Shown piece after piece: positions 1 through 64,000 of a DNA stretch of 64,000 nucleotides. The stretch covers positions 5,208,001 to 5,272,000 of the forward strand of contig NZ_CP043761.1 in the NCBI RefSeq assembly GCF_008386395.1, written 5' to 3'. Source of the stretch: Paenibacillus sp. 37. Its GTDB lineage: Bacteria; Bacillota; Bacilli; Paenibacillales; Paenibacillaceae. Under the pieces are notes generated by a model. The model did no database searches and was not told the DNA's origin. It saw only the letters and a program-made list of their open reading frames with translations. Position numbers and translations under genes: made by a program. The first letter of the stretch is position 1. Each line of letters opens with the position of its first letter.

Positions 1-1
1 C

Positions 2-181
2 GAGCGTCAGTTAACCATTCTGGAAATGATAGCCGGAGGCCTCACGGTAAAAGCCATTGCTTTGAAATTAAAGATCAAGGAATGCACCGTGAATCATCAC
101 AAAAAAGTGATTTTTAACAAATTAGGTGTGCAATCCAGCACAGAAGCTGTTTCAATTGCCAGCCGAATGTCTTATGTATAG
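2..181 (+). CDS. LuxR/NarL-family response regulator, C-terminal end (partial)
   Basis: The window opens inside a coding frame that ends at a TAG at 179-181. The 59 visible residues form a GerE/LuxR-type helix-turn-helix: an ERQLTILEMIAGGLTVKAIA segment, then a recognition helix around CTVNHHKKVIFNKLGV. This domain normally sits at the C-terminus of response regulators that receive phosphate from a histidine kinase. The receiver domain, if present, lies outside the window, so the signal cannot be named. It could also be a stand-alone LuxR protein. An 18-bp dyad lies a few bases downstream, before the lipoprotein gene at 292. Confidence 0.8.
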   Translation, partial: ERQLTILEMIAGGLTVKAIALKLKIKECTVNHHKKVIFNKLGVQSSTEAVSIASRMSYV

Positions 182-187
182 AAGACC

Positions 188-205
188 CCTATAGATTCCT
201 ATAGG
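188..205. promoter_or_regulatory. Inverted repeat upstream of lipoprotein gene, possible operator
   Basis: CCTATAG, a 4-base spacer and CTATAGG form a perfect 7-bp dyad. It lies just after the stop of the LuxR-type regulator and about 85 bp before the start of the lipoprotein gene at 292. Position and symmetry suggest a binding site for a dimeric regulator, possibly the adjacent one. A TACAAT (228-233) further on could be a -10 element. The function is inferred from symmetry only. Confidence 0.35.
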
Positions 206-291
206 TAGTATATGAGAACGTTTGTGCTACAATTTAGGAAGCAGGCAACATGTAGAGAGAGAAACAAACACACACATTTCAGGAGGGTAAT

Positions 292-1071
292 ATGACAATT
301 CCAAAAAAAGCTTCTTTATTCGCCATGCTCATTATGATTATGCTGGTTGCAGCCGCTTGCGGTGACAAAGCAGATAACACAGCCGCAACAGAAGAGCCTA
401 CCCCGACAGAAACAACGACGGGTACTGATTCTAATACAGCGAATACAGAAGAAACAGAGAACACAGAACCAGCAAGCGAAGAGTCCAAGGAAACTGATAA
501 TTCCCAAGACGTTGAGCTGGGGACTACGGAAAAAGGTTCTTACACCAATGACTATTTCGGCGTATCTCTGAAATTCCCGGAAGCATGGGAATTCCAGGAT
601 GCTGCAGGCATGAATGAGCTGACAAGTGCTTCATCCGAAGCGATTGCTGGTGATGATGAAACAAAGAAAAAACAAATTGAACTGTCTCAGACCAAAACAT
701 TGAATCTGCTTATGGCTTCAAAATACCCATTGGACGGAGGTCAAGTTGGCCCTTCCGCTATGGCCATTGCTGAGAAAGTGAGTTTGTTGCAAGGCATTCG
801 TACAGGTAAAGACTACCTGGAAGCAACCAAAAAATTCATGGTGGATAGCCAGTTCCCTTACGATTATAAGGAAATGACAACGGAAACCATCGGTGGTAAA
901 GAGATGGATCTGATGCAAATCACGATGGATCCAGGTGACGGTTCAACCATTACTCAAGATTACTATAGTACAATTATTGAAGGATATGCTTTCAACTTCA
1001 TCTTCACTTACATGGATGATAAGACCAAAGCCGAGATTGATACCATCAAGAAATCGGTTCAATTCAAATAA
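292..1071 (+). CDS. Secreted lipoprotein of unknown function
   Basis: The 259-residue product has a lipoprotein signal: a hydrophobic stretch at residues 9-21, then LVAAAC with the lipidated Cys near residue 23. A Thr/Glu/Ser-rich linker (about 30-85) follows, then a globular domain from about residue 85 with the pattern YTNDYFGVSLKFPEAW. That pattern resembles PsbP-like or other small extracytoplasmic folds in Firmicute lipoproteins. An AGGAGGG Shine-Dalgarno lies a few bases before the ATG. It is probably anchored on the outer face of the membrane. It stands alone, follows a LuxR-type regulator gene and ends in a terminator. I cannot assign a function. Confidence 0.85.
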   Translation: MTIPKKASLFAMLIMIMLVAAACGDKADNTAATEEPTPTETTTGTDSNTANTEETENTEPASEESKETDNSQDVELGTTEKGSYTNDYFGVSLKFPEAWEFQDAAGMNELTSASSEAIAGDDETKKKQIELSQTKTLNLLMASKYPLDGGQVGPSAMAIAEKVSLLQGIRTGKDYLEATKKFMVDSQFPYDYKEMTTETIGGKEMDLMQITMDPGDGSTITQDYYSTIIEGYAFNFIFTYMDDKTKAEIDTIKKSVQFK

Positions 1072-1112
1072 TTGCTTTTGATTACTGCCATTATATGAAG
1101 AACATATAACTT

Positions 1113-1155
1113 AACCCCGATAACGATCTGTGGAGATCATCGTCGGGGTTCTTTT
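1113..1155. terminator. Rho-independent terminator between convergent genes
   Basis: AACCCCGA pairs with TCGGGGTT around an ACGAT/ATCGT extension, followed by CTTTT. It sits between the lipoprotein gene (plus strand) and the end of the ATPase gene (minus strand) and could serve both. Confidence 0.85.
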
Positions 1156-1185
1156 GTCGTTGAAAAAGACTATATATTGCACTGT

Positions 1186-2937
1186 CTAGCTAGATATGGC
1201 TACCCAGTGCCCTTCCGTGACTTCTACCCACTTGGAATGCTCGAGATTATAACGGTCCTCTACTTCAACATTTTCTCTAGGTGTTTCTCTGCCAACATGT
1301 CTCTTTTTCTTCGCTTCTACCGCTGGATCAGGCACAGGAATCGCAGACAGCAATGCCTTGGTGTAGGCATGTTGTGGGTTGGAATATAGTTCCTCACTCT
1401 CGGCCAGCTCTACAATTTTCCCGTTATACATCACAGCCACTCGGTCACTGATATGTTTAACCATGGACAAGTCATGTGCGATGAAGAGATACGTCAATCC
1501 GAGTCGCTGCTGCAACTCTTCAAGCAATTGTACGATCTGAGCCTGTATCGACACATCCAGTGCAGACAGTGGTTCGTCACATACGATGAATTCCGGCTCC
1601 ACAGCCAGAGCTCGCGCTATACCGATCCGCTGTCTTTGTCCTCCCGAGAATTCATGTGGATAACGCTGCGCATGGGTAGGATCAAGTCCCACCATCTCCA
1701 GCAATTCCTCCACACGCTTCTCCCGCTGAGATGCTGTACCTGCAAGTTGATGAATATCAAGGGCTTCTCCAATGATATCCATAATCCTCATTTTGGGATT
1801 CAGCGATGCATAAGGGTCCTGGAAAATAATCTGCATATGTCTGCGCATCGTTTTCATCTCCGAAGCTGATAAGCGATTGAGCGGGACTCCTTTAAACAGT
1901 ACATCTCCACCTGTTGGCTCATGCAACCGCAGAATCGCACGCCCCGTGGTTGATTTTCCGCTGCCGGATTCCCCTACAACGCCGAGCGTCTCTCCTTGAC
2001 GAATATGGAAACTGATATCATTTACGGCCTTTAAGGTATTGCCTTTCCCCAGATTAAAATGTTGTTTGAGCGACTTCACCTCAAGCAATGGCTGATCATC
2101 CTCGAGATCTCTTGGGACCAACGATACCGGTTTTGGCTTTTTCTTCTGATCCAGACGTGGTAATGCATTCAGAAGCCTGATCGTATACGGGTGTTTGGGA
2201 TTAGCAAAAATCTCTGTTGTCGTCCCGGTTTCCACAATCTGTCCTTCTTTCATCACAACAACCCGATCACACATGCCTGCTACTACGCCCAAATCATGGG
2301 TGATCAGAATAATAGATGTCCCAAGTTGCTCTTGCATATCTTTCATCAAATTCAGAATCTGTGCCTGAATTGTAACGTCCAGTGCGGTTGTCGGCTCATC
2401 GGCAATGAGCAATTCAGGACGACAAGCAAGTGCAATACCGATCATGACTCGCTGGCGCATGCCTCCAGAGAATTCGTGCGGATACTGGTTGTAGCGGATT
2501 TCACTGCGAGTTATCCCCACCCGCTCCATCATCGCGGTCGCCTGCTTCTTGGCTTCCCTTTTGGACACCTTCTGGTGTTTGATCAGACTCTCGGAGATCT
2601 GTTTCCCCACTTTAATGGTCGGATTAAGGGAACTCATCGGGTCCTGAAAGATCATGCCAATATCACGTCCACGGATACTCTCCATCTCTTTCTGCGTTTT
2701 ATTGGCTAGGTCGACACCTTTAAATAGAATCTCTCCCTTTTTCATCTGTGAAGGCGGCGATGCAAGCAGCCTCATAATGGAACGTGCGGTTACACTTTTT
2801 CCACTTCCCGATTCTCCTACAATACCTAGCGTCTCACCTTTTCGTACTTCAAAACTTACTTCTCGCACTGCCTGAAACTCACTCTCTCCAGAATGAAAAG
2901 AGACCGATAGATCATTCACTTTCAGTAAAGGTTCCAT
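1186..2937 (-). CDS. Fused double-ATPase subunit of a peptide/opine/nickel-type ABC transporter
   Basis: About 583 residues with two complete Dpp/Opp-type ATPase domains in tandem, like a DppD-DppF fusion. The first has Walker [11 protein letters not shown], signature SGGMRQR and Walker [15 protein letters not shown]; the second has [17 protein letters not shown] and [14 protein letters not shown]. Each carries the oligopeptide-ABC C-terminal extension. It should power import through the two permeases encoded divergently at 3081 and 4564. I chose the ATG at 2937 because GGTGAT precedes it and homology begins at MEPLLKV. A TTG at 2985 preceded by AAGGT, or an ATG at 2955, would lengthen the protein by 16 or 6 residues. 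Two-ATPase fusions are known in this family. The substrate is unknown. Confidence 0.93.
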
Positions 2938-3080
2938 GCCATCACCAGCTCTCATCCGTTTTTTCACATACCCATATGTATACAATTATTACCTTGACAA
3001 TTGTTTAGACCCTAAATAATATATACTATATCAATCGGAATAATGCAATTTAAACCTGAATGAAAGGAGGTGCGCTTGGT

Positions 3081-4523
3081 TTGAATCTTGCAGAAAGCAG
3101 CAGACTCTCGCGGTTGGTACATAATTTAAGCTTTATTTATGGCAAAATGCTGCTTCATCCTTCCTACCGATATGTTTTGTTCATTCTTGGATTACCGATC
3201 AATCTGGTCGTGTTTCTAATATGGCGTTCAAATCGAAAAAATGACGGCTGGGTAGCTGCCAGACAGGCGGCTGAGCAAGAACTGCTCGCTTCTTCCTACC
3301 GGAACAGGCTGAAGTTGGAAGTGGAAGAACAACTGCGTCGCAAACATCGTTTTTTCCAGCAACAGGTCAGTGAGGAAGAATTCAAACGTCAGACTGAGGA
3401 ATGGTTGGAGGAAAGTGTTCAGACAGAGTTGAAGGAGCGGACTTCTCGCATACTTCAGGAACAGGGAAGTCACCGTCTTACGATGGCTGATACATTCCAC
3501 TCACTGATCGACAAACCATGGTTTTTCACGATATCCCTTATTCCCGGCTTTCTGATGTATGGCATCCTCTTTTTGTATGGAAACCCCTATCTAAAGTACA
3601 TATTTGAAAGAATACTGATGACGGTATTTGTCATTCTGGGCGTAGCCACACTCGTATTTACGATTTTGTATCTGTCTCCGTTTAACCCGGCAGCTAACAT
3701 TCTCGGAGAGACAGCAACGCAGGAACAGATTGCCGCATTCAATCAGGTGTATGGCTTGGATCAGCCTTATCTTACACAGCTCTGGAACAATATCAAGGGA
3801 GTTGCCCTCTTCGATCTTGGCAAGTCTTTTGCAGGAAATGAAGACGTAACAGCAACGATTGCAAGGAAGTTTCCAATTACATTGACCCTCGCGGTCATCT
3901 CCCTGCTGTTAGCACTTGTCATTGCATTACCCATCGGTATTATCTCAGCGATTAAGCCTAATTCGTGGTTCGATTATACGTTCATGTTCATTGCTCTGAT
4001 TGGATTATCGATCCCGAATTTCTGGCAAGGACTTATTTTCATTCTGAATTTTTCAATCAAAATGCAGTGGCTTCCCGCTACCTTCAACCCGCAGAACTGG
4101 CTGTCGATCATTATGCCAACCATTGTACTGGGTACGGGACTCACAGCTGCGGTGGCCCGGATGACCCGGTCTTCTACACTGGAAGTCATTCATGAGGATT
4201 ATGTGATGACTGCCCGCGCCAAGGGGTTAAGCGAACGTCAAGTCATGCTGAAACACGCAGTACGTAATGCATTGATCCCCATCGTAACGGTGGTTGGACT
4301 TCAATTCGGAGCCATGTTGGGTGGAGCAGCAGTGACGGAGAAAGTGTTTAATATCAGCGGTCTCGGCAGCTATATTGTGGATAAACAATTTATCCCCGAT
4401 ATTCCGAGTATCATGGGCGGAGTAATCTACACAGCAATTACGATCTCCATTATCAATGTAGCGGTTGATCTGCTGTATGCTTTTATTGATCCAAGAGTGC
4501 GCTCCAAGATGAAACAATATTAA
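3081..4523 (+). CDS. ABC transporter permease, DppB/OppB type, with N-terminal extension
   Basis: A DppB-like permease begins around residue 175 (ERILMTVFVILGVATLVF) and contains the expected periplasmic loop (NQVYGLDQPYLTQLWNNIKG) and the EAA coupling loop (TARAKGLSERQVMLKHAVRN). Ahead of it are about 170 extra residues: one membrane segment near the start, a long Glu/Gln/Arg/Lys-rich helix likely to form a coiled coil (about residues 50-130), and a second membrane segment around WFFTISLIPGFLMYG. Ordinary DppB proteins are about 300-340 residues; this one is about 480. AAAGGAGGT at 3063-3071 points to the TTG at 3081 rather than the upstream in-frame ATG at 3060. It heads an operon with the next two genes. 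Confidence 0.9.
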   Translation: MNLAESSRLSRLVHNLSFIYGKMLLHPSYRYVLFILGLPINLVVFLIWRSNRKNDGWVAARQAAEQELLASSYRNRLKLEVEEQLRRKHRFFQQQVSEEEFKRQTEEWLEESVQTELKERTSRILQEQGSHRLTMADTFHSLIDKPWFFTISLIPGFLMYGILFLYGNPYLKYIFERILMTVFVILGVATLVFTILYLSPFNPAANILGETATQEQIAAFNQVYGLDQPYLTQLWNNIKGVALFDLGKSFAGNEDVTATIARKFPITLTLAVISLLLALVIALPIGIISAIKPNSWFDYTFMFIALIGLSIPNFWQGLIFILNFSIKMQWLPATFNPQNWLSIIMPTIVLGTGLTAAVARMTRSSTLEVIHEDYVMTARAKGLSERQVMLKHAVRNALIPIVTVVGLQFGAMLGGAAVTEKVFNISGLGSYIVDKQFIPDIPSIMGGVIYTAITISIINVAVDLLYAFIDPRVRSKMKQY

Positions 4524-4563
4524 TGTGTGAACTTTTTGAACTACCTCTTAAAGAAGGTGTACT

Positions 4564-6075
4564 ATGACAAACTCGTCTTTAACACAAGAAATGCGTTTTC
4601 GGCTTAAGTCTTCTCGAGAATACAGTCAGGCCAGCTTCGCCTGGATCACGTCCCTTCTCTTGACTGCCTTGTTGCTGTTCAACAGTTATGACTGGAGTGA
4701 GCAGACGTTCAAACCATTTCTGCTAACGATACTTGGGATCTATGTATTCTTCACACTGGTTCAAAGTATCATCACCCTTCGGATTCGAAAAGACTTGATC
4801 CGTACGGGTACGGTCACTGCTCTGACTCGCAGGATCGCCTGGGTTCAGCTACTTGCTATCATTTCTGGCAATATATTTATCGTAACGGCAGCCTTTCATC
4901 TGATTCGAAAAGCCAGAAATGTGGAGTATACCTTTGCGGTGTATATGCTGTTAACCCAGCTGTTCGTTATCGGTGTATCTGCGTTAAATGTTTTCAAACC
5001 CTATGTGGCTGATAACTTTCTGCCAGCCATGGCGGTGCTCATATTTATTCTCGTCATTGACCTGGTCGTACTGATTATCGTATCCCGATATAACGCGACC
5101 TCGATCCTCCCTCGCTGGATGATCGGTGTCAGTGTAGTGCTGATTCTGACCTCAATCACAGGTAATGTATTTGCACTATTGCTCGGCATTTCCATCATTG
5201 GACGCATTCGCAGACAGGGGAAACAAAAATCAAACTTCTGGAATGATCTGTGGGAGCGACTTGCTCCAAATATGACTGCCATGTCCGGTTTGTTTTTTAT
5301 CATTTTTCTGTTCTCGATATCGATCTGCAGCTTTTTTACCTTTGACTACAGCATGGCTGTGGAAAATAACTACTCGGCGCTGCTTCAACCCCCTTCCCTG
5401 GCGTATCCGTTGGGAACGGACGATTTCGGACGATGTTTATTTTCCCGGATTGTATTTGGTGCCCGAATCTCCTTAATCGTAGGTTGCATGTCGACCATCA
5501 TTCCAGTGTTGATCGGTGGAGTCCTCGGAGCATTCTCCGGCTTCTACGGAAGGCATACGGATAACATCATCATGCGGCTGCTCGATATTCTCTATGCCAT
5601 TCCGGGAATTCTGCTTGCCATTGCGATTATTGCGGCGTTTGGAGCCAATACGGTCAATCTCATTCTGGCGCTGAGTCTGGGTTCGATTCCAACTTACGCC
5701 CGTACCATGAGAGCCAGTGTGCTCTATGTTTCTACTTTTGAATTTGTGGAAGCTGCACGTGCACTGGGGTACAACAATCGTACAATTATTTTCAAACACA
5801 TTATTCCCAACTCCCTTGCGCCCATGATTATCAAGTCCACACTCACGATTGGTGGAGCTGTTATCGCTACCAGCAGTTTGAGTTATCTGGGACTCGGCGT
5901 GGAGCCGCATATTCCGGAATGGGGTAACATTCTGAAGCTCGGCAGTACATATCTGGAGACCCACTCTTATCTGGCGATTTATCCAGGTTTGGCTATTATT
6001 CTGCTGGTTCTTTCGTTTAACTTTCTCGGTGACGGTCTGCGTGATGCGCTTGATCCCAAGCTGGAGAAGGCCTAA
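4564..6075 (+). CDS. ABC transporter permease, DppC/OppC type, with membrane-rich N-terminal extension
   Basis: 503 residues. The second half is a standard DppC permease: the LAYPLGTDDFGRCLFSRIVF motif, then MSTIIPVLIGGVLGAFSGFY and the EAA loop EAARALGYNNRTIIFKHIIP. The first ~220 residues are extra and hold five or six predicted membrane segments, including SFAWITSLLLTALLLF and FLPAMAVLIFILVIDLVVLI. DppC proteins are usually about 300 residues. The start is supported by GAAGGTG upstream. It lies 40 bp after the DppB-type gene and 75 bp before the binding protein, so it pairs with both and with the divergent ATPase. Both permeases carrying extra N-terminal membrane parts suggests a specialised subfamily. 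Confidence 0.9.
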   Translation: MTNSSLTQEMRFRLKSSREYSQASFAWITSLLLTALLLFNSYDWSEQTFKPFLLTILGIYVFFTLVQSIITLRIRKDLIRTGTVTALTRRIAWVQLLAIISGNIFIVTAAFHLIRKARNVEYTFAVYMLLTQLFVIGVSALNVFKPYVADNFLPAMAVLIFILVIDLVVLIIVSRYNATSILPRWMIGVSVVLILTSITGNVFALLLGISIIGRIRRQGKQKSNFWNDLWERLAPNMTAMSGLFFIIFLFSISICSFFTFDYSMAVENNYSALLQPPSLAYPLGTDDFGRCLFSRIVFGARISLIVGCMSTIIPVLIGGVLGAFSGFYGRHTDNIIMRLLDILYAIPGILLAIAIIAAFGANTVNLILALSLGSIPTYARTMRASVLYVSTFEFVEAARALGYNNRTIIFKHIIPNSLAPMIIKSTLTIGGAVIATSSLSYLGLGVEPHIPEWGNILKLGSTYLETHSYLAIYPGLAIILLVLSFNFLGDGLRDALDPKLEKA

Positions 6076-6149
6076 ATGATTTGTTGAAATGAATGATATA
6101 GAAAAAAAGAAATCACACATCACACATTCAAGATATGGAGGGTAATCCC

Positions 6150-7970
6150 ATGAAAAAACGTACACTGATCTCATTGCTATTAATTCTCGTCATTGTGATT
6201 TCCGGCTGCAGTGTAAAAACGAAAACCGAATCCCAGGCGGAGACCGCACCAGCGGACACAACGGAAACTGCACAAAAACCGGCTGACATTGAACTGCTCG
6301 CCATGAGTTCTTCCGAAAATGATGTAAACATTGTACGCGACCAGCTGACTAAAAACGGCTTCAATGTGAAGTTGAATCTTCAGCCGGATTACGGTAGCTT
6401 CAAATCCCAGCAGGATGCAGGAAATTATGACATTGCCTTGTCCAGCTGGACCACGGTAACGGGAAATCCTGATTATGCGGTGCGTTCCCTTTTCAAAACA
6501 GGTGGAGATTACAGTATCCTCGCAGATGCGGAACTTGATAAACTCATCGATCAGGCAGCTACTCAAACTCCAGATGAGTACAAAGACACGTACAAACAAT
6601 TGGAAGATCGCTTGGTAACGGATCAGGCGTATATCGCTCCTCTGTACATTTCCCTAAAGAGTCAGGCTGTGAACCAAGACATTCTGAATGTTGACACCGT
6701 TCGTCTCTCCAAATCCCGCGCCATGGCTTGGGAACCGATTGAGTTCAAGGACCGCTCCAAAAATGCCAAAGATCCGTTGATTCTGACGCAAAGCGCATCC
6801 GTACTGACTTCCCTTGATCCAATCAAAGGAAACGACGGCTCCATCAACCAGTTGAATACCAATATGTATGTACGCCTCGTTAACTTGACAGATGACGATC
6901 AACTGACAGCAGAAGGATCACTGTCCCATAATTTCAGCATTGCTGAAGGTAATTCCGACTATTACTTCATTCTCAGAGACGATATCAACTTTGCGAAGAT
7001 TGATAACAAAAAAGCGGTAGATACAGGAGAACGTGTTGGTGCAGATGATGTGATCTTCTCCCTGGATCGTGCTAAGAATAAAGATTCCGTTCCGGATCAC
7101 CGGACGTACAGTCTGCATGAACACATCAAAGAAGCTGAGGTTGTAACGGATCTGAGTGCATTAAAATCCATCAAACAATCCAGCGGCAACGGCACAATAC
7201 TCGAAGCATTGGAACAAGGATTGGGCAGCAAAATTACAGAACTCGTGACGGACAAAACCAAAGCAGATAATAGTGCAGGTAAATATCAGGTCGTTAAACT
7301 GACAACAACTGAACCTTTCCCGCAAGTACTGAACTACCTGGCTCACCAATCTGCGGGTATCGTGTCCAAAAAACAGGTGGAGAGCATCAACACATATGAT
7401 GTAGCTTCCTTTGACGTCAACAAAGATATTCCTTACGGTGATCAGAACACGGTGACTGAAGGCGCAGCATACAATAACACCCTTTATACTAGCGGACCTT
7501 ATATTTTGTCTTATAAAAATGACTATGAAGGTGTATTCTTAAAAAATCCGGCTTACCGGAAAGGCACGGAAGATGAGCCAAAAATTGCTCAGGTTAACGT
7601 CCGATTCATCGCGGATGCAGACAGCGCCCTCTCTGCTCTTCGCAGCAGTGAAGTTCACTTATACTACGGTGTACCCGAAACAAAGTATGACATCATCGAA
7701 AATGACAGCAAACTGAAACTGCAAAGTCTGCCAAGTAACGCTGTCTCCTATCTGTTGTTCAACACGGCCAATCGTGAAGTTGCCAAGAGCAGTGACCTGA
7801 GAAAAGCCGTGCTGTACTCCATTAATCAGGATGAGATTTTGAGTTTCTACAAGAACAACAAACTCAAAGCATACTCCACAGTAAGCCCGCTCGTTCAGAC
7901 CGGGAATGAATTAAAAGCTGATCCTGCAAAAGTAAAAGAATTCTTGAGCAACTATAACGCCTCCAAATAA
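6150..7970 (+). CDS. Lipoprotein solute-binding protein (SBP family 5) in circularly permuted order
   Basis: 606 residues, with lipobox VISGC near residue 20. After a linker, residues ~46-198 match the C-terminal lobe of family 5 binding proteins (GFNVKLNL, GNYDIALSSW, ELDKLIDQA, DQAYIAPLYISLK). Residues ~208-606 then match the N-terminal part: LTSLDPI, a LRDDINFA segment, VGADDVIFSLDRA, LYTSGPYIL, LKNPAYRKG and LRKAVLYSINQDE. The protein stops where a normal family member would enter its C-terminal lobe. The order is therefore C-lobe then N-part, a circular permutation. The start is the ATG at 6150, preceded by GGAGGG. It is presumably the capture protein for the adjacent permeases. The ligand is unknown. 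Confidence 0.9.
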   Translation: MKKRTLISLLLILVIVISGCSVKTKTESQAETAPADTTETAQKPADIELLAMSSSENDVNIVRDQLTKNGFNVKLNLQPDYGSFKSQQDAGNYDIALSSWTTVTGNPDYAVRSLFKTGGDYSILADAELDKLIDQAATQTPDEYKDTYKQLEDRLVTDQAYIAPLYISLKSQAVNQDILNVDTVRLSKSRAMAWEPIEFKDRSKNAKDPLILTQSASVLTSLDPIKGNDGSINQLNTNMYVRLVNLTDDDQLTAEGSLSHNFSIAEGNSDYYFILRDDINFAKIDNKKAVDTGERVGADDVIFSLDRAKNKDSVPDHRTYSLHEHIKEAEVVTDLSALKSIKQSSGNGTILEALEQGLGSKITELVTDKTKADNSAGKYQVVKLTTTEPFPQVLNYLAHQSAGIVSKKQVESINTYDVASFDVNKDIPYGDQNTVTEGAAYNNTLYTSGPYILSYKNDYEGVFLKNPAYRKGTEDEPKIAQVNVRFIADADSALSALRSSEVHLYYGVPETKYDIIENDSKLKLQSLPSNAVSYLLFNTANREVAKSSDLRKAVLYSINQDEILSFYKNNKLKAYSTVSPLVQTGNELKADPAKVKEFLSNYNASK

Positions 7971-7979
7971 ACGTATACC

Positions 7980-8028
7980 AAAAAGGCTGTCACTGGATCA
8001 TCTACCGATCCTGGTGACAGCCTTTTTA
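7980..8028. terminator. Bidirectional rho-independent terminator
   Basis: AAAAGGCTGTCAC pairs with GTGACAGCCTTTTT around a GGATC/GATCC inner stem. Runs of A and T on either side let it end both the transporter operon (plus) and the acetyltransferase gene (minus). Confidence 0.9.
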
Positions 8029-8670
8029 TTCTTCCAGCACACGACAATCTGCCATAACATCAGGGTAATTTCGCATGCTGTCTGCTTCTGTGATTTTGCG
8101 AATAACTCTGCACGGTACGCCTGCTGCAAATGAATGCGGTGGAATATCACGAGTCACCACGCTACCTGCTCCGATCACACAGCCGTCTCCAATCGTTACG
8201 CCCCCGCACACTGTGACGTTTGCCGAGATCCATACATCGTTACCAATCGTGACCGGTTTGGCATAACATAGTGACTTCACATCACCGTTCTGGTCCACCA
8301 TCTGTCTCCGCTCGCTGGCAATCATGGGGTGAATGGGGGTAACAATTGTAACGTTGGGTCCAAAACTGGTATAGTCCCCAATCGTCACTTGCGCATCGTC
8401 TTGTATCGTCAAATTGTAATTACCGAAGAAATGATCGCCTATCCGGGTATGCACACCATAATGAAAAAAGATGGGACCTTGCAGGAATCCACCTTTACCG
8501 ATCTGCCCCAGTAACTGTTGCAATATCTGATCCCTTTCCTCAGTCTGTTCCTCAAAGGTCTGACTGTAACGCTGACTGAGATTATGGGCTCGCCTTTTGA
8601 TGGTCTTTAATTCCGAATCACTTGGACTAAACAATATGCCCTTCATGATTCTCTCTTCTTCACGCATCAT
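8026..8670 (-). CDS. Maltose/galactoside O-acetyltransferase-like hexapeptide protein
   Basis: 214 residues. An N-terminal Mac domain (MKGILFSPSDSEL, then a helix ending RYSQTFEE) precedes left-handed beta-helix repeats (IGDHFFGNYNLTI, VTIGDYTSFGPNVTI, IGNDVWISANVTV, VTIGDGCVIGAGSVVT). The catalytic His of the family lies in VTPIHPM. Members transfer acetyl from acetyl-CoA to sugars such as maltose, glucose or galactosides in the cytoplasm. GAGGAGG lies a few bases before two tandem ATGs, so the start is 8670 or 8667. It is divergent from nothing close and ends at the shared terminator. The acceptor sugar is not determinable. Confidence 0.9.
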   Translation of the reverse strand: MMREEERIMKGILFSPSDSELKTIKRRAHNLSQRYSQTFEEQTEERDQILQQLLGQIGKGGFLQGPIFFHYGVHTRIGDHFFGNYNLTIQDDAQVTIGDYTSFGPNVTIVTPIHPMIASERRQMVDQNGDVKSLCYAKPVTIGNDVWISANVTVCGGVTIGDGCVIGAGSVVTRDIPPHSFAAGVPCRVIRKITEADSMRNYPDVMADCRVLEE

Positions 8671-8729
8671 GAATCCTCCTCTACAAGAGTTAGCTTATAA
8701 AATAAAAGCCACAGACATGACCTGTGAGG

Positions 8730-9737
8730 TTATAAGGCTTCTGATAGAATGCCTGACTTCAACGCCTGAAGAACCATTCCTCGTAACCCGGCATCAAAAT
8801 CATGTTGGAACGAGTCCTGATGTACGATCTCGGGCAACGACGGCATGGGGTGATCCTTCCCGTACTGTTTCCACGCCAAATCCAGTTCTTCTCTCTCCAC
8901 CCGTTCCTGATAAATGACAATCTGGTGCGGGGCAACAACGGCATTAATCGTTTGCAAGATATGGCATACCTGCACTACAAAATCATCGTTGCTCATGTCA
9001 CGTTTCCAATCAGGTGAATAAGGAAGATACTTAATCTCACCAAACATCCCGTTTTTCCCACGGATCATCTGTCCATTCAACATCATGCCCATACCCGGCG
9101 GGTATCGGTTCGGAAAATAAATTCCTGCTACACTCTGTTCCTTCAGATCAGCATGTTGTGCACAGTACCCGCTAATCGCTGCATTCACATCATTCTCCAC
9201 GAGAACGTTCAGCTGGAACTCGCTCTCGATCTCCCGAATCAGATGGGAATGGATAAGCTCTTCATGACTGCTCACGGTGATGTCCCCGTCCACGGCTTGT
9301 CCTGGAATTCCGATGCCAATCATATCAATGGAGGGGTACTCCGCAACGAAACGCGCGATAAGTTGCAGCACATGTTGTTTATCAAAAGCAGGCAGGATGC
9401 TCTCTTCCTTCAACACAACCTTATTCTCCAGATTCATGACCGTTGCCGAAATCAACTCCTGGCCTTTCATCTCTTTGATGTAAAGAACCAAAGCAAGCTT
9501 AAAGTTATAATTATATCGATATGCCTGAGCAGGACGACCGCCGTTAGAGGGAACCACTTTATCCTGGAACAACTCTCCGCCATCACATAATTCCTGAATC
9601 AACGCATTAATGGTAACAACACTAAGATTGGTGAGTAAAGCTAATTGCGGTTTGGTCGCCGTCTCGATCTGCTGCATGACTTCACGCACATTATTCAAAT
9701 TGATGTATTTCATCATTGTAGCGTTGGCTTTTTTCAT
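8730..9737 (-). CDS. ROK-family transcriptional regulator
   Basis: About 335 residues. The N-terminal winged helix (INLNNVREVMQQIE, LALLTNLSVVTINALIQEL, GGRPAQAYRYNYNF) is typical of NagC/XylR-type regulators. It is followed by an actin-fold ROK domain with IGIGIPGQA and VENDVNAA. The Cys-rich zinc motif that usually follows in ROK kinases is missing (the corresponding region reads GMFGEIKYLPYSPD), so a sugar-sensing repressor is more likely than an active kinase. I placed the start at the ATG at 9737 (MKKANATMMKYINL). A GTG at 9797 would add 20 residues that look unrelated. No clear target operon adjoins it. Confidence 0.85.
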   Translation of the reverse strand: MKKANATMMKYINLNNVREVMQQIETATKPQLALLTNLSVVTINALIQELCDGGELFQDKVVPSNGGRPAQAYRYNYNFKLALVLYIKEMKGQELISATVMNLENKVVLKEESILPAFDKQHVLQLIARFVAEYPSIDMIGIGIPGQAVDGDITVSSHEELIHSHLIREIESEFQLNVLVENDVNAAISGYCAQHADLKEQSVAGIYFPNRYPPGMGMMLNGQMIRGKNGMFGEIKYLPYSPDWKRDMSNDDFVVQVCHILQTINAVVAPHQIVIYQERVEREELDLAWKQYGKDHPMPSLPEIVHQDSFQHDFDAGLRGMVLQALKSGILSEAL

Positions 9738-9880
9738 AACCCTCTCGTTTCTACTCTGGTTCAATGGAGCCAAAGCAATGGTATGGATGTCATTCACACC
9801 ATATCATAACATAATGCCTTACTCGAACACATGAGTTCCATCGTACTGGCGATGGATCGAAATCGGCAGAGCTACTTGGT

Positions 9881-9997
9881 TCACTCAAACAAATCATCCA
9901 TTGACTTCACAGGCTTCACTTCAATTGGTTGCTTGGACAAGACCATACTGGCATAGGTACCTACCCAGATTATAACTGCCATAATAACGTATACCAT
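9881..9997 (-). CDS. Small single-span membrane protein (38 residues)
   Basis: A short reading frame with an excellent ribosome site: GGGAGGT lies eight bases before the ATG at 9997. The product begins MVYVIMAVIIWVGTYASMVL, one hydrophobic helix, then a polar tail rich in Lys, Pro and acidic residues (SKQPIEVKPV, then KSMDDLFE). A promoter-like TTGACA/CATACT pair lies about 100 bp upstream. It would be an N-out or N-in single-pass inner-membrane peptide. Such peptides often stabilise larger membrane complexes, but no partner gene is adjacent. I do not recognise the family. Confidence 0.6.
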   Translation of the reverse strand: MVYVIMAVIIWVGTYASMVLSKQPIEVKPVKSMDDLFE

Positions 9998-10100
9998 CCA
10001 TACTTACCTCCCTGTTTCATGCGGATTATGATTTTGCGATACTTACCACATGTGACTATTCCTCTATTTAATAAATAGACTTTATAAAGTATATTAAGTA

Positions 10101-10129
10101 AGTATGCGAGGATAACAGTTCTTTGTCAA
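10101..10129 (-). promoter_or_regulatory. Predicted sigma-A promoter for the 38-residue protein
   Basis: Read on the minus strand, TTGACA (10129-10124) and CATACT (10106-10101) are separated by 17 bases, giving a leader of about 95 nt before the ATG at 9997. The -35 is perfect and the -10 is weak. Confidence 0.5.
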
Positions 10130-10162
10130 CTACAACAACACGTATCATCTGATACTCATAAT

Positions 10163-10209
10163 AAATGGCTGCCAACAGAATCATTCAACGATTCTGTCGG
10201 CAGCCATTT
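10163..10209 (-). terminator. Rho-independent terminator of the membrane-protein gene
   Basis: AAATGGCTGCC plus ACAGAATC pairs with GATTCTGT plus GGCAGCCATTT across a 7-base loop, about 20 bp after the stop of the gene at 10228. Confidence 0.85.
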
Positions 10210-10227
10210 GTTCAACATGCGAGCAGT

Positions 10228-10683
10228 TTATTTCGAATATGTTCGCTGTACAGCAGGCAATAAGGTCACAACTTGAATACCCACTCCCCATGCAAAATAG
10301 ACCAAGTGAATAATAGAGACATCCTGAATCCAGTACACCTGCACCATAATCCAGATGATGAGAGCAAACCCCGTATACAAGGAAAAAGTCCAAGCCCAAT
10401 AGCGGTCAGGATAGAGATTCAGTCTCTCAGCCGGCCCCCAATGAACGTAGCGGATGAGCGAAATAGCAATCGTCGTAGGCATCACGCCAAGAACCAGCAA
10501 TAGGATGATCCCCGGGAACAAAAAACTGGCAAACGGAGAATTCTCCAACAAAGATGCGGGCAAATTCACCATACTTCCGGATGGGTCTATGATTAAAATG
10601 ATTCCTCCAACGATCGCCCCAATCCCCAGCATTCCATGCATCAAAATGAGTAACCACGATCTGCCTATACGCTGCTTCATCAT
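10228..10683 (-). CDS. Four-helix integral membrane protein, unknown function
   Basis: 151 residues, nearly all hydrophobic, with four predicted spans: LLILMHGMLGIGAIVGGIIL (about 11-30), FLFPGIILLLVLGVMPTTIA (about 54-75), the WAWTFSLYTGFALIIWIMVQ region (about 96-117) and a last one near IIHLVYFAWGVGIQVVTLLP. The loop after span two, RYVHWGPAERLNLYPDRYWA, is polar and probably cytoplasmic. AAGGAG precedes the tandem ATG start. It resembles small uncharacterised membrane proteins common in Bacillales. It stands alone with its own terminator. No motif points to transport or catalysis. Confidence 0.8.
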   Translation of the reverse strand: MMKQRIGRSWLLILMHGMLGIGAIVGGIILIIDPSGSMVNLPASLLENSPFASFLFPGIILLLVLGVMPTTIAISLIRYVHWGPAERLNLYPDRYWAWTFSLYTGFALIIWIMVQVYWIQDVSIIHLVYFAWGVGIQVVTLLPAVQRTYSK

Positions 10684-10832
10684 GAATTGCTCCTTCCGTC
10701 CTCTCGTTTCTCAACTTCATATATGGAGGATTATGCTCAAACCCTCTAGTACCATTCTCACACATGCCACGTATTGTTCCTGTGTTTCTTTTCACTATAT
10801 TGAATCTCGAAAATCATTCGTAATGGAAAAAC

Positions 10833-10861
10833 TTGATAAAAGAACGTACGTTCGGTATAAT
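10833..10861 (+). promoter_or_regulatory. Sigma-A promoter with embedded SOS (LexA) box
   Basis: TTGATA (10833-10838) and TATAAT (10856-10861) are separated by exactly 17 bases. The spacer holds GAACGTACGTTC (10842-10853), extended by a G. This fits the Gram-positive LexA operator CGAAC-N4-GTTCG at all but the outer 5' base. LexA sitting between -35 and -10 would block transcription until DNA damage. The match is seen directly; regulation is inferred. Confidence 0.75.
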
Positions 10862-10891
10862 GGGGATATCCTGAATAAGCGAGAGGCAGAT

Positions 10892-11092
10892 ATGGACGAC
10901 AAATTTATTAAGGAATTACGCGAGATTAGTCGGGATGACAGACGAAGATCGGAATTTATGATTCAAGGATTGAAGGAAACACTGCAAGAACGCAAAGAAG
11001 AAGGCTTACTCAAGCGCTGGATACGGCGTAAGAAAACAGAGAAAAAAATCTCTCAAAGATTTAATCAAGATCCTCACTCGGATCAAAAGTAA
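10892..11092 (+). CDS. Small highly charged protein, predicted SOS-regulated (66 residues)
   Basis: The product starts MDDKFIKELREISRDDRRRS and continues as an almost uninterrupted charged helix rich in Lys, Arg and Glu, with a basic patch (KRWIRRKKTEKK) before a polar tail. It has no membrane span or signal peptide, so it should be cytosolic. GAGAGGC lies five bases before the ATG. The promoter just upstream carries a LexA-type operator, and the predicted start of transcription is about 24 nt before the ATG. Small SOS proteins in Bacilli often inhibit division or modulate repair enzymes, but this one lacks the LysM domain of YneA. The basic, helical character would suit binding to nucleic acid or a protein partner. 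The family is not recognised. Confidence 0.65.
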   Translation: MDDKFIKELREISRDDRRRSEFMIQGLKETLQERKEEGLLKRWIRRKKTEKKISQRFNQDPHSDQK

Positions 11093-11357
11093 CAACATAA
11101 AAAGGAGGCATAATACGCCTCCCTTGCTATTTACATATTTGAATCATTTAGATTAGTTAGTTGTGACTTAACCCATAAGTTTGCCAAAGCACACATTTAT
11201 GCTTCTAAATAAATCAAATCCTAGCTGAACTTGGTTCCTCATAAACTTACTTGCCTCTTGCCAGTTAGCTAAATGAAAAAAAGAGCAGCCTGCCATCCTG
11301 CAGTCTGCCCCGTGCTTTATGAACTAACGTTTCCCGTTAGCTTATAAGTAAGGGTCT
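11093..11357. other. Intergenic stretch with repeat remnant and hairpin
   Basis: Directly after the small SOS-box gene, GGAGGC/GCCTCC around ATAATAC (about 11103-11123) is a weak terminator-like hairpin. The rest is AT-rich. At 11263-11295 a segment (GTTAGCTAAATGAAAAAAAG then AGCAGCC) resembles the second half of the dispersed repeat described at 12303, in degraded form. No gene was found. Confidence 0.4.
11322..11343. repeat. Dispersed repeat, copy 1 (CTAAC...GTTAG core, diverged)
   Basis: AACTAACGTTTCCCGTTAGC has the same palindromic CTAAC/GTTAG core and CCCGTTAG half as copies at 12303, 46993, 49281 and 49930. It lies just downstream of the acetyltransferase gene on the minus strand. Confidence 0.5.
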
Positions 11358-11816
11358 CTATAGCTCTTTTACCATCTTCACAACTTCAATTTCATAATTT
11401 AGATGCTTATAGAAATTTACGGCACGAAGGTTATTGTTAAAGACATTCAGTATAAGCTGTCGATAGCCTTTTTGCCTTGACCACTCTTCTGCTTTGGTCA
11501 TGAGTCCCTTGCCGACCCCTTTTCCTTCTCCTTGTGGAGAAACCGCAATCGCCACAATATAGCCTTGTTCTATATCGTTCAATTTATCTTTATGCGGCTG
11601 TACTTCAAGGAAACCCAGTAGCTCTCCTGTTTCATCTTCCGCCACAAAAATCTCCGTACCAGGAGAAAGACTGTCTACTGATTCTTGGGCTAGGCTGAGC
11701 TGTGATTCTTCCATTTTGACTGGATCACGCCAGCTCATCAGCTCAAAGTCCATAAATCGTAAAGCCAGACTTACAATGAAATCTTTATCGGACTCTTGAA
11801 AAGCTCTAATCTGCAT
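11358..11816 (-). CDS. GNAT-family N-acetyltransferase
   Basis: About 152 residues from MQIRAFQESDKDFI, a typical GNAT beginning. Motif A is seen as GYIVAIAVSPQGEGKGVGKG, which binds acetyl-CoA pyrophosphate, followed by NVFNNNLRAVNFYKHLNYE, motif B with the usual Asn and Tyr. It should acetylate a primary amine in the cytoplasm; the acceptor is unknown. AAGGGG precedes the chosen ATG at 11816. An upstream in-frame start would add 24 residues without homology and overlap the VOC remnant. Dispersed repeat remnants follow it. Confidence 0.87.
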   Translation of the reverse strand: MQIRAFQESDKDFIVSLALRFMDFELMSWRDPVKMEESQLSLAQESVDSLSPGTEIFVAEDETGELLGFLEVQPHKDKLNDIEQGYIVAIAVSPQGEGKGVGKGLMTKAEEWSRQKGYRQLILNVFNNNLRAVNFYKHLNYEIEVVKMVKEL

Positions 11817-11875
11817 ACACTTACCCCTTATATTTAAATTATGGAATACCTGTTCTAATCTTAAAATTAATGCCA

Positions 11876-12250
11876 TTATTTCTCCCAAAGCTCGACCAAT
11901 CGACCTTCAGGATCTTCATTCAAAATAAACTTTCCAAATTCACTAATCTCTTTTTTCTTTGCAAGAAGTACACTAATCTGTCCAAGATGCTTCATAGTCT
12001 CGTTTAGATTATGTACTTGGAAATTTAACATCACTTGTTGTTCTGTTGGAAAACAACTGTCATTCTCGATAAAGAAAGAAAAGATCGTCTCATTTCCTAA
12101 TTGGGTTTTATCACAGTCCCATTCCAATTTTCTATGTCAATCTTCAACACCTCACTGTACCTTTTTTTTAACTTCAAGATTCTTAGTTCTCCAAAATACT
12201 CCTCCGAAACCTTTATCATCGTACCTAAGTCCTGTTTATCATCAAATTTT
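11876..12250 (-). pseudogene. Glyoxalase/VOC-family protein, frameshifted remnant
   Basis: The downstream frame (11876 to about 12127) gives the second half of a VOC protein: VMLNFQVHNLNETMKHL, then GKFILNEDPEGRLVELWEK, the usual C-terminal strand and metal-binding Glu. The matching first half (KKRYSEVLKIDIENWN, compare the usual FYxEVLGLDI) lies just upstream in another frame, so a frameshift near 12130-12140 splits the gene. The first beta strand is also poorly preserved. Intact relatives are about 120-140 residues. It is probably inactive. A sequencing error could explain the shift but not the weak N-terminus. Confidence 0.6.
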
Positions 12251-12302
12251 TAGCTATCCGATTACATTAAATATTCGAGGTTTAAATTAAAATACCTTTT
12301 TC

Positions 12303-12351
12303 AACTATCCTGCCCGTTAGCTGAAAAACAGCCGACTATTTAGCCGGCTGT
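12303..12351 (-). repeat. Dispersed repeat, copy 2, acting as terminator
   Basis: AACTATCCTGCCCGTTAGCT is followed by AAAAACAGCCG, then CGGCTGT. The distal part forms a hairpin (ACAGCCG/CGGCTGT). It shares sequence and order of parts with copies at 46993 and 49930 and lies downstream of the cyclase gene and upstream of the VOC remnant, both on the minus strand. Confidence 0.6.
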
Positions 12352-12413
12352 CTACTTGAGTATTCTGAGTTCTGTGCCTTATTTAACTATTTCAGCTTTT
12401 GATCTACCCCGTT

Positions 12414-13151
12414 TCACGGCAGAATGGCAAAGGATCGAACTGGAAAACCAGATGCTTTTTCCGCCTTCGGTACGATGTTGAAGATCACCGCACCTTTAGC
12501 CGGCACCTGATCCAGGTTTGTTAACAGCTCAACTTGATATGTATCCTGGGCGAGTACATAATATTCTGCCAGAAGTGCTCCATTCTTCTGATAATCCACT
12601 GCTGAATCCGTGTCAAAGGTTTCATGCCCAATGGCTTGTACTTTTCTCTCCTCAAATAAAAACATGAGCGCACTAACCGACCATCCGGGTGCATGACTGT
12701 TGCCTTCATCATCCTTGTTATCAAATGTTTCATGGTTAGGCCAGCGTTTGCTCCAATCGGTACGTAAGGCTACAAAACTTCCAGCTTCAATCACGCCATG
12801 CTCTCTTTCAAATTCAAGAATATGCTCCACATCCAGTGTGAAATCCGGATTGTTCTCTACTTCGGCAGACTGGTCAATGACCACAAGCGGGAGCACAAGC
12901 TCCTTCAAACCTAGTTCATCCAGATACCGGGTATCCCGAACGAAGTGGATCGGCGCATCCAGATGTGTCCCGTATTGACCCGGGAACTTGAAGCTCTGGG
13001 CAAAGAAACCTTGATCGTGATCAAACAGTGTATCGAATTGTGCTGCCTCAAAAGCTGAAAAATGTGGAGAGCCTGGACCAAACGTATGGGTCAGATCCAC
13101 CCATTTCTTTTCTTTTAACAATTGAATGGCTTGAATGAGTTCGTTGGACAT
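12414..13151 (-). CDS. Cyclase family protein (KynB-like metal-dependent hydrolase)
   Basis: About 245 residues. The defining motif of the cyclase/kynurenine formamidase family is seen as GQYGTHLDAPIHF (HxGTHxDxPxH-like, metal ligands His and Asp), preceded by WVDLTHTFGPGSPHF. Members hydrolyse N-formyl or cyclic amide substrates in the cytoplasm using Zn or Mn. Conserved downstream parts are HAPGWSVSALMFL and AIGHETFDTDSAV. GAGGTGAT precedes the ATG at 13151. It is divergent from the DJ-1-type gene at 13349, and a long perfect dyad lies between them. No kyn genes are nearby, so tryptophan catabolism is not supported by context. Confidence 0.88.
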   Translation of the reverse strand: MSNELIQAIQLLKEKKWVDLTHTFGPGSPHFSAFEAAQFDTLFDHDQGFFAQSFKFPGQYGTHLDAPIHFVRDTRYLDELGLKELVLPLVVIDQSAEVENNPDFTLDVEHILEFEREHGVIEAGSFVALRTDWSKRWPNHETFDNKDDEGNSHAPGWSVSALMFLFEERKVQAIGHETFDTDSAVDYQKNGALLAEYYVLAQDTYQVELLTNLDQVPAKGAVIFNIVPKAEKASGFPVRSFAILP

Positions 13152-13265
13152 CCTAATCACCTCATGCACAAAATGGAATAAATTTCTCCTATTATATCTT
13201 ATTCCACTACAATTGGGGAGCAGTCCCTATATTGGTTCTTAGGGCTGTTAATTTTCAAATTTAAA

Positions 13266-13296
13266 AACTTCACTGACCGTAGATGTCAGTGAAGTT
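13266..13296. promoter_or_regulatory. Perfect 12-bp-arm dyad between divergent genes
   Basis: AACTTCACTGAC, a 7-base loop and GTCAGTGAAGTT form a perfect inverted repeat. It lies between the cyclase gene (minus) and the DJ-1/PfpI gene (plus), five bases before a TATAAT (13301-13306). No coding end needs a terminator here, so an operator or an RNA hairpin in a leader is more likely. Confidence 0.5.
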
Positions 13297-13348
13297 AATT
13301 TATAATACAAGAGTAATCCATTCAATCATGAAAACAAAAGGAGCATGT

Positions 13349-13987
13349 ATGATGCAAACGAAGAACGTATATCTATATGTATTTGATACGATGGCAGATT
13401 GGGAGGTAGGATATCTAACTGCTGAATTGAACTCGGGAAGGTATTTCAGGAAAGAGATCCAGCCTTTACAGGTCGTAACCGTAGGCGTGGATAAACATCC
13501 GGTAACTACCATGGGCGGATTGAACATCCTTCCTCATATTTCTATTGATGAATGTACATTGAAAGGTGACGATGTCATCATTCTTCCAGGAGGAAACACC
13601 TGGATGGATACCATCCATGATCCCCTATTGAAAAAAGTTGCTGCCTCCATAGAAGAGGGTACGGTTATTGCGGCGATTTGCGGTGCGACAGTTGCACTTG
13701 CAAAAATAGGGATACTGGATTCCAGACAGCATACAAGCAATGATTTAGAATACCTGAAGATGATATGCCCAGATTATACTGGAGAAACCTATTATGTAAC
13801 GGAGCCTGCAGTAACCGATGGAAATCTAGTTACTGCATCTGGAATAGCTCCGTTAGAATTTACAATGCATGTGTTGAAGCTGTTGAATGTCTATGCACCA
13901 GAAACATTACAGGCCTGGTTCAATCTGTATCAGACTCATGAGTCCAAATACTTCTACCAGTTAATGAATTCTATTGCACCTGAATAA
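13349..13987 (+). CDS. DJ-1/PfpI-family type 1 glutamine amidotransferase-like protein
   Basis: About 212 residues. The fold signature is VYLYVFDTMADWEVGYLTAE, then DDVIILPGGNTW and the nucleophile elbow AAICGATVALAKIG with the reactive Cys. Relatives in Bacillus are annotated as YoaZ-like or general-stress proteases/deglycases, and their real activity is uncertain. AAAGGAG precedes tandem ATGs at 13349 and 13352; the in-frame upstream start at 13283 lacks a ribosome site. The 3' end overlaps the end of the convergent oxidoreductase gene by 17 bp. Expression may depend on the dyad at 13266. Confidence 0.87.
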   Translation: MMQTKNVYLYVFDTMADWEVGYLTAELNSGRYFRKEIQPLQVVTVGVDKHPVTTMGGLNILPHISIDECTLKGDDVIILPGGNTWMDTIHDPLLKKVAASIEEGTVIAAICGATVALAKIGILDSRQHTSNDLEYLKMICPDYTGETYYVTEPAVTDGNLVTASGIAPLEFTMHVLKLLNVYAPETLQAWFNLYQTHESKYFYQLMNSIAPE

Positions 13988-14897
13988 CCAGTTTCCCGCG
14001 TGTATGATGGGATTCACTTTTCTCGTGTGCTTCCCTTACTCCCTGCTCAGTTAACGGGTAGGTTTCATCAATAATCGATTTGAGCTTGCCTTCCGCAGCC
14101 AGTTCAGCCAGCTGATCCAGTTGATCCCCTTTGGGCTCCATCATGAAAACGTTGGCCGTTACTCCGGCTTCCTTGGCAAGCTTCTCATCCGGTTGTTCCA
14201 CCAAGGATACCAGATGCCCGCCAGACTTTAACACCTTGAAGCTATCGCGCTGAATATCACCGCCCATGGTGTCGAGTACAACATCATAACCGGAGAGAAT
14301 CTCCGAGAAATCTTCTTTTTTATAATTGATAAAATGATCTACACCCAACGAGCGAAGCAACGCTTCGTTTGATTCACTTGCCGTGGAAGCCACTTCAGCG
14401 CCGAGGGACTTGGCAATCTGTATTGCATACGTTCCCACACCACCTGCACCAGCATGAATGAGTACCTTCTGCCCTTTGCCTAAACGTCCATGATCCACAA
14501 GGGCTTGCCAAGCCGTCATCGCAGCCAGCGGGATCGCTGCCGCTTCCTCGAAGCTCAAATTCTCCGGTATACGGGCAATAATGTCTGCATCAACAGCAAC
14601 ATATTCTGCATAAGTTCCGAATTGACGCGGACGCGCAAATACCCGATCACCTTCTCTGAACCGCGTGACATTTGAACCTGCTTCAGCCACAATACCCGCA
14701 ACATCGCCGCCCAGAATCAACGGAAAACTCTCCGCTGCTTCTTTCATATCACCTTGTCTGATTTTGAAGTCCACCGGGTTCACCGACGTGGCATGTGTTC
14801 GAATTAACACCTGATTCACTCCACATGCTGGCTTGGCTACTTCCTTTTCCTTCAATTGTTCCGCTCCACCAAATTCTTCAATCACAATTGCTTTCAT
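13971..14897 (-). CDS. Zinc-independent NADP-dependent oxidoreductase (MDR superfamily)
   Basis: About 308 residues. The sequence starts MKAIVIEEFGG, with the GroES-like domain containing GGDVAGIVAEAGS and then the nucleotide-binding motif HAGAGGVGTYAIQIAKSLG. The Cys ligands of zinc alcohol dehydrogenases are absent, as in quinone oxidoreductases and enoyl reductases. It probably reduces quinones or alpha,beta-unsaturated carbonyls with NADPH in the cytosol. I place the start at the ATG at 14897; an ATG at 14918 would add seven residues. It converges on the DJ-1 gene with overlapping stops and diverges from the PhzF gene. Confidence 0.9.
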   Translation of the reverse strand: MKAIVIEEFGGAEQLKEKEVAKPACGVNQVLIRTHATSVNPVDFKIRQGDMKEAAESFPLILGGDVAGIVAEAGSNVTRFREGDRVFARPRQFGTYAEYVAVDADIIARIPENLSFEEAAAIPLAAMTAWQALVDHGRLGKGQKVLIHAGAGGVGTYAIQIAKSLGAEVASTASESNEALLRSLGVDHFINYKKEDFSEILSGYDVVLDTMGGDIQRDSFKVLKSGGHLVSLVEQPDEKLAKEAGVTANVFMMEPKGDQLDQLAELAAEGKLKSIIDETYPLTEQGVREAHEKSESHHTRGKLVIQVQ

Positions 14898-15094
14898 TAG
14901 AAATCCCAGCCTTTCCATTGATTATCGTTATACTCTCTCTCTCCCTTCATTACCCTTTCCCGGCGATCACTTGACCTATTCATTCAAAATTCACAGCAAT
15001 CTGGGATTCACAAGCCCGTTCAACAATCGTGATATAATGTCCATTATCATTACGTTAAATCTTAACCCAATAACTGAACAAGCGAGGTAACACG

Positions 15095-15973
15095 ATGGAA
15101 GTAGAAGTAAGTACATTACATGCATTTTCGGACAAGGTTTATGGTGGAAACCCCGCAGGTGTTGTTTTACAAGCAGCGCATTTGTCTGAAACCCAGATGC
15201 AGGAGATTGCCAGACAAGTCGGTTTTTCAGAGACTGCATTTGTTATGCCCTCGGATCAGGCTGATTTCAAAGTGCGTTATTTCACCCCAAGTGATGAAGT
15301 CGATCTATGTGGACATGCCACAATTGCTTTATTTTATCTAATGAAGACACAACAGCTCGTTAATGTTGGTACATATACACTGGAGACACTAGCCGGAATT
15401 CTTAAAGTTGATATCGCAGTCAATGGAGAAGTCTATCTGTCTCAGACGTTGCCAGAGTTTGGGGAGATCGTGGATCGACAGCAGATTGCCGATTCGTTAC
15501 GTATTTCTATGGAGGATTTGCATTCCGAACTACCTGTACAGATTGTGTCTACCGGGCTACCCGATATCATGATAGCCGTTAAAGATGTTGATGTTCTGAC
15601 CAAAATCGATCCTGACTTCCAGCGTATCAGTGAAATATGCAAGGCTCATCACGCCATAGGTTATCACGTGTTTACACTCAAATCAGATGCTGAGGACGTT
15701 CTGGCAGAATGCCGTAATTTTGCACCACTTTATGATATACCGGAAGAGAGCGCAACGGGCACATCCAATGGTGCCATGCTCTGTTATTTATCCCAGTACA
15801 ACCAGCTTACAGATCCTCATCATCACACGTACACGATCAGACAAGGGTACACCATGAACCGCCCCTCTGAGATCCGAGCCAGATTAACGCTGGACAGCTC
15901 TAATGAAATCACACAGATTCAGGTTGGCGGTCGTGCAATTCATATCAAAAACATTCAAATACACCTCCCTTAG
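15095..15973 (+). CDS. PhzF-family isomerase-like protein
   Basis: 292 residues, the normal size for this diaminopimelate-epimerase fold. The first lobe has the motif DKVYGGNPAGVVL and the catalytic Glu in VGFSETAFV. The strand RYFTPSDEVDLCGHATIALF carries the conserved DLCGHAT. The second lobe has EESATGTSNGAMLCYL. Characterised members catalyse proton shifts in secondary metabolites; most, like this one, have no known substrate. A GAGGT ribosome site precedes the ATG. No phenazine genes are near. Its stop codon lies in the loop of a terminator. Confidence 0.9.
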   Translation: MEVEVSTLHAFSDKVYGGNPAGVVLQAAHLSETQMQEIARQVGFSETAFVMPSDQADFKVRYFTPSDEVDLCGHATIALFYLMKTQQLVNVGTYTLETLAGILKVDIAVNGEVYLSQTLPEFGEIVDRQQIADSLRISMEDLHSELPVQIVSTGLPDIMIAVKDVDVLTKIDPDFQRISEICKAHHAIGYHVFTLKSDAEDVLAECRNFAPLYDIPEESATGTSNGAMLCYLSQYNQLTDPHHHTYTIRQGYTMNRPSEIRARLTLDSSNEITQIQVGGRAIHIKNIQIHLP

Positions 15974-15986
15974 TGGGAGGTGTTTT
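15961..15986 (+). terminator. Terminator overlapping the PhzF stop codon
   Basis: ACACCTCCC and GGGAGGTGT form a perfect stem with TTTT after it. The TAG stop (15971-15973) is inside the five-base loop. Confidence 0.9.
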
Positions 15987-16047
15987 ACGTACTTAGGATA
16001 TGTAAACTATCTTATGCGAAGCAGTGTAATAGCCTGGCCTGTGGTCA

Positions 16048-16995
16048 TCATTGAATTTGTTGTAAAAATCGTAGTACCGCTACCTCCAACTGGTTCAGTC
16101 CTGGCTGCTCTATAGGAAAATGGCCTGCCCCTTCCAAGATCACACATTCCTTGTCTACCACCAGACGATCAAAAAAAGATTGGCTGAACCTGATCGGTGT
16201 CATGGGGTCCAGATCAGGGTGAACCAACAGGACCGGACACTGATTGAACTGTTCCGGGCTTACCTCAGGTTTTTTATTAAGGAATGTTCTTAATAATTCC
16301 AACGGAATACGTGTAGCTGCCGCTTGTGGATCATTCATAATAAGCCGGGTTAAGTCCTTGTTATTAGTAATCAGTTGCATACGGGATACCTGTTTGACCG
16401 AAATACGTACATGATCCAGCAGAGCAGGAAACATATCCATCATCCGTTTTCCCGCCCGGCTTACCAGACGATTCGGTGCAAGCTGATCTCGCATTTCCTG
16501 ATTACTCGTGTCTACAAATGTAGTTGCGATCAAACCCTTAACATGCTTGCTGCGTGCACTGGTGTGATAGGCAAGCATACCTCCGATGCTACTTCCCAAT
16601 ACAACGATTGGCTTGCCATCTTTTTTGTGTTCCCGTTCGATGAGTGACACAAGCAGCTCTATCCAAAGTTCGTAGTTAATACGTGTACCAGACATTACGT
16701 AACTTAAACCATATGGCGGAAGATCTGGCGATACCACCTCGTATCCATGTCGCTGCAACATGCGGGCATATGGAGCGAGCAACCTGCCGTTGCCCCCCGC
16801 ACCATGAATGAACAGAATTTTGAGTGAAGACTCCGGCGCAGGCAAGCGATCGATATGCATATTAACCCCATTTGACTCCCACCATTCTTCCTCAGGAACT
16901 GTATGCTCCCCTAACCTCACTTCTTCCGGGAAAAAGCCCTGATACTGTTTCCAATAGGGATGTGTTGTCTGATATGAAGGCAAACTTTTTTTCAT
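16048..16995 (-). CDS. Alpha/beta hydrolase
   Basis: About 315 residues. The oxyanion region is ILFIHGAGGNGRLL, the nucleophile elbow is VVLGSSIGGMLAY (GxSxG with the middle Ser), a likely acid residue is in LVHPDLDPMTPI, and the catalytic His is in LEGAGHFPIEQP. No signal peptide is present, so it is cytoplasmic. It looks like a lysophospholipase or esterase-type hydrolase; the substrate is not predictable. AGAGGAG lies upstream of ATGs at 17004 and 16995, and I chose the second for better spacing. It is transcribed alone, downstream of the expansin terminator. Confidence 0.88.
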   Translation of the reverse strand: MKKSLPSYQTTHPYWKQYQGFFPEEVRLGEHTVPEEEWWESNGVNMHIDRLPAPESSLKILFIHGAGGNGRLLAPYARMLQRHGYEVVSPDLPPYGLSYVMSGTRINYELWIELLVSLIEREHKKDGKPIVVLGSSIGGMLAYHTSARSKHVKGLIATTFVDTSNQEMRDQLAPNRLVSRAGKRMMDMFPALLDHVRISVKQVSRMQLITNNKDLTRLIMNDPQAAATRIPLELLRTFLNKKPEVSPEQFNQCPVLLVHPDLDPMTPIRFSQSFFDRLVVDKECVILEGAGHFPIEQPGLNQLEVAVLRFLQQIQ

Positions 16996-17022
16996 ACGGT
17001 ACATTCTCCTCTTTTCGTATAC

Positions 17023-17052
17023 AAAAAAAGCCGTACAGTGTACGACTTTTCG
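17023..17052 (-). terminator. Terminator of the expansin gene
   Basis: On the minus strand AAAAGTCGTAC pairs with GTACGGCTTTT with a short loop and a run of seven T. Confidence 0.85.
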
Positions 17053-17104
17053 TTAAGAATACGTCTATGACCATACTTCTTTTTATAACACCTTCGTATA
17101 TCTG

Positions 17105-17821
17105 TCAATCGGGAAACTGTACATTGCCCGGTACGATATATGCACCACCTGACCCATCATTAGGTAGAGCCGGGATCGTGTCATTTAATACCTGACCGCG
17201 AATATCGGTAATACGAACGTTTAGTTTTTCTTTGCCCAGTCCAGTTCCGAGGAAATGATTATAGTCTTGCTTTTCAAGATTGAGCCACGTACCATCCTTC
17301 TGTTTCACTTCGAACTTCAGCACCGGATATTTGTGATTACGAACCTGAATGGCTGCCCACCACTGACTGCTGCCTTCCTTGATCCGATAGGAGACATTGC
17401 CTTGAATTGGAGCTTTGACCACTTTCCAACTGATATTGATTTTGCCTGCCTTTGGGTCACCGATCAGGTTAAAGGCATTCGGTGAGAGATCCAGCGCTCC
17501 GCTGGCACCCTCTGGATAGAGGTCTGTTACATAGACGGTTGTTTTGCCTTTAGGACCCTGCACCTCGAGATAGGCTCCCGCTAAAGCGGCTTTGACACCG
17601 TTATAATTGAGTTGGAACGGATTAAGTGCAGTAATCTTCATGTCCGCCGGGATGGGATCAAGCAACACTGCACCTCCCGAGTAACCTGAGCCTGTATACG
17701 TCGCGTAACCCTGATATGTATCATTCCATGCAGCAGATGCAGGCAGAGCAAATAATACGAGACTGAGCAACATCCCTGTACCGGACCATTTTAACCGTTG
17801 AAATCTACTTTTCTTGTTCAT
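17105..17821 (-). CDS. exlX: Bacterial expansin (YoaJ/EXLX1-like)
   Basis: 238 residues, very close in pattern to Bacillus subtilis YoaJ. A signal peptide (residues about 13-31, ending PASA-A) is followed by the D1 double-psi beta-barrel: GYATYTGSGYSGGAVLLDPI, then TVYVTDLYPEGASGALDLSP with the essential Asp residues. The D2 carbohydrate-binding domain follows, with the aromatic platform SSQWWAAIQVRNHKYPV and the Tyr in KQDYNHFLGT. Expansins loosen cellulose/xyloglucan networks without hydrolysis and help plant-root colonisation. GGAGG precedes the ATG. It is a single gene with its own terminator. Confidence 0.95.
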   Translation of the reverse strand: MNKKSRFQRLKWSGTGMLLSLVLFALPASAAWNDTYQGYATYTGSGYSGGAVLLDPIPADMKITALNPFQLNYNGVKAALAGAYLEVQGPKGKTTVYVTDLYPEGASGALDLSPNAFNLIGDPKAGKINISWKVVKAPIQGNVSYRIKEGSSQWWAAIQVRNHKYPVLKFEVKQKDGTWLNLEKQDYNHFLGTGLGKEKLNVRITDIRGQVLNDTIPALPNDGSGGAYIVPGNVQFPD

Positions 17822-18053
17822 GAGCTATTCCTCCTCGTCTGTTCTCGTGTAAATGACCCTTTCAACTGCTAGATTTGAATATAACATTATTTTACATAAT
17901 GACTGTTTATTTTCAATCCCTATCTACCAAATCACATCCAAAGTCCTGCCTCTGGACTTGAACATTCATGACCACGCACAAGATATGGATACATACCATA
18001 ATTTGGTTGAATGAGCATAACTACAAGCCGACATTAGGACGATTCCCAGTAAT

Positions 18054-18104
18054 AAAAAAACGCCACACCCCGGAGTAATTTCTCTCTCCAAATGGTGTGA
18101 CGCC
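18054..18104 (-). terminator. Terminator of the antiporter operon
   Basis: On the minus strand GGCGTCACACC pairs with GGTGTGGCG around an AT-rich loop and is followed by seven T. Confidence 0.85.
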
Positions 18105-18159
18105 TATTAAACACTCCGGTCAGAATACCCGGTCTGTCCAAGGACAGCCAGCGTTTGAC

Positions 18160-19365
18160 TCAACCTGTTTCCCTTCGTTTCATCCGCTTCCTTAGTCGCT
18201 CATACGATGCGTAAATCCGCGGAGATTCTTTTGTCAGGATAGGCCCCAGCACAGCCAGAATTAACACATACAACACGGCAAACGATTGGATGGATGCCAT
18301 CAGCCCTCCGGCCTTGCCGATGTTCGCCATGATAATGGAGAATTCGCCCCGCGAGACCAGGGTAAAGCCCACATTCAACGAGGCCTTAGGGCTCATTCCA
18401 GCCAGTCTGCCAGCGATCATACCTGCACCATAGTTACTGGCAATCGTCAGAATAACGGCAATAATCGTCATCCCAACCGCTCCGCCAAGTGAAGCCGGCT
18501 CGATGGTCAGACCAAAACTGAAGAAGAAAATGGCACCAAAAAAATCTTTGAAAGGCATGATCTGATGCTCAATCCGACTCACATGTCTTGATTCGCCCAA
18601 CACAAGCCCCATCATCAATGCTCCAATGGCTTCTGCTACATGCAGTGTCTCCGAGAAACCAGCCACCAGGAAGAGCAGTGTCATGACGGTAAGCAGAAAC
18701 AACTCTGATGACTTGATATTCAGTGCCTTATCAATATATTTGATGCTTTTCCTGCCAATAATCAGGAACAGCACAATAAACAGCAGGGCAGACAGCGATA
18801 CCAGCAGAACACTTAAGAATGAAGTTGCCCCGCTGAGCACAAGCCCAGTCAGGATGGAGATATGAATCGCGATGAACAAGTCATCAAACATGATCATGCC
18901 CATAATAATCTCTGTTTCAGGGTTTGCCGTGCGTTTCAAATCAACGAGCACTTTAGCTACAATGGCTGTAGAAGAGCTGGTCATGATCCCGCAGACAACA
19001 AGTGTCTCCTGAAGGGGCAGATCCATGAACCACCCCAACAGCAATCCAGAGACAAAATTCAGACCAACATAGAACATGCCCCCGGTCAGAATGGCTTTAC
19101 CAGACTTTAATAACCGGGAGACCGAGAACTCCAAACCCAGATAAAATAACAAAAACAAAATGCCAAGCCTGCCCATAAATTCAATAAAGGTCGAACTTTC
19201 GATAAAACGTAAATCCACTATGCCGATCTGTGGTGCATGTGGTCCAACAGCCATACCAATCAGGATATAGAAAGGAATGACCGAAAATCGTAATCGTGAA
19301 GATATCAGCCCAGTAAGTGTAATCAGCGCAACGGCAATTCCCACTTCGAATATGAGCATATCCAT
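18160..19365 (-). CDS. khtU: K+/H+ antiporter membrane subunit (KhtU-like, CPA2 family)
   Basis: 401 residues with about eleven or twelve membrane spans, typical of KefB/CPA2 exchangers. The region IMTSSSTAIVAKVLVDL and the following MIMFDDLFIAIHISIL contain the paired Asp residues used for ion/proton exchange. The sequence starts MDMLIFEVGIAVALITLTGL. In B. subtilis KhtTU expels K+ (and NH4+) at high pH or when cyclic-di-AMP binds KhtT. The gene follows the KhtT-like gene by three bases, so the two are co-transcribed and probably form one complex. The start lacks a strong ribosome site, which fits translational coupling. Confidence 0.9.
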   Translation of the reverse strand: MDMLIFEVGIAVALITLTGLISSRLRFSVIPFYILIGMAVGPHAPQIGIVDLRFIESSTFIEFMGRLGILFLLFYLGLEFSVSRLLKSGKAILTGGMFYVGLNFVSGLLLGWFMDLPLQETLVVCGIMTSSSTAIVAKVLVDLKRTANPETEIIMGMIMFDDLFIAIHISILTGLVLSGATSFLSVLLVSLSALLFIVLFLIIGRKSIKYIDKALNIKSSELFLLTVMTLLFLVAGFSETLHVAEAIGALMMGLVLGESRHVSRIEHQIMPFKDFFGAIFFFSFGLTIEPASLGGAVGMTIIAVILTIASNYGAGMIAGRLAGMSPKASLNVGFTLVSRGEFSIIMANIGKAGGLMASIQSFAVLYVLILAVLGPILTKESPRIYASYERLRKRMKRRETG

Positions 19366-19368
19366 AGG

Positions 19369-19875
19369 CTAAGTCCGTCCATCAGTCAACAATTGTTTGA
19401 GATGTTTGATCTGATTCCGTTCACCGGCAACTACAATTGTAGCTCCAGCGGTAAAAGCATAATCCGGGCCTGGATTAAAATGCTTCTCCTTATCCTTGGT
19501 CACAACAGCGAGAATTACGGCGCCCGTGGCCTGACGGATATCCAGTTCACCAATCGTCATGCCTACGCTTGCGGCGTGAGGCTCAATCCGTAGCCATTCG
19601 ATTAACAGCCCTTCAAGCATTACTTCACGTTCATCCTGAAACTTCGGTTTATAGGTCATACCACCAACAATAGCGGCTACCACCCGGGCTTCATCATCGT
19701 CCAGGGTGACAAGAGATACCATATCACCCACCTCTTCAGGTGTATCCCCTGACTCCATATGGAACAGGTCACGTCGCTCGTCGTTATGAATCACAATGAC
19801 CAAATGCTCACCACTACGGGTATGCAACCAGTATTTACGTCCAATCCCTGGTAAGTCCGTCTCTTTAAAGTGCAT
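19369..19875 (-). CDS. khtT: Regulatory subunit of K+/H+ antiporter, TrkA-C domain (KhtT-like)
   Basis: About 168 residues. The N-terminus (FKETDLPGIGRKYWLHTRSG) matches YhaT/KhtT. The C-terminal half is an RCK-C/TrkA-C domain (RIEPHAASVGMTIGELDIRQ, then TGAVILAVVTKDKEKHFNPG and FTAGATIVVAGE). In the B. subtilis homologue this domain binds cyclic-di-AMP and gates the membrane subunit. GGGGG lies eight bases before the ATG at 19875; a GTG at 19884 is an alternative. It overlaps the end of the Gre-like gene and runs into khtU. Confidence 0.9.
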   Translation of the reverse strand: MHFKETDLPGIGRKYWLHTRSGEHLVIVIHNDERRDLFHMESGDTPEEVGDMVSLVTLDDDEARVVAAIVGGMTYKPKFQDEREVMLEGLLIEWLRIEPHAASVGMTIGELDIRQATGAVILAVVTKDKEKHFNPGPDYAFTAGATIVVAGERNQIKHLKQLLTDGRT

Positions 19876-20338
19876 GATCTGCACCCCCTAGCGCCGGCTC
19901 GTTCAAGGTTTCGCTCCTCAGCTCAATCCCCGTAATGCGTATCCTCATGGAACCTGATGGTGTATGAACAGACCTAATTTCCCCTACACTGCCAAGCAGT
20001 AATTGACTCCCTACTGGAGAGAGGAAGGAAATACGCCCCTCATCAGGATTGGTATCCTCTGGCATGACAATCATGAACGAATCCGATGTATGAAAATCGA
20101 TATATTCAAAATCAATATGACTACCGATCAATACCGCCGAGTCCAGATCTTCATCCGGGCCCAGGAGCAGTTTTTCCACATACTCCTTATATGCCGATAA
20201 TTGTTTTTCCAATTGTATCCGCTCCGGATCGCGCACGTCGAAATAGGCGTCGAGAAATGTTCTTTTCTCTTCACCGAATGTAAATAGCTGGCTCACCAGC
20301 TTCTCTCTGCAATTATGGCGGGAAGTTCTATGGTTCAT
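19865..20338 (-). CDS. GreA/GreB C-terminal-domain protein upstream of khtTU
   Basis: About 157 residues. The C-terminal part (AVLIGSHIDFEYIDFHTSDS, then RISFLSPVGSQLLLGSVGEI and RIRITGIEL) matches the FKBP-like domain of GreA/GreB transcript-cleavage factors and of Rnk, which binds RNA polymerase. The N-terminal part has a single long helix (around RIQLEKQLSAYKEYVEKLLL) and not the full two-helix coiled coil with acidic tip needed for transcript cleavage. The ATG at 20338 is chosen. It lies inside the last codons of a 24-residue leader frame, and GGGGGTG precedes it. B. subtilis khtS at this place is unrelated, so the operon's first gene differs here. Confidence 0.75.
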   Translation of the reverse strand: MNHRTSRHNCREKLVSQLFTFGEEKRTFLDAYFDVRDPERIQLEKQLSAYKEYVEKLLLGPDEDLDSAVLIGSHIDFEYIDFHTSDSFMIVMPEDTNPDEGRISFLSPVGSQLLLGSVGEIRSVHTPSGSMRIRITGIELRSETLNEPALGGADHAL

Positions 20339-20402
20339 AATAGATTTCACCCCCTATACAAGCCTTGTTCTCCATGTTGATTGGCATGTTTCTCTTCATC
20401 AT
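20328..20402 (-). CDS. 24-residue leader peptide overlapping the Gre-like gene start
   Basis: AAGGAGG lies nine bases before the ATG at 20402. The frame reads MMKRNMPINMENKACIGGEI plus four more residues and ends with TAG at 20328-20330, eight bases past the start of the Gre-like gene at 20338. The ribosome site is stronger than that of the gene it precedes, which suggests translational coupling or a regulatory leader peptide for the antiporter operon. It has no hydrophobic segment. Confidence 0.5.
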   Translation of the reverse strand: MMKRNMPINMENKACIGGEIYYEP

Positions 20403-22112
<1,710 letters not shown>

Positions 22113-22137
22113 TTTAAATACGTGATTCTCCACGATC

Positions 22138-22176
22138 AAAGGGCGTTCCCATCAATTTGGGTAACTGCCCTTTTTT
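22138..22176 (+). terminator. Terminator of gdhA
   Basis: AAAGGGC with an inner CCCA/TGGG stem pairs with GCCC followed by six T. Confidence 0.85.
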
Positions 22177-22267
22177 CCTTGTCTTCAATTGCTCTAATCG
22201 CAAGGCAATGGTAAAGTGGTACTGACGTAATTCCATCTATTTGTACTTTTATAAGGAAGTGTTCACA

Positions 22268-23122
22268 TTGTCTAACCAACCATTTTCCAGCACTGCGAAT
22301 CCTCATCTTAGCGCAGACTGTGAGCAATGTTTTGGCCTGTGCTGTGTTGCCTTGCCCTATGGCAAGTCATCTGACTTTGCTTTTGATAAAGCCAGCGGCA
22401 CACCCTGTTCCAATCTGCGCACGGACAATCGCTGCGGTATCCATACCCAGCTTCGGCAGAAAGGGTTCAAAGGTTGCACGGTATACGACTGTTTCGGAGC
22501 TGGACAGAAGCTGTCCCAAGTGACCTACGCGGGCAAAGATTGGCGTGATCATCCAGAGTCTGCAAAGGAGATGTTTGATTGTCTGCCTGCCTTGCGACAA
22601 CTTCACGAGTTGCTCAGTTATATGAAGGAAATGATGATGAGACCGGAGACGTCATCCCTTCACTCGGCATTTGGTGAGTTATATGAGGAGGTTGAGCGCT
22701 TGAGCAATCTGGAGCCTGCGGCTCTTCTCCGTCTGGATATCGCCAATTATCGGTCCAGTGTGAATCAACTCTTGGTCCAGGCAAGTGAGATGGTACGCGC
22801 GAATTTGCCACCCACCGCTCATGGACAAGGGAAGTCGAAGAAGAGTAAAAAACGTACCGGAAGTGACTTTTTTGGTGCCAATTTAAAAGGGGCTGACCTG
22901 CGGGGCGCAAGCTTCCGTGGGGCTTTAATGATCGCAGCCGATCTCCGAAATGCAGATACACGAAATGCGGATTGGATTGGCGCGGACTTGCGGGATACGG
23001 ATCTGGGCGATGCAGACCTGAGAGGTGGCATCTTCCTGACGCAATCCCAGATTAATGCAGCCAAAGGTAATGTGAATACCAAGTTGCCGGATCATCTTAA
23101 CATTCCCTCACACTGGGTGTAG
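22268..23122 (+). CDS. Pentapeptide-repeat protein with N-terminal cysteine cluster
   Basis: About 284 residues. The N-terminal ~85 residues carry a Cys pattern (CEQCFGLCC, a single C, C in NRCGIH, then GCTVYDCFGAG) like the YkgJ/Fe-S or zinc-binding families. A helical middle part follows, then a basic linker (KSKKSKKRTG). The C-terminal quarter has pentapeptide repeats of the A(D/N)LxX type (FFGANLKGADLRGASFRGAL and so on), about ten coils that build a right-handed beta-helix. AAGGAAGTG points to the TTG at 22268; an earlier in-frame TTG at 22241 lacks a site. Qnr-type gyrase protection is not implied. The role is unknown. Confidence 0.85.
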   Translation: MSNQPFSSTANPHLSADCEQCFGLCCVALPYGKSSDFAFDKASGTPCSNLRTDNRCGIHTQLRQKGFKGCTVYDCFGAGQKLSQVTYAGKDWRDHPESAKEMFDCLPALRQLHELLSYMKEMMMRPETSSLHSAFGELYEEVERLSNLEPAALLRLDIANYRSSVNQLLVQASEMVRANLPPTAHGQGKSKKSKKRTGSDFFGANLKGADLRGASFRGALMIAADLRNADTRNADWIGADLRDTDLGDADLRGGIFLTQSQINAAKGNVNTKLPDHLNIPSHWV

Positions 23123-23130
23123 CAACAGCA

Positions 23131-23172
23131 AAAAAAACAGCTCGTCCTATACATCCAAGGACGAGCTGTTTC
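23131..23172. terminator. Bidirectional terminator between convergent genes
   Basis: AACAGCTCGTCCT pairs with AGGACGAGCTGTTT, with A-runs on one side and T on the other. It serves the pentapeptide gene and ddh. Confidence 0.88.
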
Positions 23173-23198
23173 TATAAAATCACTGGAACGAATCAGAA

Positions 23199-24176
23199 TT
23201 ATAACAAGTCACGGCGAAGATCTTCAGCCGATTTCGGAGACAAGTGACCGAGCGGAATATCAAATACCGTTTTCGCTCCCTTATGTCCTTCCACGCTCAA
23301 GCGTTGTGCGGCTCTTGCATACGCCACAAGTACGCTTGCTGTAAATTCAGGATTGCTGTCGAGTTTCAGACCAAATTCAATAATTTGCTTTTGACCAGCA
23401 CCTGTAACCCCACTGCGAATAACAAATCCACCATGAGGCATACCTTCATGCTCGGATTTCAATTCTTCTTCGCTAATAAATGTTACAGTTGTATCGTAAT
23501 CTGCAAAATAGTTAGGCATCGACACAATCGTCTCACGGATCTCATCCTGATTAGCACCATCTTCTGCTACCACATAACATTGACGCAGATGTTTCTCGCG
23601 TGTAGACAGCTCTGGTGTCTCCCCTGCACGAATGCGGTTGATCACCTCTTCAACAGGTACAGTATACTGTACACCCGCCTTAACGCCTGGAACACGACGA
23701 ATAGCATCCGAGTGGCCTTGGCTCACACCTTTGCCCCAGAACGTGTACTCTTTTCCTTCTGGCAGGATGGACTGTGCAAGCAGACGGTTCATGGAGAACA
23801 AGCCTGGGTCCCAACCTGTGGAAATGACACTTACGTGACCGCCTTGCTCTGCCGCAGCATTAACTTCTTTGTAGAATTCAGGAATCTTCGCATGTGTATC
23901 GAAGCTATCTACCGTATTGAACAACTTGGCGATGGCTGGTGTCTGCTCTGGAAGATCGGTTGCAGAACCACCACAGAGGATCATAACATCAATCTTGCCT
24001 ATGTATTGCTCCGCTGCAGAGATATGCTCAAAACGTACTTCTGTGCTTTCAGCGACCATCTGCTCCGGATTACGACGTGTAAACACAGCAATCAGTTCCA
24101 GATCCTCGTTCTGGGAAATGGCTTTCTCTACACCTTTACCCAAGTTACCGTAACCAACAATACCCACTCTAATCAT
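23199..24176 (-). CDS. ddh: meso-Diaminopimelate dehydrogenase
   Basis: 325 residues, full length. The Rossmann motif is VGIVGYGNLGKGVE. Substrate-site segments are LCGGSATDLPEQTP, STGWDPGLFSMNRL and FWGKGVSQGHSDAIRRVPGV, all characteristic of Ddh. The enzyme reductively aminates tetrahydrodipicolinate to meso-diaminopimelate with NADPH in one step, feeding lysine and peptidoglycan synthesis. AGGAGAGG precedes the ATG at 24176. It is transcribed alone. A Dap pathway shortcut of this kind is found in some Bacillales beside the acetylase route. Confidence 0.95.
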   Translation of the reverse strand: MIRVGIVGYGNLGKGVEKAISQNEDLELIAVFTRRNPEQMVAESTEVRFEHISAAEQYIGKIDVMILCGGSATDLPEQTPAIAKLFNTVDSFDTHAKIPEFYKEVNAAAEQGGHVSVISTGWDPGLFSMNRLLAQSILPEGKEYTFWGKGVSQGHSDAIRRVPGVKAGVQYTVPVEEVINRIRAGETPELSTREKHLRQCYVVAEDGANQDEIRETIVSMPNYFADYDTTVTFISEEELKSEHEGMPHGGFVIRSGVTGAGQKQIIEFGLKLDSNPEFTASVLVAYARAAQRLSVEGHKGAKTVFDIPLGHLSPKSAEDLRRDLL

Positions 24177-24271
24177 GTTCAATCCTCTCCTGTCTTCTTC
24201 TATAGTTGTCTATTACTCTGTTTATAATGATATAACATACCATGTAACCTGTCAGGTTTCCAGTTCGAAAT

Positions 24272-24325
24272 AAAAATACCTTGCAGCGGTGCAGCAATAA
24301 TGCGGCTCCGTATGCAAGATATTTT
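24272..24325 (-). terminator. Branched hairpin terminator of the three-gene operon
   Basis: On the minus strand AAAATATCTTGCA pairs with TGCAAGGTATTTTTATTT, and the interior can form a second stem (GGAGCCGC/GCTGCACC). It lies 20 bp after the lipoprotein stop. Confidence 0.65.
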
Positions 24326-24347
24326 GGCGTTCATTCGTTATATTTGC

Positions 24348-24926
24348 TTATGATTCTGTCCAGGTCAATGTCAGTTCAATAACGCCTTCCTGTGACGCCA
24401 ATGCCCCTCCAATTAAAGACCAGACATCCTGCGTTTCCGGGTCAGTTCCCTGAATAATAATATTTTTGTCATCAATCGTCTGACCTGCATCCGTCAACTT
24501 TTTGGCATCGAAGTAATCTTTATACAGCTTGGATATGGTCTTCATATCTTGTTCCGTGGTGAAAATCACCATGGCCGATTGCTTGCCTTCATCCTCACCG
24601 GAATTGGCCAAACGAATGGTTGCATCTTCCGGCAGGGGGAAGTCACTTGGCAAATTCTCTGGCAACTCATTGGTTCCAGCAGCCGCTTCCTCACCACTTT
24701 CTGAATCCGAGTCGGTTGGCGCAGTCGTACCTTCCGTCTCGGTCACTGCACTAGTTGTTGCTTCGCTTGCACCTTCATTAGTCGCTTGTTCACCCGTTCC
24801 GGAGGAAACTTCAGTGTCCACCTTCTCCGTATCACTCGGTTCGTCTGCCGCGCTGCTGCAAGCACTCAAGGCCACCATCATCGCCAGTGCCGCACAGGCC
24901 ATTACATATTTCCTTCTCTTCACCAT
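24348..24926 (-). CDS. Lipoprotein of unknown function
   Basis: About 192 residues. The signal peptide MVKRRKYVMACAALAMMVAL ends in a lipobox LSAC. A long low-complexity linker rich in Glu, Thr, Ser and Ala (residues ~25-85) leads to a small C-terminal domain (LPSDFPLPEDATI, then MVIFTTEQDMKTISKLYKDY and VIELTLTW) with alternating strands and helices. It is anchored outside the cytoplasmic membrane. GGAAGGAG precedes the ATG at 24926. It is the third gene of an operon with a membrane-anchored hydrolase and a small membrane protein. The function is not recognisable. Confidence 0.85.
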   Translation of the reverse strand: MVKRRKYVMACAALAMMVALSACSSAADEPSDTEKVDTEVSSGTGEQATNEGASEATTSAVTETEGTTAPTDSDSESGEEAAAGTNELPENLPSDFPLPEDATIRLANSGEDEGKQSAMVIFTTEQDMKTISKLYKDYFDAKKLTDAGQTIDDKNIIIQGTDPETQDVWSLIGGALASQEGVIELTLTWTES

Positions 24927-24957
24927 CTGTTCCACTCCTTCCACTTCATTTAATGTG

Positions 24958-25158
24958 CTAATCACGTTCAAACGACTGGATCACAGGCACCGCATGAACG
25001 TTATTCTTAACCCATATCACAGATACAGATAATACACTTAAAGACAATAGACAACTGGCTACGAGAATGGACAGGAAGCGGGTGATCACTCTAAACTTTT
25101 TCATCCATCCCTCCTCCTCATCCTGTTCATCATGTGTTTGTGGAATCATATTACTCAT
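24958..25158 (-). CDS. Small single-span membrane protein between hydrolase and lipoprotein
   Basis: 66 residues if it starts at the ATG at 25158, which overlaps the upstream stop codon as ATGA, a typical coupled start. A second possibility is the ATG at 25104 (MKKFRVITRFL), preceded by a run of GAGGAGGAGGG. The acidic residues 10-17 of the long form are simply that ribosome site translated. The rest is one hydrophobic segment (SILVASCLLSLSVLSVSVIW) and a short tail. It probably sits in the membrane with the neighbouring hydrolase. I do not recognise a family. Confidence 0.65.
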   Translation of the reverse strand: MSNMIPQTHDEQDEEEGWMKKFRVITRFLSILVASCLLSLSVLSVSVIWVKNNVHAVPVIQSFERD

Positions 25159-26138
25159 AGGTCACTGGACGGTGTCACTAATTTCATGATCTCGGCGGCG
25201 ACAATATCCGGTTGACTGTTGTGGATACTGTGTGTCACTTGTGGAACCGTCAGCTGTGTTCCATGTCTTGACCATGAAGCAAAATTCGCTTGGTCGGCCT
25301 GCCATGCATGACTGTCCTCATCCAACTCCTCCGAATCGGCTGTGAGGATCGTCAGGGGAAAGCCAAACTTCGTTTTGTTCTCAAGCACACACGCTGCATT
25401 TGTTCTGGAATTCCGAACCTCTTCCATGACATTGTCATTGTACGCATGTCTCAGCGTGGATATCGTGACAGCTTTTTTCATCGGTTCCGTTACCAGATTT
25501 GGGTCAATGACCAGAGATGCCAGCATGCGATCCGATTGCAGCAATGTTCGTGCGATGCCTGTTTTCACCAGAAAACGGGACCAATCCATCATCCATTCCG
25601 GTGTATTCAGGTCCGTACGACTGTAATACTCCGGGCTTCCGCCATCGATCATGACCATGCCAGCCACCTCATCAGGATACCTTTGCGCAAACCGCAGTGT
25701 CTCCAGCGCACCCAGGGAGTGACCAACCATGATGTAAGGTGGACGTTGACCGGATGTTCGCAGCAATTGGTGGATCTCTTCCGAGATGGTATCAACATCA
25801 CGAGGGTCATCCGTATAGTCGCTGTATCCGTACCCGAACCGGTCATATACCGCAATTTTCACCTGTGATTTCAACTTGTCATATAGCGGACTGAAATCCA
25901 CATACGGATTAGGTGTACCCCAGCCTGAGGCAAACACCACGGTTACCTCTCCTTTGCCAGCGGTGTATAGGTGCATGTTGCGACCACTCACTTCATAATA
26001 CTTGCCTGGCGGGGGATAGGACTTCATATCCTGCGTGGATTGATACGCTTCATACGCTGTACCTGCCAGCAGCAAAAGTCCTGTGGCAAGCATGATGCCT
26101 CCCAGCACTTTTAAGCCTCTCCGTAACCCCTTCTTCAT
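25155..26138 (-). CDS. Membrane-anchored alpha/beta hydrolase
   Basis: 327 residues. A single N-terminal membrane segment (VLGGIMLATGLLLLAGTAYE, about 11-30) is followed by an alpha/beta hydrolase domain: VVFASGWGTPNP for the oxyanion hole, YDRFGYGYSD, the nucleophile elbow YIMVGHSLGALETL, and a His near VPQVTHSIHNSQPDIV. The catalytic domain probably faces the outside. The substrate is unknown. GGGGTAGAG precedes the ATG. It is the first gene of a three-gene operon whose next gene starts within its stop codon. Confidence 0.88.
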   Translation of the reverse strand: MKKGLRRGLKVLGGIMLATGLLLLAGTAYEAYQSTQDMKSYPPPGKYYEVSGRNMHLYTAGKGEVTVVFASGWGTPNPYVDFSPLYDKLKSQVKIAVYDRFGYGYSDYTDDPRDVDTISEEIHQLLRTSGQRPPYIMVGHSLGALETLRFAQRYPDEVAGMVMIDGGSPEYYSRTDLNTPEWMMDWSRFLVKTGIARTLLQSDRMLASLVIDPNLVTEPMKKAVTISTLRHAYNDNVMEEVRNSRTNAACVLENKTKFGFPLTILTADSEELDEDSHAWQADQANFASWSRHGTQLTVPQVTHSIHNSQPDIVAAEIMKLVTPSSDL

Positions 26139-26276
26139 CTTCTCTACCCCTTATCCCAAAGGTTCATCTATATATATGTATGCTTCAATCGTACCCAAGA
26201 AATAGCGGGATTGAAACAATCCCGAGTCCAGTTCTTTCCCCAACCAAAGTCCAGTGTCCCTCCCCTACCTGTGACG

Positions 26277-26316
26277 CAAAAAAAACTGCAAATCTCCCAT
26301 TCAGGAAACTTGCAGT
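26277..26316 (-). terminator. Terminator of exoA
   Basis: On the minus strand AACTGCAAG pairs with TTGCAGTTTTTTTT. Confidence 0.75.
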
Positions 26317-26373
26317 TCATCTATACTTGTATTCTAAAACTCCTACCTCAATCTATCTCACGATGATCCTTAC

Positions 26374-27129
26374 CTATAGTTGCAAAGTAAGACCCACCGG
26401 GCAATGATCACTGCCCATCACGTAGCAGTCGATATGCGCATCTGCCACCTTAGGTGCCAATTGATTGGATACTAGAAAATAATCAATGCGCCAGCCCACG
26501 TTCCGTTCTCTAACCTTCGGCATATAAGACCACCAGCTGTATACATCCGTACGATCCGGATACAGATGGCGGAAGCTGTCCACATAACCAGACGCAAGCA
26601 AATCAGTCATCTTGCCACGCTCTTCAAGGGTAAATCCGGAATTGCCCAGATTGGGCTTCGGATTCTTCAGGTCAATCTCCTGATGAGCCACATTCAGGTC
26701 ACCACAGACGATAACCGGCTTAGTCTGCTCCAATTGCAGAATGTACCCCCGGAATCGATCCTCCCATTCCAGACGGTAAGGCAGCCGGGTCAGATCCCGC
26801 TTCGCGTTAGGGGTATAGACGTTCACCAGATAAAACTCATCATACTCCAATGTAATCATCCGTCCTTCCGGCTCACTGTCCTCCTCCATCCCGTAACGAA
26901 CGGATAAAGGTTTAATTCGGCTAAATACAGCCGTACCGGAATATCCTTTTTTGATTGCATAATTCCAATATTGATAAACATCTTCCCCCAGGTCCATCTC
27001 AATCTGTCCGGCTTGTAATTTGGTCTCCTGAAGGCAGAAAATGTCCGCCTGACTCTCCTGATAATAATCCATGAATCCTTTGGTCACACATGCCCTTAAG
27101 CCATTCACATTCCAGGACACCAGCTTCAT
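26374..27129 (-). CDS. exoA: Exodeoxyribonuclease III / AP endonuclease
   Basis: 251 residues, full length. Motifs in order: VSWNVNGLRA with the metal-binding Asn, FCLQETKLQ with the catalytic Glu, VYTPNAKRDL, CGDLNVAHQEIDL with Asp and Asn, WRIDYFLVS, and the final GSDHCPVGL with the Asp-His pair. It cleaves DNA 5' of abasic sites and trims 3' ends in base-excision repair. GAGATGAGG precedes the ATG. A single gene with its own terminator. No LexA-type box is visible upstream. Confidence 0.96.
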   Translation of the reverse strand: MKLVSWNVNGLRACVTKGFMDYYQESQADIFCLQETKLQAGQIEMDLGEDVYQYWNYAIKKGYSGTAVFSRIKPLSVRYGMEEDSEPEGRMITLEYDEFYLVNVYTPNAKRDLTRLPYRLEWEDRFRGYILQLEQTKPVIVCGDLNVAHQEIDLKNPKPNLGNSGFTLEERGKMTDLLASGYVDSFRHLYPDRTDVYSWWSYMPKVRERNVGWRIDYFLVSNQLAPKVADAHIDCYVMGSDHCPVGLTLQL

Positions 27130-27239
27130 ATCCTCATCTCCTCACATCTCTCCAATATAGCACGGGCTCATTCAGAGGGACAAGCCTTACGGCTCTGGAA
27201 TGAGATGGAGTCATTGGAATCCTTATGGGGCTAGCTTGC

Positions 27240-27797
27240 CTATATTTCGCTTCGTAACTTAGAGAACACCGCAAGGTCAATATATCTGCCTTTCTCAAAC
27301 TCATGCTGCCGCAGTACACCTTCCTGTTGAAAACCAAGCTTGTGTAACAGGCGAATTGACGCCTCGTTCTCCGGTTCAACCTTTGCTTCGATCTTGTTAA
27401 GCTGCATGCTTGTGAATCCAAAATGTAACACAGCACAGGCCACTTCAGTCATAACACCGCGGCCCCAGAAAGAGGAACGCAAGTCGTATCCAATCTCTGC
27501 ACGATGATGTACATCTTCATAGTTCAGGAACCCACAGGTTCCGATCACTTTACGAGTTTCACGGTCTTCAATCATCCAGCGTAAACCCGTATGTTCCTTG
27601 AAAATCTTCGTATACCAGTTCATCTCACCCTGTGCATCCTCCACGGATTCAAAGGGAGTGAATGGCATATATTGAACCACAGCTTCATCGGAATATAACG
27701 CGAGCAGATCATGGCTGTCTCCAGCCTCTGCTGACCGGAGGATGAATCGTTTTGTCTGAATTAACGGAAATAGATCAAACCTAAATTGTTCACTCAT
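27240..27797 (-). CDS. GNAT acetyltransferase of the RimJ/RimL type
   Basis: About 185 residues. It begins MSEQFRFDLFPLIQTKRFIL, typical of the ribosomal-protein acetyltransferase branch. It has the acetyl-CoA site region YDLRSSFWGRGVMTEVACAV and the motif KVEPENEASIRLLHKLGFQQ, then EGVLRQHEF. Members acetylate N-terminal amines of proteins or small amines. AAAGGAG precedes the ATG at 27797. It is divergent from the oxidase gene at 27926. The acceptor cannot be told from the sequence. Confidence 0.9.
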   Translation of the reverse strand: MSEQFRFDLFPLIQTKRFILRSAEAGDSHDLLALYSDEAVVQYMPFTPFESVEDAQGEMNWYTKIFKEHTGLRWMIEDRETRKVIGTCGFLNYEDVHHRAEIGYDLRSSFWGRGVMTEVACAVLHFGFTSMQLNKIEAKVEPENEASIRLLHKLGFQQEGVLRQHEFEKGRYIDLAVFSKLRSEI

Positions 27798-27925
27798 GCG
27801 AGGTCTCCTTTGCAACATTCATTGTAGAAGTCCATTTTACTACACTTGCCTTCATCAAGCTTTTACTATTAATATGTTCTATTAAGGCATTACTGTAGAA
27901 AAGGATACATAGGAGAGGACGTGCT

Positions 27926-29062
27926 ATTATTACACAATCATATGACGTTATTATCGTAGGAGCCGGCTCCATGGGCATGAGTGCAGGTTATTATCTATCG
28001 CGCAGTGGATGCAAAGTTTTACTAATGGATGCCTTCGACCCTCCGCATACGGAAGGTAGCCATCATGGGGATACCAGACTGATGCGCCATGTGTACAGTG
28101 GTGGGCCTGACTATATGGCCATGGCACTGCTTGCGCAGAAGTTATGGCATGAACTGGAGGCAACGACCGGAGACCAACTCTTTGTTCCTTCCGGTGTAAT
28201 AAATGTGGTTGATCCGGAGATTCACTCCTTCCACGACCGATTGAGCCATGCAGATGATGCAGGGATTCGTTATGAAACATTGCACGCAGCCGAGGTGATG
28301 AAACGCTGGCCAGGTATTACAATACCTGAACATTACGAGGGCATGTATGAGCCTGATGCGGGTTATCTGTATAGTGAACCCTGTATTCGTGCCTTTCGCA
28401 GGGCAGCCGAAGCTCATGGTGCTACCTTGTTAACGCACACTCTTGTGGAGCATATCGAATACGGACCACATTCCGTGGCAGTTCAGACTTCAGGTGGCGA
28501 GACATACCACGCGAATCACATCATCCTGAGCGCTGGTGCCTGGTTCCAGACGTTGAAGCCCTTCGTGGATCTCCCGATTCAGGCCGTACGTAAAACAGTT
28601 GGATGGTTTGATGTACCAGAGGCTTTGTATGGTGAGACACATTTCCCCGGATTCACATTGGCAGGAAAAGAAGGTACATATTATGGATTCCCGAGCATTG
28701 GCGGATCAGGACTGAAGATGGGGCGTCATGATACAGGTCAGGTGTGGACACCTGGAAGTACAATGGCTGCTTTTGGTACGGAAGAGTCCGATGAGGGTGA
28801 TCTTCGAAGATTGCTTGAGCTTCATATGCCGCAAGCAGCTGGAGAGTTGAAGCGTGGCAGTGTGTGCAAGTATGAATTCACTTCGGATGAAGATTTTATT
28901 ATCGACCGACACCCTGCCCATGAACGTGTGTGGCTCGCAGGCGGTTTCTCCGGTCATGGCTTCAAGTTCGCAAGTGCTATTGGGCAGATTCTATCCGACC
29001 TGGTGCAAACGGGGCACACGGATCAGGATATTAGCAGGTTCGCCCTATCCCGTTTTCGTTAA
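27926..29062 (+). CDS. solA: FAD-dependent N-methyl amino acid oxidase (SolA/monomeric sarcosine oxidase-like) with apparent ATT start
   Basis: The frame ending at 29062 encodes a SolA-like oxidase: HHGDTRLMRHVYSG, SGVINVVDPE, GYLYSEPCIRAFRRA, PIQAVRKTVGWFDV, YYGFPSIGGSGLKMGRHD and the final FSGHGFKFASAIGQIL. The first ATG in frame (27971) would cut off the start of the FAD-binding fold. Upstream, in the same frame, ITQSYDVIIVGAGSMGM gives the missing beta strand and GxGxxG. No ATG, GTG or TTG lies there. GGAGAGG stands seven bases before an ATT at 27926. I infer initiation at ATT; a sequence error is the alternative. Substrates would be sarcosine, N-methyltryptophan or similar, yielding formaldehyde and peroxide. 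Confidence 0.85.
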   Translation: MITQSYDVIIVGAGSMGMSAGYYLSRSGCKVLLMDAFDPPHTEGSHHGDTRLMRHVYSGGPDYMAMALLAQKLWHELEATTGDQLFVPSGVINVVDPEIHSFHDRLSHADDAGIRYETLHAAEVMKRWPGITIPEHYEGMYEPDAGYLYSEPCIRAFRRAAEAHGATLLTHTLVEHIEYGPHSVAVQTSGGETYHANHIILSAGAWFQTLKPFVDLPIQAVRKTVGWFDVPEALYGETHFPGFTLAGKEGTYYGFPSIGGSGLKMGRHDTGQVWTPGSTMAAFGTEESDEGDLRRLLELHMPQAAGELKRGSVCKYEFTSDEDFIIDRHPAHERVWLAGGFSGHGFKFASAIGQILSDLVQTGHTDQDISRFALSRFR

Positions 29063-29106
29063 GTACCTGCCGGGTGGATGAATATATGTATTGTCTAAAA
29101 TAGCTA

Positions 29107-29155
29107 CTTTCCTTGAGGGTGCAGTGTTGCTTAGAGCACTGCACCTCCAAGAAAG
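29107..29155. terminator. Long hairpin between convergent genes
   Basis: CTTTC, TTG and GGTGCAGTG pair with CACTGCACC, CAAG and GAAAG. It lies between the oxidase gene and the end of the polysaccharide locus and can serve both, though the T-tracts are short. Confidence 0.7.
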
Positions 29156-29193
29156 AAGGACACGTAATAACGTTTAATTCATGCGTACTCACA

Positions 29194-31038
29194 CTAATTA
29201 ACTTTGACTAGGCTCCATTGCTGATTGGCCCCGCCATTGTCGGCCCACTGAATCGTGGAGGCACCCGCGGTCAGAGAACCTTGATTGATGTCAATCGTCA
29301 GGCCACTGTTTCGATTCGCAAGTACCACATATCCTCCCACATCAATTGGCAGCCATTGCTGATTGTTGCCCCCGTTATCTTGCCACTGAATCAGAGCGGC
29401 TCCGCCTTGTGTAGAACCCGAATTCACATCCAGCAAAAGCCCACTGCCCACATTGCGGATGTTGTAATATCCGTTCCCTGCGGACTCCAGTTTCCACTGC
29501 TGGTTGGCTGCTCCATTATCATTCCACTGAATGATTGTTGCCCCACCCGTAGAAGAAGCACCGTTAACATCGAGTGCAAGTCCACTGTTGCGATTGATTA
29601 ATTTGTAGATGGCCCCGGATTCATATCCTGTACCGCCATTGTAAGTTGCACCGGAAATGACGTAGGTTGTGACCGAATTGGCCTTGGCCGTAGCGGTAAA
29701 GGTTTTGTTTTGCACCGAAATATTGGTCAGTTGCTGCAACTTCTCAGTCGAAGAGGTCCGATATACCTGAGCAGACGTGCCTGTGTTCGTAAAACGACTG
29801 AGATCATAGGTTACCGTTGTATCCGTCGATTCCGAATTGGTCGTGACCAACACAACTTTGCCGGAAGCCGCATCATAGGCTGCAAGGGTATTGGCATCAC
29901 TCATGCCGATAATCTTGTACCCAGGACGAATAAATTTGCTGTAATTACCCATGACATAGTATTTTTGGTTCACGGTATAACTGGTCGTTTGGGTATTGTT
30001 CAACACGTTTTTGAAGAATCCCCATCCGTCGGCACTATCCACGGCTTGCCAATACACCCATCCACTTGCGCCCATATTGCGAATATCCTTGAGGATGGTC
30101 CGTGACATCGTAAGTCCGCTTGCATCCCCATCGCCATATTCCGAGGTCCACAGATGTTTGCCCACAGACGTCGCTGTGTTGCGCAAAGCCGTACGATTGC
30201 TTCCACCATACGTATGGGTATTGATCTGAGTAATCGCTGATTTAACCGCATTGCTGTAGCTGTTGAACGACACATTGGTATCATCGATACTGTATTCTTC
30301 CGGTGCGCTCAGCTTCGTGGACAGACCCTTCGCATTCAACGAAGCTTGTAGCTGACTCAGAATTGTGTTCTGATCCGCCCGGTCAAAGTGCATGCCCTCC
30401 TGGTCATTGCTCTGCTTCCACCATGTCGAGATCGGTTCATTCAGCGGAGTTACACTATCAAATGTGATCCCCCAGTTATCCCGAAAATGCTTCACAACCT
30501 CGGTTAAGTAATCGGCAAAATCATCGTAGTAATCGGGCTTGAGGTTGTTACCTCCATTGGCCGAACCGGACACATTACCACTGATGGTCATCCAGTAAGG
30601 TGCGGAATTCGCAAAAGCTTCGATGACATTCACGCCTTGCGCTTTGGCAGCTTGCAGCATATATCGTTGGTTTGCATCTGCATTCCAGTCATACACGCCC
30701 GGAGAAGGCTGGTAACCAGGAACGGCTTTGCGATATTCAAGGATATTGGACGATGGATTATCCCCGCCTCCAATGTTGTACCGCAGGATATTCAGCCCCA
30801 GTCCGGTATTCGCGTTGAACATTTTCTCCACATACTCATCCCGATTGGAGTATTCTCCAACCACCTTGCCCCACCACGCGAGGGATGTTCCCCATCCTTC
30901 CATCGTCTGATATTGCTTCGATGGATCGGCAACAGCCGTGTAGGCTCCCGCAGCAGATACCTCTGTGCCCAGACCCAAACTACTTGTTAGCAGACTTCCT
31001 GCCAGCAGCAGCGAGCTCATTCGTTTTAACCACTTCAT
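29194..31038 (-). CDS. Secreted GH30 glycosidase with ricin-type (CBM13) carbohydrate-binding domain
   Basis: About 614 residues. A Sec signal (MKWLKRMSSLLLAGSLLTSS, cleavage after VSAAG) is followed by a GH30 (beta/alpha)8 barrel beginning QTMEGWGTSLAWWGKVV. The acid/base Glu is in VTPLNEPISTWW and the nucleophile Glu in LWTSEYGDG; the usual beta-sandwich side domain follows. The last ~130 residues hold three ricin-type repeats with QWNDNG/NQQW signatures. The closest type by pattern is endo-beta-1,6-galactanase (GH30_5-like), but glucuronoxylanase or glucosidase activity cannot be excluded. AAGGAG precedes the ATG at 31038. It is the last gene of the locus. Confidence 0.88.
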   Translation of the reverse strand: MKWLKRMSSLLLAGSLLTSSLGLGTEVSAAGAYTAVADPSKQYQTMEGWGTSLAWWGKVVGEYSNRDEYVEKMFNANTGLGLNILRYNIGGGDNPSSNILEYRKAVPGYQPSPGVYDWNADANQRYMLQAAKAQGVNVIEAFANSAPYWMTISGNVSGSANGGNNLKPDYYDDFADYLTEVVKHFRDNWGITFDSVTPLNEPISTWWKQSNDQEGMHFDRADQNTILSQLQASLNAKGLSTKLSAPEEYSIDDTNVSFNSYSNAVKSAITQINTHTYGGSNRTALRNTATSVGKHLWTSEYGDGDASGLTMSRTILKDIRNMGASGWVYWQAVDSADGWGFFKNVLNNTQTTSYTVNQKYYVMGNYSKFIRPGYKIIGMSDANTLAAYDAASGKVVLVTTNSESTDTTVTYDLSRFTNTGTSAQVYRTSSTEKLQQLTNISVQNKTFTATAKANSVTTYVISGATYNGGTGYESGAIYKLINRNSGLALDVNGASSTGGATIIQWNDNGAANQQWKLESAGNGYYNIRNVGSGLLLDVNSGSTQGGAALIQWQDNGGNNQQWLPIDVGGYVVLANRNSGLTIDINQGSLTAGASTIQWADNGGANQQWSLVKVN

Positions 31039-31078
31039 CCGCTTCACTCCTTGTGATTTTTTAGAAAACGAACACCCA

Positions 31079-32413
31079 TTATTGTGCAACCTCTCGGAAG
31101 GTCGCGTCTGACTTATCCAGTGCAGTAACGACAGCTTCCAATCTCAGCACATTATTATAATGTCTCAGGTACAGGTTCGGATTACTAAACGAGGTATACG
31201 ATGTCCAACTGGTGTTAGCAAGTCCATTTACCCGTTTGAACGTGGCGTCATTTCGGAATGTAGTGCTGCCGTCATTTTTCACGAGTGTGATGTTGCCATT
31301 ATTATTGCGCAGGAAATAACCCGGATAATTCATGGACTCAAACGAAATGCCTGTTGCATTCGACAGCCCGGGAACGATACGGAATTGTGCATCTTCCGCT
31401 GGACTGACATTGGCATCAATCCGTGCCTGATAGTTGTAGTGACGAATGAAACTGCCAGGCACATTGAATGACTCCAGCTTGCGGATATCACCCGGTTGTC
31501 CGGATTCTTTCAATACGGTCATATGCCGGACGAGTCCGGTAAGACCTGCAATCTCTTGTTTGGCACCCCAAGTCTGGAAGTTGTCAGCAGAGTCGCTGTA
31601 ATAATATTTTTGTGTTGCATAGCCGTCAAAGTAGATTCGCCAGGAACCATTATCCAGCTGAACAAGCGCCGGACCTTCCACCCAAGAACCCCAACCTGCC
31701 CAATCCCCTGTACCTTTAAAGGTATAAGGACCCGCTAGCGAGGTGGCTGTCGCATATTCGATGTATTTAGTGGTCTCGTTTTTGGTAAAAGCATGATAGG
31801 TTGAGCCTGTCTTCACGATAAAAGTGTCGATATAATTGGGAGCAATGCCTGCCAGTTCAGTAGGTGCAGACCATGAGGTAGACGCTAGATTGCTGCCTGA
31901 AGCTGTGAGGACATAAGGTTTGAAATTCTCATAGTTGCCTGGTGAGAGGGACACGATAACGTTCAGACTGCCGTTGCTGTCTTTGAACCATTCCGGTGCC
32001 CAGGTGTGTGCGATTGTGGCAGGTGTGGATAATGTAATGTTACGAACAAATGTCCAGTTTACCTTATCCGTGCTGGAGGCGATGCCGATGGTGTTACCCG
32101 ACCAGTTCGTGGTGTAGACGACGTAATATAGACCATCTGTGTGCTTCATGATGCTTGGATCGCGGATCAGATTGGCCGGAGGTGTATAGGCTGGCCCTTT
32201 TAGCAAACCATAGTGTGTCGCATTATAGGATTCATAGATATACATATTGGACTCACTTGTGTTCGTGAAGGCGGATATCGTATAGACACTTGTCGCAGCT
32301 CTGGCTGTATTGGGGAAAAACATTGTTAATAGAAGTAATGTTCCGAACAGCAGGATCATTTCGGCCTTGAAACCGCTGTGTCCTCTTGCTCTGTCTTTCC
32401 TCTTCGTTAACAT
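31079..32413 (-). CDS. Secreted GH43-like arabinofuranosidase with AbfB (CBM42) domain
   Basis: 444 residues. The signal peptide spans about residues 18-39 (ending ARAA). The five-bladed propeller domain has the three acidic residues in LIRDPSIMKH, YIDTFIVK and SWVEGPALV, as in GH43. The last ~140 residues form an AbfB beta-trefoil (ESFNVPGSFIRHYNYQARID, then MNYPGYFLRNNNG and NPNLYLRHYNNVLRLEA), which binds arabinofuranose side chains. It therefore likely removes alpha-L-arabinose from arabinogalactan or arabinoxylan. GGAGATGA precedes the ATG. It is 40 bp upstream of the GH30 gene, so the two form an operon, with a cre site about 180 bp before it. Confidence 0.88.
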   Translation of the reverse strand: MLTKRKDRARGHSGFKAEMILLFGTLLLLTMFFPNTARAATSVYTISAFTNTSESNMYIYESYNATHYGLLKGPAYTPPANLIRDPSIMKHTDGLYYVVYTTNWSGNTIGIASSTDKVNWTFVRNITLSTPATIAHTWAPEWFKDSNGSLNVIVSLSPGNYENFKPYVLTASGSNLASTSWSAPTELAGIAPNYIDTFIVKTGSTYHAFTKNETTKYIEYATATSLAGPYTFKGTGDWAGWGSWVEGPALVQLDNGSWRIYFDGYATQKYYYSDSADNFQTWGAKQEIAGLTGLVRHMTVLKESGQPGDIRKLESFNVPGSFIRHYNYQARIDANVSPAEDAQFRIVPGLSNATGISFESMNYPGYFLRNNNGNITLVKNDGSTTFRNDATFKRVNGLANTSWTSYTSFSNPNLYLRHYNNVLRLEAVVTALDKSDATFREVAQ

Positions 32414-32860
32414 CAGGTCATCTCCTTATCCAGGATTGAAAGGAATAATGAATTAGACTTAACATACCTTACAGCCGATTTAAACGTTATCTTGGAGTCA
32501 TCCCTCTATAAGCACACCTTACGACTACCTGTTCAAATTCCAATTACATGAAGCATCACTCCCTTCACAGATCATGGATGAACACTCTTTATATATGTAA
32601 ACGGTTACAATTCATTAATCTACAAGTGTTACCTTAGTTCGTTGTACCAACCTGATCACCACAGTTCCCCCATTCCCTTAGCTAATTCACTCACAAGACT
32701 GAATCCAAAGATTCACAAGCTCGGGTTATTTGACTAAGAAAATGAGGTAGTGTGACTGTGTTAAAAGGTGAAACGTAGCGTGCGACTCGAACTATCTCGA
32801 TCCAGTTCTTGTTCTCAACCATAGTTGAATCGGTAAGACAGCTAACGATCCATACATGAA
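32414..32860. other. Promoter region for the GH43-GH30 operon
   Basis: A 447-bp gap without a gene. It holds a consensus cre site at 32595-32609 and AT-rich promoter-like DNA next to it. I saw no convincing terminator for the GH35 gene that ends at 32861. Confidence 0.6.
32595..32609. promoter_or_regulatory. cre site (CcpA catabolite-repression element)
   Basis: ATGTAAACGGTTACA fits the cre consensus WTGNAANCGNWNNCW at every defined position. It lies about 180 bp before the GH43 start. It implies repression by CcpA when preferred sugars are present. Confidence 0.75.
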
Positions 32861-35800
32861 CTATTCCACCGCAACCCACGGATAACGGGATAATGCGTCC
32901 AACAGGAATCGTACCCGTTCTGGCGTTTTTCCTTCTTCATCGAACAAAAGTAATTCATTCTCTTCCTGTAGCCATGCTACTGGAATTTTGTAATCCTCTT
33001 GCGGACCAATCTGCCAGTAACGGCCCAGATGATGTCCGTTCAGGTGAATCGTTCCTTTGCTCATCCCGGTCAGGCGAAGCATCAGATTCACTTTATGATG
33101 CTCCGAAACCGCAGGCTTCGCGAAACGCCAGCGGTACCAGACCGGCTGACCATACGATCCTCGGATTGGAGTATGATTGGATACAGGGTGAGACTTCTCA
33201 CTCAATGTAGCACGATTAACCGATTCATTCGTGGTGTAGGGCACCAGATTGGCAGTACAATTGCCACCTGCGGCGATACCAGGCTGTCCTGCACGCTGGA
33301 TTGACCCCTGTGCTCCAGGATGGATCGATTCCTGTCCTACCTCGTAGCTCACCCATTGTTGCGGAAGCAATGCATCCGTCCCTGCCATACGCCAATCCTT
33401 CAGTTCTCCCTGACTCGGATATGTGATTAGTTCCAGTCGATCCAGCGAAGAGCGGCTATACGGCATTTCCAGTGTATTTGTCTCTCCGGGCTTGATATAC
33501 AAGGATATGTCTAACGTCTGGAAGGCAAACCAATCCTGATATCCTTCCATCGGAACTTCGATGCCATTGATACGAAGGCCTTTGCTCAGTGCACCCACGA
33601 GAATCGCACGATCCATGCCATCCAGCGTAAAGCTTCTGCTCAGAAGTGGAGATTCTTGGAGAGAGTTCACCTCATCGAGATGCACAAGTCCACTCTCCAT
33701 ACGCCAATCCCGACGAATATCCTGAACCTTGCCACTCAGATACACAGCACCAGCCAGACCTTTGCTCTCACCTAAATACGGAGAGAAGTTCAATCTGCCC
33801 ATATGCTGTACCAGAATCTGAAGTGTATTCTTCCCTTTGGCCACCTGCAACTGCACTCCAGCGGCACCTATCTGACGCACTAATGCCTGCTGAACACCAT
33901 TAACGATGATTCTGGCAGTATCTTGGATATCCGGCAAAATGAGGTTTGTGACCCCTTCGGTTGGACTCTCGAAATCACATTCGTACAATAGATAACCAAA
34001 ATCTTGTCCGTATCGGGAAAAGTCTTCGGGTTGTCCACTCGCCGAGCGTTGCTTCGCAGTTAACGTAATACGTGACATCTCAGGAGAATCAGACAACGTC
34101 GGCGCACTCGGTAATGTCCACGGAAGCTGCTGCTGTATACCTGTAATAGACTCCTCACCGTCAAAGAACTCGTGACCTGTTAACGTCCGTTCTCCATCTG
34201 TCCAGTCACCAAGCAGCATTATCATGCGATCCGGATCCGTGATCATGCCCTTGACCTGACCAGATGACAACACGTCCACGTCATCGAACCCGATCACATA
34301 ACGTAGTCCCTTCTGATCTGTTGCTTCCAATCGCCATGTTCGATTCATCATCTCTTGATCCAGAATGACGAAACGGATCGGTGTGCCGTTTGCTTCCAGT
34401 TGGATCATTCCCGGCTCTTGGAAATGGAACAGGTCGAAGCGGTGTACATTCCTTGATGAATCATGCTCGACCAGCACTTGCAGCGAACTGTCCATGACGT
34501 TCAAGTCCACGGCTTCCAATTCAACTATGGAACGCTGCCCTGCTGGGGCCACGATGAACAGGGTCAATACTCCATTGATCATTTCATTGCCCGTAATCAT
34601 CGTTCCTGCAGTCAGGTATACGTGTTCAGCAATCTGTACTCGATCCAGCAACGGAACAATCTGTCCTGGATTCAGCGATACGAGAAGAGTCCGGCCTTCC
34701 TCTAGCGTAATGTGCATGGTCTCCCGTTCATCCTTGTGACTCTCCAGGAACCAAATCTTCTGGTTGTTAGCCTGTCTGCCTCGTACAGATATGCCTTCAG
34801 GATGACGTACAACGATCTGTTCTTCTGGAATTTCCTCTGTTTCCATCAGAAGGGCCCCGAAAGCATGGACGAAATAGGACAAATTCTTGGTTACAGCATA
34901 TTTCGGTGTCACCCGTCCATATTCGTTCAGCGGTGCATCATAGTCATAGGACGTAATCATGAAGATGTCACTGCTACCCATCGTTCTGCCGCCATATCCT
35001 CCGAAGTTCGTGCCACCATAGAACATGTAGTGACTGATTCCGGTATACCCGGCACGCAAAATCTCCATGATACGTCTCTCCAGCAAAGGCGCTGTCTTCT
35101 GAATGGCTGAAGGCCCTCCCCAATTCTCAAACCATCCGGTCCAGAATTCAGTGACCATCTTCGGGGTGTCCGGCTGTTTGACTCGAAGTTTCTCATAATG
35201 CCCGTCAGCACCTGACCAGAAATTAGCCCCTTCAATGGTGCCTTCCGCCCCGCCAACGCAAGTGATCAGCGTAGCGTCAATGCCACGTTGCAACAATCCA
35301 TCTCTCAGCGTATTCATATGGTCACTTGCAGCAGCGTCATCCATCAGATACCCGTATTCATTCTCCACCTGCACAAGAATGACCGTACCCCCAGCTGATA
35401 ACTGTCGCTCCCGAATAATTGGCACAAGCCGGTCAAAATACAAATTCACATAGTGCAGATACATCTCATTGTTTTCCCGGAATTTCACGCCGTCCTTCGT
35501 ACCAAGCCAGTATGGAAAACCGCCAAAATCCCATTCTGCACAGATAAACGGACCCGGACGTGCGATGACCCACATGCCCAGTTCTGCGCACAAATCCAGA
35601 AATGCTCCGCAATCGTTGTCCCCTTCAAAGGACCACTGTCCTTCTTCCGGTTCATGCACGTTCCACGCAAAGTAGGTGTCGATGCAGTTCATACCTGCCA
35701 GCTTCGCCTTCAGCAGAACCTCACGCCATTCCTCCTTTGGCATACGGAAATAATGGATCGTTGCACTGTTCAGAAATACACGCTCTCCGTTCAGGAAAAA

Positions 35801-35899
35801 ACTGCGTGCATCGTATGTTAATTCAGATTGAACACTGTTCTCAGCCCTGGCGGTGTTCTTCTCCTGTTCCTGCAGCAAAAGGGATGCTTTCTCTGTCAA
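32861..35899 (-). CDS. GH35 beta-galactosidase, intracellular
   Basis: 1012 residues, longer than most bacterial GH35 enzymes because of an extended C-terminal beta-rich part. The catalytic barrel includes ATIHYFRMPKEEWREVLLKA, the YFAWNVHEPEEG motif, PGPFICAEWDFGGFPYWL, the acid/base Glu in LVQVENEYGYL and the nucleophile Glu in MVTEFWTGWFENWGG. The C-terminal part has two jelly-roll-like regions ending IHLNGHHLGRYWQIGPQ. No signal peptide is seen, so it acts on imported oligosaccharides. The start is TTG at 35899 with GGAGGGG about seven bases before it. It probably removes terminal beta-galactose from galacto-oligosaccharides brought in by the ABC importer. Confidence 0.93.
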   Translation of the reverse strand: MTEKASLLLQEQEKNTARAENSVQSELTYDARSFFLNGERVFLNSATIHYFRMPKEEWREVLLKAKLAGMNCIDTYFAWNVHEPEEGQWSFEGDNDCGAFLDLCAELGMWVIARPGPFICAEWDFGGFPYWLGTKDGVKFRENNEMYLHYVNLYFDRLVPIIRERQLSAGGTVILVQVENEYGYLMDDAAASDHMNTLRDGLLQRGIDATLITCVGGAEGTIEGANFWSGADGHYEKLRVKQPDTPKMVTEFWTGWFENWGGPSAIQKTAPLLERRIMEILRAGYTGISHYMFYGGTNFGGYGGRTMGSSDIFMITSYDYDAPLNEYGRVTPKYAVTKNLSYFVHAFGALLMETEEIPEEQIVVRHPEGISVRGRQANNQKIWFLESHKDERETMHITLEEGRTLLVSLNPGQIVPLLDRVQIAEHVYLTAGTMITGNEMINGVLTLFIVAPAGQRSIVELEAVDLNVMDSSLQVLVEHDSSRNVHRFDLFHFQEPGMIQLEANGTPIRFVILDQEMMNRTWRLEATDQKGLRYVIGFDDVDVLSSGQVKGMITDPDRMIMLLGDWTDGERTLTGHEFFDGEESITGIQQQLPWTLPSAPTLSDSPEMSRITLTAKQRSASGQPEDFSRYGQDFGYLLYECDFESPTEGVTNLILPDIQDTARIIVNGVQQALVRQIGAAGVQLQVAKGKNTLQILVQHMGRLNFSPYLGESKGLAGAVYLSGKVQDIRRDWRMESGLVHLDEVNSLQESPLLSRSFTLDGMDRAILVGALSKGLRINGIEVPMEGYQDWFAFQTLDISLYIKPGETNTLEMPYSRSSLDRLELITYPSQGELKDWRMAGTDALLPQQWVSYEVGQESIHPGAQGSIQRAGQPGIAAGGNCTANLVPYTTNESVNRATLSEKSHPVSNHTPIRGSYGQPVWYRWRFAKPAVSEHHKVNLMLRLTGMSKGTIHLNGHHLGRYWQIGPQEDYKIPVAWLQEENELLLFDEEGKTPERVRFLLDALSRYPWVAVE

Positions 35900-35946
35900 A
35901 GATATCCCCTCCTTCTCTTTATTGATATAAATTGAACTAAAGCTTA

Positions 35947-36134
35947 TTTACACTGCGCACTTCGATGACAGAATAACCTTCCGATCGCTGTTATCCCCAG
36001 ATTTTTTGATTTTCTTTTCTCAAAGGGGAAAATCCGGGGATAGCGTATGCTTCCGATGTAGCTTTCTTGCAGAAAGCTTGTAGGCGAGCGCTTCGCTTCT
36101 TCAGGTTTTTTCTGTCCTCTCCGTTTGGTGTAAA
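35947..36134. repeat. 188-bp inverted-repeat-bounded intergenic element (MITE-like)
   Basis: The element begins TTTACAC with GACAGAA shortly inside, and ends with the complement in mirrored order (TTCTGTC then GTGTAAA). Its interior has a large hairpin (TATCCCC...GGGGATA, about 35990-36046) and a second one around AGCTTTCTTGCAGAAAGCTT (36059-36078). No coding capacity is seen. It sits in the gap between the GH30 and GH35 genes. A second, half-length copy of its left end follows at 36221. Confidence 0.6.
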
Positions 36135-36220
36135 TGTTTAATTCAATTTATATAGTTTCATATGTCCTATGACTTTTTTAAAAATATAAGGCAAAACAAA
36201 TCCGTTGAACTAGATGACAA

Positions 36221-36265
36221 TTTACACCGAGACTACAATGACAGAACAACTTTCAGATCACTGTT
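36221..36265. repeat. Partial copy of the intergenic element's left end
   Basis: TTTACACCGAGACTACAATG and the following GACAGAAC..TTTCAGATCACTGTTATC match 35947-35995 in order and content with scattered differences. It abuts the stop codon of the GH30 gene at 36267. Confidence 0.6.
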
Positions 36266-36266
36266 A

Positions 36267-37763
36267 TCACTTTGACTGCAACGTTACACCGTCCAGTACA
36301 ACGGTTGTGATGGAATTGTCGGCCGTAGGCACTTCCAGTCCGTTTGCGTACACCGGTATGTCTTCAAGCTGTTCCATGTTCCGATCCGGTGAAGTCTGAT
36401 ACACCTGCGCGTTGGCTGATTTTCCGTACGCATACCCTTCCAGTTCAAACGCCGTTGTTCCAGCCGACAATTCATTACGAATGACCAGCACCAGTCGTTG
36501 ACGTTCCGCATCATAGGCAGCCAACGTGCGACCATCATCCGTTGGAATAATTGTAGCACCAGGACGAATGAACTTCGTAAACTGGGCCATGCCATAATAC
36601 TGTTTGGTCATCTCATACTGCTCTTCTCCGTTAAAATTGGCGTGAATGAAGCCCCAATTATTATTGGCCCCTTCATCTTCAACGGCCTGCCAATATACCC
36701 AGGCGGATGGCTGCATGATTTTCAGATCAAACATGATCCGCTCCGCCAACTCCTGCACCGAGGTCATATCCTCATGACTGTGCGGCTCGCTGCCGCCGGT
36801 TCCGTACTCGGACATCCACAGCTTCTTGCCATGGCGCTCTGCCAGCGTGCGCAGCTCTTCCATTTTGCTACCATTATAGGAGTGGGTATTGATCTGCTGG
36901 ATTACGTCCAGCGTGTCCTGATCGTAGAGGTTGAAATTAAACACCGTCTCATCAATACTGTTATCGTCCGCGGCACTAATGACGGTTCCATCCAGTCCTT
37001 TGCTCTTCAACGATGCAGCGGCTTTCTTGATAATCTCGGCCTGCTTCTCATTCGTAAAATGACTGCCTTCCTGCATATTGCCTTTCTTCCACCAGTCGGA
37101 GGAAGGTTCATTAAGCGGATTCAGTGTACGGAAAGTGATCCCCCACTCGTCCCGATAATGCTTCACAACTTCGGTCAGATAATCGGCAAATGCATCATAC
37201 TGGTCGTCACGCAGGTTATTGCTGCCATCCACGGCTCCGGTAACCGATCCACTAATCGTCATCCAGTAGGGTGGTGAATTGGAGAATGCTTCAGCAATGT
37301 TCACGCCGCGCTCCATCGAGCCTTGTAGTACAGCACGCTGACCTGCATCGGCATTCCAATCCCACTCCCCAGGTTCAGGCTGAAAGCCAGGTACATCCCC
37401 ACCGGGACGGAGGGCTTTCATCTCCGGATTTTCCTCACCGCCAATATTGTAACGAACGATGTTCAGACCTAATCCTTTCTCCGGGTCAAAGACCAGATCC
37501 ATCACTTCACTCACTTTCGCCTGATCCTTCCATCCGCCAAGATCGTTGGCCCACCAGGCAAGTGACGTGCCCCAGCCTTCAAAATGATCATAGGACTGAT
37601 CCAGCTTCAGACGCACAGGCTGCCCTTGGAACTCAAGTGTTTTGGATGATTCATTGGCAAAATGATTGATAACAATTCCTCCTCCTGCCAGCAGGGCAAC
37701 CAGGGCCACACCCATGAGGATGTAACTCCGTTTGCTCCTGCTGCGTTGTTTTTTATGCGCCAT
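36267..37763 (-). CDS. GH30 glycosidase with N-terminal membrane anchor
   Basis: 498 residues, clearly paralogous to the GH30 at 29194 (both have HFEGWGTSLAWW-like and PPYWMTISGSVTG-like segments). The acid/base Glu is in LNPLNEPSSDWW and the nucleophile in LWMSEYGTGG. Instead of a cleavable signal it starts MAHKKQRSRSKRSYILMGVA and runs into one hydrophobic segment with no clear signal-peptidase or lipobox site, so it is probably a membrane-anchored enzyme facing the wall. It lacks the ricin domain. It follows the two ABC permease genes and would shorten chains at the cell surface. The predicted activity is endo-beta-1,6-galactanase-like; this is inference. Confidence 0.88.
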   Translation of the reverse strand: MAHKKQRSRSKRSYILMGVALVALLAGGGIVINHFANESSKTLEFQGQPVRLKLDQSYDHFEGWGTSLAWWANDLGGWKDQAKVSEVMDLVFDPEKGLGLNIVRYNIGGEENPEMKALRPGGDVPGFQPEPGEWDWNADAGQRAVLQGSMERGVNIAEAFSNSPPYWMTISGSVTGAVDGSNNLRDDQYDAFADYLTEVVKHYRDEWGITFRTLNPLNEPSSDWWKKGNMQEGSHFTNEKQAEIIKKAAASLKSKGLDGTVISAADDNSIDETVFNFNLYDQDTLDVIQQINTHSYNGSKMEELRTLAERHGKKLWMSEYGTGGSEPHSHEDMTSVQELAERIMFDLKIMQPSAWVYWQAVEDEGANNNWGFIHANFNGEEQYEMTKQYYGMAQFTKFIRPGATIIPTDDGRTLAAYDAERQRLVLVIRNELSAGTTAFELEGYAYGKSANAQVYQTSPDRNMEQLEDIPVYANGLEVPTADNSITTVVLDGVTLQSK

Positions 37764-37850
37764 GGGCTATACAATCCTTTCTCCATGTACGTTAATGACT
37801 TCATTGGCCTTGAACAACAGGTTCAATACATACACGCTACACACCTACTG

Positions 37851-38696
37851 TTACTTGATTCCGCTGCTTCCGCCGCTAATGTTCGCTTCATAGACATAAC
37901 GTTGTCCGAACAGATAGACCAGCACCATCGGAATGGTGAGGAAAAGGGAAGCGATCATGACAAGGTTCCAAGGCGGCATCTGTCCGCCACCTACCGTAGT
38001 CAACAGCTGCACCCCGAGTGCAAGCGGCATTTTCTCCGGGTCATTGATATAGATGAGCGGCCCCATGAAGTTGCCCCAGTTATAGGAAAACGAGAAGATC
38101 GCAATGGCCGCCAGAATTGGATACGTCAGTGGCAGTATGATCCTCCAATAGATTCCCGGGTGGCCCATTCCGTCGATCATGGCGGCTTCATCCAGTGATT
38201 TGGGAATACTCATGACGAACTGTCGAATCAGGAATACGTTGAATGCCCCAGCGAAGAAGCTCGGTACGATCAGCGGGTAAAATGTATTAATCCAGTCCAG
38301 GTGACGGAAGATGATGAACTGCGGCACCATCGTCACCTCACCCGGAATCATCATCGTACTGAGCAACACAATAAACAGGAAACGGCTTCCTTTCGCTTTG
38401 ATCCGGGCGAAGCCGTAGGATACGACCGAAGCTGATAATACCGATCCGACAATCGTAAAGACGGTGATGATAATCGAGTTTTTGAGATACGTACCAAGAT
38501 TGTTATTCGTGAAGATCGTATAGAAGTTCGACCATTGGAACTCCATCGGTACGAAGGTAAAGGCTGACTTGACGGTTGTTGCGTCACTTGCCAGTGCAAT
38601 GGAGATCATGTACAGGAAAGGTGAAGCAAGCAGCACCCCGACCAGAATCAGAAAAATGTAGGATATCGTCTTCTCCACAGTCGATGGATTACTCAT
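37851..38696 (-). CDS. Carbohydrate ABC transporter permease (MalG/YesQ type)
   Basis: About 281 residues with six membrane spans. The EAA loop is SLDEAAMIDGMGHPGIYWRI, and the C-terminus (YVYEANISGGSSGIK-like) is typical of CUT1 MalG-type permeases. It forms the membrane pore with the MalF-type partner. The ATG at 38696 follows GAGGAGGG and overlaps the end of that partner gene by eight bases, so the two are translationally coupled. No ATPase gene is in the locus; CUT1 importers in Bacilli commonly share one MsmX-like ATPase encoded elsewhere. Confidence 0.93.
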   Translation of the reverse strand: MSNPSTVEKTISYIFLILVGVLLASPFLYMISIALASDATTVKSAFTFVPMEFQWSNFYTIFTNNNLGTYLKNSIIITVFTIVGSVLSASVVSYGFARIKAKGSRFLFIVLLSTMMIPGEVTMVPQFIIFRHLDWINTFYPLIVPSFFAGAFNVFLIRQFVMSIPKSLDEAAMIDGMGHPGIYWRIILPLTYPILAAIAIFSFSYNWGNFMGPLIYINDPEKMPLALGVQLLTTVGGGQMPPWNLVMIASLFLTIPMVLVYLFGQRYVYEANISGGSSGIK

Positions 38697-39576
38697 TGGC
38701 TTTTCCCTCCTCGTAATGCACCCATAGCGCCGATGAACGGAATACAACCAGTGTCAACGCCATGATGATAATGAATAATACCCACGCAATCGCCGATGCA
38801 TATCCCATTTTGTAGAATTGGAACGCATTCTGGAACAAGTAGGGAACGACCATCTGACTTGAATTATCAGGTCCGCCGGCAGTGACGATGAATACCTGCG
38901 CGAAGGTCTGGAGCGCTCCGATCATGCCAGTCACGAGATTGAAGAAAATGACGGGAGTCAGCATCGGGAATGTAATATGGAAGAACGATTGTGTACTTTT
39001 CGCACCGTCGATGGCAGCGGCCTCGTAGAATTCCTGCGGTATTCCTTTCATACCTGCAAGCAGTAATACCACACCACCACCCACACCCCATAAGGACATG
39101 AGAATCAATGCAGGTTTAACCCAGTTCGGATCAAGAAGCCAGGCAGGACCCTGAATACCGAAGATCGCAAGTGCCTGATTGATCAATCCTTCCGTCGGCG
39201 CAAGCAAGTGGATGAAGAGCAATGAACTCGCAACCACCGGAACGACGGAAGGCAGGTAGAACAGAATCCGGAAGAAAGTAATACCTTTGATCTTCTTGTT
39301 CAGGTAATACGCGATCCAGAGCGAGATCGACATGCCCAGCGGGATCGATATCAGGGCGTAGAAGAACGTATTTCCCACCGCTTTCCAGAAGATCGGGTCA
39401 TCCGTCAACAGTGTTTTGTAGTTGTCTATACCGATAAATTCAGGGGACTGGAACAGATCCCAGTTCGTGAAGCTCATATAGATGGAAAATAGGATTGGTC
39501 CCAGGGTCAGCCCCAGAAATCCGAGCAGCCAAGGCGAGATGAAGATATAAAACCATTTCCCGTCCTTTTTTTTCAC
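38689..39576 (-). CDS. Carbohydrate ABC transporter permease (MalF/YesP type)
   Basis: About 295 residues with six spans, beginning near FYIFISPWLLGFLGLTLGPI. The EAA loop reads EFYEAAAIDGAKSTQSFFHI. I chose the GTG at 39576 because GGGAGGG lies about seven bases before it. An ATG at 39591 would place that site inside the coding region. It pairs with the MalG-type protein encoded just downstream and with the binding protein encoded upstream. The sugar is inferred from the glycosidases around it. Confidence 0.92.
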   Translation of the reverse strand: MKKKDGKWFYIFISPWLLGFLGLTLGPILFSIYMSFTNWDLFQSPEFIGIDNYKTLLTDDPIFWKAVGNTFFYALISIPLGMSISLWIAYYLNKKIKGITFFRILFYLPSVVPVVASSLLFIHLLAPTEGLINQALAIFGIQGPAWLLDPNWVKPALILMSLWGVGGGVVLLLAGMKGIPQEFYEAAAIDGAKSTQSFFHITFPMLTPVIFFNLVTGMIGALQTFAQVFIVTAGGPDNSSQMVVPYLFQNAFQFYKMGYASAIAWVLFIIIMALTLVVFRSSALWVHYEEGKANE

Positions 39577-39666
39577 GTTAAGCCCTCCCATGACGCAGAG
39601 AGCAGATGAAATCCGCATTCACGCCGAATTCCACCTGTCCTCCTGTCGATGCTATTTGAACAACCT

Positions 39667-40938
39667 CTATTTGTAGAGTCTTTCCAGTCCACTCTGGATT
39701 TCGGTTACGGTATCATCAAGCGAAGCTTTGTTATTGAAGTACACACCCAGCTTGTCGTTAATGAGCTTCATCATTTCGTTCCATTGCGGGTTGAATGGTT
39801 CTGCATAGATCGTCGATTCACTGAACGCAGCCATGTTAATTTTTTTGCCACCATATTCAGCATTGAGGAATTCATCACTGGACAGACCCGCTTTGGTTGC
39901 AGGAGCATCCTGACCGGCTTTGACCATTGGCATCTGCGCTTCTGGTGTCGTCATTGCTTCAATCACTTTGAATGCCTCTTCCTTGTGTTTGGAAGCGTTG
40001 GTAATCGTTAAACCGTTGAAGAATGCGTTTGTTTCGCCCCATACCGGAGAAATATCCCAGTTGATGCCTTCGACCTTAGCAAGCGAACCAATGTTCCAGA
40101 AACCGGTTGTTTCCATGGCGATCTTGCCTTGTGCAAACAGCGGATCGGCTCCGATATTCCCCATGTCGGCAATCTCAGTTGGCGTTGGTCCTGCACCGTG
40201 GGTGAAGGTCAGATCATTCATGAATTGCAATGCTTTACGCACAGGCTCCGTATCGAAAGTTGGTTTGCCACTCTCATCGAACAATGAGCCACCGTTCTGG
40301 TAGATCAGTTGCATCCATTGCGGCCACCAGCTGCCTGGGTAGTAGCCCCATTGAGTCGTTTTGCCGTTCTCCTTCACCGTCAGCTTCTGAGCAGCCGCCA
40401 TCAGATCGTCCTGCGTCCAATCTTTGGTTGGGTATTCCACCCCGGCTTTATCAAACAGATCTTTGTTATAAAAGAGGACCATTGCGCCTGCCCGATCCGG
40501 CAAACCAAATTGCTTGCCATCATATTTCATGAGGTTTGCTATATCATCGGAATAACGCTCAGACATGTTCACATTGTTCGCCTTAATCATGTCATCCAGC
40601 GGTATAATCTGATTCTTGGAGGCGTAGGCCTGATAGTTCTCGGCAATCATCATGATGTCCGGTGCTGTTCCCCCGGCGATCATCGTCTGTACCTTCTGGT
40701 CATAATCTCCTGCAACCACGTTCAGCTTCACGTTGATATCGGGATACGTCTGTTTCACAATGTCGAGTCGTTCCTGATAAATCTTCTTCTCATCCTCCGA
40801 GCCCCAGATCGTCATGCTTAGATCAACCTTGCCACCGGACTCGCCGGAAGAACCGTTTTTACTCCCGCTACTGCAGGCTGTCAGACCCATTACCATGACC
40901 AGCATCAATAACGAAATGACCTTTAGACTTCTTCTCAT
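39667..40938 (-). CDS. Sugar-binding lipoprotein of CUT1 ABC importer
   Basis: 423 residues. Signal peptide with lipobox LTACSS (Cys near residue 22), then a family 1 solute-binding fold: KVDLSMTIWGSEDEKKIYQE, the GGTAPDIMMIAENYQAY motif, IPLDDMIKANN, YNKDLFDKAGVEYPTKDW and FAQGKIAMETTGFWNI. It captures oligosaccharides outside the membrane and passes them to the two permeases. GGGGG lies before the ATG. Two LacI-type operators and a cre-like site lie 50-165 bp upstream, so this gene heads the regulated operon. Confidence 0.94.
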   Translation of the reverse strand: MRRSLKVISLLMLVMVMGLTACSSGSKNGSSGESGGKVDLSMTIWGSEDEKKIYQERLDIVKQTYPDINVKLNVVAGDYDQKVQTMIAGGTAPDIMMIAENYQAYASKNQIIPLDDMIKANNVNMSERYSDDIANLMKYDGKQFGLPDRAGAMVLFYNKDLFDKAGVEYPTKDWTQDDLMAAAQKLTVKENGKTTQWGYYPGSWWPQWMQLIYQNGGSLFDESGKPTFDTEPVRKALQFMNDLTFTHGAGPTPTEIADMGNIGADPLFAQGKIAMETTGFWNIGSLAKVEGINWDISPVWGETNAFFNGLTITNASKHKEEAFKVIEAMTTPEAQMPMVKAGQDAPATKAGLSSDEFLNAEYGGKKINMAAFSESTIYAEPFNPQWNEMMKLINDKLGVYFNNKASLDDTVTEIQSGLERLYK

Positions 40939-40990
40939 ACGTTACGCCCCCTTGAACTAATGAATGGATGACCACACTGAAACCCGTTTC

Positions 40991-41006
40991 ATGAAATGGG
41001 TTTCAT
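40991..41006. promoter_or_regulatory. LacI-type operator 1
   Basis: ATGAAATGGGTTTCAT is a near-perfect palindrome, identical to the site at 42216. It is also part of a longer dyad with AAACCCGTTTC directly before it. It lies in the promoter region of the sugar-binding protein gene and likely binds the regulator encoded at 41119. Confidence 0.8.
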
Positions 41007-41036
41007 TAAGCTGAAACATAAAACCCGTTCCACTTT

Positions 41037-41052
41037 ATGAAAGGGGTTTCAT
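41037..41052. promoter_or_regulatory. LacI-type operator 2
   Basis: ATGAAAGGGGTTTCAT differs from operator 1 by one base and lies 46 bp away, about 100 bp before the binding-protein start. The spacing of roughly four helical turns would allow cooperative binding. Confidence 0.75.
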
Positions 41053-41086
41053 TCACGCACTCATTATATTTCACCCTTCGAGGAAA

Positions 41087-41101
41087 TGTCAACGCTTTCT
41101 T
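41087..41101. promoter_or_regulatory. cre-like site
   Basis: On the minus strand AAGAAAGCGTTGACA matches the cre consensus with one mismatch (second base). It sits upstream of the operators, consistent with CcpA control of the importer operon. Confidence 0.5.
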
Positions 41102-41118
41102 TTCCAATTACAGGCCCT

Positions 41119-42147
41119 TTATCTTGCAGCAGGTCCTGTACTTTGACGCACAATCAGCTCCGGTTGCAGAATGATCTGCTTCTTCGGTTTGCCTTGGTTA
41201 ATCAGCTCATGCAGCACATCCACAGCCTGTTTGCCAAGCTGATATGTGTTCTGGGAAACGGTCGTCAGTTCCGGTATAACCGCACTGGCAAGAGGTGTAT
41301 CATCATAACCCACAATGGATATATCCTGTGGAATCGAGAGCCCATGCTCAATCGTCGACTTGATTGCACCAATGGCCGTATTGTCATTCACACATATGAC
41401 CGCGGTTGGCGGATTGTCCCGATCCAGCAGTTTGGACATTTCCCGTTTGCCATCGTCGATGGAGAAGCTGCCGAGCAGTTGCCGTTCTTTTGGTATTTCG
41501 AGCCCATGCTCCCGAAGTTTCTTCTGCACAGCTCTGACCTTGACCATGGTGGTTGATAACTCTTTCAGCCCGCCGACAAAGGCGATATCGCGATGCCCCA
41601 GTTCAAGCAAATGCTCAGCTGCAAGGGCCGCCCCTGCTCCTTCATCGGTGTACACCCGGTGGAACCCGCCTTTGGCAATATTGCCATTGACCAGCACGAT
41701 CGGCATGCGTTTGCCCATATCAATCAATTCCTGCGCCATGTCATCCGGACAGACCTGCATGTTGATTCGCCCGCCGAGAAAAATAATTCCGTCTACCCGC
41801 TTTTCTCGCAAGATGGACAAATATTCAGACTCCCTGTTGTAGTCGCCTGCGGTATTGCACAGAAAGAAGGTATACCCCAATCCGCGAGCCTCATTCTCCG
41901 CACCCCAGAACACTTCCGGGAAAAACGGGTTTGTAATGTCCGGCAGGATGATGGCAATGGTGCCCGTCTCTTTCTTGATCAGACTGCGCGCCTGCGCATT
42001 GGGCTGAAACTGGTGTTTTTCGATGATGGACATAATCTTCTCTCGGGTGCTTGCACGCACAGGTGCCGTATCATTCAGTACCCGGGAGACCGTCGCGACA
42101 GATACATTTGCTTCCTTGGCGATGTCGTATATGGTGATCGGTGTCAT
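41119..42147 (-). CDS. LacI-family regulator of the arabinogalactan locus
   Basis: 342 residues, full length. The N-terminal headpiece ITIYDIAKEANVSVATVSRV carries the recognition helix and the hinge helix lies near PNAQARSLIKK. A periplasmic-binding-protein-like sensor domain follows (TGTIAIILPDITNPFFPEVF, VDGIIFLGGRI, HRDIAFVGGL, ICVNDNTAIGAI, ISIVGYDDTPLAS). AAGGAAGG precedes the ATG. The same palindrome lies before this gene (42216) and before the importer operon, so it probably represses both and is released by an imported sugar. Confidence 0.93.
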   Translation of the reverse strand: MTPITIYDIAKEANVSVATVSRVLNDTAPVRASTREKIMSIIEKHQFQPNAQARSLIKKETGTIAIILPDITNPFFPEVFWGAENEARGLGYTFFLCNTAGDYNRESEYLSILREKRVDGIIFLGGRINMQVCPDDMAQELIDMGKRMPIVLVNGNIAKGGFHRVYTDEGAGAALAAEHLLELGHRDIAFVGGLKELSTTMVKVRAVQKKLREHGLEIPKERQLLGSFSIDDGKREMSKLLDRDNPPTAVICVNDNTAIGAIKSTIEHGLSIPQDISIVGYDDTPLASAVIPELTTVSQNTYQLGKQAVDVLHELINQGKPKKQIILQPELIVRQSTGPAAR

Positions 42148-42215
42148 AGCGGAACCTTCCTTTTTCTCTAATTTTCCCTATTTTCCCTGCTTATCATACC
42201 AGATAAGGAATGCCG

Positions 42216-42231
42216 ATGAAATGGGTTTCAT
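42216..42231. promoter_or_regulatory. LacI-type operator 3 (autoregulatory)
   Basis: ATGAAATGGGTTTCAT, identical over 16 bases to the site at 40991, about 70 bp before the start of the LacI-family gene. This points to autoregulation. Confidence 0.8.
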
Positions 42232-42437
42232 TGTTGGGCGAATGATTTCACACTGAACCCATAGAAGTTCCGGGTATGACATTCATACGTGAATTGTTCG
42301 TTGTATTACGCATTAGCGTCAATATTTTCAACCGGACATGTTTGCTTTTCTTTATTTCACCTTCTAATCTGCGTTTATGGTCCATATATTAAATTGTAAG
42401 CGAATTCATTGGAGATTAGAGGAGTGTGAACAACGTC

Positions 42438-42800
42438 ATGATCATTCAAGTCAGTCCGCTGGCAGAAGCAAGACTTACTGAAAAGCTGGGAGATCGACCA
42501 GGCTATTTCAAATTGTTTTATGATACCGATGGATGCGGTTGTGACGGAATTGCGGTACTTCTGATCTTAAACGAACCGGATAGCGATGATGTTACCGTAG
42601 AAGCGGGGTCGCTTCCCTTTGTAATCAACAAACAGCAGCAGATTTACTTTGAACCCTCTCTGAGTCTGCAATCCGAGCACAGTTTCCCTTCATTCCGATT
42701 AAGTAGTGATTCCATGATCTATGGCAGTAATGTTAAAGTCCATGATTTACGAGATACCGCAGACGTAGCCCCTCAGCCCACTGGATGGTTTGTACGATAA
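42438..42800 (+). CDS. HesB/YqkB-like iron-sulfur cluster biosynthesis family protein
   Basis: About 120 residues. The start MIIQVSPLAEARLTEKLGDR and the motif LFYDTDGCGCDGIAVLLIL resemble the HesB-like fold, with two close Cys in the first half, as in YqkB of B. subtilis. The C-terminal Cys pair of true A-type carriers is missing, so a role in cluster transfer is uncertain. The ATG at 42438 and a GTG at 42426 are both possible; GAGGAG sits 13 and 1 bases before them, so neither spacing is ideal. A single gene with a good terminator. Confidence 0.8.
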   Translation: MIIQVSPLAEARLTEKLGDRPGYFKLFYDTDGCGCDGIAVLLILNEPDSDDVTVEAGSLPFVINKQQQIYFEPSLSLQSEHSFPSFRLSSDSMIYGSNVKVHDLRDTADVAPQPTGWFVR

Positions 42801-42822
42801 ACGTTGAATATGCACTATAATC

Positions 42823-42867
42823 AAAACCTCCCAATCCCATATGCTCCGTGGGACAGGAGGTTTTTTT
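42823..42867 (+). terminator. Terminator of the HesB-like gene
   Basis: AAAACCTCC and GGAGGTTTTTTT with an inner CCCAT/GTGGG stem. Confidence 0.88.
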
Positions 42868-43166
42868 ATAAATTTCGATGAGTTCATTAGGCATTCTTTT
42901 CGAAAACATTTCATATTCGTGCAGTGCCTCTGTACCTCTGCCGCTCTATTTCCGACCATTTTTCAGGACAAAAGAGGTGAAAATTTGATTAATTAATATG
43001 GACTTTAGTTTAATACAAATAATTACAAGCAAACCGTATACTTAGATAACCACATATGAATTTGGGAGATACACAAAATGGAATACCTGATTAAAGATAT
43101 GAGTCTAGTTATACCAAAAACACGGTTAGACAATGTATCCGTTTAGAAGTGTCGAGGAGAGGAAAA
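42868..43166. other. AT-rich intergenic region before a membrane-protein gene
   Basis: About 300 bp with no supported gene. A short plus-strand frame around 43078-43145 (ATGGAATACCTG...) has no ribosome site and no recognisable product. Promoter elements for the gene at 43167 are expected here but none is clear. Confidence 0.4.
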
Positions 43167-43601
43167 TTGAAACTTATGAAGTTACCCACAATCCTGAACG
43201 TAGTCCGCATCTTGTTGAGTATTAAAGTTATATACCTTATTGTTTCTTTCAGTGTATTTCTCTATATTTTCAGTCAAAATCCTGAAGCCTTCGCCGGTTA
43301 TCAAGTGAACGGCAATGATCTGATTAATTTCTCTAATGAAATTACTGGGAGAATCATATTTTTGATCATTCCTAGTTTGCTTGCTATCATTTGCATCACC
43401 AAACGACAATTCAGATCGACTGTTACGTTCCTGAGTATCGCTTTATTTATCGGACTACTGAATGAAGGATTATTAACTGGACTTATTCAACTATTCGCCT
43501 TGTTAGTTGTGCTCTTACATCGACCAAGTAAGATATTCTTAAAGCGCCAGGATTCAAATGACACAGAGACACAATACATCGCCAAGAAGAGCCTGACTTA
43601 A
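43167..43601 (+). CDS. Small membrane protein, copy A of a local three-member family
   Basis: About 144 residues with four predicted spans: LNVVRILLSIKVIYLIVSFS, IIFLIIPSLLAIICI, VTFLSIALFIGLL and IQLFALLVVLLH. The ending HRPSKIFLKRQ is shared with the paralogue at 60097 (HRPSKLYLKRM) and the broken copy at 59777 (HKPSKVYLKQE). I chose the TTG at 43167, preceded by GGAGAGG, because it gives the same five residues before LPT as the paralogue. An in-frame GTG at 43149 is unlikely. Function unknown. Its stop lies inside the loop of the terminator. Confidence 0.75.
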   Translation: MKLMKLPTILNVVRILLSIKVIYLIVSFSVFLYIFSQNPEAFAGYQVNGNDLINFSNEITGRIIFLIIPSLLAIICITKRQFRSTVTFLSIALFIGLLNEGLLTGLIQLFALLVVLLHRPSKIFLKRQDSNDTETQYIAKKSLT

Positions 43602-43619
43602 ACGTCTGGCTCTCTTTTG
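43584..43619 (+). terminator. Terminator overlapping the stop codon of the membrane-protein gene
   Basis: AAGAGCCTGAC pairs with GTCTGGCTCTCTTTT; the TAA stop (43599-43601) is in the loop. Confidence 0.8.
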
Positions 43620-43686
43620 CTTTGGTTTATTCACAAACAAATCCATTAAGCGTACTTATCTACCCGACAACTCAATGTAACTAAAA

Positions 43687-44121
43687 TTACTTCACAAGAA
43701 TTTCAATTGGATTCATGGTTAAAGAGATATCCGCGGTCATATCCACAATGAGATTTTGTTTCCCTTTTTTGGTTACCATAAATTCATCTTCAACCTCAAC
43801 CACTTGACCTGATATAAATTCAGTTACATATCCTACATCCGTATAATTACGCTCCTCGTTACTACCGGAGAAGGAGAAACGAATTATAGGTTTTCCATGG
43901 GTAACTTCAACGGGTTTAATACCTGTATATTTTAAAGTCCCTTTTACTTTCATTGTCTCACCCGTGCCTATAACAGTTGGTGTTGTTACTTCGAGAACAA
44001 AATCAGATGCGACTACACGTTCAGTAACTGTATCTTCAAGTTTCTCTGTTGATGAACACCCAGATAACATCGCGGATACCACTGATACCAACATTAAGAT
44101 GCTATTACTCATTTTATTCAT
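43687..44121 (-). CDS. Lipoprotein, unknown function
   Basis: 144 residues. The signal peptide SNSILMLVSVVSAMLSGCSS has lipobox LSGC. The mature part is beta-rich (VLEVTTPTVIGTGETMKVKG, GKPIIRFSFSG, GKQNLIVDMTADI), like an immunoglobulin-type fold common in small secreted Bacillus proteins. AGAGGTGAT precedes the ATG. It is probably exposed on the outer face of the membrane. It has no operon partner. The lipoprotein at 49300 is similar in kind but not clearly homologous. Confidence 0.8.
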   Translation of the reverse strand: MNKMSNSILMLVSVVSAMLSGCSSTEKLEDTVTERVVASDFVLEVTTPTVIGTGETMKVKGTLKYTGIKPVEVTHGKPIIRFSFSGSNEERNYTDVGYVTEFISGQVVEVEDEFMVTKKGKQNLIVDMTADISLTMNPIEILVK

Positions 44122-44226
44122 TTCACATCACCTCTCTCATACTCTAACGAATGATATATGGAGAGGGTTGCTCAATTCGTTCATTGATTCCCCTGAAATA
44201 TCGTTTACCAATGGTTCAATCATTTA

Positions 44227-44697
44227 TCACACGAATTCAATTAACTTCCTATCTATTTCTGCGATATCACCAATCTCGGATGTGCCATCCCAAAGAATTA
44301 TTGAAGAAGCTTCATCGTTTTCAACAAAATCATCAAGTTTGCACAGTTCACCCATGAACAGAGCTCCATACTCTGTCCGTTCCGGTCCATGAAAACTTGG
44401 CTGGAGTCTAAACTTCATTAGCCCTTTGAATTCAGCTGTATCCAGAATTTGATTGGTTTCCTCATACAATTCTCTAATTACACATTGCTCCGCATTCTCT
44501 CCAGCTTCAATAATCCCCCCTGGAAGTTCCCAGTTTTTTCTCCACTTATTATGCATGAATAGATACTTCCCTTGGCACTTTACCACAATTAGAGCATGTG
44601 TTAATGGAGCATCCAGTTTACTTGTAATGACCTTATCGTACTCGAGACGAATAAATTCTAGAAAAATGTTACCTCTTGAATCTGTCATGATTGCCAT
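44227..44697 (-). CDS. Nudix hydrolase
   Basis: 156 residues. The Nudix box reads GGIIEAGENAEQCVIRELYE followed by ET, fitting GX5EX7REUXEE. Before it is KWRKNWELPGG, the usual approach strand. Such enzymes cleave nucleoside diphosphates linked to another group, and the substrate cannot be predicted. The N-terminus (DSRGNIFLEFIRLEYDKVIT) is an extra strand region. GGAGG lies just before the ATG at 44697. A single gene in an AT-rich region. Confidence 0.88.
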   Translation of the reverse strand: MAIMTDSRGNIFLEFIRLEYDKVITSKLDAPLTHALIVVKCQGKYLFMHNKWRKNWELPGGIIEAGENAEQCVIRELYEETNQILDTAEFKGLMKFRLQPSFHGPERTEYGALFMGELCKLDDFVENDEASSIILWDGTSEIGDIAEIDRKLIEFV

Positions 44698-44743
44698 TTA
44701 CTTTCCTCCATTTCTTTGTAACAAAAATAAAAAAACGCGCTAG

Positions 44744-45101
44744 ACCTAGTTCATATAACACAGGATGGGAAGCGCGAATAGCGTTAGGCCATTCTCCTAA
44801 TCATCGATATGTGGAAATAATACCCATTATTGTACGTTAGAGTCAAGTATATAATTTTGCTCATTTACCTATATCGTCTCTTGGATAATCGCCATCGTTT
44901 ATCCTAAATCCATAAAAAGCGACTTTCGATAAACCTAGGCTCAACAACATCCCGGGTCAAGGTTACGAGTACCTGTCTCACAAACGGGATGAATTACTAG
45001 AATACGTTTTTTTCATGTAACCTTTTAACTACCTACCCGATCTAATATATAAGTAACGTTACGAACATTCTAATACTTTTAGTAAGAAAGCAGGTGAACC
45101 C
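44744..45101. other. Intergenic region ending in an ECF-type promoter
   Basis: About 360 bp without a gene. TGTAAC (45016-45021), 16 bases and CGAT (45038-45041) fit the bipartite layout of Bacillus ECF promoters, with the sigma gene starting about 60 bp later. An AACGCGCT...AGCGCG pair (about 44735-44780) could form a hairpin. Confidence 0.45.
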
Positions 45102-45625
45102 TTGCATACAGATTCTATTGTCATCAAAGCCAAAGCTGGGGATCCTGAAGCATTCGTGCAGTTGATGCTAGAGATGGAGTTACCTTGATATAGAACTGCA
45201 AGGTCCATCGTCAACAATGACGAAGATTGTGCAGATGCCCTGCAGGAGACAATGCTTAAAGCCTTTAAGTCCATCCACACACTCAGAGAGTCCGCTTTTT
45301 TCAAAACATGGATCTTCCGGATTCTGATTAATGAATGCAACAAAATGGTCAAAAGCAGCTCCAGAACGCTTCCTTACGGAGAGCCGAAGTCACTTCCACT
45401 TCCAAGGATTATGAGAAAATCGAATTGTGGGATGCCGTTCAACATCTGGAGGAGAATCTACGGACTGTGATTCTGCTTCATTACCTACAGGACATGCCGA
45501 TCAGCCAAATTTCCGACATTCTCGAAATTTCTAAGGTAGCCGTGAAGACCCGGCTGCATCGCGCCCGTAAAAAGCTAAAACATTCATCTCAAATCAATCA
45601 AAAAAAAGGAGTTGCGACATCGTGA
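45102..45625 (+). pseudogene. ECF RNA polymerase sigma factor, disrupted by a stop and a frameshift
   Basis: A TTG at 45102 starts a frame reading MHTDSIVIKAKAGDPEAFVQ, typical of ECF sigma region 1-2. It hits TGA at 45186-45188, then continues in the same frame as YRTARSIVNNDEDCADALQE, MLKAFKSIHTL and WIFRILINECNK (region 2). Between about 45355 and 45420 the homology moves to another frame, which carries region 4 (ELWDAVQHLEENLRTVILLH, ISQISDILEISKVAVKTRLH, RARKKLK). Two separate lesions make a simple read error less likely. The GTG of the DUF4179 gene overlaps the end of this frame, as in intact sigma/anti-sigma pairs. Confidence 0.8.
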
Positions 45626-46776
45626 ACACTAAGTTAGAAGAACAATTAAAGAGCTGCCAAAGCCTACTTCCTAATCAGTTATCGGATGTTGCCCGCTCCA
45701 AGATGAATGAGACTTACCAAATCATCAGAGAAACCGATAATTCCGTTTCCTCGATTGAGCGAAAAACAAATGGTTCAAGAACTTTTAATAAATGGTGGGT
45801 TTCCACTGCAGCCGCTACAATCCTTGGAGTGACACTCATTGCTTCCGGCTTTGTATCGCCCGCAATGGCTGATGCTCTCAAGCAAATTCCGGTCCTAGGA
45901 CAAATCTATTCATTATGGGGAAAAAACAACTTAGATCCCGGTCTTCAACAAGCTGATGATTTCATCACAAACGTAAATCAAAGCGTGACCCATGGCAACG
46001 TGACTATGAATATTCCAACGTTGTTATTTGACGGAACCCGCATTCTTATGAACGTAACCACTCCTGGAAATCGCCTGGATTCGGAGCCCAATTCGCTGTC
46101 TTCTGATGCCAATAGAGGGGCAGTGGATACGTTAGAGGTCCTTTATAAAGGCCAGCCTCTGAGCTGGAATTCCGATTTTATGGACGGTAAGAATGCTTCC
46201 AGCTTAATCGTTCAGGTTACCAACACTACTGTCACAGAGCAGAATGTCCAGTTCCCTGATCAGTTTGACTTGAGTGTAAATGTAACGTTAAAGGGTTACG
46301 ATGTCCCGTTCCAATTCGTTCTGCCTGTTACAAAAACTACGCCCGTTACCGTTCTCACTTCAGAGGAGACCAAGCATCATGATAACATTAACTTGCAGAT
46401 CAGCAAGCTGGAAATCACCCCTATCACAACGCAGTTATCCGTTGAGTACAAAACCAATCCGGACCAGAGCATAGAAAAGATGCTCGCTTCTATCCCTTCG
46501 GAATACAAGGGTGCTAACGGGGGAATCATTGCTCTTCAATATGATATTGTGGATGAACATGGCGTTCAACTGAAGCCCATCGGTTCTCACCCCATTAGCG
46601 AATCTTATAATATTCGCTTTGAACCCTTCAAGACGCTACCGCGTACCGTAACCATCAAACCGTACTTAGTCGTATCCGAAGGTCAAGCCCCAGCTGAGGT
46701 TATAGGACGGTGGGAAGACAAACGTATGGTCAAGAAATACATCCCTGAGCTAGAGACTGTACTTTCTGTGCAATAG
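45622..46776 (+). CDS. DUF4179-type membrane protein, probable anti-sigma partner
   Basis: 384 residues. A cytoplasmic N-terminus of about 60 residues (MNTKLEEQLKSCQSLLPNQL) is followed by one span (WVSTAAATILGVTLIASGFV), the SPAMADALKQIPVLGQIYSL motif of the DUF4179 family, and a large extracytoplasmic beta-rich domain. Such proteins sit directly after ECF sigma genes and are thought to hold the sigma factor at the membrane. GTG start at 45622 with AAAGGAG upstream. Unlike its neighbour, this frame is intact. With the sigma factor broken its role may be lost or it may pair with another sigma. Confidence 0.85.
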   Translation: MNTKLEEQLKSCQSLLPNQLSDVARSKMNETYQIIRETDNSVSSIERKTNGSRTFNKWWVSTAAATILGVTLIASGFVSPAMADALKQIPVLGQIYSLWGKNNLDPGLQQADDFITNVNQSVTHGNVTMNIPTLLFDGTRILMNVTTPGNRLDSEPNSLSSDANRGAVDTLEVLYKGQPLSWNSDFMDGKNASSLIVQVTNTTVTEQNVQFPDQFDLSVNVTLKGYDVPFQFVLPVTKTTPVTVLTSEETKHHDNINLQISKLEITPITTQLSVEYKTNPDQSIEKMLASIPSEYKGANGGIIALQYDIVDEHGVQLKPIGSHPISESYNIRFEPFKTLPRTVTIKPYLVVSEGQAPAEVIGRWEDKRMVKKYIPELETVLSVQ

Positions 46777-46829
46777 TGCAGCTGTAAAAAGAACCTTAAT
46801 ATCTAGTATTAAAAAGGTTGCAAACCTAT

Positions 46830-46862
46830 AAAAGACGAAGCCGTAAATGGTTTCGTCTTTTT
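46830..46862 (+). terminator. Terminator of the sigma/DUF4179 operon
   Basis: AAAGACGAAGCC pairs with GGTTTCGTCTTTTT. Confidence 0.88.
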
Positions 46863-46992
46863 ATGTAAATGAATTTAACCCCTGTCTAGCCTAAGTCAAT
46901 TCATCTTGTTCACTAGTGTATTGATAGATATCCATTCAGCCTTTACTTCGCCAACCATTAGAACCCTTGTTTAATTACTTTTATACTATGTT

Positions 46993-47054
46993 GCGCTAAC
47001 CTGTCCGTTATTTCAAAAAAAGCAGCCGATCACATGGATCAGCTACTTTTTTTG
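46993..47054 (-). repeat. Dispersed repeat, copy 3, with terminator hairpin
   Basis: GCTAACCTGTCCGTTATTTC is followed by AAAAAAAGCAGCCGATC and GATCAGCTACTTTTTTT. The second part is a hairpin with A- and T-runs that should terminate the arr-like gene on the minus strand. It has the same order of parts as copies 2 and 5. Confidence 0.7.
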
Positions 47055-47068
47055 TGTTAATAGTTAGA

Positions 47069-47470
47069 CTAATTTAGAATCTCGCCTTTATCTATTTTCG
47101 CCAAGCGTTTATGCCAAACTGCGAGTTGTTCAGGCGTTTGTCGCACCCAATCTTTCACTTCGCCAACAATTTTTAGTGGGGCTTTGCTGCGATATGATCG
47201 CGTCGGATTACCTGGGAATTTCTTATCCGTCACATTTGGGTCATTTTCCCATTCCCCTGTTGGTTCAACAAGATACACGCGCGGTTCACCACCGCCTTTT
47301 GCCAACTCCGCAGCTAACCCAGCCCCATCACGCAAAGCTGTAAAATAAATGTGATTCATCACAACATCCGAATTGTAATTTGAACGAAAGCCAGCTGTAA
47401 GCAAGTCCCCAATCTGCAAATCTGCTCGTGTCCCATGATAAAAAGGACCTTTGTCAAGAATTTCAGCCAT
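47069..47470 (-). CDS. arr: Rifampin ADP-ribosyltransferase (Arr)
   Basis: 133 residues. The family pattern is clear: GPFYHGTRADLQIGDLLTAG with the active His, IYFTALRDGAGLAAELAKGG, VYLVEPTGEWENDPNVTDKK, FPGNPTRSYRSKAPLKIVGE and VKDWVRQTPEQL. The enzyme moves ADP-ribose from NAD to rifamycins, giving resistance. Chromosomal copies are widespread in soil bacteria. GGGGGTGG lies before the ATG at 47470. Upstream in-frame codons to 47677 look non-coding. It ends in a copy of a dispersed repeat. Whether it confers resistance here is not shown. Confidence 0.93.
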   Translation of the reverse strand: MAEILDKGPFYHGTRADLQIGDLLTAGFRSNYNSDVVMNHIYFTALRDGAGLAAELAKGGGEPRVYLVEPTGEWENDPNVTDKKFPGNPTRSYRSKAPLKIVGEVKDWVRQTPEQLAVWHKRLAKIDKGEILN

Positions 47471-47698
47471 CTCGCCACCACCCCCAAATTTAGTAAGATC
47501 CTCTATTTTATCATAACCTGCCCTTAAATTTCTCTTGCATAATACATCCATAGTGCCAAAAATACGATTAAAACAAATAATAAACAAGTTAGTAAGGTGT
47601 AAAATATCATGGTTGAATCCCGCTATGCGGCGCGGTGAAAAATGGAGACGCCTACGATTTCCGACACGGCTATTCATTAAGACTTCCCGATCGCAGAC

Positions 47699-48043
47699 TT
47701 AGGATTGAAACTCTTTTCCCCATACTCTTATAGACTCGATGATACTCGACAATTTATTTCCTTGTTCAGTCAGGGAGTATTCTACTTTGGGTGGCACAGT
47801 GTCTTCTACGACCCTCTTCACAATCCCATCCGCCTCGAGTTCCCTGAGTTGTAAAGTCAACATCCGTTGTGTAATCCCTGGTATTAATCGTTTAAGTTCA
47901 TTAAATCTGACCGATTTTTCGGATATAATGTCGATAATGATTCCCTTCCATTTTCCTCCTATCATATGTAAAACCATTTCAACAGGACAGGCCTTTATAA
48001 CCTCTTCACTGCAGTCGCCATAATTTTTTAATCCATATCCCAT
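47699..48043 (-). CDS. HxlR-family transcriptional regulator
   Basis: 114 residues. The winged helix has the family hallmark CPVEMVLHMIGGKWKGIIID, RFNELKRLIPGITQRMLTLQ, LRELEADGIVKR and PPKVEYSLTEQG. The Cys near residue 19 sits where thiol-reactive members (YodB, HypR) sense quinones or oxidants. GGAGTGG precedes the ATG. It is divergent from an SDR oxidoreductase gene, with a palindrome typical of this family in between, so it likely controls that gene. Confidence 0.93.
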   Translation of the reverse strand: MGYGLKNYGDCSEEVIKACPVEMVLHMIGGKWKGIIIDIISEKSVRFNELKRLIPGITQRMLTLQLRELEADGIVKRVVEDTVPPKVEYSLTEQGNKLSSIIESIRVWGKEFQS

Positions 48044-48079
48044 ATTGCCACTCCATTCATTAAGTTACAAAAATGTGCG

Positions 48080-48091
48080 TACTTATAAGTA
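48080..48091. promoter_or_regulatory. Perfect palindrome, probable HxlR operator
   Basis: TACTTATAAGTA is a perfect 12-bp palindrome, extended by G and TC. It is about 37 bp before the HxlR gene and 150 bp before the SDR gene. Operators of HxlR-type repressors such as YodB have similar TACT...AGTA symmetry. Confidence 0.6.
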
Positions 48092-48240
48092 TCAATCATT
48101 TCCACTATATTAACTATATCAGAAATGAAAGGAGATATATCACGGTTACAATGAGAGAATCTAACTAGCAGTCACAACTATAAGAAATAAATACACTTTT
48201 GTAGGTACAGATTGTAAAAACAGATTAGGGAGGAAATTTT

Positions 48241-48969
48241 ATGAATAAATCCAAGATCGTATTAATTACAGGCGGCAACAAAGGTATTGGTTTTGAGACA
48301 GCAAGACAATTGGGAAACATGGGGTATGAGATTTTAATAGGAGCAAGAAGCGAAGAAAAAGGACATGAGGCCGTAACGCGCTTGGAAACGGAGAACATTA
48401 AAGCTAAAACGGTGGTTCTTGATGTCACAAAACCCAGCTCCGTTCTCTCCGCAGTAGAATGGATTGAACAAGAATATGGATACCTTGATATCTTGATTAA
48501 TAATGCAGGCGTGTTTTTTGAAGGCAACACATCTCCAAGGGAACTGGAACTGTCCGTTCTCAAGAATACTTATGAGACAAACGTTTTTGGCGTATTTTCT
48601 GTCATCACTGCATTACTTCCATTGCTCCAAAAATCTTCTGCCGGAAGAATCGTAAATCTTTCCAGCGCATTAGGTTCCTTAACTTTGAATTCAGACCCAA
48701 CGTCGGAATTTTATAATGTGAATTCGCTCGCCTATAATAGTTCCAAAACGGCTGTAAATGCTTTAACTGTTTTCTTTGCTAAAGAATTAAGAGATACTCC
48801 TATTAAAATCAACTCGGTTTGCCCTGGATTTACAGCTACCGATTTAAATGGTAATACTGGCTATCGCACAGTCGAACAAGCAGCTTCCAGTGTAGTTAAG
48901 CTCGCCACAATCAATAATGATGGTCCAACGGGTAGCTTTTTTGATGAAAATGGAGTTGTGCCTTGGTAA
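48241..48969 (+). CDS. Short-chain dehydrogenase/reductase
   Basis: 242 residues. The cofactor motif is LITGGNKGIGFETARQLGNM, then NNAGVF. The catalytic Ser is in VNLSSALGSL and the YxxxK pair in YNSSKTAVNALT. The Arg pair after GARS suggests NADPH. This pattern is close to carbonyl reductases of the YkvO/ThkR-like SDR group. AGGAGG precedes the ATG. Divergent HxlR gene and operator suggest induction by reactive carbonyls or quinones, which is inference. A long hairpin follows at 49105. Confidence 0.93.
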   Translation: MNKSKIVLITGGNKGIGFETARQLGNMGYEILIGARSEEKGHEAVTRLETENIKAKTVVLDVTKPSSVLSAVEWIEQEYGYLDILINNAGVFFEGNTSPRELELSVLKNTYETNVFGVFSVITALLPLLQKSSAGRIVNLSSALGSLTLNSDPTSEFYNVNSLAYNSSKTAVNALTVFFAKELRDTPIKINSVCPGFTATDLNGNTGYRTVEQAASSVVKLATINNDGPTGSFFDENGVVPW

Positions 48970-49299
48970 ACCATTTTACCCGTGCAGTTTCTGAGTATTC
49001 CGCAAGCTATATGCAGTTTACCCCGTCCCACTCACCAGAGTAGCAGAGTAGACATTCTGTGTAATCAACGGCTATAAGGATTTGTTCATGTCCACTATCG
49101 GAATAGGGTCAAATTCATGTGTCTGACCAAGGACATGAACTTGACCCTTTAAAATGAAAAAAACGCGCTTAGAGCGGGTTTGCATAGGGCTGTATTAATT
49201 GACTCCATAACTTCGCAATCTGCGATCTACAATCCAGTAATGTACATTTAATATTGATTGCTAAGTTGAATATGTATTTAAACTAACCTGCCCGTTAGT
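48970..49299. other. Intergenic region with a long hairpin
   Basis: 330 bp without a gene. It contains the hairpin at 49105-49148, and the dispersed repeat copy 4 begins at its right edge. A short AAACGCGCTTAGAGCGGGTTT segment (about 49162-49182) could also fold. Confidence 0.5.
49105..49148 (+). terminator. Long hairpin downstream of the SDR gene
   Basis: AGGGTCAA and TTCATGT pair with ACATGAA and TTGACCCT, one mismatch apart, with a 12-base loop. It starts 136 bp after the stop, and the T-run is short, so termination is likely but not certain. Confidence 0.6.
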
Positions 49300-49311
49300 T
49301 CAATAAGATAG
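49281..49311 (-). repeat. Dispersed repeat, copy 4, overlapping a gene end
   Basis: AACTAACCTGCCCGTTAGTT carries the full palindromic core. It runs into the stop codon of the lipoprotein gene at 49300. The hairpin-forming second half seen in copies 2, 3 and 5 is absent. Confidence 0.65.
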
Positions 49312-49812
49312 ATCAACAACATCGTCCAACTCTGAACAAGCTGATCCCCATACTTCCCCATCAACACGATAACCGCCACCACTCCATTGAAGCAAGTAGT
49401 CTCCAGTACTCATACCTTCTGAGTAACCTTCTTTAACATTTATCCAATCTAACGATTCCCCGGGAGCAATTGTTCTAGAGAGATACACTCTATTAGTATC
49501 CAAGTGCGTTAAACTAACATTGACTTCATGGCTACTATTGTTCTTCATAAGCAGTTTTATATGTACAAATTCCGGATTTAAGGAAAAGGGTTGCTGCACC
49601 GTAGCTCCTCCAGAAGCAATAAAGTGGGAGGGTTTACTCGCTTGTTCACTTAAATAATTAGAAAGGATTTCACTTTCGGACTTGCTTGAAAATACAACAG
49701 ATTTTGGAGGAGACAAATTCTCTTGAGTTGGACTTGTTGAATCACAGGCAGTTAGGGTCACTGTTGTTAAGGCTAATGTTACAACAATATAAAATAGTCT
49801 CTTTTTCTTCAA
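49300..49812 (-). CDS. Lipoprotein, unknown function
   Basis: About 170 residues. Signal peptide RLFYIVVTLALTTVTLTACD with lipobox LTAC. The mature protein has SLNPEFVHIKLLMKNNSSHE and NVSLTHLDTNRVYLSRTIAP, beta strands with a final Trp/Gly-rich part (YLLQWSGGGYRVDGEVWGSA). GAGGGATG points to TTG at 49812 as start; the ATG five codons earlier has no ribosome site. The last bases overlap a dispersed repeat. Possibly a surface or sporulation-related protein; no family recognised. Confidence 0.8.
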   Translation of the reverse strand: MKKKRLFYIVVTLALTTVTLTACDSTSPTQENLSPPKSVVFSSKSESEILSNYLSEQASKPSHFIASGGATVQQPFSLNPEFVHIKLLMKNNSSHEVNVSLTHLDTNRVYLSRTIAPGESLDWINVKEGYSEGMSTGDYLLQWSGGGYRVDGEVWGSACSELDDVVDLSY

Positions 49813-49929
49813 TACTTCATCCCTCATATTCTTTTATTAGTTTTTCTTTAACCTGTAAAAAATCACTTGTGACGAACAACGCTATTAATTAGTCAAAAGT
49901 TACACTTGTAATTCGCAAGATGACATTGA

Positions 49930-49985
49930 GTTAACCTGCCCGTCACCTGAACAAAAGCAGCCGATTAGGTTAATCGGCTACTTTA
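49930..49985 (-). repeat. Dispersed repeat, copy 5, with terminator hairpin
   Basis: GTTAACCTGCCCGTCACCTG, then AAAAGCAGCCGATTA and TAATCGGCTACTTTA. The second part is a hairpin (AGCAGCCGATTA/TAATCGGCTACTT) between the lipoprotein gene and the P-loop gene on the minus strand. Confidence 0.7.
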
Positions 49986-50060
49986 TGTGGTTTATTGACC
50001 TATCGTATTCCCTTAGTGTAACAAATGACGACTGGGACTGATATCATTAACACTTCAGTA

Positions 50061-50705
50061 TCATTTAAAACCGAAATGCCTCTCAACTTCTAATAACATC
50101 TGCTCTTTATTGGACTGAGATGTTCTCATAAACCATTTTAATTGATACTGCTCTGCTTGTTGCAGATAATGATTCGATGCTCTAACCACTGTGTTTAATG
50201 TTTCGTCCCGTGCACGTTGTGGATCTGATAAACTAGGAAACAAATCTTCCATGCCTCTCAGATGATCTCGATCCAGATAATCTGCTCGAATGAGGTCATC
50301 TTCTGCAAACATATAAATAACTCGGTTGGGGTCAGCAATCTCCCTTAGATAAGCAGGTTCCATAAAAGTATCTACTACGATTGGCTTCTCTTTCCCCATC
50401 TGTAACAAATCCAAGATGATAAACTCCACACTTTCGTCAAACACGGAATTTAACCAGTGATTTCTATCATTCCCTCGTCCTAAAAAGAACCATTCCCAAT
50501 CAATGAAATGTCGCAAAATTGCTGGATGATCCTGTGGATTAGCCTTTTTTTGATAATCGAAAGTGTGGTCGTCTGAAGAATAATAATTCATATTCCATTT
50601 TGAAGAAAGCAAATTAGTCATCGTGCTTTTTCCGCCGCAAGGGCCTCCACATGTCCAATAAACATGATCTAAATACTGTCTTAATAGTCGGTCTGAAACT
50701 TTCAT
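50061..50705 (-). CDS. P-loop kinase-like protein
   Basis: 214 residues. The Walker A motif is CGGPCGGKSTMTNLL, with an unusual Cys before the GGKST. A likely lid or Asp-containing strand follows (YYSSDDHTFDYQKKANPQDH), then a second acidic strand (KPIVVDTFMEPAYL) and EDDLIRADYLDRDHL. The fold resembles nucleotide/shikimate kinase-type or small AAA ATPases that phosphorylate small molecules. No DNA- or membrane-binding parts are seen. The substrate is unknown. It stands alone on the minus strand after repeat copy 5. Confidence 0.75.
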   Translation of the reverse strand: MKVSDRLLRQYLDHVYWTCGGPCGGKSTMTNLLSSKWNMNYYSSDDHTFDYQKKANPQDHPAILRHFIDWEWFFLGRGNDRNHWLNSVFDESVEFIILDLLQMGKEKPIVVDTFMEPAYLREIADPNRVIYMFAEDDLIRADYLDRDHLRGMEDLFPSLSDPQRARDETLNTVVRASNHYLQQAEQYQLKWFMRTSQSNKEQMLLEVERHFGFK

Positions 50706-50831
50706 AGTATGAACAGCTCCTAGTATAAGATTATTTTCTTATAAGGGAGAATGTCTCTTGTCCTATTTGCACTAAATGTCCAAGTCGCTGGCATTTTACA
50801 CCGCCTTTCCTAGCTTCCTTTTATGACAAAT

Positions 50832-51170
50832 TTATTTCTCGGAATCGCTTTTCACAAAATAATTACCATGAGAAAAAATTTGTTTGGTATCGGCCGTTAA
50901 ATGATCTAAGTTATCAACCGTTTCCTTCTCGGTAATGTAGGGGTCTTTCTCGGTTACCCTTTTAAATGTTCCAAAAGAAGTCGTTATACCACTGACATTT
51001 TCTAAAGCTCTATTTATTTCCTCTTCTGATAATTTTACTCCTGGACCAAAATATGGATAGTTTGGGTTATCCGCTGTAGCATCATCATTATGATGACCAG
51101 CATAAATACTTAAAGCAGCCACTGCCGAAACAGTCATTATCAATGCCGTACTAACCAATAATTTTTTCAC
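50832..51170 (-). CDS. Small secreted protein, unknown function
   Basis: 112 residues. An N-terminal signal or anchor (KLLVSTALIMTVSAVAALSI) is followed by a soluble part, NPNYPYFGPGVKLSEEEINR and FKRVTEKDPYITEKETVDNL. There is no lipobox Cys; cleavage could occur after YAG. Start GTG at 51170 with GAGGAG about 13 bases before it, so the exact start is uncertain. It lies beside another small exported protein at 51274, in the same orientation and 103 bp apart. I do not recognise a family. Confidence 0.7.
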   Translation of the reverse strand: MKKLLVSTALIMTVSAVAALSIYAGHHNDDATADNPNYPYFGPGVKLSEEEINRALENVSGITTSFGTFKRVTEKDPYITEKETVDNLDHLTADTKQIFSHGNYFVKSDSEK

Positions 51171-51273
51171 TGAATGTCACTCACTCCTCAATCGTTTCTA
51201 TAGTATGCATTCATATATCCATTGCCTTCTAGTTCAAGTGGGCCTATGTTTTAGTAGAAGACAGATACAACAA

Positions 51274-51750
51274 CTAATAATCTGTATACTGCATAGCGTG
51301 AATCGGTGTACCTTTCGTGACTTCACCTGTCCATGTATTGATTTCTAGTGGCTCTACTAAAACCTTCCATCCATTTTTGCTTTTGAAAATTTTATACGGG
51401 AGTGGTGGTGACTGTTCGTAGTCTTGTCCTGCATACTTTTGAACGACATAAAGTTGAACTTCATCCATGTTGATTTGTTTGCTTTCCACAATCTCATACC
51501 CTGTAGTTGGATTGGTCTTCAAGTCCTTTACATATCCTTCTTCACGACTCTTCTCATCCAAATAGTTTGTATCTTTAGCATAGAACATCATCCCCTCTAC
51601 ATCCTTAGCAATGTAAGCATCAAAGTACTCAGTTGCGGCTTCCATCGGAGTTTGGGCTACGACTCTTTCCGCAGTTGTAGTCGATACAACTAAGATAGAA
51701 CCAGTAATAACACCAGCAAGTAAAAGCGATACTATTCTTTTCCCTGTCAT
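51274..51750 (-). CDS. Exported protein with NTF2/DUF4878-like domain
   Basis: 158 residues. Signal peptide GKRIVSLLLAGVITGSILVV, cleavage likely after VVAQ. The domain starts PMEAATEYFDAYIAKDVEGM and continues to YKIFKSKNGWKVLVEPL, the helix-then-curved-sheet pattern of NTF2-like folds found in extracytoplasmic DUF4878 proteins. It has no visible catalytic motif. The ATG at 51750 has an AAAGGAG-like sequence upstream (read on the minus strand). It may be co-transcribed with the small exported protein at 50832. Confidence 0.75.
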   Translation of the reverse strand: MTGKRIVSLLLAGVITGSILVVSTTTAERVVAQTPMEAATEYFDAYIAKDVEGMMFYAKDTNYLDEKSREEGYVKDLKTNPTTGYEIVESKQINMDEVQLYVVQKYAGQDYEQSPPLPYKIFKSKNGWKVLVEPLEINTWTGEVTKGTPIHAMQYTDY

Positions 51751-51974
51751 GGATCGAGAACTCCTTTTTAGTGATAGAGTTGGTAATAGTGATCAAATTT
51801 CTTTAGATCTACTTAGTATAACGCATTGAATTATTGGAAAGTTTTTGTATTTATGAGAAATTTGTTTGCATTGGATTTCCGAAGGCTTAGCCTCTTTATC
51901 CAAACTCTTCTTTACGCCCACCTCACTTAATGTTAGATTTTATAACATATTATGACGAAAGCGGTGGGTTGAAG

Positions 51975-53654
51975 ATGGATCTGCAACAGTTATTGACTAT
52001 CCCCATTCTCTCCAAAGCAAAGGTTATTGCCGGACATCGCGGACTAGATCGCTTGGTGCAATCGATTAATATTATGGACGCGCCAGATATTGTACAATTC
52101 CTGAAACCCGGAGATATGCTGCTGACCAACGGTTATATCCTGAAAGACCGGCCCGAAGCTCATCTTGGATTCATTACTGACATGCATGCGATTGGTTGTG
52201 CGGCGCTTGCTGTCAAGACACAGCGCTTCTCTCTTGAATTATCTCCGCAACTGCTCGAGACAGCGGACAGGCTGGGCTTCCCGATCATTGAGCTGTCTGA
52301 GATAGACAATACACTCGGTGAAATATTTCAACATTCGATCAGTGCCATCCTACAGAACAAAACCCATGAGCTCCACTATGCCTTGTCTATTCACAAGCAA
52401 TTTTCCACGATGGTGATGCAAGGAAAAGGCATCCCCTCTATCGTAGATACGTTGTCTCAGTTGTTATCCTCACCTGTACTGCTGCTTGGCTCCAAGAAAC
52501 AGATTACGGCCAGCTCCCATTATGCAGAACAGATGGATGACCAGTCTCTCGCCGCACCCTTACTGACATTTATAGATGAGCACCCTTCCTTCCATACCAC
52601 AATCTCAATCTGTCTGCTTACCGCTGAGAAATATCGACATGCCGAGTTTCATCCCATCTTCACGGATCGGCACGAGGGCTATTTGATCGCACTATACGAC
52701 AGTTCCGCAAGCTCTAAGCTCTCCACTCTGGCACTGGAACAAGCCGTCAATGTAATCGGTCTGGAGTTAACCAAGAAGCAAGCGGTCAAGGAACGCTCCC
52801 GCCGTTACAAAAATGAATATTTCTCCGATCTCATTCAAGGCTTCATTCGTTCGGAACAAGAAGCGCTGCATCGCGGCAAGAAATACGGGCTGCAGGCAAA
52901 AGGAAGTTCCGTTCTCATCATCGCCAAGATGGATGAACCTTTAACGAACAAACCTAATCACATTCTCACTCCCTCAGGAGAAGAGCGGTTCATCTCGGAA
53001 CGAGACGCTAATTACGAGCTGATTAAGCAGGAGTTCACCAAACTGGATCTTTCTTTTGTCATGTTCACGAAGAATGACCAGTTCGGCATACTCGTCTTTT
53101 TGGCCGAATCATCTTGGGATGAACACACTGTTATTCAGCAGCTTGAGTGGATTGCGGGCAATCTGTATATGGCGTCGCAGCTTAGTCTTTCTTTCGGAAT
53201 AGGCAATCCCTACACGAATGTACTGGATATCGGGCTTTCCTACAAGGAAGCAGTCAAGGCACTTCAATCCGGCTATCAGATGCGAAAGACCCGCTTCGCC
53301 CATTCCTATCAGACGATGGATATAAGTCGCCTGCTGCGTATGATTCCCCACGATGAAATGTTGCAGTTCCATCAAGAAACCTTTAAACCCTTCGAAGGCC
53401 GAGATCCAAACGAGCGCAGCGAGCTTATGAAAACTTTGTCCTCTTTCTATGAGAATCATTGCCAGATCGTCGATACAGCGAAAGAGCTGTTTGTACATCG
53501 CAATACAGTGATCTATAGGTTGGAGAAATGTGAGAAACTAACCGGCAGGAACATCAAGGACCCGATGGAGAGCCTGCGCTTCCGTCTGGCCTTTGCACTG
53601 GAGTCGCTGCTGAATGTTAATTCAGCCCTTAGCGAAGCTGATCATACGTCTTGA
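51975..53654 (+). CDS. PucR/CdaR-family transcriptional activator
   Basis: About 559 residues. The N-terminal PucR domain is seen as LTIPILSKAKVIAGHRGLDR and VQFLKPGDMLLTNGYIL. A GGDEF-like CdaR middle region follows, then the C-terminal helix-turn-helix (ENHCQIVDTAKELFVHRNTV, IYRLEKCEKLTGRNI). PucR-type activators switch on purine or other nitrogen catabolism genes in response to a pathway intermediate. GGTGGG precedes the ATG at 51975; an in-frame ATG at 51930 would add 15 residues. It is 230 bp upstream of an ABC importer/amidase operon, which is its likely target. Confidence 0.9.
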   Translation: MDLQQLLTIPILSKAKVIAGHRGLDRLVQSINIMDAPDIVQFLKPGDMLLTNGYILKDRPEAHLGFITDMHAIGCAALAVKTQRFSLELSPQLLETADRLGFPIIELSEIDNTLGEIFQHSISAILQNKTHELHYALSIHKQFSTMVMQGKGIPSIVDTLSQLLSSPVLLLGSKKQITASSHYAEQMDDQSLAAPLLTFIDEHPSFHTTISICLLTAEKYRHAEFHPIFTDRHEGYLIALYDSSASSKLSTLALEQAVNVIGLELTKKQAVKERSRRYKNEYFSDLIQGFIRSEQEALHRGKKYGLQAKGSSVLIIAKMDEPLTNKPNHILTPSGEERFISERDANYELIKQEFTKLDLSFVMFTKNDQFGILVFLAESSWDEHTVIQQLEWIAGNLYMASQLSLSFGIGNPYTNVLDIGLSYKEAVKALQSGYQMRKTRFAHSYQTMDISRLLRMIPHDEMLQFHQETFKPFEGRDPNERSELMKTLSSFYENHCQIVDTAKELFVHRNTVIYRLEKCEKLTGRNIKDPMESLRFRLAFALESLLNVNSALSEADHTS

Positions 53655-53657
53655 ACG

Positions 53658-53692
53658 GAGAGCGTGTCATGTATAATGACACGCTCTTTTGT
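53658..53692 (+). terminator. Terminator of the PucR gene
   Basis: GAGCGTGTCAT and ATGACACGCTC with TTTT after, loop of four bases. Confidence 0.88.
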
Positions 53693-53885
53693 TTTTCTTT
53701 TCATATCCAATCTTCAATTGTTCATTTTAACTGATTTAATTGTATTTTTATGTTCAAAGTAACTAATGACAACAGGACCCACAGTCTATATGATTAGGAA
53801 TATATTAATTAATGTCACTTTAATTAACATCAAATCACATCAAGAAACAAACCATTATCAGGCTGTAGGAAAGGGGCTACCTATC

Positions 53886-54662
53886 ATGGCTATACAGATA
53901 CAAGGCGTATCCAAATCATTTGTCAGTGCAACCGGAGAAGATATTCAAGTACTCGCTGAGGTTTCGATGCAAATCAAGAAACAGGAGTTCTTCAGTATCG
54001 TAGGACCGAGCGGCTGTGGCAAGAGTACGATCTTCAATATTATCGCGGGTCTGCTTAAGCCAACGAATGGCAAGGTTATCGTCTGTGGCGAAGAGATCAA
54101 TCAGACCACCGGGCATGTCGGCTATATGATGCAGAAGGATCTGTTGCTGCCTTGGAGAAGCATCTTGGACAATGTCACGCTAGGCTTGGAAGTGAAGGGC
54201 ATGTCCAAAAAGGATCGCGGCGATATTGCCATGGATTATCTGGATCGTTATGGCCTGGCTTCATTCGCAGAAGCCTATCCGTCCACACTATCAGGCGGTA
54301 TGCGCCAACGTGTAGCCCTCATACGTACCCTCGTTACCCAGCCCGATATTATACTACTGGACGAACCCTTCTCCGCACTGGATTATCAGACCAGACTCAT
54401 TCTGGAAGATGAAATCTTGTCCATCCTGAAATCCGAGGGCAAGACAGGCGTGCTTATCACTCATGACATTGAGGAAGCCATCGCCATCTCCGACCGCATT
54501 GCCGTCATGAGCAAACGACCAACAACCGTGAAGCAAGTGTATGACATTGGTCTCGCCTCGCAATATGGCTCAGCATTGAAAGCCCGCTCCGACCACAAGT
54601 TCAAACAGTATTTTGAATCGATCTGGTCAGAGCTTGATATCCAAATGGGGAGGATCAGCTAA
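53886..54662 (+). CDS. ABC transporter ATPase, SsuB/TauB/ThiZ type
   Basis: 258 residues. Walker A VGPSGCGKSTIFNII, Q-loop at MMQKDLLLPWRS, signature [12 protein letters not shown], Walker B DIILLDEPFSALDY, H-loop VLITHDIEEAI. The DLLLPWRSI motif is typical of nitrate/sulfonate/pyrimidine importers. GGAAAGGGG precedes the ATG at 53886; a longer frame back to 53766 has no site and no homology. Its stop codon shares a base with the start of the permease gene, so the two are coupled. Confidence 0.94.
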   Translation: MAIQIQGVSKSFVSATGEDIQVLAEVSMQIKKQEFFSIVGPSGCGKSTIFNIIAGLLKPTNGKVIVCGEEINQTTGHVGYMMQKDLLLPWRSILDNVTLGLEVKGMSKKDRGDIAMDYLDRYGLASFAEAYPSTLSGGMRQRVALIRTLVTQPDIILLDEPFSALDYQTRLILEDEILSILKSEGKTGVLITHDIEEAIAISDRIAVMSKRPTTVKQVYDIGLASQYGSALKARSDHKFKQYFESIWSELDIQMGRIS

Positions 54663-55528
54663 TGAAGAGCACATCACCTGAAATTACCCTTACCGGAAAA
54701 CCTGCTGGAGTTGTGAAGAGCAAACGCAGACAGTCCACCTTCTCCAAAGAATGGCTAACCACGATGCTATGGAGATTCATTATTGTAGCGGTCATCCTGG
54801 TGATCTGGGAATCCGCTGTTCGTTTGGAGCTGGTTAACGGATTCCTCATGGGATCACCAAGCGCAATTCTGGATGCCGCCATCACGATGGCCAGCTCAGG
54901 GCAACTGCTTACAGATGCTTTTGCAACGGTGAATGCCACTGTTATCGGCTTCGTAGCAGGAAGCTTAATCGGCTCGTTGGCAGGATTGCTCATGTGGTAT
55001 TCCAAATCTGTTGCCCGTGTACTCGATCCCTTCATCGTAGCTATGAACGGTATCCCGAAAATTGCACTTGCCCCCATGATTATTATCTGGTTCGGTTCAG
55101 GCATCTTCTCCAAGATTGCTCTCGCCTCTGTCGCAACGTTTATCGTAGCGCTATTATCCGCCTACCAAGCGACTCATCAGATCGACGAATCCCAGATTAA
55201 TCTGATGAAATCCTTCGGTGCAAAAAAATCACAAATTTTCCGCAAAATTATCGTTCCTTCCTCTCTGCCATGGATCATCTCGGCCTTCCGGATCAATATT
55301 GGTTTGGCATTAGTGTCTGTCGTAGGTGGAGAATTCATCTCTTCTGACAAAGGACTCGGACATATGGTATTCGTCGAAGGTAACCTGTTCAACCTTCCAG
55401 CCGTATGGGTTGGCGTGTTCATGCTGATGCTGGTTGCCATGTTCCTTTACACCTGTGTCGGTTATATCGAATCTCGTCTCCTCCCATGGAATGACAACAA
55501 GAGCAGCAGCAAATCTACATCTGTCTAA
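54662..55528 (+). CDS. ABC transporter permease, SsuC/TauC/ThiX type
   Basis: 288 residues with about six spans. The EAA-type loop is QINLMKSFGAKKSQIFRKII, and the sequence WESAVRLELVNGFLMGSPSA near the start is typical of nitrate/taurine-type permeases. It forms a homodimer with the ATPase encoded upstream and receives ligand from the lipoprotein encoded at 55582. Its ATG lies in the stop of the preceding gene. Confidence 0.93.
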   Translation: MKSTSPEITLTGKPAGVVKSKRRQSTFSKEWLTTMLWRFIIVAVILVIWESAVRLELVNGFLMGSPSAILDAAITMASSGQLLTDAFATVNATVIGFVAGSLIGSLAGLLMWYSKSVARVLDPFIVAMNGIPKIALAPMIIIWFGSGIFSKIALASVATFIVALLSAYQATHQIDESQINLMKSFGAKKSQIFRKIIVPSSLPWIISAFRINIGLALVSVVGGEFISSDKGLGHMVFVEGNLFNLPAVWVGVFMLMLVAMFLYTCVGYIESRLLPWNDNKSSSKSTSV

Positions 55529-55581
55529 GCTGACCCACAACGACTAACTTAACTATGACCATTAAAGGGGCCTGATGACTA

Positions 55582-56610
55582 ATGCGTACATTCAAAAAGA
55601 TAGCTATCCTAGCAACGATGACGGTGATATTGACCACACTACTCAGTGCATGCGGAAGCAATGCCGCAACACCTGCAAGTGGCGGAGGTACATCCAGTAG
55701 TGAGGGGCAAGATGCTACGAAGGTGGATAAAATCATGGTGTCCGAGGTGTATCACAATCTGCTCTACCTTCCGCTCTATGTAGCGAATAACCAAGGATTT
55801 CTAAAGGAGAATCGCATTGAGCTAACCTCCATCCGCGCTGCCGGAAGTGGACCAACAGCATTGTCTTCGGTCATCTCACGCGAGTCTGCATTCTCCTTCC
55901 ACGGTCCTGAGCATGTCGCATTCGCGAATGCAAAGGGCGGCGATGCTCGCTCACTGGTCCTTCTGTCCGGCAGTGCTCCTGTTTGGGCGGTTGCACGAGA
56001 AGGAGTAACGGTGGACTCAACAGAGGATTTCAAAGGTAAAACCATTGTTGTAGGTTTGGCACCTACAAGCTCCAACAGCTTACTGCGGAAGCTTTTCGCT
56101 GACAACAACATTGATATTGACAAAGACGTGACGATCACCGAGGTTCAGAATGGCTCCGAGCTTGGTGCTGTATTAGCCGGCAAAGCCGATATTGCTATCG
56201 TTTACGAACCCCAACTGGATCAAGGCGTCGCAGAGGGGCTGCATATCGTCCATGATTTCACGAAGGATTATCCTGACTTCGCCTTTGCAACGATGAATAC
56301 AACCGCAAGCTTCATTGAGGAGAATCCTGATCTCACCCAGCGCTTCGTCACCTCCATCGAGCAAGCCCTGGACTATATTCAATCCAATCCTGATGGTGCC
56401 AAAGCAGTCGCTGTGAAGGAGTTCCCCAATCTGGACAAAGAAGTCGTGGAACAAGCCGTACAACGTATGATTGACAGCAAGGTATACCCTGCTGAGGGGC
56501 TCATCAACGAATCAGCTTTTAACACCGCAATCGATATGCAGCGCTTCATCGGCAATCTGAAGGAAAAACTCACTTATGAGGATATTATCGATTCAAGCTT
56601 CACCAAATAG
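55582..56610 (+). CDS. NMT1/TauA-type solute-binding lipoprotein
   Basis: 342 residues. Signal peptide with lipobox LLSACG. The fold is of the NMT1/THI5-like type: KIMVSEVYHNLLYLPLYVAN, NRIELTSIRAAGSGPTALSS, GKTIVVGLAPTSSNSLLRKL, AGKADIAIVYEPQLDQG. Ligands of this family include pyrimidines, thiamine precursors, sulfonates and aromatic amides. AAAGGGG precedes the ATG. The coupled amidase suggests an amide- or ring-containing nitrogen compound, which is inference. Confidence 0.92.
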   Translation: MRTFKKIAILATMTVILTTLLSACGSNAATPASGGGTSSSEGQDATKVDKIMVSEVYHNLLYLPLYVANNQGFLKENRIELTSIRAAGSGPTALSSVISRESAFSFHGPEHVAFANAKGGDARSLVLLSGSAPVWAVAREGVTVDSTEDFKGKTIVVGLAPTSSNSLLRKLFADNNIDIDKDVTITEVQNGSELGAVLAGKADIAIVYEPQLDQGVAEGLHIVHDFTKDYPDFAFATMNTTASFIEENPDLTQRFVTSIEQALDYIQSNPDGAKAVAVKEFPNLDKEVVEQAVQRMIDSKVYPAEGLINESAFNTAIDMQRFIGNLKEKLTYEDIIDSSFTK

Positions 56611-56621
56611 AGAGAGAAAGG

Positions 56622-56807
56622 GTGATTACTCTGAAACAGGACGACTATCTCACACACCGCCGTACGGAAAATGCGAAATACACGAACGGAGTTATTACGA
56701 GCGAGGAGCTTGATCTATTTACAGCCGACTTAGAGCTCATTCGAGGTTTCAAGTTGCCAGAAGAAGTCGGCCCCAATGCTCCGCATAGGAGGGTGCCTCT
56801 GCGATGA
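56622..56807 (+). CDS. Small protein coupled to the amidase (about 60 residues)
   Basis: The frame ends TGA at 56805-56807, four bases into the amidase ATG (ATGA overlap). It reads LKQDDYLTHRRTENAKYTNG, then ITSEELDLFTADLELIRGFK and a Pro/Arg-rich tail. The first possible start is GTG at 56622. The AAAGGGTGAT sequence, however, is best placed for a CTG at 56631, giving 58 residues. Its place just before an AtzE/GatA-type amidase resembles AtzG or GatC subunits, but I see no clear sequence match to either. It may be a stabilising partner of the amidase. Confidence 0.6.
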   Translation: MITLKQDDYLTHRRTENAKYTNGVITSEELDLFTADLELIRGFKLPEEVGPNAPHRRVPLR

Positions 56808-58180
56808 TTACGAAACCACTGAACGAACTGACGATTACGGAAGCCGCAACATTGATTAAAAACAAGACGATATCTCCTGTTGAGCTTACAGAGTCCTATT
56901 TGAAACGAATTGAGAATGTAGAGCCTGCTGTGCAAGCCTTCGTCACGGTCACCGCGGAACAAGCATTGCAGGCCGCAAAAGAGTCTGAGCGTAAGCTAAT
57001 GAATGGCAACTATCTCGGCCCTCTGCATGGCATTCCCTATGGAGCCAAAGACATTATCCATACCGCTGGCATACGCACCTCGGCTGGATCTAGTACCTAT
57101 CCTGACTTCGTACCAGAGACGAATGCTACTGTGATAGATAAGCTACACGCTGCGGGCGCTATCCTGCTCGGCAAGACAACAACGACGGAATATGCCTTCC
57201 AGGGAGGAGAAGCACCAACCCGCAACCCGTGGAATCTGGAGCACACCCCAGGTGGTTCCAGTTCAGGCTCCGCCGCTGCTGTAGCTGCTGGTATGGCCTC
57301 CTTCACTCTCGGAACTCAGACCTTTGGATCTCTGCTCAGACCCGCAGCTTACAATGGATTAACCTGTATGAAGCCAACTTACGGCAGGGTTAGCCGTAAC
57401 GGTGTCATCACAGCCAGTTGGAGTCTGGATCATATTGGCGCCTTCACTCGATCCGCACAAGATAACGCGATCGTTCTGGAAGCGATGGCCGGGCAGGATG
57501 AGTTGGACCCCTTCACACTTCCTCACGGCAAGCCAGACTTAACAAGCGCTCTTGAGCATCCTATTTCGGGAATGGTGATCGGCCTGCCGAGCAACTTCTT
57601 CCAGACCGATGAACCGGCGATCTTGTTAGCTGTAGAGTCGGCACTCGCTGTACTTGAGAAGCTGGGCATGCAATGGAAGAAAGTTGATCTGCCTTCTTAT
57701 ATGGAAGAGACCATTGCTGCTCATCGTACGGTTATGCGGGCAGAAGCTGCCGCCTTCCATCAGGAACGCTTTGCGGAAGCCTCTGATCGCTACGGTCACA
57801 CGATGCGGGAGCAGCTTGAACTCGGCTTTCAAACGAGTGCTGTTGATTATTTGCAGGCACAGCGCATTCGAACGATATTCCGCAGCGAGATGATGATGCT
57901 TTTCGATGAAGTGGATGTGTTATTGACTCCATCCACGCCGTATGTGGCCCCCTATGGCTACAAGACCGGTAGTCCCATTTTCAACGGACCTTTTACCAAT
58001 ACAGGACTACCTTCCATTACCGTTCCCATTGGGTTTGATCCTTCCTCAGCAAAGCCATTACCTATCGGCATGCAGCTTGCTGGTCCACTCCTGAGAGAAG
58101 ACCGCTTGTTGTGCATCGCCCATCATTATCAGCAGGCTACGAACTGGCATCAGTTAACAACCAATATACACCCTCACTAG
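56804..58180 (+). CDS. Amidase of the GatA/AtzE (amidase signature) family
   Basis: 458 residues, normal length. The catalytic Lys is in GPLHGIPYGAKDIIHTAGIR. The Gly/Ser-rich signature is PGGSSSGSAAAVAAGMASFT, followed by LGTQTFGSLLRPAAYNGL with the nucleophile Ser. The ending TNTGLPSITVPIGFD is also typical. It hydrolyses an amide in the cytoplasm, releasing ammonia or an amine. Its ATG overlaps the stop of the small protein at 56622. Operon context (PucR, importer, RidA) suggests use of the amide as a nitrogen source. Confidence 0.93.
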   Translation: MITKPLNELTITEAATLIKNKTISPVELTESYLKRIENVEPAVQAFVTVTAEQALQAAKESERKLMNGNYLGPLHGIPYGAKDIIHTAGIRTSAGSSTYPDFVPETNATVIDKLHAAGAILLGKTTTTEYAFQGGEAPTRNPWNLEHTPGGSSSGSAAAVAAGMASFTLGTQTFGSLLRPAAYNGLTCMKPTYGRVSRNGVITASWSLDHIGAFTRSAQDNAIVLEAMAGQDELDPFTLPHGKPDLTSALEHPISGMVIGLPSNFFQTDEPAILLAVESALAVLEKLGMQWKKVDLPSYMEETIAAHRTVMRAEAAAFHQERFAEASDRYGHTMREQLELGFQTSAVDYLQAQRIRTIFRSEMMMLFDEVDVLLTPSTPYVAPYGYKTGSPIFNGPFTNTGLPSITVPIGFDPSSAKPLPIGMQLAGPLLREDRLLCIAHHYQQATNWHQLTTNIHPH

Positions 58181-58199
58181 GAAAGGAATGATAACTTCT

Positions 58200-58586
58200 A
58201 TGTCTACCATCATACATGCAAGTACAGCACCCAAGTTCCCACTTCCTTTCTCCCACGCTGTCCGTGCAGGAGATATGGTCTACGTCGCAGGTCAAGTAGG
58301 CGTTGATCCACAGACCCTTGAGCCTATCGGCGGCATTAAGGAGCAGACTGAGCAGTGCATTCGCAATATCGAGGTTATCCTGCAAGAAGCCGGACTTACA
58401 CTGGATCATATCGTGAAGGCAACGACTCATCTGGCACGAGTGGAAGATCAGCCCGAATACAACGAAGTATATGCTCAAATGATTAAGCAACCCTATCCCG
58501 CCCGTATTACCGTATTCAGCGGGTTAGGTCCTTATTTAATTGAGATGGAAGTGCTGGCGTATGCGCCTTCTATTCGAGGAGAGTAG
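58200..58586 (+). CDS. RidA/YjgF-family protein
   Basis: 128 residues. Sequence STIIHASTAPKFPLPFSHAV, then VYVAGQVGVDPQTLEPIGGI, TEQCIRNIEVILQEAGLTLD and PARITVFSGLGPYLIEMEVL with the conserved Arg. Members are trimeric and deaminate reactive enamine/imine or carbamate intermediates; RutC in pyrimidine breakdown is one. GGAAAGG is near both an ATG at 58188 and one at 58200; homology starts at the second. It is the last gene of the PucR-linked operon. Confidence 0.92.
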   Translation: MSTIIHASTAPKFPLPFSHAVRAGDMVYVAGQVGVDPQTLEPIGGIKEQTEQCIRNIEVILQEAGLTLDHIVKATTHLARVEDQPEYNEVYAQMIKQPYPARITVFSGLGPYLIEMEVLAYAPSIRGE

Positions 58587-58596
58587 CACATCAACA

Positions 58597-58640
58597 AAGA
58601 GCACCTGAAGCCATAAATGGCTACAGGTGCTCACCTTTTT
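58597..58640 (+). terminator. Terminator of the amidase/RidA operon
   Basis: GAGCACCTG and inner AGCCA pair with TGGCT and CAGGTGCTC, followed by CCTTTTT. A second hairpin (AAGCCCG/CGGGTTT with TTCTC/GAGAA, 58643-58676) lies right after it and may serve the convergent chemoreceptor remnant. Confidence 0.85.
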
Positions 58641-58768
58641 GAAAAGCCCGGTTCTCTTTTGAGAAACGGGTTTCTTTCGTATTCATTTAACTGTGCAAAC
58701 TGAAGAAATTCTACGCTGTGTCTCACAGACTAGCTATACTGCTTCTCACTACGCAGGAGGCCGCTATG

Positions 58769-59765
58769 CTACTTTATTTTGAATCGGGATGATTCCTCGG
58801 CAAGTTGTTTGGTCAGTCCATCAATTCTCTGCACCATATCCGCCAAATGTTCTGTCATACCGGACTGCTCCTGCATCGTCGCTGTGACTTCTTCCACAGA
58901 CGCGGATACTTCTTCACCGGAAGCGGACAGATTCTGTGCAGCTCCAATGACGTCATCCTTATCACGTTCAATGGATTGGATCTCAGTGGCAATGGCCTGA
59001 ACCTGGCTCATCATCTCATTCATATTCTCGGTGACAAAATTGAATGTCTCCTTGGTCTGGCTCACACTGCTCTTATGCTGTTCCGCAATCTCCTCAATAG
59101 CCTGAACACTTCGGTTATTCTGCTCCACGTGATTAATTGTCTGCATTACAATTCGGTTGATATCCTCCGATTGCGCTGTCGTCTGCTCTGCCAGCTTGCG
59201 AATCTCGGAAGCAACCACGGCGAAGCCGCGCCCTTGCTCACCCGCTCTTGCAGCCTCAATGGAAGCATTCAACGCAAGTAATTTCGTCTGATTCGCAATT
59301 TCGGCAATGGTACCTGTAATCTGGTGAATGCCCGAGGAGCTTTCAGCGAGTTGCACTGTAATTTTGGAGATGTTGCCAACTTCAATCTCGTTCTGTCCGT
59401 TCACCGCAATGAGCGCATCGATAACTTCATGATTATTTTTGAATGCATCCGTAATTTCATCTGCCTTGAGCATAACGGACTGCGACATCTCATTTACGTT
59501 CTCAATCTTGTTACCAACATTCATGAATTTGTCCACTATGGCTTCCGTATCGTTCGCCTGGGACTCCATAGCTCGTGAAATCTCAAATGCTGTTGTCGTT
59601 GTTTCGGCAATAGTGGTCGAGGTTTGCTGAGTGGAATTTTCCAGCTCGGATGTACTTGTTTTCAGGATGCCGATGGAATGGTTCATGCTGGGAGATCAGT
59701 TGTTTATTGCCTGCTGCCATGGTATTGAAGCTGCTTTGGAAGTAGATAACTGTAGGTCCAAGGCC
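58769..59765 (-). pseudogene. Methyl-accepting chemotaxis protein, truncated and frameshifted
   Basis: The intact part (58769-59686) is the cytoplasmic signalling domain with the hairpin tip [20 protein letters not shown], then [20 protein letters not shown]. Just upstream, in another frame, lies the end of a HAMP segment ([19 protein letters not shown]). One extra base between CAG and ATG at about 59687 separates the two frames; removing it joins LISQ to MNHSIGIL. Everything before HAMP (ligand-binding domain and spans) is gone, and the DNA there is a remnant of another gene in the opposite direction. So the receptor is non-functional in its original form. Confidence 0.75.
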
Positions 59766-59776
59766 GGTGTTGACGA

Positions 59777-60070
59777 TTGGAAAATGTAAACTTTGGGTTA
59801 ATACAAAATATGACATCAACATCGGTCAATGGCTGTAATACATATCGTCCCCCGATTCTGACCATCGTATGGATCTCAAGACGAAGCTATAAGCTAACCA
59901 TAACGTTCATGAGCCTAGCTCTATTGTTTGGCATTGTGTTCTTTCAGAATTCCCTTGTCTTGTTTCACATCTTCATGTTGCTCTGTCTGTTGCTCCACAA
60001 GCCCAGCAAGGTGTATCTTAAGCAGGAAGGCCCTCCGCGAGAATACAACCAGGAGAATCTGCGGTTATAG
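59777..60070 (+). pseudogene. Small membrane protein, copy B, 5'-truncated remnant
   Basis: From about 59843 the frame reads RPPILTIVWISRRSYKLTIT, then FMSLALLFGIVFFQ and LCLLLHKPSKVYLKQEG, matching the second half of the proteins at 43167 and 60097. A little upstream in another frame INIGQWL, a stop and YISSP resemble the preceding family residues, so there is also a frameshift. The first span is missing. It meets the chemoreceptor remnant head to head. The reading frame to 60070 may still be translated but would not give a normal family member. Confidence 0.6.
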
Positions 60071-60096
60071 ATTCGAAGTAGAATAGGAGAAGTGGT

Positions 60097-60519
60097 ATGG
60101 TAAAAACAGCATTACCCACGCTATTAAATGTCGTGCGCATTTTATTGAGTGTAAAATTGATCTACGTGATTGTGTCCTTTATCGTGTTCCTCATCGATTT
60201 TAACCAGAATATGGAGGCCTATCTTGCTTTCTCACGCAAAGGAGATGATCTGGCTTACGCCTCTGGCGTAATCGTAGGCAGAATGTTGTTTATGATTGGA
60301 CCAAGCCTGCTCGCCGTTATATTCATTACCAAGAGAAAGTTCAAGCTCACCGTGACATTTCTAAGTTTGGCGCTACTTGTTGCTATTCCCAATGAAAGTA
60401 ACCTGTTTATCCTGATTCATCTCTTCGCCCTGCTCATCGTGCTCGTGCACCGTCCAAGCAAGTTGTATCTGAAACGGATGTATACTGGTGGCAATGAGGC
60501 AGCCGTTGAACAATCTTAA
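60097..60519 (+). CDS. Small membrane protein, copy C (intact)
   Basis: 140 residues with four spans: TLLNVVRILLSVKLIYVIVS, MLFMIGPSLLAVIFI, LTVTFLSLALLVAI and LFILIHLFALLIVLVH, ending HRPSKLYLKRM. It is a paralogue of the protein at 43167 (shared LNVVRILLS.K.IY.IVSF and FALL.VL.HRPSK). The ATG has AGGAGAAG upstream. It follows the truncated copy by 26 bp, so the two were a tandem pair. The family is unknown. Confidence 0.8.
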   Translation: MVKTALPTLLNVVRILLSVKLIYVIVSFIVFLIDFNQNMEAYLAFSRKGDDLAYASGVIVGRMLFMIGPSLLAVIFITKRKFKLTVTFLSLALLVAIPNESNLFILIHLFALLIVLVHRPSKLYLKRMYTGGNEAAVEQS

Positions 60520-60579
60520 AGTGCTCGCAAGACATGATCTGGAATATACCGTTGAAGGTACAATAGATGATGTTAAAAT

Positions 60580-60623
60580 AAAAACAAGGACTTTCCTCAG
60601 AAGTACAGGAAGGTCCTTGTTTA
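60580..60623. terminator. Bidirectional terminator
   Basis: AAACAAGGAC and inner TTCCT pair with AGGAA and GTCCTTGTTT. It lies between the membrane-protein gene and the convergent dehydrogenase gene. Confidence 0.85.
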
Positions 60624-60652
60624 CTACATTCACTATATAAGTGAATTTCCAA

Positions 60653-61816
60653 TTACAGTGCGGCTTGATAGATTTGCACGACATCTTCACGCTGCAATTT
60701 TTGGAAGAATCCGAACGGGCCGAATCGCATCGCTTTATCAGCCATCGCGTCAATCTGACTGTCGTCGATGTCATAGTCAGCCAGACGGCTAGGGGCACCG
60801 ATCGAAGTCCAGAAATTACGCAGTGCTTCGATGCCTTCTTCCGCCACTTGTTTGTCTGACTTTCCATTAGGATTGATATCAAATACATTAACAGCCAAAC
60901 GTTTGAATCGATCTACATCCACATCCAGATTATGCTTCATCCAGTGCGGGAACAGAATGGCAAGGCCACCCCCATGAGGAATGTCATACACGGCCGACAC
61001 GGCATGTTCAATATTGTGAGATGCCCAGTCTCCTGCAAGGCCCATATTCAGAACATCATTAAGCGCCATTGTTCCACAGTAGAGAATGGTTTCGCGCAGT
61101 TCATAGTTTTCCGGATCTTTGATCAGACGAGGGGCAGTATCAATGACGGTACGAAGAATCGTCTCACAGAATCCAAGCTGAACCGGTGTATTGGTATCCA
61201 GATGGAAATAATGTTCAAACACATGCGACATCATGTCCACCATGCCGTATACAGTCTGATCCAGAGGTACCGTAAATGTGTTCACCGGATCAAGAATCGA
61301 GAACGCTGGGAAAGAATATTCGCTGAACCATGCCCATTTCTCCTGCGTATCCTGATTCGTAATTACTGAACCGTTGTTCATTTCGGAACCGGTCGCTGCC
61401 ATTGTCAGAATTGTACCTAGTGGAAGTCCGCCTTGCGGAGTTGCTTCGCGCACAACAACATCCCACATGTCACCATCGTATTTGGCCCCTACTGCGATGG
61501 CTTTACCACAGTCAAGTACACTGCCGCCGCCAACCGCAAGAACAAGATCAATATGATGTGTTCTGCATAACTCTACACCTTTATGAACCGTAGACAGACG
61601 AGGGTTCGGTTCTACACCAGCCAGTTCCGTCACCTCTGCTCCAATCTCATTCAACTGGCTGATCACCTGATCGTACAGGCCGCTGCGCTTGATGCTTCCA
61701 CCACCATATACAAGCAAAATACGCTTTCCGTATTTTGGAACTTCGGTTTGTAGTGCTTGAAGTTGCCCTTTGCCAAAAATCAGCCGGGTCGGATTATAAA
61801 ACTGAAAAGATCTCAT
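60653..61816 (-). CDS. Iron-containing alcohol dehydrogenase (BdhA/YugJ-like)
   Basis: About 387 residues from [20 protein letters not shown]. The cofactor site is [14 protein letters not shown] and [18 protein letters not shown]. Metal-binding His and Asp are in [13 protein letters not shown] and [20 protein letters not shown]. It reduces aldehydes such as butanal or oxidises the alcohols with NAD(P)H. GGAGG precedes the ATG at 61816. The longer frame to 61855 is not needed. A single gene in the cytosol. Confidence 0.94.
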
Positions 61817-61913
61817 TACGTATGTTCCTCCAAAAAAGTCTGAAATTTTGTGCATCCACCATTATAGTTCTCTTTATTCGTAAAAACAAATACAGGCAAA
61901 AAGGAGATAACAG

Positions 61914-62870
61914 ATGAGCATGGAGTCTCTCACATTACAACAATTAATAAAACAAACCATTCATCAATATGTATCCTCGGATGTTCACATTCAAAGTATT
62001 AAAAGTAACCCTGTCGGGACGGGATCTCAAGCCGTTGAATTGCTTCGACATTATATTGAATTCCTTGTAAATGGAGTGAACAGGGATATTTCTCTCGTGA
62101 CCAAGAAGGCCACGTTTATTGAACGCTCTGCCTTGTCCAGATTATTTTTACAAGGAGCAAATGTACCTTATAGTCTAACCAATGAACCTCACAACAAGGA
62201 TCGCAGCCTGATCTGTAGCCAGGATGTGGACTACCAAACCGATTATAGTCATTTGGATATAAATCTGCTTCAGAATAAAGAATTACGAGCATTGGCTTAC
62301 ATACACGGAACGAATATGGGGGCAAAAAAAGAATTGCCCTGGATACCTAATGTGGATCGATCTCATATCGTTGATATGATAGAAACTCGTTGGAGACCTT
62401 CTTGGAAAAACGCCATAGAAAGTCCACCATTCATTGAGGAATTTGGATCGACGCTCATTAGGGAGATTGAAGCTGTAGCAAGTAGCATCATAAATGATCT
62501 TGAAACTCTTATTGAGGACGAACATACGCATACGCTGATTCATAATGATCTGAATCCCGGCAATGTATTGGTACACAACAATGAGGACGTTTATTTTATC
62601 GATTGGGAGGAAGCAAGGTATGGCTCCCTGTTCTTCGATATCCCTCTGCGCTGTGCACATATGAGACAAGTTGAGATCTATCGTGAGGCTCTTAGTTCTC
62701 AAGGATACGATATTCCACAAAATCAATTTGAAAAGTACTTCTCCTCGGCATCCCGATATCTCGGAATTCGTTATATGAGTTGGAACCTTGGAGTTTGGCA
62801 ACACTCCCCCCAAGCCAAAGACGACTTAAAAAAGTATATGAAAATGGTGACTGAACCTTTGTTCTCCTGA
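61914..62870 (+). CDS. Aminoglycoside phosphotransferase (APH)-family kinase
   Basis: 318 residues. The catalytic loop is HTLIHNDLNPGNVLVHNNED (HxDxxxxN) and the metal-binding Asp is in VYFIDWEEARYG. The N-terminal lobe is weakly marked (NRDISLVTKKATFIERSALS). Such kinases phosphorylate small alcohols, including antibiotics, choline or sugars. AAAAAGGAG precedes the ATG. No resistance genes are adjacent and the substrate is unknown. Confidence 0.85.
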   Translation: MSMESLTLQQLIKQTIHQYVSSDVHIQSIKSNPVGTGSQAVELLRHYIEFLVNGVNRDISLVTKKATFIERSALSRLFLQGANVPYSLTNEPHNKDRSLICSQDVDYQTDYSHLDINLLQNKELRALAYIHGTNMGAKKELPWIPNVDRSHIVDMIETRWRPSWKNAIESPPFIEEFGSTLIREIEAVASSIINDLETLIEDEHTHTLIHNDLNPGNVLVHNNEDVYFIDWEEARYGSLFFDIPLRCAHMRQVEIYREALSSQGYDIPQNQFEKYFSSASRYLGIRYMSWNLGVWQHSPQAKDDLKKYMKMVTEPLFS

Positions 62871-62922
62871 TCCCTTCATTTCAGATCGGACGTAAGATAA
62901 ATTCAGTTTTCCTGAAACCAAA

Positions 62923-62953
62923 CAGCTCCTGCCAGCGAAATGGCAGGAGCTTA
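62923..62953. terminator. Hairpin terminator
   Basis: AGCTCCTGCCA and TGGCAGGAGCT form a perfect 11-bp stem around GCGAAA. It is about 55 bp after the APH-type gene. Confidence 0.75.
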
Positions 62954-63046
62954 TACGGCAGGAATTCAGCGTGAACATCGCATGCTTTCTTGAATGACAT
63001 ACACGGATGATATTCCCTCAAATATTAAAGTTTCATTACTTCCCTT

Positions 63047-63925
63047 TTAACCCAACTCGGTAATCCGCTGTCCAATTCGCGGAAACAGCCCAAAGGCATT
63101 CTCGTAGAACACCTTATCATGATGCTGTTCCGGTACAAGTCGACGGACAAACTCGGCATACAGGTCGATAGGGGCAAGCGGCCAATCCGTGCCAAACAGC
63201 ATTTTCTCGTAATGATCCGAGTAGACCAAGGCCCGGCGGAAATGATCCATGAACAAAGGCTCGTTCATGAAGCGTTCAAAATGAGGCCGATCCCCCACCA
63301 CCAGACCAGACAGATCCGCATACACGTTCGGATTCTTCGCCACCACTTCAGCTGCATCCATCACCCAGGGATCACCCAGATGACAGATCATGAAGTTCAC
63401 ACCGCGCTGCTGAAAGGCCAATTCATCCACGGTCAGTGGATGCGAATACTTGAGCAGTCCGTTCATGGAGTACGTGTCTCCTGTATGAATCACGACAGGC
63501 AGGTTGTACTTGGCTGCAAGTTCATAGACAGGGGTATAGATTTTGTCATACACATAGTGATGATAGTATCCGGCATAGAGTTTGATTCCGGCTACCTCAG
63601 GGGATTGCAGTCTAGCTTCAATCCGGTCGAGCTCGTCCTGAGCATTTTTTCCATCCAGCGCATTGGGATTAATGCCCACGCATTCCATGAGGAATGACGG
63701 AACCTTCACTTCCAAATCAAGCCCCATCGGGTTAGGGGAACTGGAATCCGGGAACGCTCCCTTCGTCTGCTCCGTAACCCCCATTCCAATGCCCAGAATG
63801 ACGTCGTTTTTATCGAATTCCGCCTTAAGACCTGCGGCTGAGTAATCCACTTTGGACAGATCGATTGCTGTTCGGTGAAAGCTGTCGATGTCCGACAGAT
63901 GAATGTGAATATCAATGATCGACAT
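63047..63925 (-). CDS. TIM-barrel amidohydrolase (amidohydrolase-2 type)
   Basis: 292 residues. The metal-binding HxH is in SIIDIHIHLSD. Later ligands are in LPVVIHTGDTYSM, FMICHLGDPWVMD and MLFGTDWPLAP with the final Asp. This arrangement is that of amidohydrolase-2 enzymes (PF04909-type decarboxylases and hydrolases). AAAGGAGG precedes the ATG at 63925. The 3' end of an upstream minus-strand frame overlaps its first codons, so it may be second in an operon. Confidence 0.9.
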   Translation of the reverse strand: MSIIDIHIHLSDIDSFHRTAIDLSKVDYSAAGLKAEFDKNDVILGIGMGVTEQTKGAFPDSSSPNPMGLDLEVKVPSFLMECVGINPNALDGKNAQDELDRIEARLQSPEVAGIKLYAGYYHHYVYDKIYTPVYELAAKYNLPVVIHTGDTYSMNGLLKYSHPLTVDELAFQQRGVNFMICHLGDPWVMDAAEVVAKNPNVYADLSGLVVGDRPHFERFMNEPLFMDHFRRALVYSDHYEKMLFGTDWPLAPIDLYAEFVRRLVPEQHHDKVFYENAFGLFPRIGQRITELG

Positions 63926-63998
63926 GTGAAGCCTCCTTTTTATCGGTAGAAGTTACAAAATTCAGTTTCAGAAGGTCATGCACATCCGCTGAACTCAG
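63912..63998 (-). CDS. C-terminal end of a gene running into the window edge (tentative)
   Basis: On the minus strand the frame reads LSSADVHDLLKLNFVTSTDK, then KEASHVDH and a TGA at 63912-63914. It overlaps the start of the amidohydrolase gene by 14 bases. The residues look like an ordinary protein C-terminus and the overlap suits an operon, but only 28 residues are visible. The other two frames close quickly. No family can be assigned. Confidence 0.4.
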   Translation of the reverse strand: MSSADVHDLLKLNFVTSTDKKEASHVDH

Positions 63999-64000
63999 CG

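Follow-up and report, generated by a model that had tools for sequence, protein, structure and literature searches.

The locus and its genes

The window, a stretch of 64,000 nucleotides from Paenibacillus sp. 37, carries the genes of a Dpp/Opp-type importer, with DppB, DppC and, as the last, a substrate-binding protein (SBP) following one another on the forward strand (Table 1). The SBP matches SBP_bac_5 (PF00496) in two stretches with 127 bits against a curated cut-off of 32.4, and the actual start of its gene is probably at 6150. Family 5 proteins are exported and in Gram-positive bacteria mostly carry a lipobox; Cys25 of the lipoprotein signal is invariant in an 18-row alignment, and the predicted model falls below a pLDDT of 50 at residues 22-44. 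Both permeases are enlarged at their N-termini: a Kyte-Doolittle scan shows six hydrophobic windows in the DppC extension and a charged stretch flanked by two hydrophobic windows in that of DppB, and a Pfam scan of such DppB and DppC extensions from the protein's own group (group A, see below) matched no family. The source genome of 7.6 Mb has 14 further family 5 matches. Family 5 matches at three loci of this genome (L012, L013 and L014) lie in proteins of ~600 aa without a signal-like start, which may be SgrR-type regulators. The sole tRNA found within the window is a tRNA-Ala (TGC) at 36032-36107.

Table 1. Coordinates of the importer genes and of the parts of the permuted binding protein in the window.
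Feature	Position	Strand	Remarks
Fused double ATPase, DppD-DppF type	1186..2985	-	599 aa; divergently transcribed from the permease and SBP genes
DppB-type permease with N-terminal extra part of about 175 aa	3060..4523	+	Extension at 3060-3587
DppC-type permease with N-terminal extra part of about 220 aa	4564..6075	+	Extension at 4564-5223
Circularly permuted family 5 substrate-binding lipoprotein	6135..7970	+	611 aa (606 aa with a start at 6150)
Signal peptide and lipobox, VISGC up to Cys25	6150..6209	+	Read from the sequence
Flexible tether, residues 26-51	6210..6287	+	Low pLDDT, poor conservation (18-row alignment)
Residues 52-207, canonical C-terminal third (DppA about 340-496)	6288..6755	+	Sequence and predicted structure
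Residues 199-212, joint where the old C-terminus meets the old mature N-terminus: WEPIEFKDRSKNAK then DPLILTQ	6729..6770	+	Alignment; exact joint within these residues placed by eye
Residues 213-611, canonical N-terminal two thirds (DppA 1-342)	6771..7967	+	Sequence and predicted structure
New C-terminus past the helix DPAKVKEFL	7920..7970	+	Pfam match stops at 273; alignment

The two segments of the family 5 protein are in swapped order

A preliminary description of this DNA had proposed that a C-lobe-type segment precedes the N-terminal part of the protein, and the comparison with DppA bears this out at the sequence level: residues 46-207 match DppA about 340-496, while residues 213-611 match DppA 1-342. 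The best Pfam stretch places residues 268-604 on positions 11-273 of the SBP_bac_5 profile, and at the genome level the piece matching profile positions 302-366 lies upstream of the piece for 12-280. Alignments with PDB relatives are off-diagonal, and the single continuous diagonal that would have spoken for an ordinary protein is absent; among solved relatives, the N-terminal part matches within the first 60 chain residues, the canonical position, in the best 60 of 112. A profile of residues 46-207 built from group A alone (an earlier one had also contained canonical sisters) gave 22 matches with E up to 0.1, all of which fall in the C-terminal part of family 5-type structures.

The swap was also measured by rotation, with native and rotated orders scored against an HMM built from 45 canonical-only rows. 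The mature window protein rises from 66 bits in native order (best single stretch; 164 when the score is summed across stretches) to 126 when rotated, with a broad plateau. Rotation raises the Thermaerobacter-type protein L048 from 452 to 601 and P0241, a young case described below, from 368 to 515, and for the canonical controls (held-out L004 and L163, as well as P0242) the best rotation lies at the native start or at most 9 residues from it. Two complementary segments thus stand in swapped order within one continuous protein, as in a natural permutant, and the colinear N-to-C order that is usual for family 5 (though not defining) is absent. In view of this order, we file the window protein as a permuted variant of family 5 and not as an ordinary member. 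The chain had further been described as ending at the entry to the C-lobe; the cut actually lies inside that lobe, judged by the starting point that we assume for the C-lobe in DppA, and at the helix DPAKVKEFL canonical proteins continue into the next beta strand.

Predicted fold and ligand site

Structure prediction of the window protein (pLDDT 82, pTM 0.79) gives a complete two-lobed cluster C fold. The whole-model fold search is sequential and cannot align both parts simultaneously, so a separate second model was used. In the predicted structure, residues 213-611 align on DppA 1-342 only (of 507) and residues 46-207 on DppA 340-496, so that the two parts complement each other almost without overlap. 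The fold-search matches listed are by title family 5-type proteins.

In PMC12136057, the Asp of DppA that binds the amino group of the ligand is D436 (D408 in mature numbering). In the 1dpp alignment this position falls by manual count on Val108, in a stretch that scores only 6.4 bits, and from this weak alignment the ligand may be held differently from a dipeptide in DppA. The same paper describes a scoop of E. coli DppB that touches both lobes of DppA, so a permutation would not have to alter the docking surface.

Group A: the permuted protein is widespread and under purifying selection

Among the homologues of the window protein (group A), all 120 listed of 1397 have the permuted order, and a match occurs in 97/296 genomes of the same taxonomic order. 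In 94 of these 97 (row count by hand) the match is contiguous and near full-length, one of them with a TAG, and three genomes (G121, G147 and G080) have it in pieces only. All genome scans of this work (own order, phylum-wide, group B and permuted profile) scored no more than the top 3 or 4 candidates in each genome and hence undercount. Named carriers belong to Paenibacillus, Cytobacillus, Brevibacillus, Neobacillus, Lederbergia, Saccharibacillus and Sporosarcina.

A set of 80 loci from several genera, retained from 267 confirmed ones, has a match to the fused DppDF as well as DppB and DppC adjoining the SBP in every case, with the ATPase match always on the strand opposite to the SBP (80/80). 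The enlarged permease queries matched from before residue 60 in 74/80 loci for DppC and in 78/80 for DppB. An assembly artefact is excluded by the 120 listed homologues, the 97 genomes and the 80 loci in several genera. Close-relative comparisons of the permuted gene gave dN/dS values of 0.034-0.045 in four usable cases (a fifth was saturated), and selection on it is purifying. In ABC importers the permeases are usually more conserved than the binding protein; in distant group A loci the SBP is the more conserved, e.g., at L083 with 74% vs 64% and 66% for the permeases.

Group B: permuted proteins with canonical sisters in the same operon type

A phylum-wide search led to L048 and L049, both of them distant and contiguous matches, which belong to a second group of the Thermaerobacter/Moorella type (group B). 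All 120 group B homologues listed of 2808 are permuted, including those of Thermaerobacter, Carboxydochorda and Neomoorella, and near full-length permuted matches occur in at least 24/398 genomes. A permuted profile run on the same number of genomes, in a scan skewed to the groups of its query, found contiguous permuted matches in at least 24 genomes for group B, at least 4 for group A and at least 1 for the third case described below (case C). Three comparisons within group B gave dN/dS of 0.06-0.16.

Group B has canonical sisters with up to 61% identity in the N-terminal part and up to 57% in the C-terminal part. Their order was verified by reading the ORFs in 19 of 20; a contig end truncates the remaining one. 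Permuted loci read SC-SN-B-C in 22/22 cases and canonical sister loci SN-SC-B-C in 18/20, with the permease absent from the stretch fetched in the other two. From these matching layouts it follows that the segment order changed in place, inside the same operon type. One permuted locus, L189, has an in-frame TAG.

The lipid anchor is less constant in this group: 67 of the 120 listed permuted proteins (e.g., P0127-P0131) have no lipobox by a pattern that overlooks some truncated starts such as that of P0138, and 15/20 canonical sister ORFs have one within their first 110 residues. As far as can be judged from these sequences, the anchor was probably lost inside the permuted clade.

Case C and set D: a near-identical pair and a second cut site

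The protein of locus L203 in genome G660 and the matching P0241 are permuted at Pfam position 278; P0241 comes from another contig, which may belong to the same sample. The L203 gene is followed by genes for DppB, DppC, DppD and DppF, with permeases of 315 and 297 aa. The canonical counterpart P0242 of Dethiobacter alkaliphilus, which differs in segment order, is the closest partner in a natural before/after pair that we found: the identity of P0241 to it is 89% (281/315) and 87% (142/163) over the two parts, and signal peptide plus linker reach 84% (26/31). In P0241, the four residues DEDQ connect WDAWIE, the old C-terminus, with DLIIAIG, the former start of the mature protein. As read from the sequence, joint and carried-over signal peptide would fit tandem duplication followed by trimming.

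In the C family, 14 of the 120 homologues listed (of 7655) are permuted. Thirteen proteins, including P0250, P0257, P0259 and P0262, form a set D that starts with the helix PFxDVRVRQALNYAID and ends with YIGFNLQ. Its cut is at Pfam 208 (in P0250), i.e., at the lobe crossover, unlike that of A, B and C. In a quick tree with 7 of the 13 D proteins (without P0263, P0267, P0285 and P0288, whose joint did not match the pattern, and without the near-copies P0289 and P0291), the D members fall at separate places between canonical proteins, with 4 changes, at least 2 of them forced by starred branches, and this scatter would point to several origins or reversals.

Origin and significance of the permutation

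We conclude with considerable confidence that the window protein is a permuted SBP of a Dpp/Opp-type importer with one predicted two-lobed fold, and that such proteins arose several times, most likely by duplication and trimming, through changes that were probably near-neutral. The chain starts at the beta strand after the first C-lobe helices and proceeds to the old C-terminus; a short joint leads on to the former mature N-terminus, from which the chain crosses the N-lobe and ends inside the C-lobe. This fold would close on its ligand like a Venus flytrap and deliver it to the adjoining DppB/DppC/DppDF. Most likely an in-frame tandem gene duplication was trimmed at both ends, which would leave the signal peptide ahead of the C-terminal segment. 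Duplication and trimming of an ancestral gene had already been suggested in the preliminary description; the suggestion would fit, best in the young P0241. The lipid tether would then be attached on the C-lobe side rather than the N-lobe side, and since it is long and flexible, the permutation was probably close to neutral.

The permutation might instead have been adaptive, in that an anchor on the side of the C-lobe rather than of the N-lobe alters the docking of the protein, as suggested for TpMglB-2. We consider this unlikely. It is true that a lipobox is present in 116/120 listed group A proteins and in 14/14 permuted proteins of groups C and D, that the group A permeases are enlarged, and that anchoring has been proposed as the cause of a permutation in another cluster (PMC4990184). 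However, the tether is predicted to be unstructured and the swap persists without an anchor in those listed group B proteins that lack a lipobox by the pattern; these weaken the lipid anchor as sole cause, and the anchor shift initially offered as an explanation is not general. The permeases argue in the same direction, as there is mostly no space for enlarged ones in groups B and C. The permuted group B loci leave at most 87 extra codons before DppB in 22/22; before DppC the limit is 147 in 21/22. Together with the permease sizes of case C, this spacing rules out a general link between permutation and extended DppB/DppC, a combination that the preliminary description had proposed to search for. 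One of the 22 loci (L183-L202, L051 and L052) has room for up to 320 codons before DppC.

It would also be possible that a single ancient permutation was inherited by A, B and C, with the canonical sisters as reversions, but this seems improbable. The common cut site (Pfam 273, 278 and 278 in A, B and C) would agree with it, and the scatter of set D would be expected from reversions as well. On the other hand, the ancestral ends would need to be restored on every reversion, and in trees of re-ordered sequences the permuted group B proteins form one clade (100/99) within three successive canonical branches. Case C, 89% identical to a canonical protein, groups with P0242 and P0243 (100, starred, in a quick tree). 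Topology tests reject A and B as one clade (p 0.0036) as well as B and C (p 2.9e-56). A first test did not reject A and C as one clade (p 0.54), which would again suit a single origin, but these were rejected (p 0.0085) after the canonical sisters of C had been added. The group B trees and the A+B, B+C and first A+C tests used 63 rows of an 82-row set (near-copies and three long own-genome rows were dropped) that comprises 17/22 permuted B loci, 5 listed proteins, 19/20 canonical sisters (without L171, cut by a contig end) and 9 group A rows; the second A+C test was run on 50 rows picked by hand, among them 6 canonical sisters of case C. The trees favour at least three origins of the permutation, with the case weakest for group A, whose independent origin is likely, from post hoc tests that involve a long branch. 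The origin of case C is independent because its 89% identical relative is canonical.

Domain shuffling, in which the C-terminal segment of one SBP was placed ahead of a truncated second SBP of different parentage, is highly improbable: group A is indeed too divergent to trace either part to one canonical parent, but the parts complement each other on DppA with hardly any overlap and in case C both resemble one parent. That residues 46-207 form an extra domain ahead of a complete family 5 fold, which would have refuted the preliminary description, found no support; it is hardly conceivable and is excluded as far as the prediction goes, since residues 213-611 lack the C-terminal third of DppA and residues 46-207 supply it.

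The cut sites would also allow a bolder reading, which we put forward as a speculative possibility: family 5 may be prone to permutation at a point where the first C-lobe helices give way to the next strand, with repeated switching, perhaps in both directions (at one site in A, B and C and at the lobe crossover in D), and selection on the side of the anchor in some lineages.

Relation to known binding proteins

The origin and neutrality of natural circular permutations usually have to be assessed on pairs that have diverged too far for comparison. In family 5 both orders are available: in group B they occupy the same place in the operon, with up to 61% identity, and in case C they are 89% identical, with a carried-over signal peptide. 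These natural before/after pairs can be used for comparisons of folding, ligand binding and docking, and the same swap, apparently repeated within family 5, amounts to a natural repeat experiment in protein rewiring. The canonical cluster C proteins DppA, OppA, GsiB and NikA (PF00496) resemble the window protein in family, predicted fold, lipoprotein signal and gene context and differ in segment order, with the new ends of the window protein inside the C-lobe.

The layout had been thought undescribed. This holds for family 5, as we found no report of a permuted family 5 binding protein among the matches listed in open-licence PMC full text, but permuted binding proteins from other clusters have been published. 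TpMglB-2 (Tp0684) of Treponema pallidum (Type Ic/Cluster Bc) is likewise a natural permuted ABC binding lipoprotein with its fold kept, shown to bind glucose and change conformation; it belongs to cluster B and has the three leading N-lobe strands shifted towards the end (PMC4990184), whereas the window protein has a predicted cluster C fold. Unlike TpMglB-2, the family 5 case combines several origins with a canonical counterpart that is almost identical. Glycine betaine- and molybdate-binding proteins are also permutation-related solute-binding folds (CPSARST paper, PMC2395249); that pair was detected by structure at <24% identity, compared to up to 89% and one operon type for the family 5 pairs. 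As far as the matches listed show, the novelty lies in the permutation of family 5, its recurrence at one site and the near-identical pairs. Routine annotation overlooks the permuted proteins, although roughly one in three genomes sampled from the taxonomic order carries one (97/296), and the named close relatives are mostly annotated as "ABC transporter substrate-binding protein".
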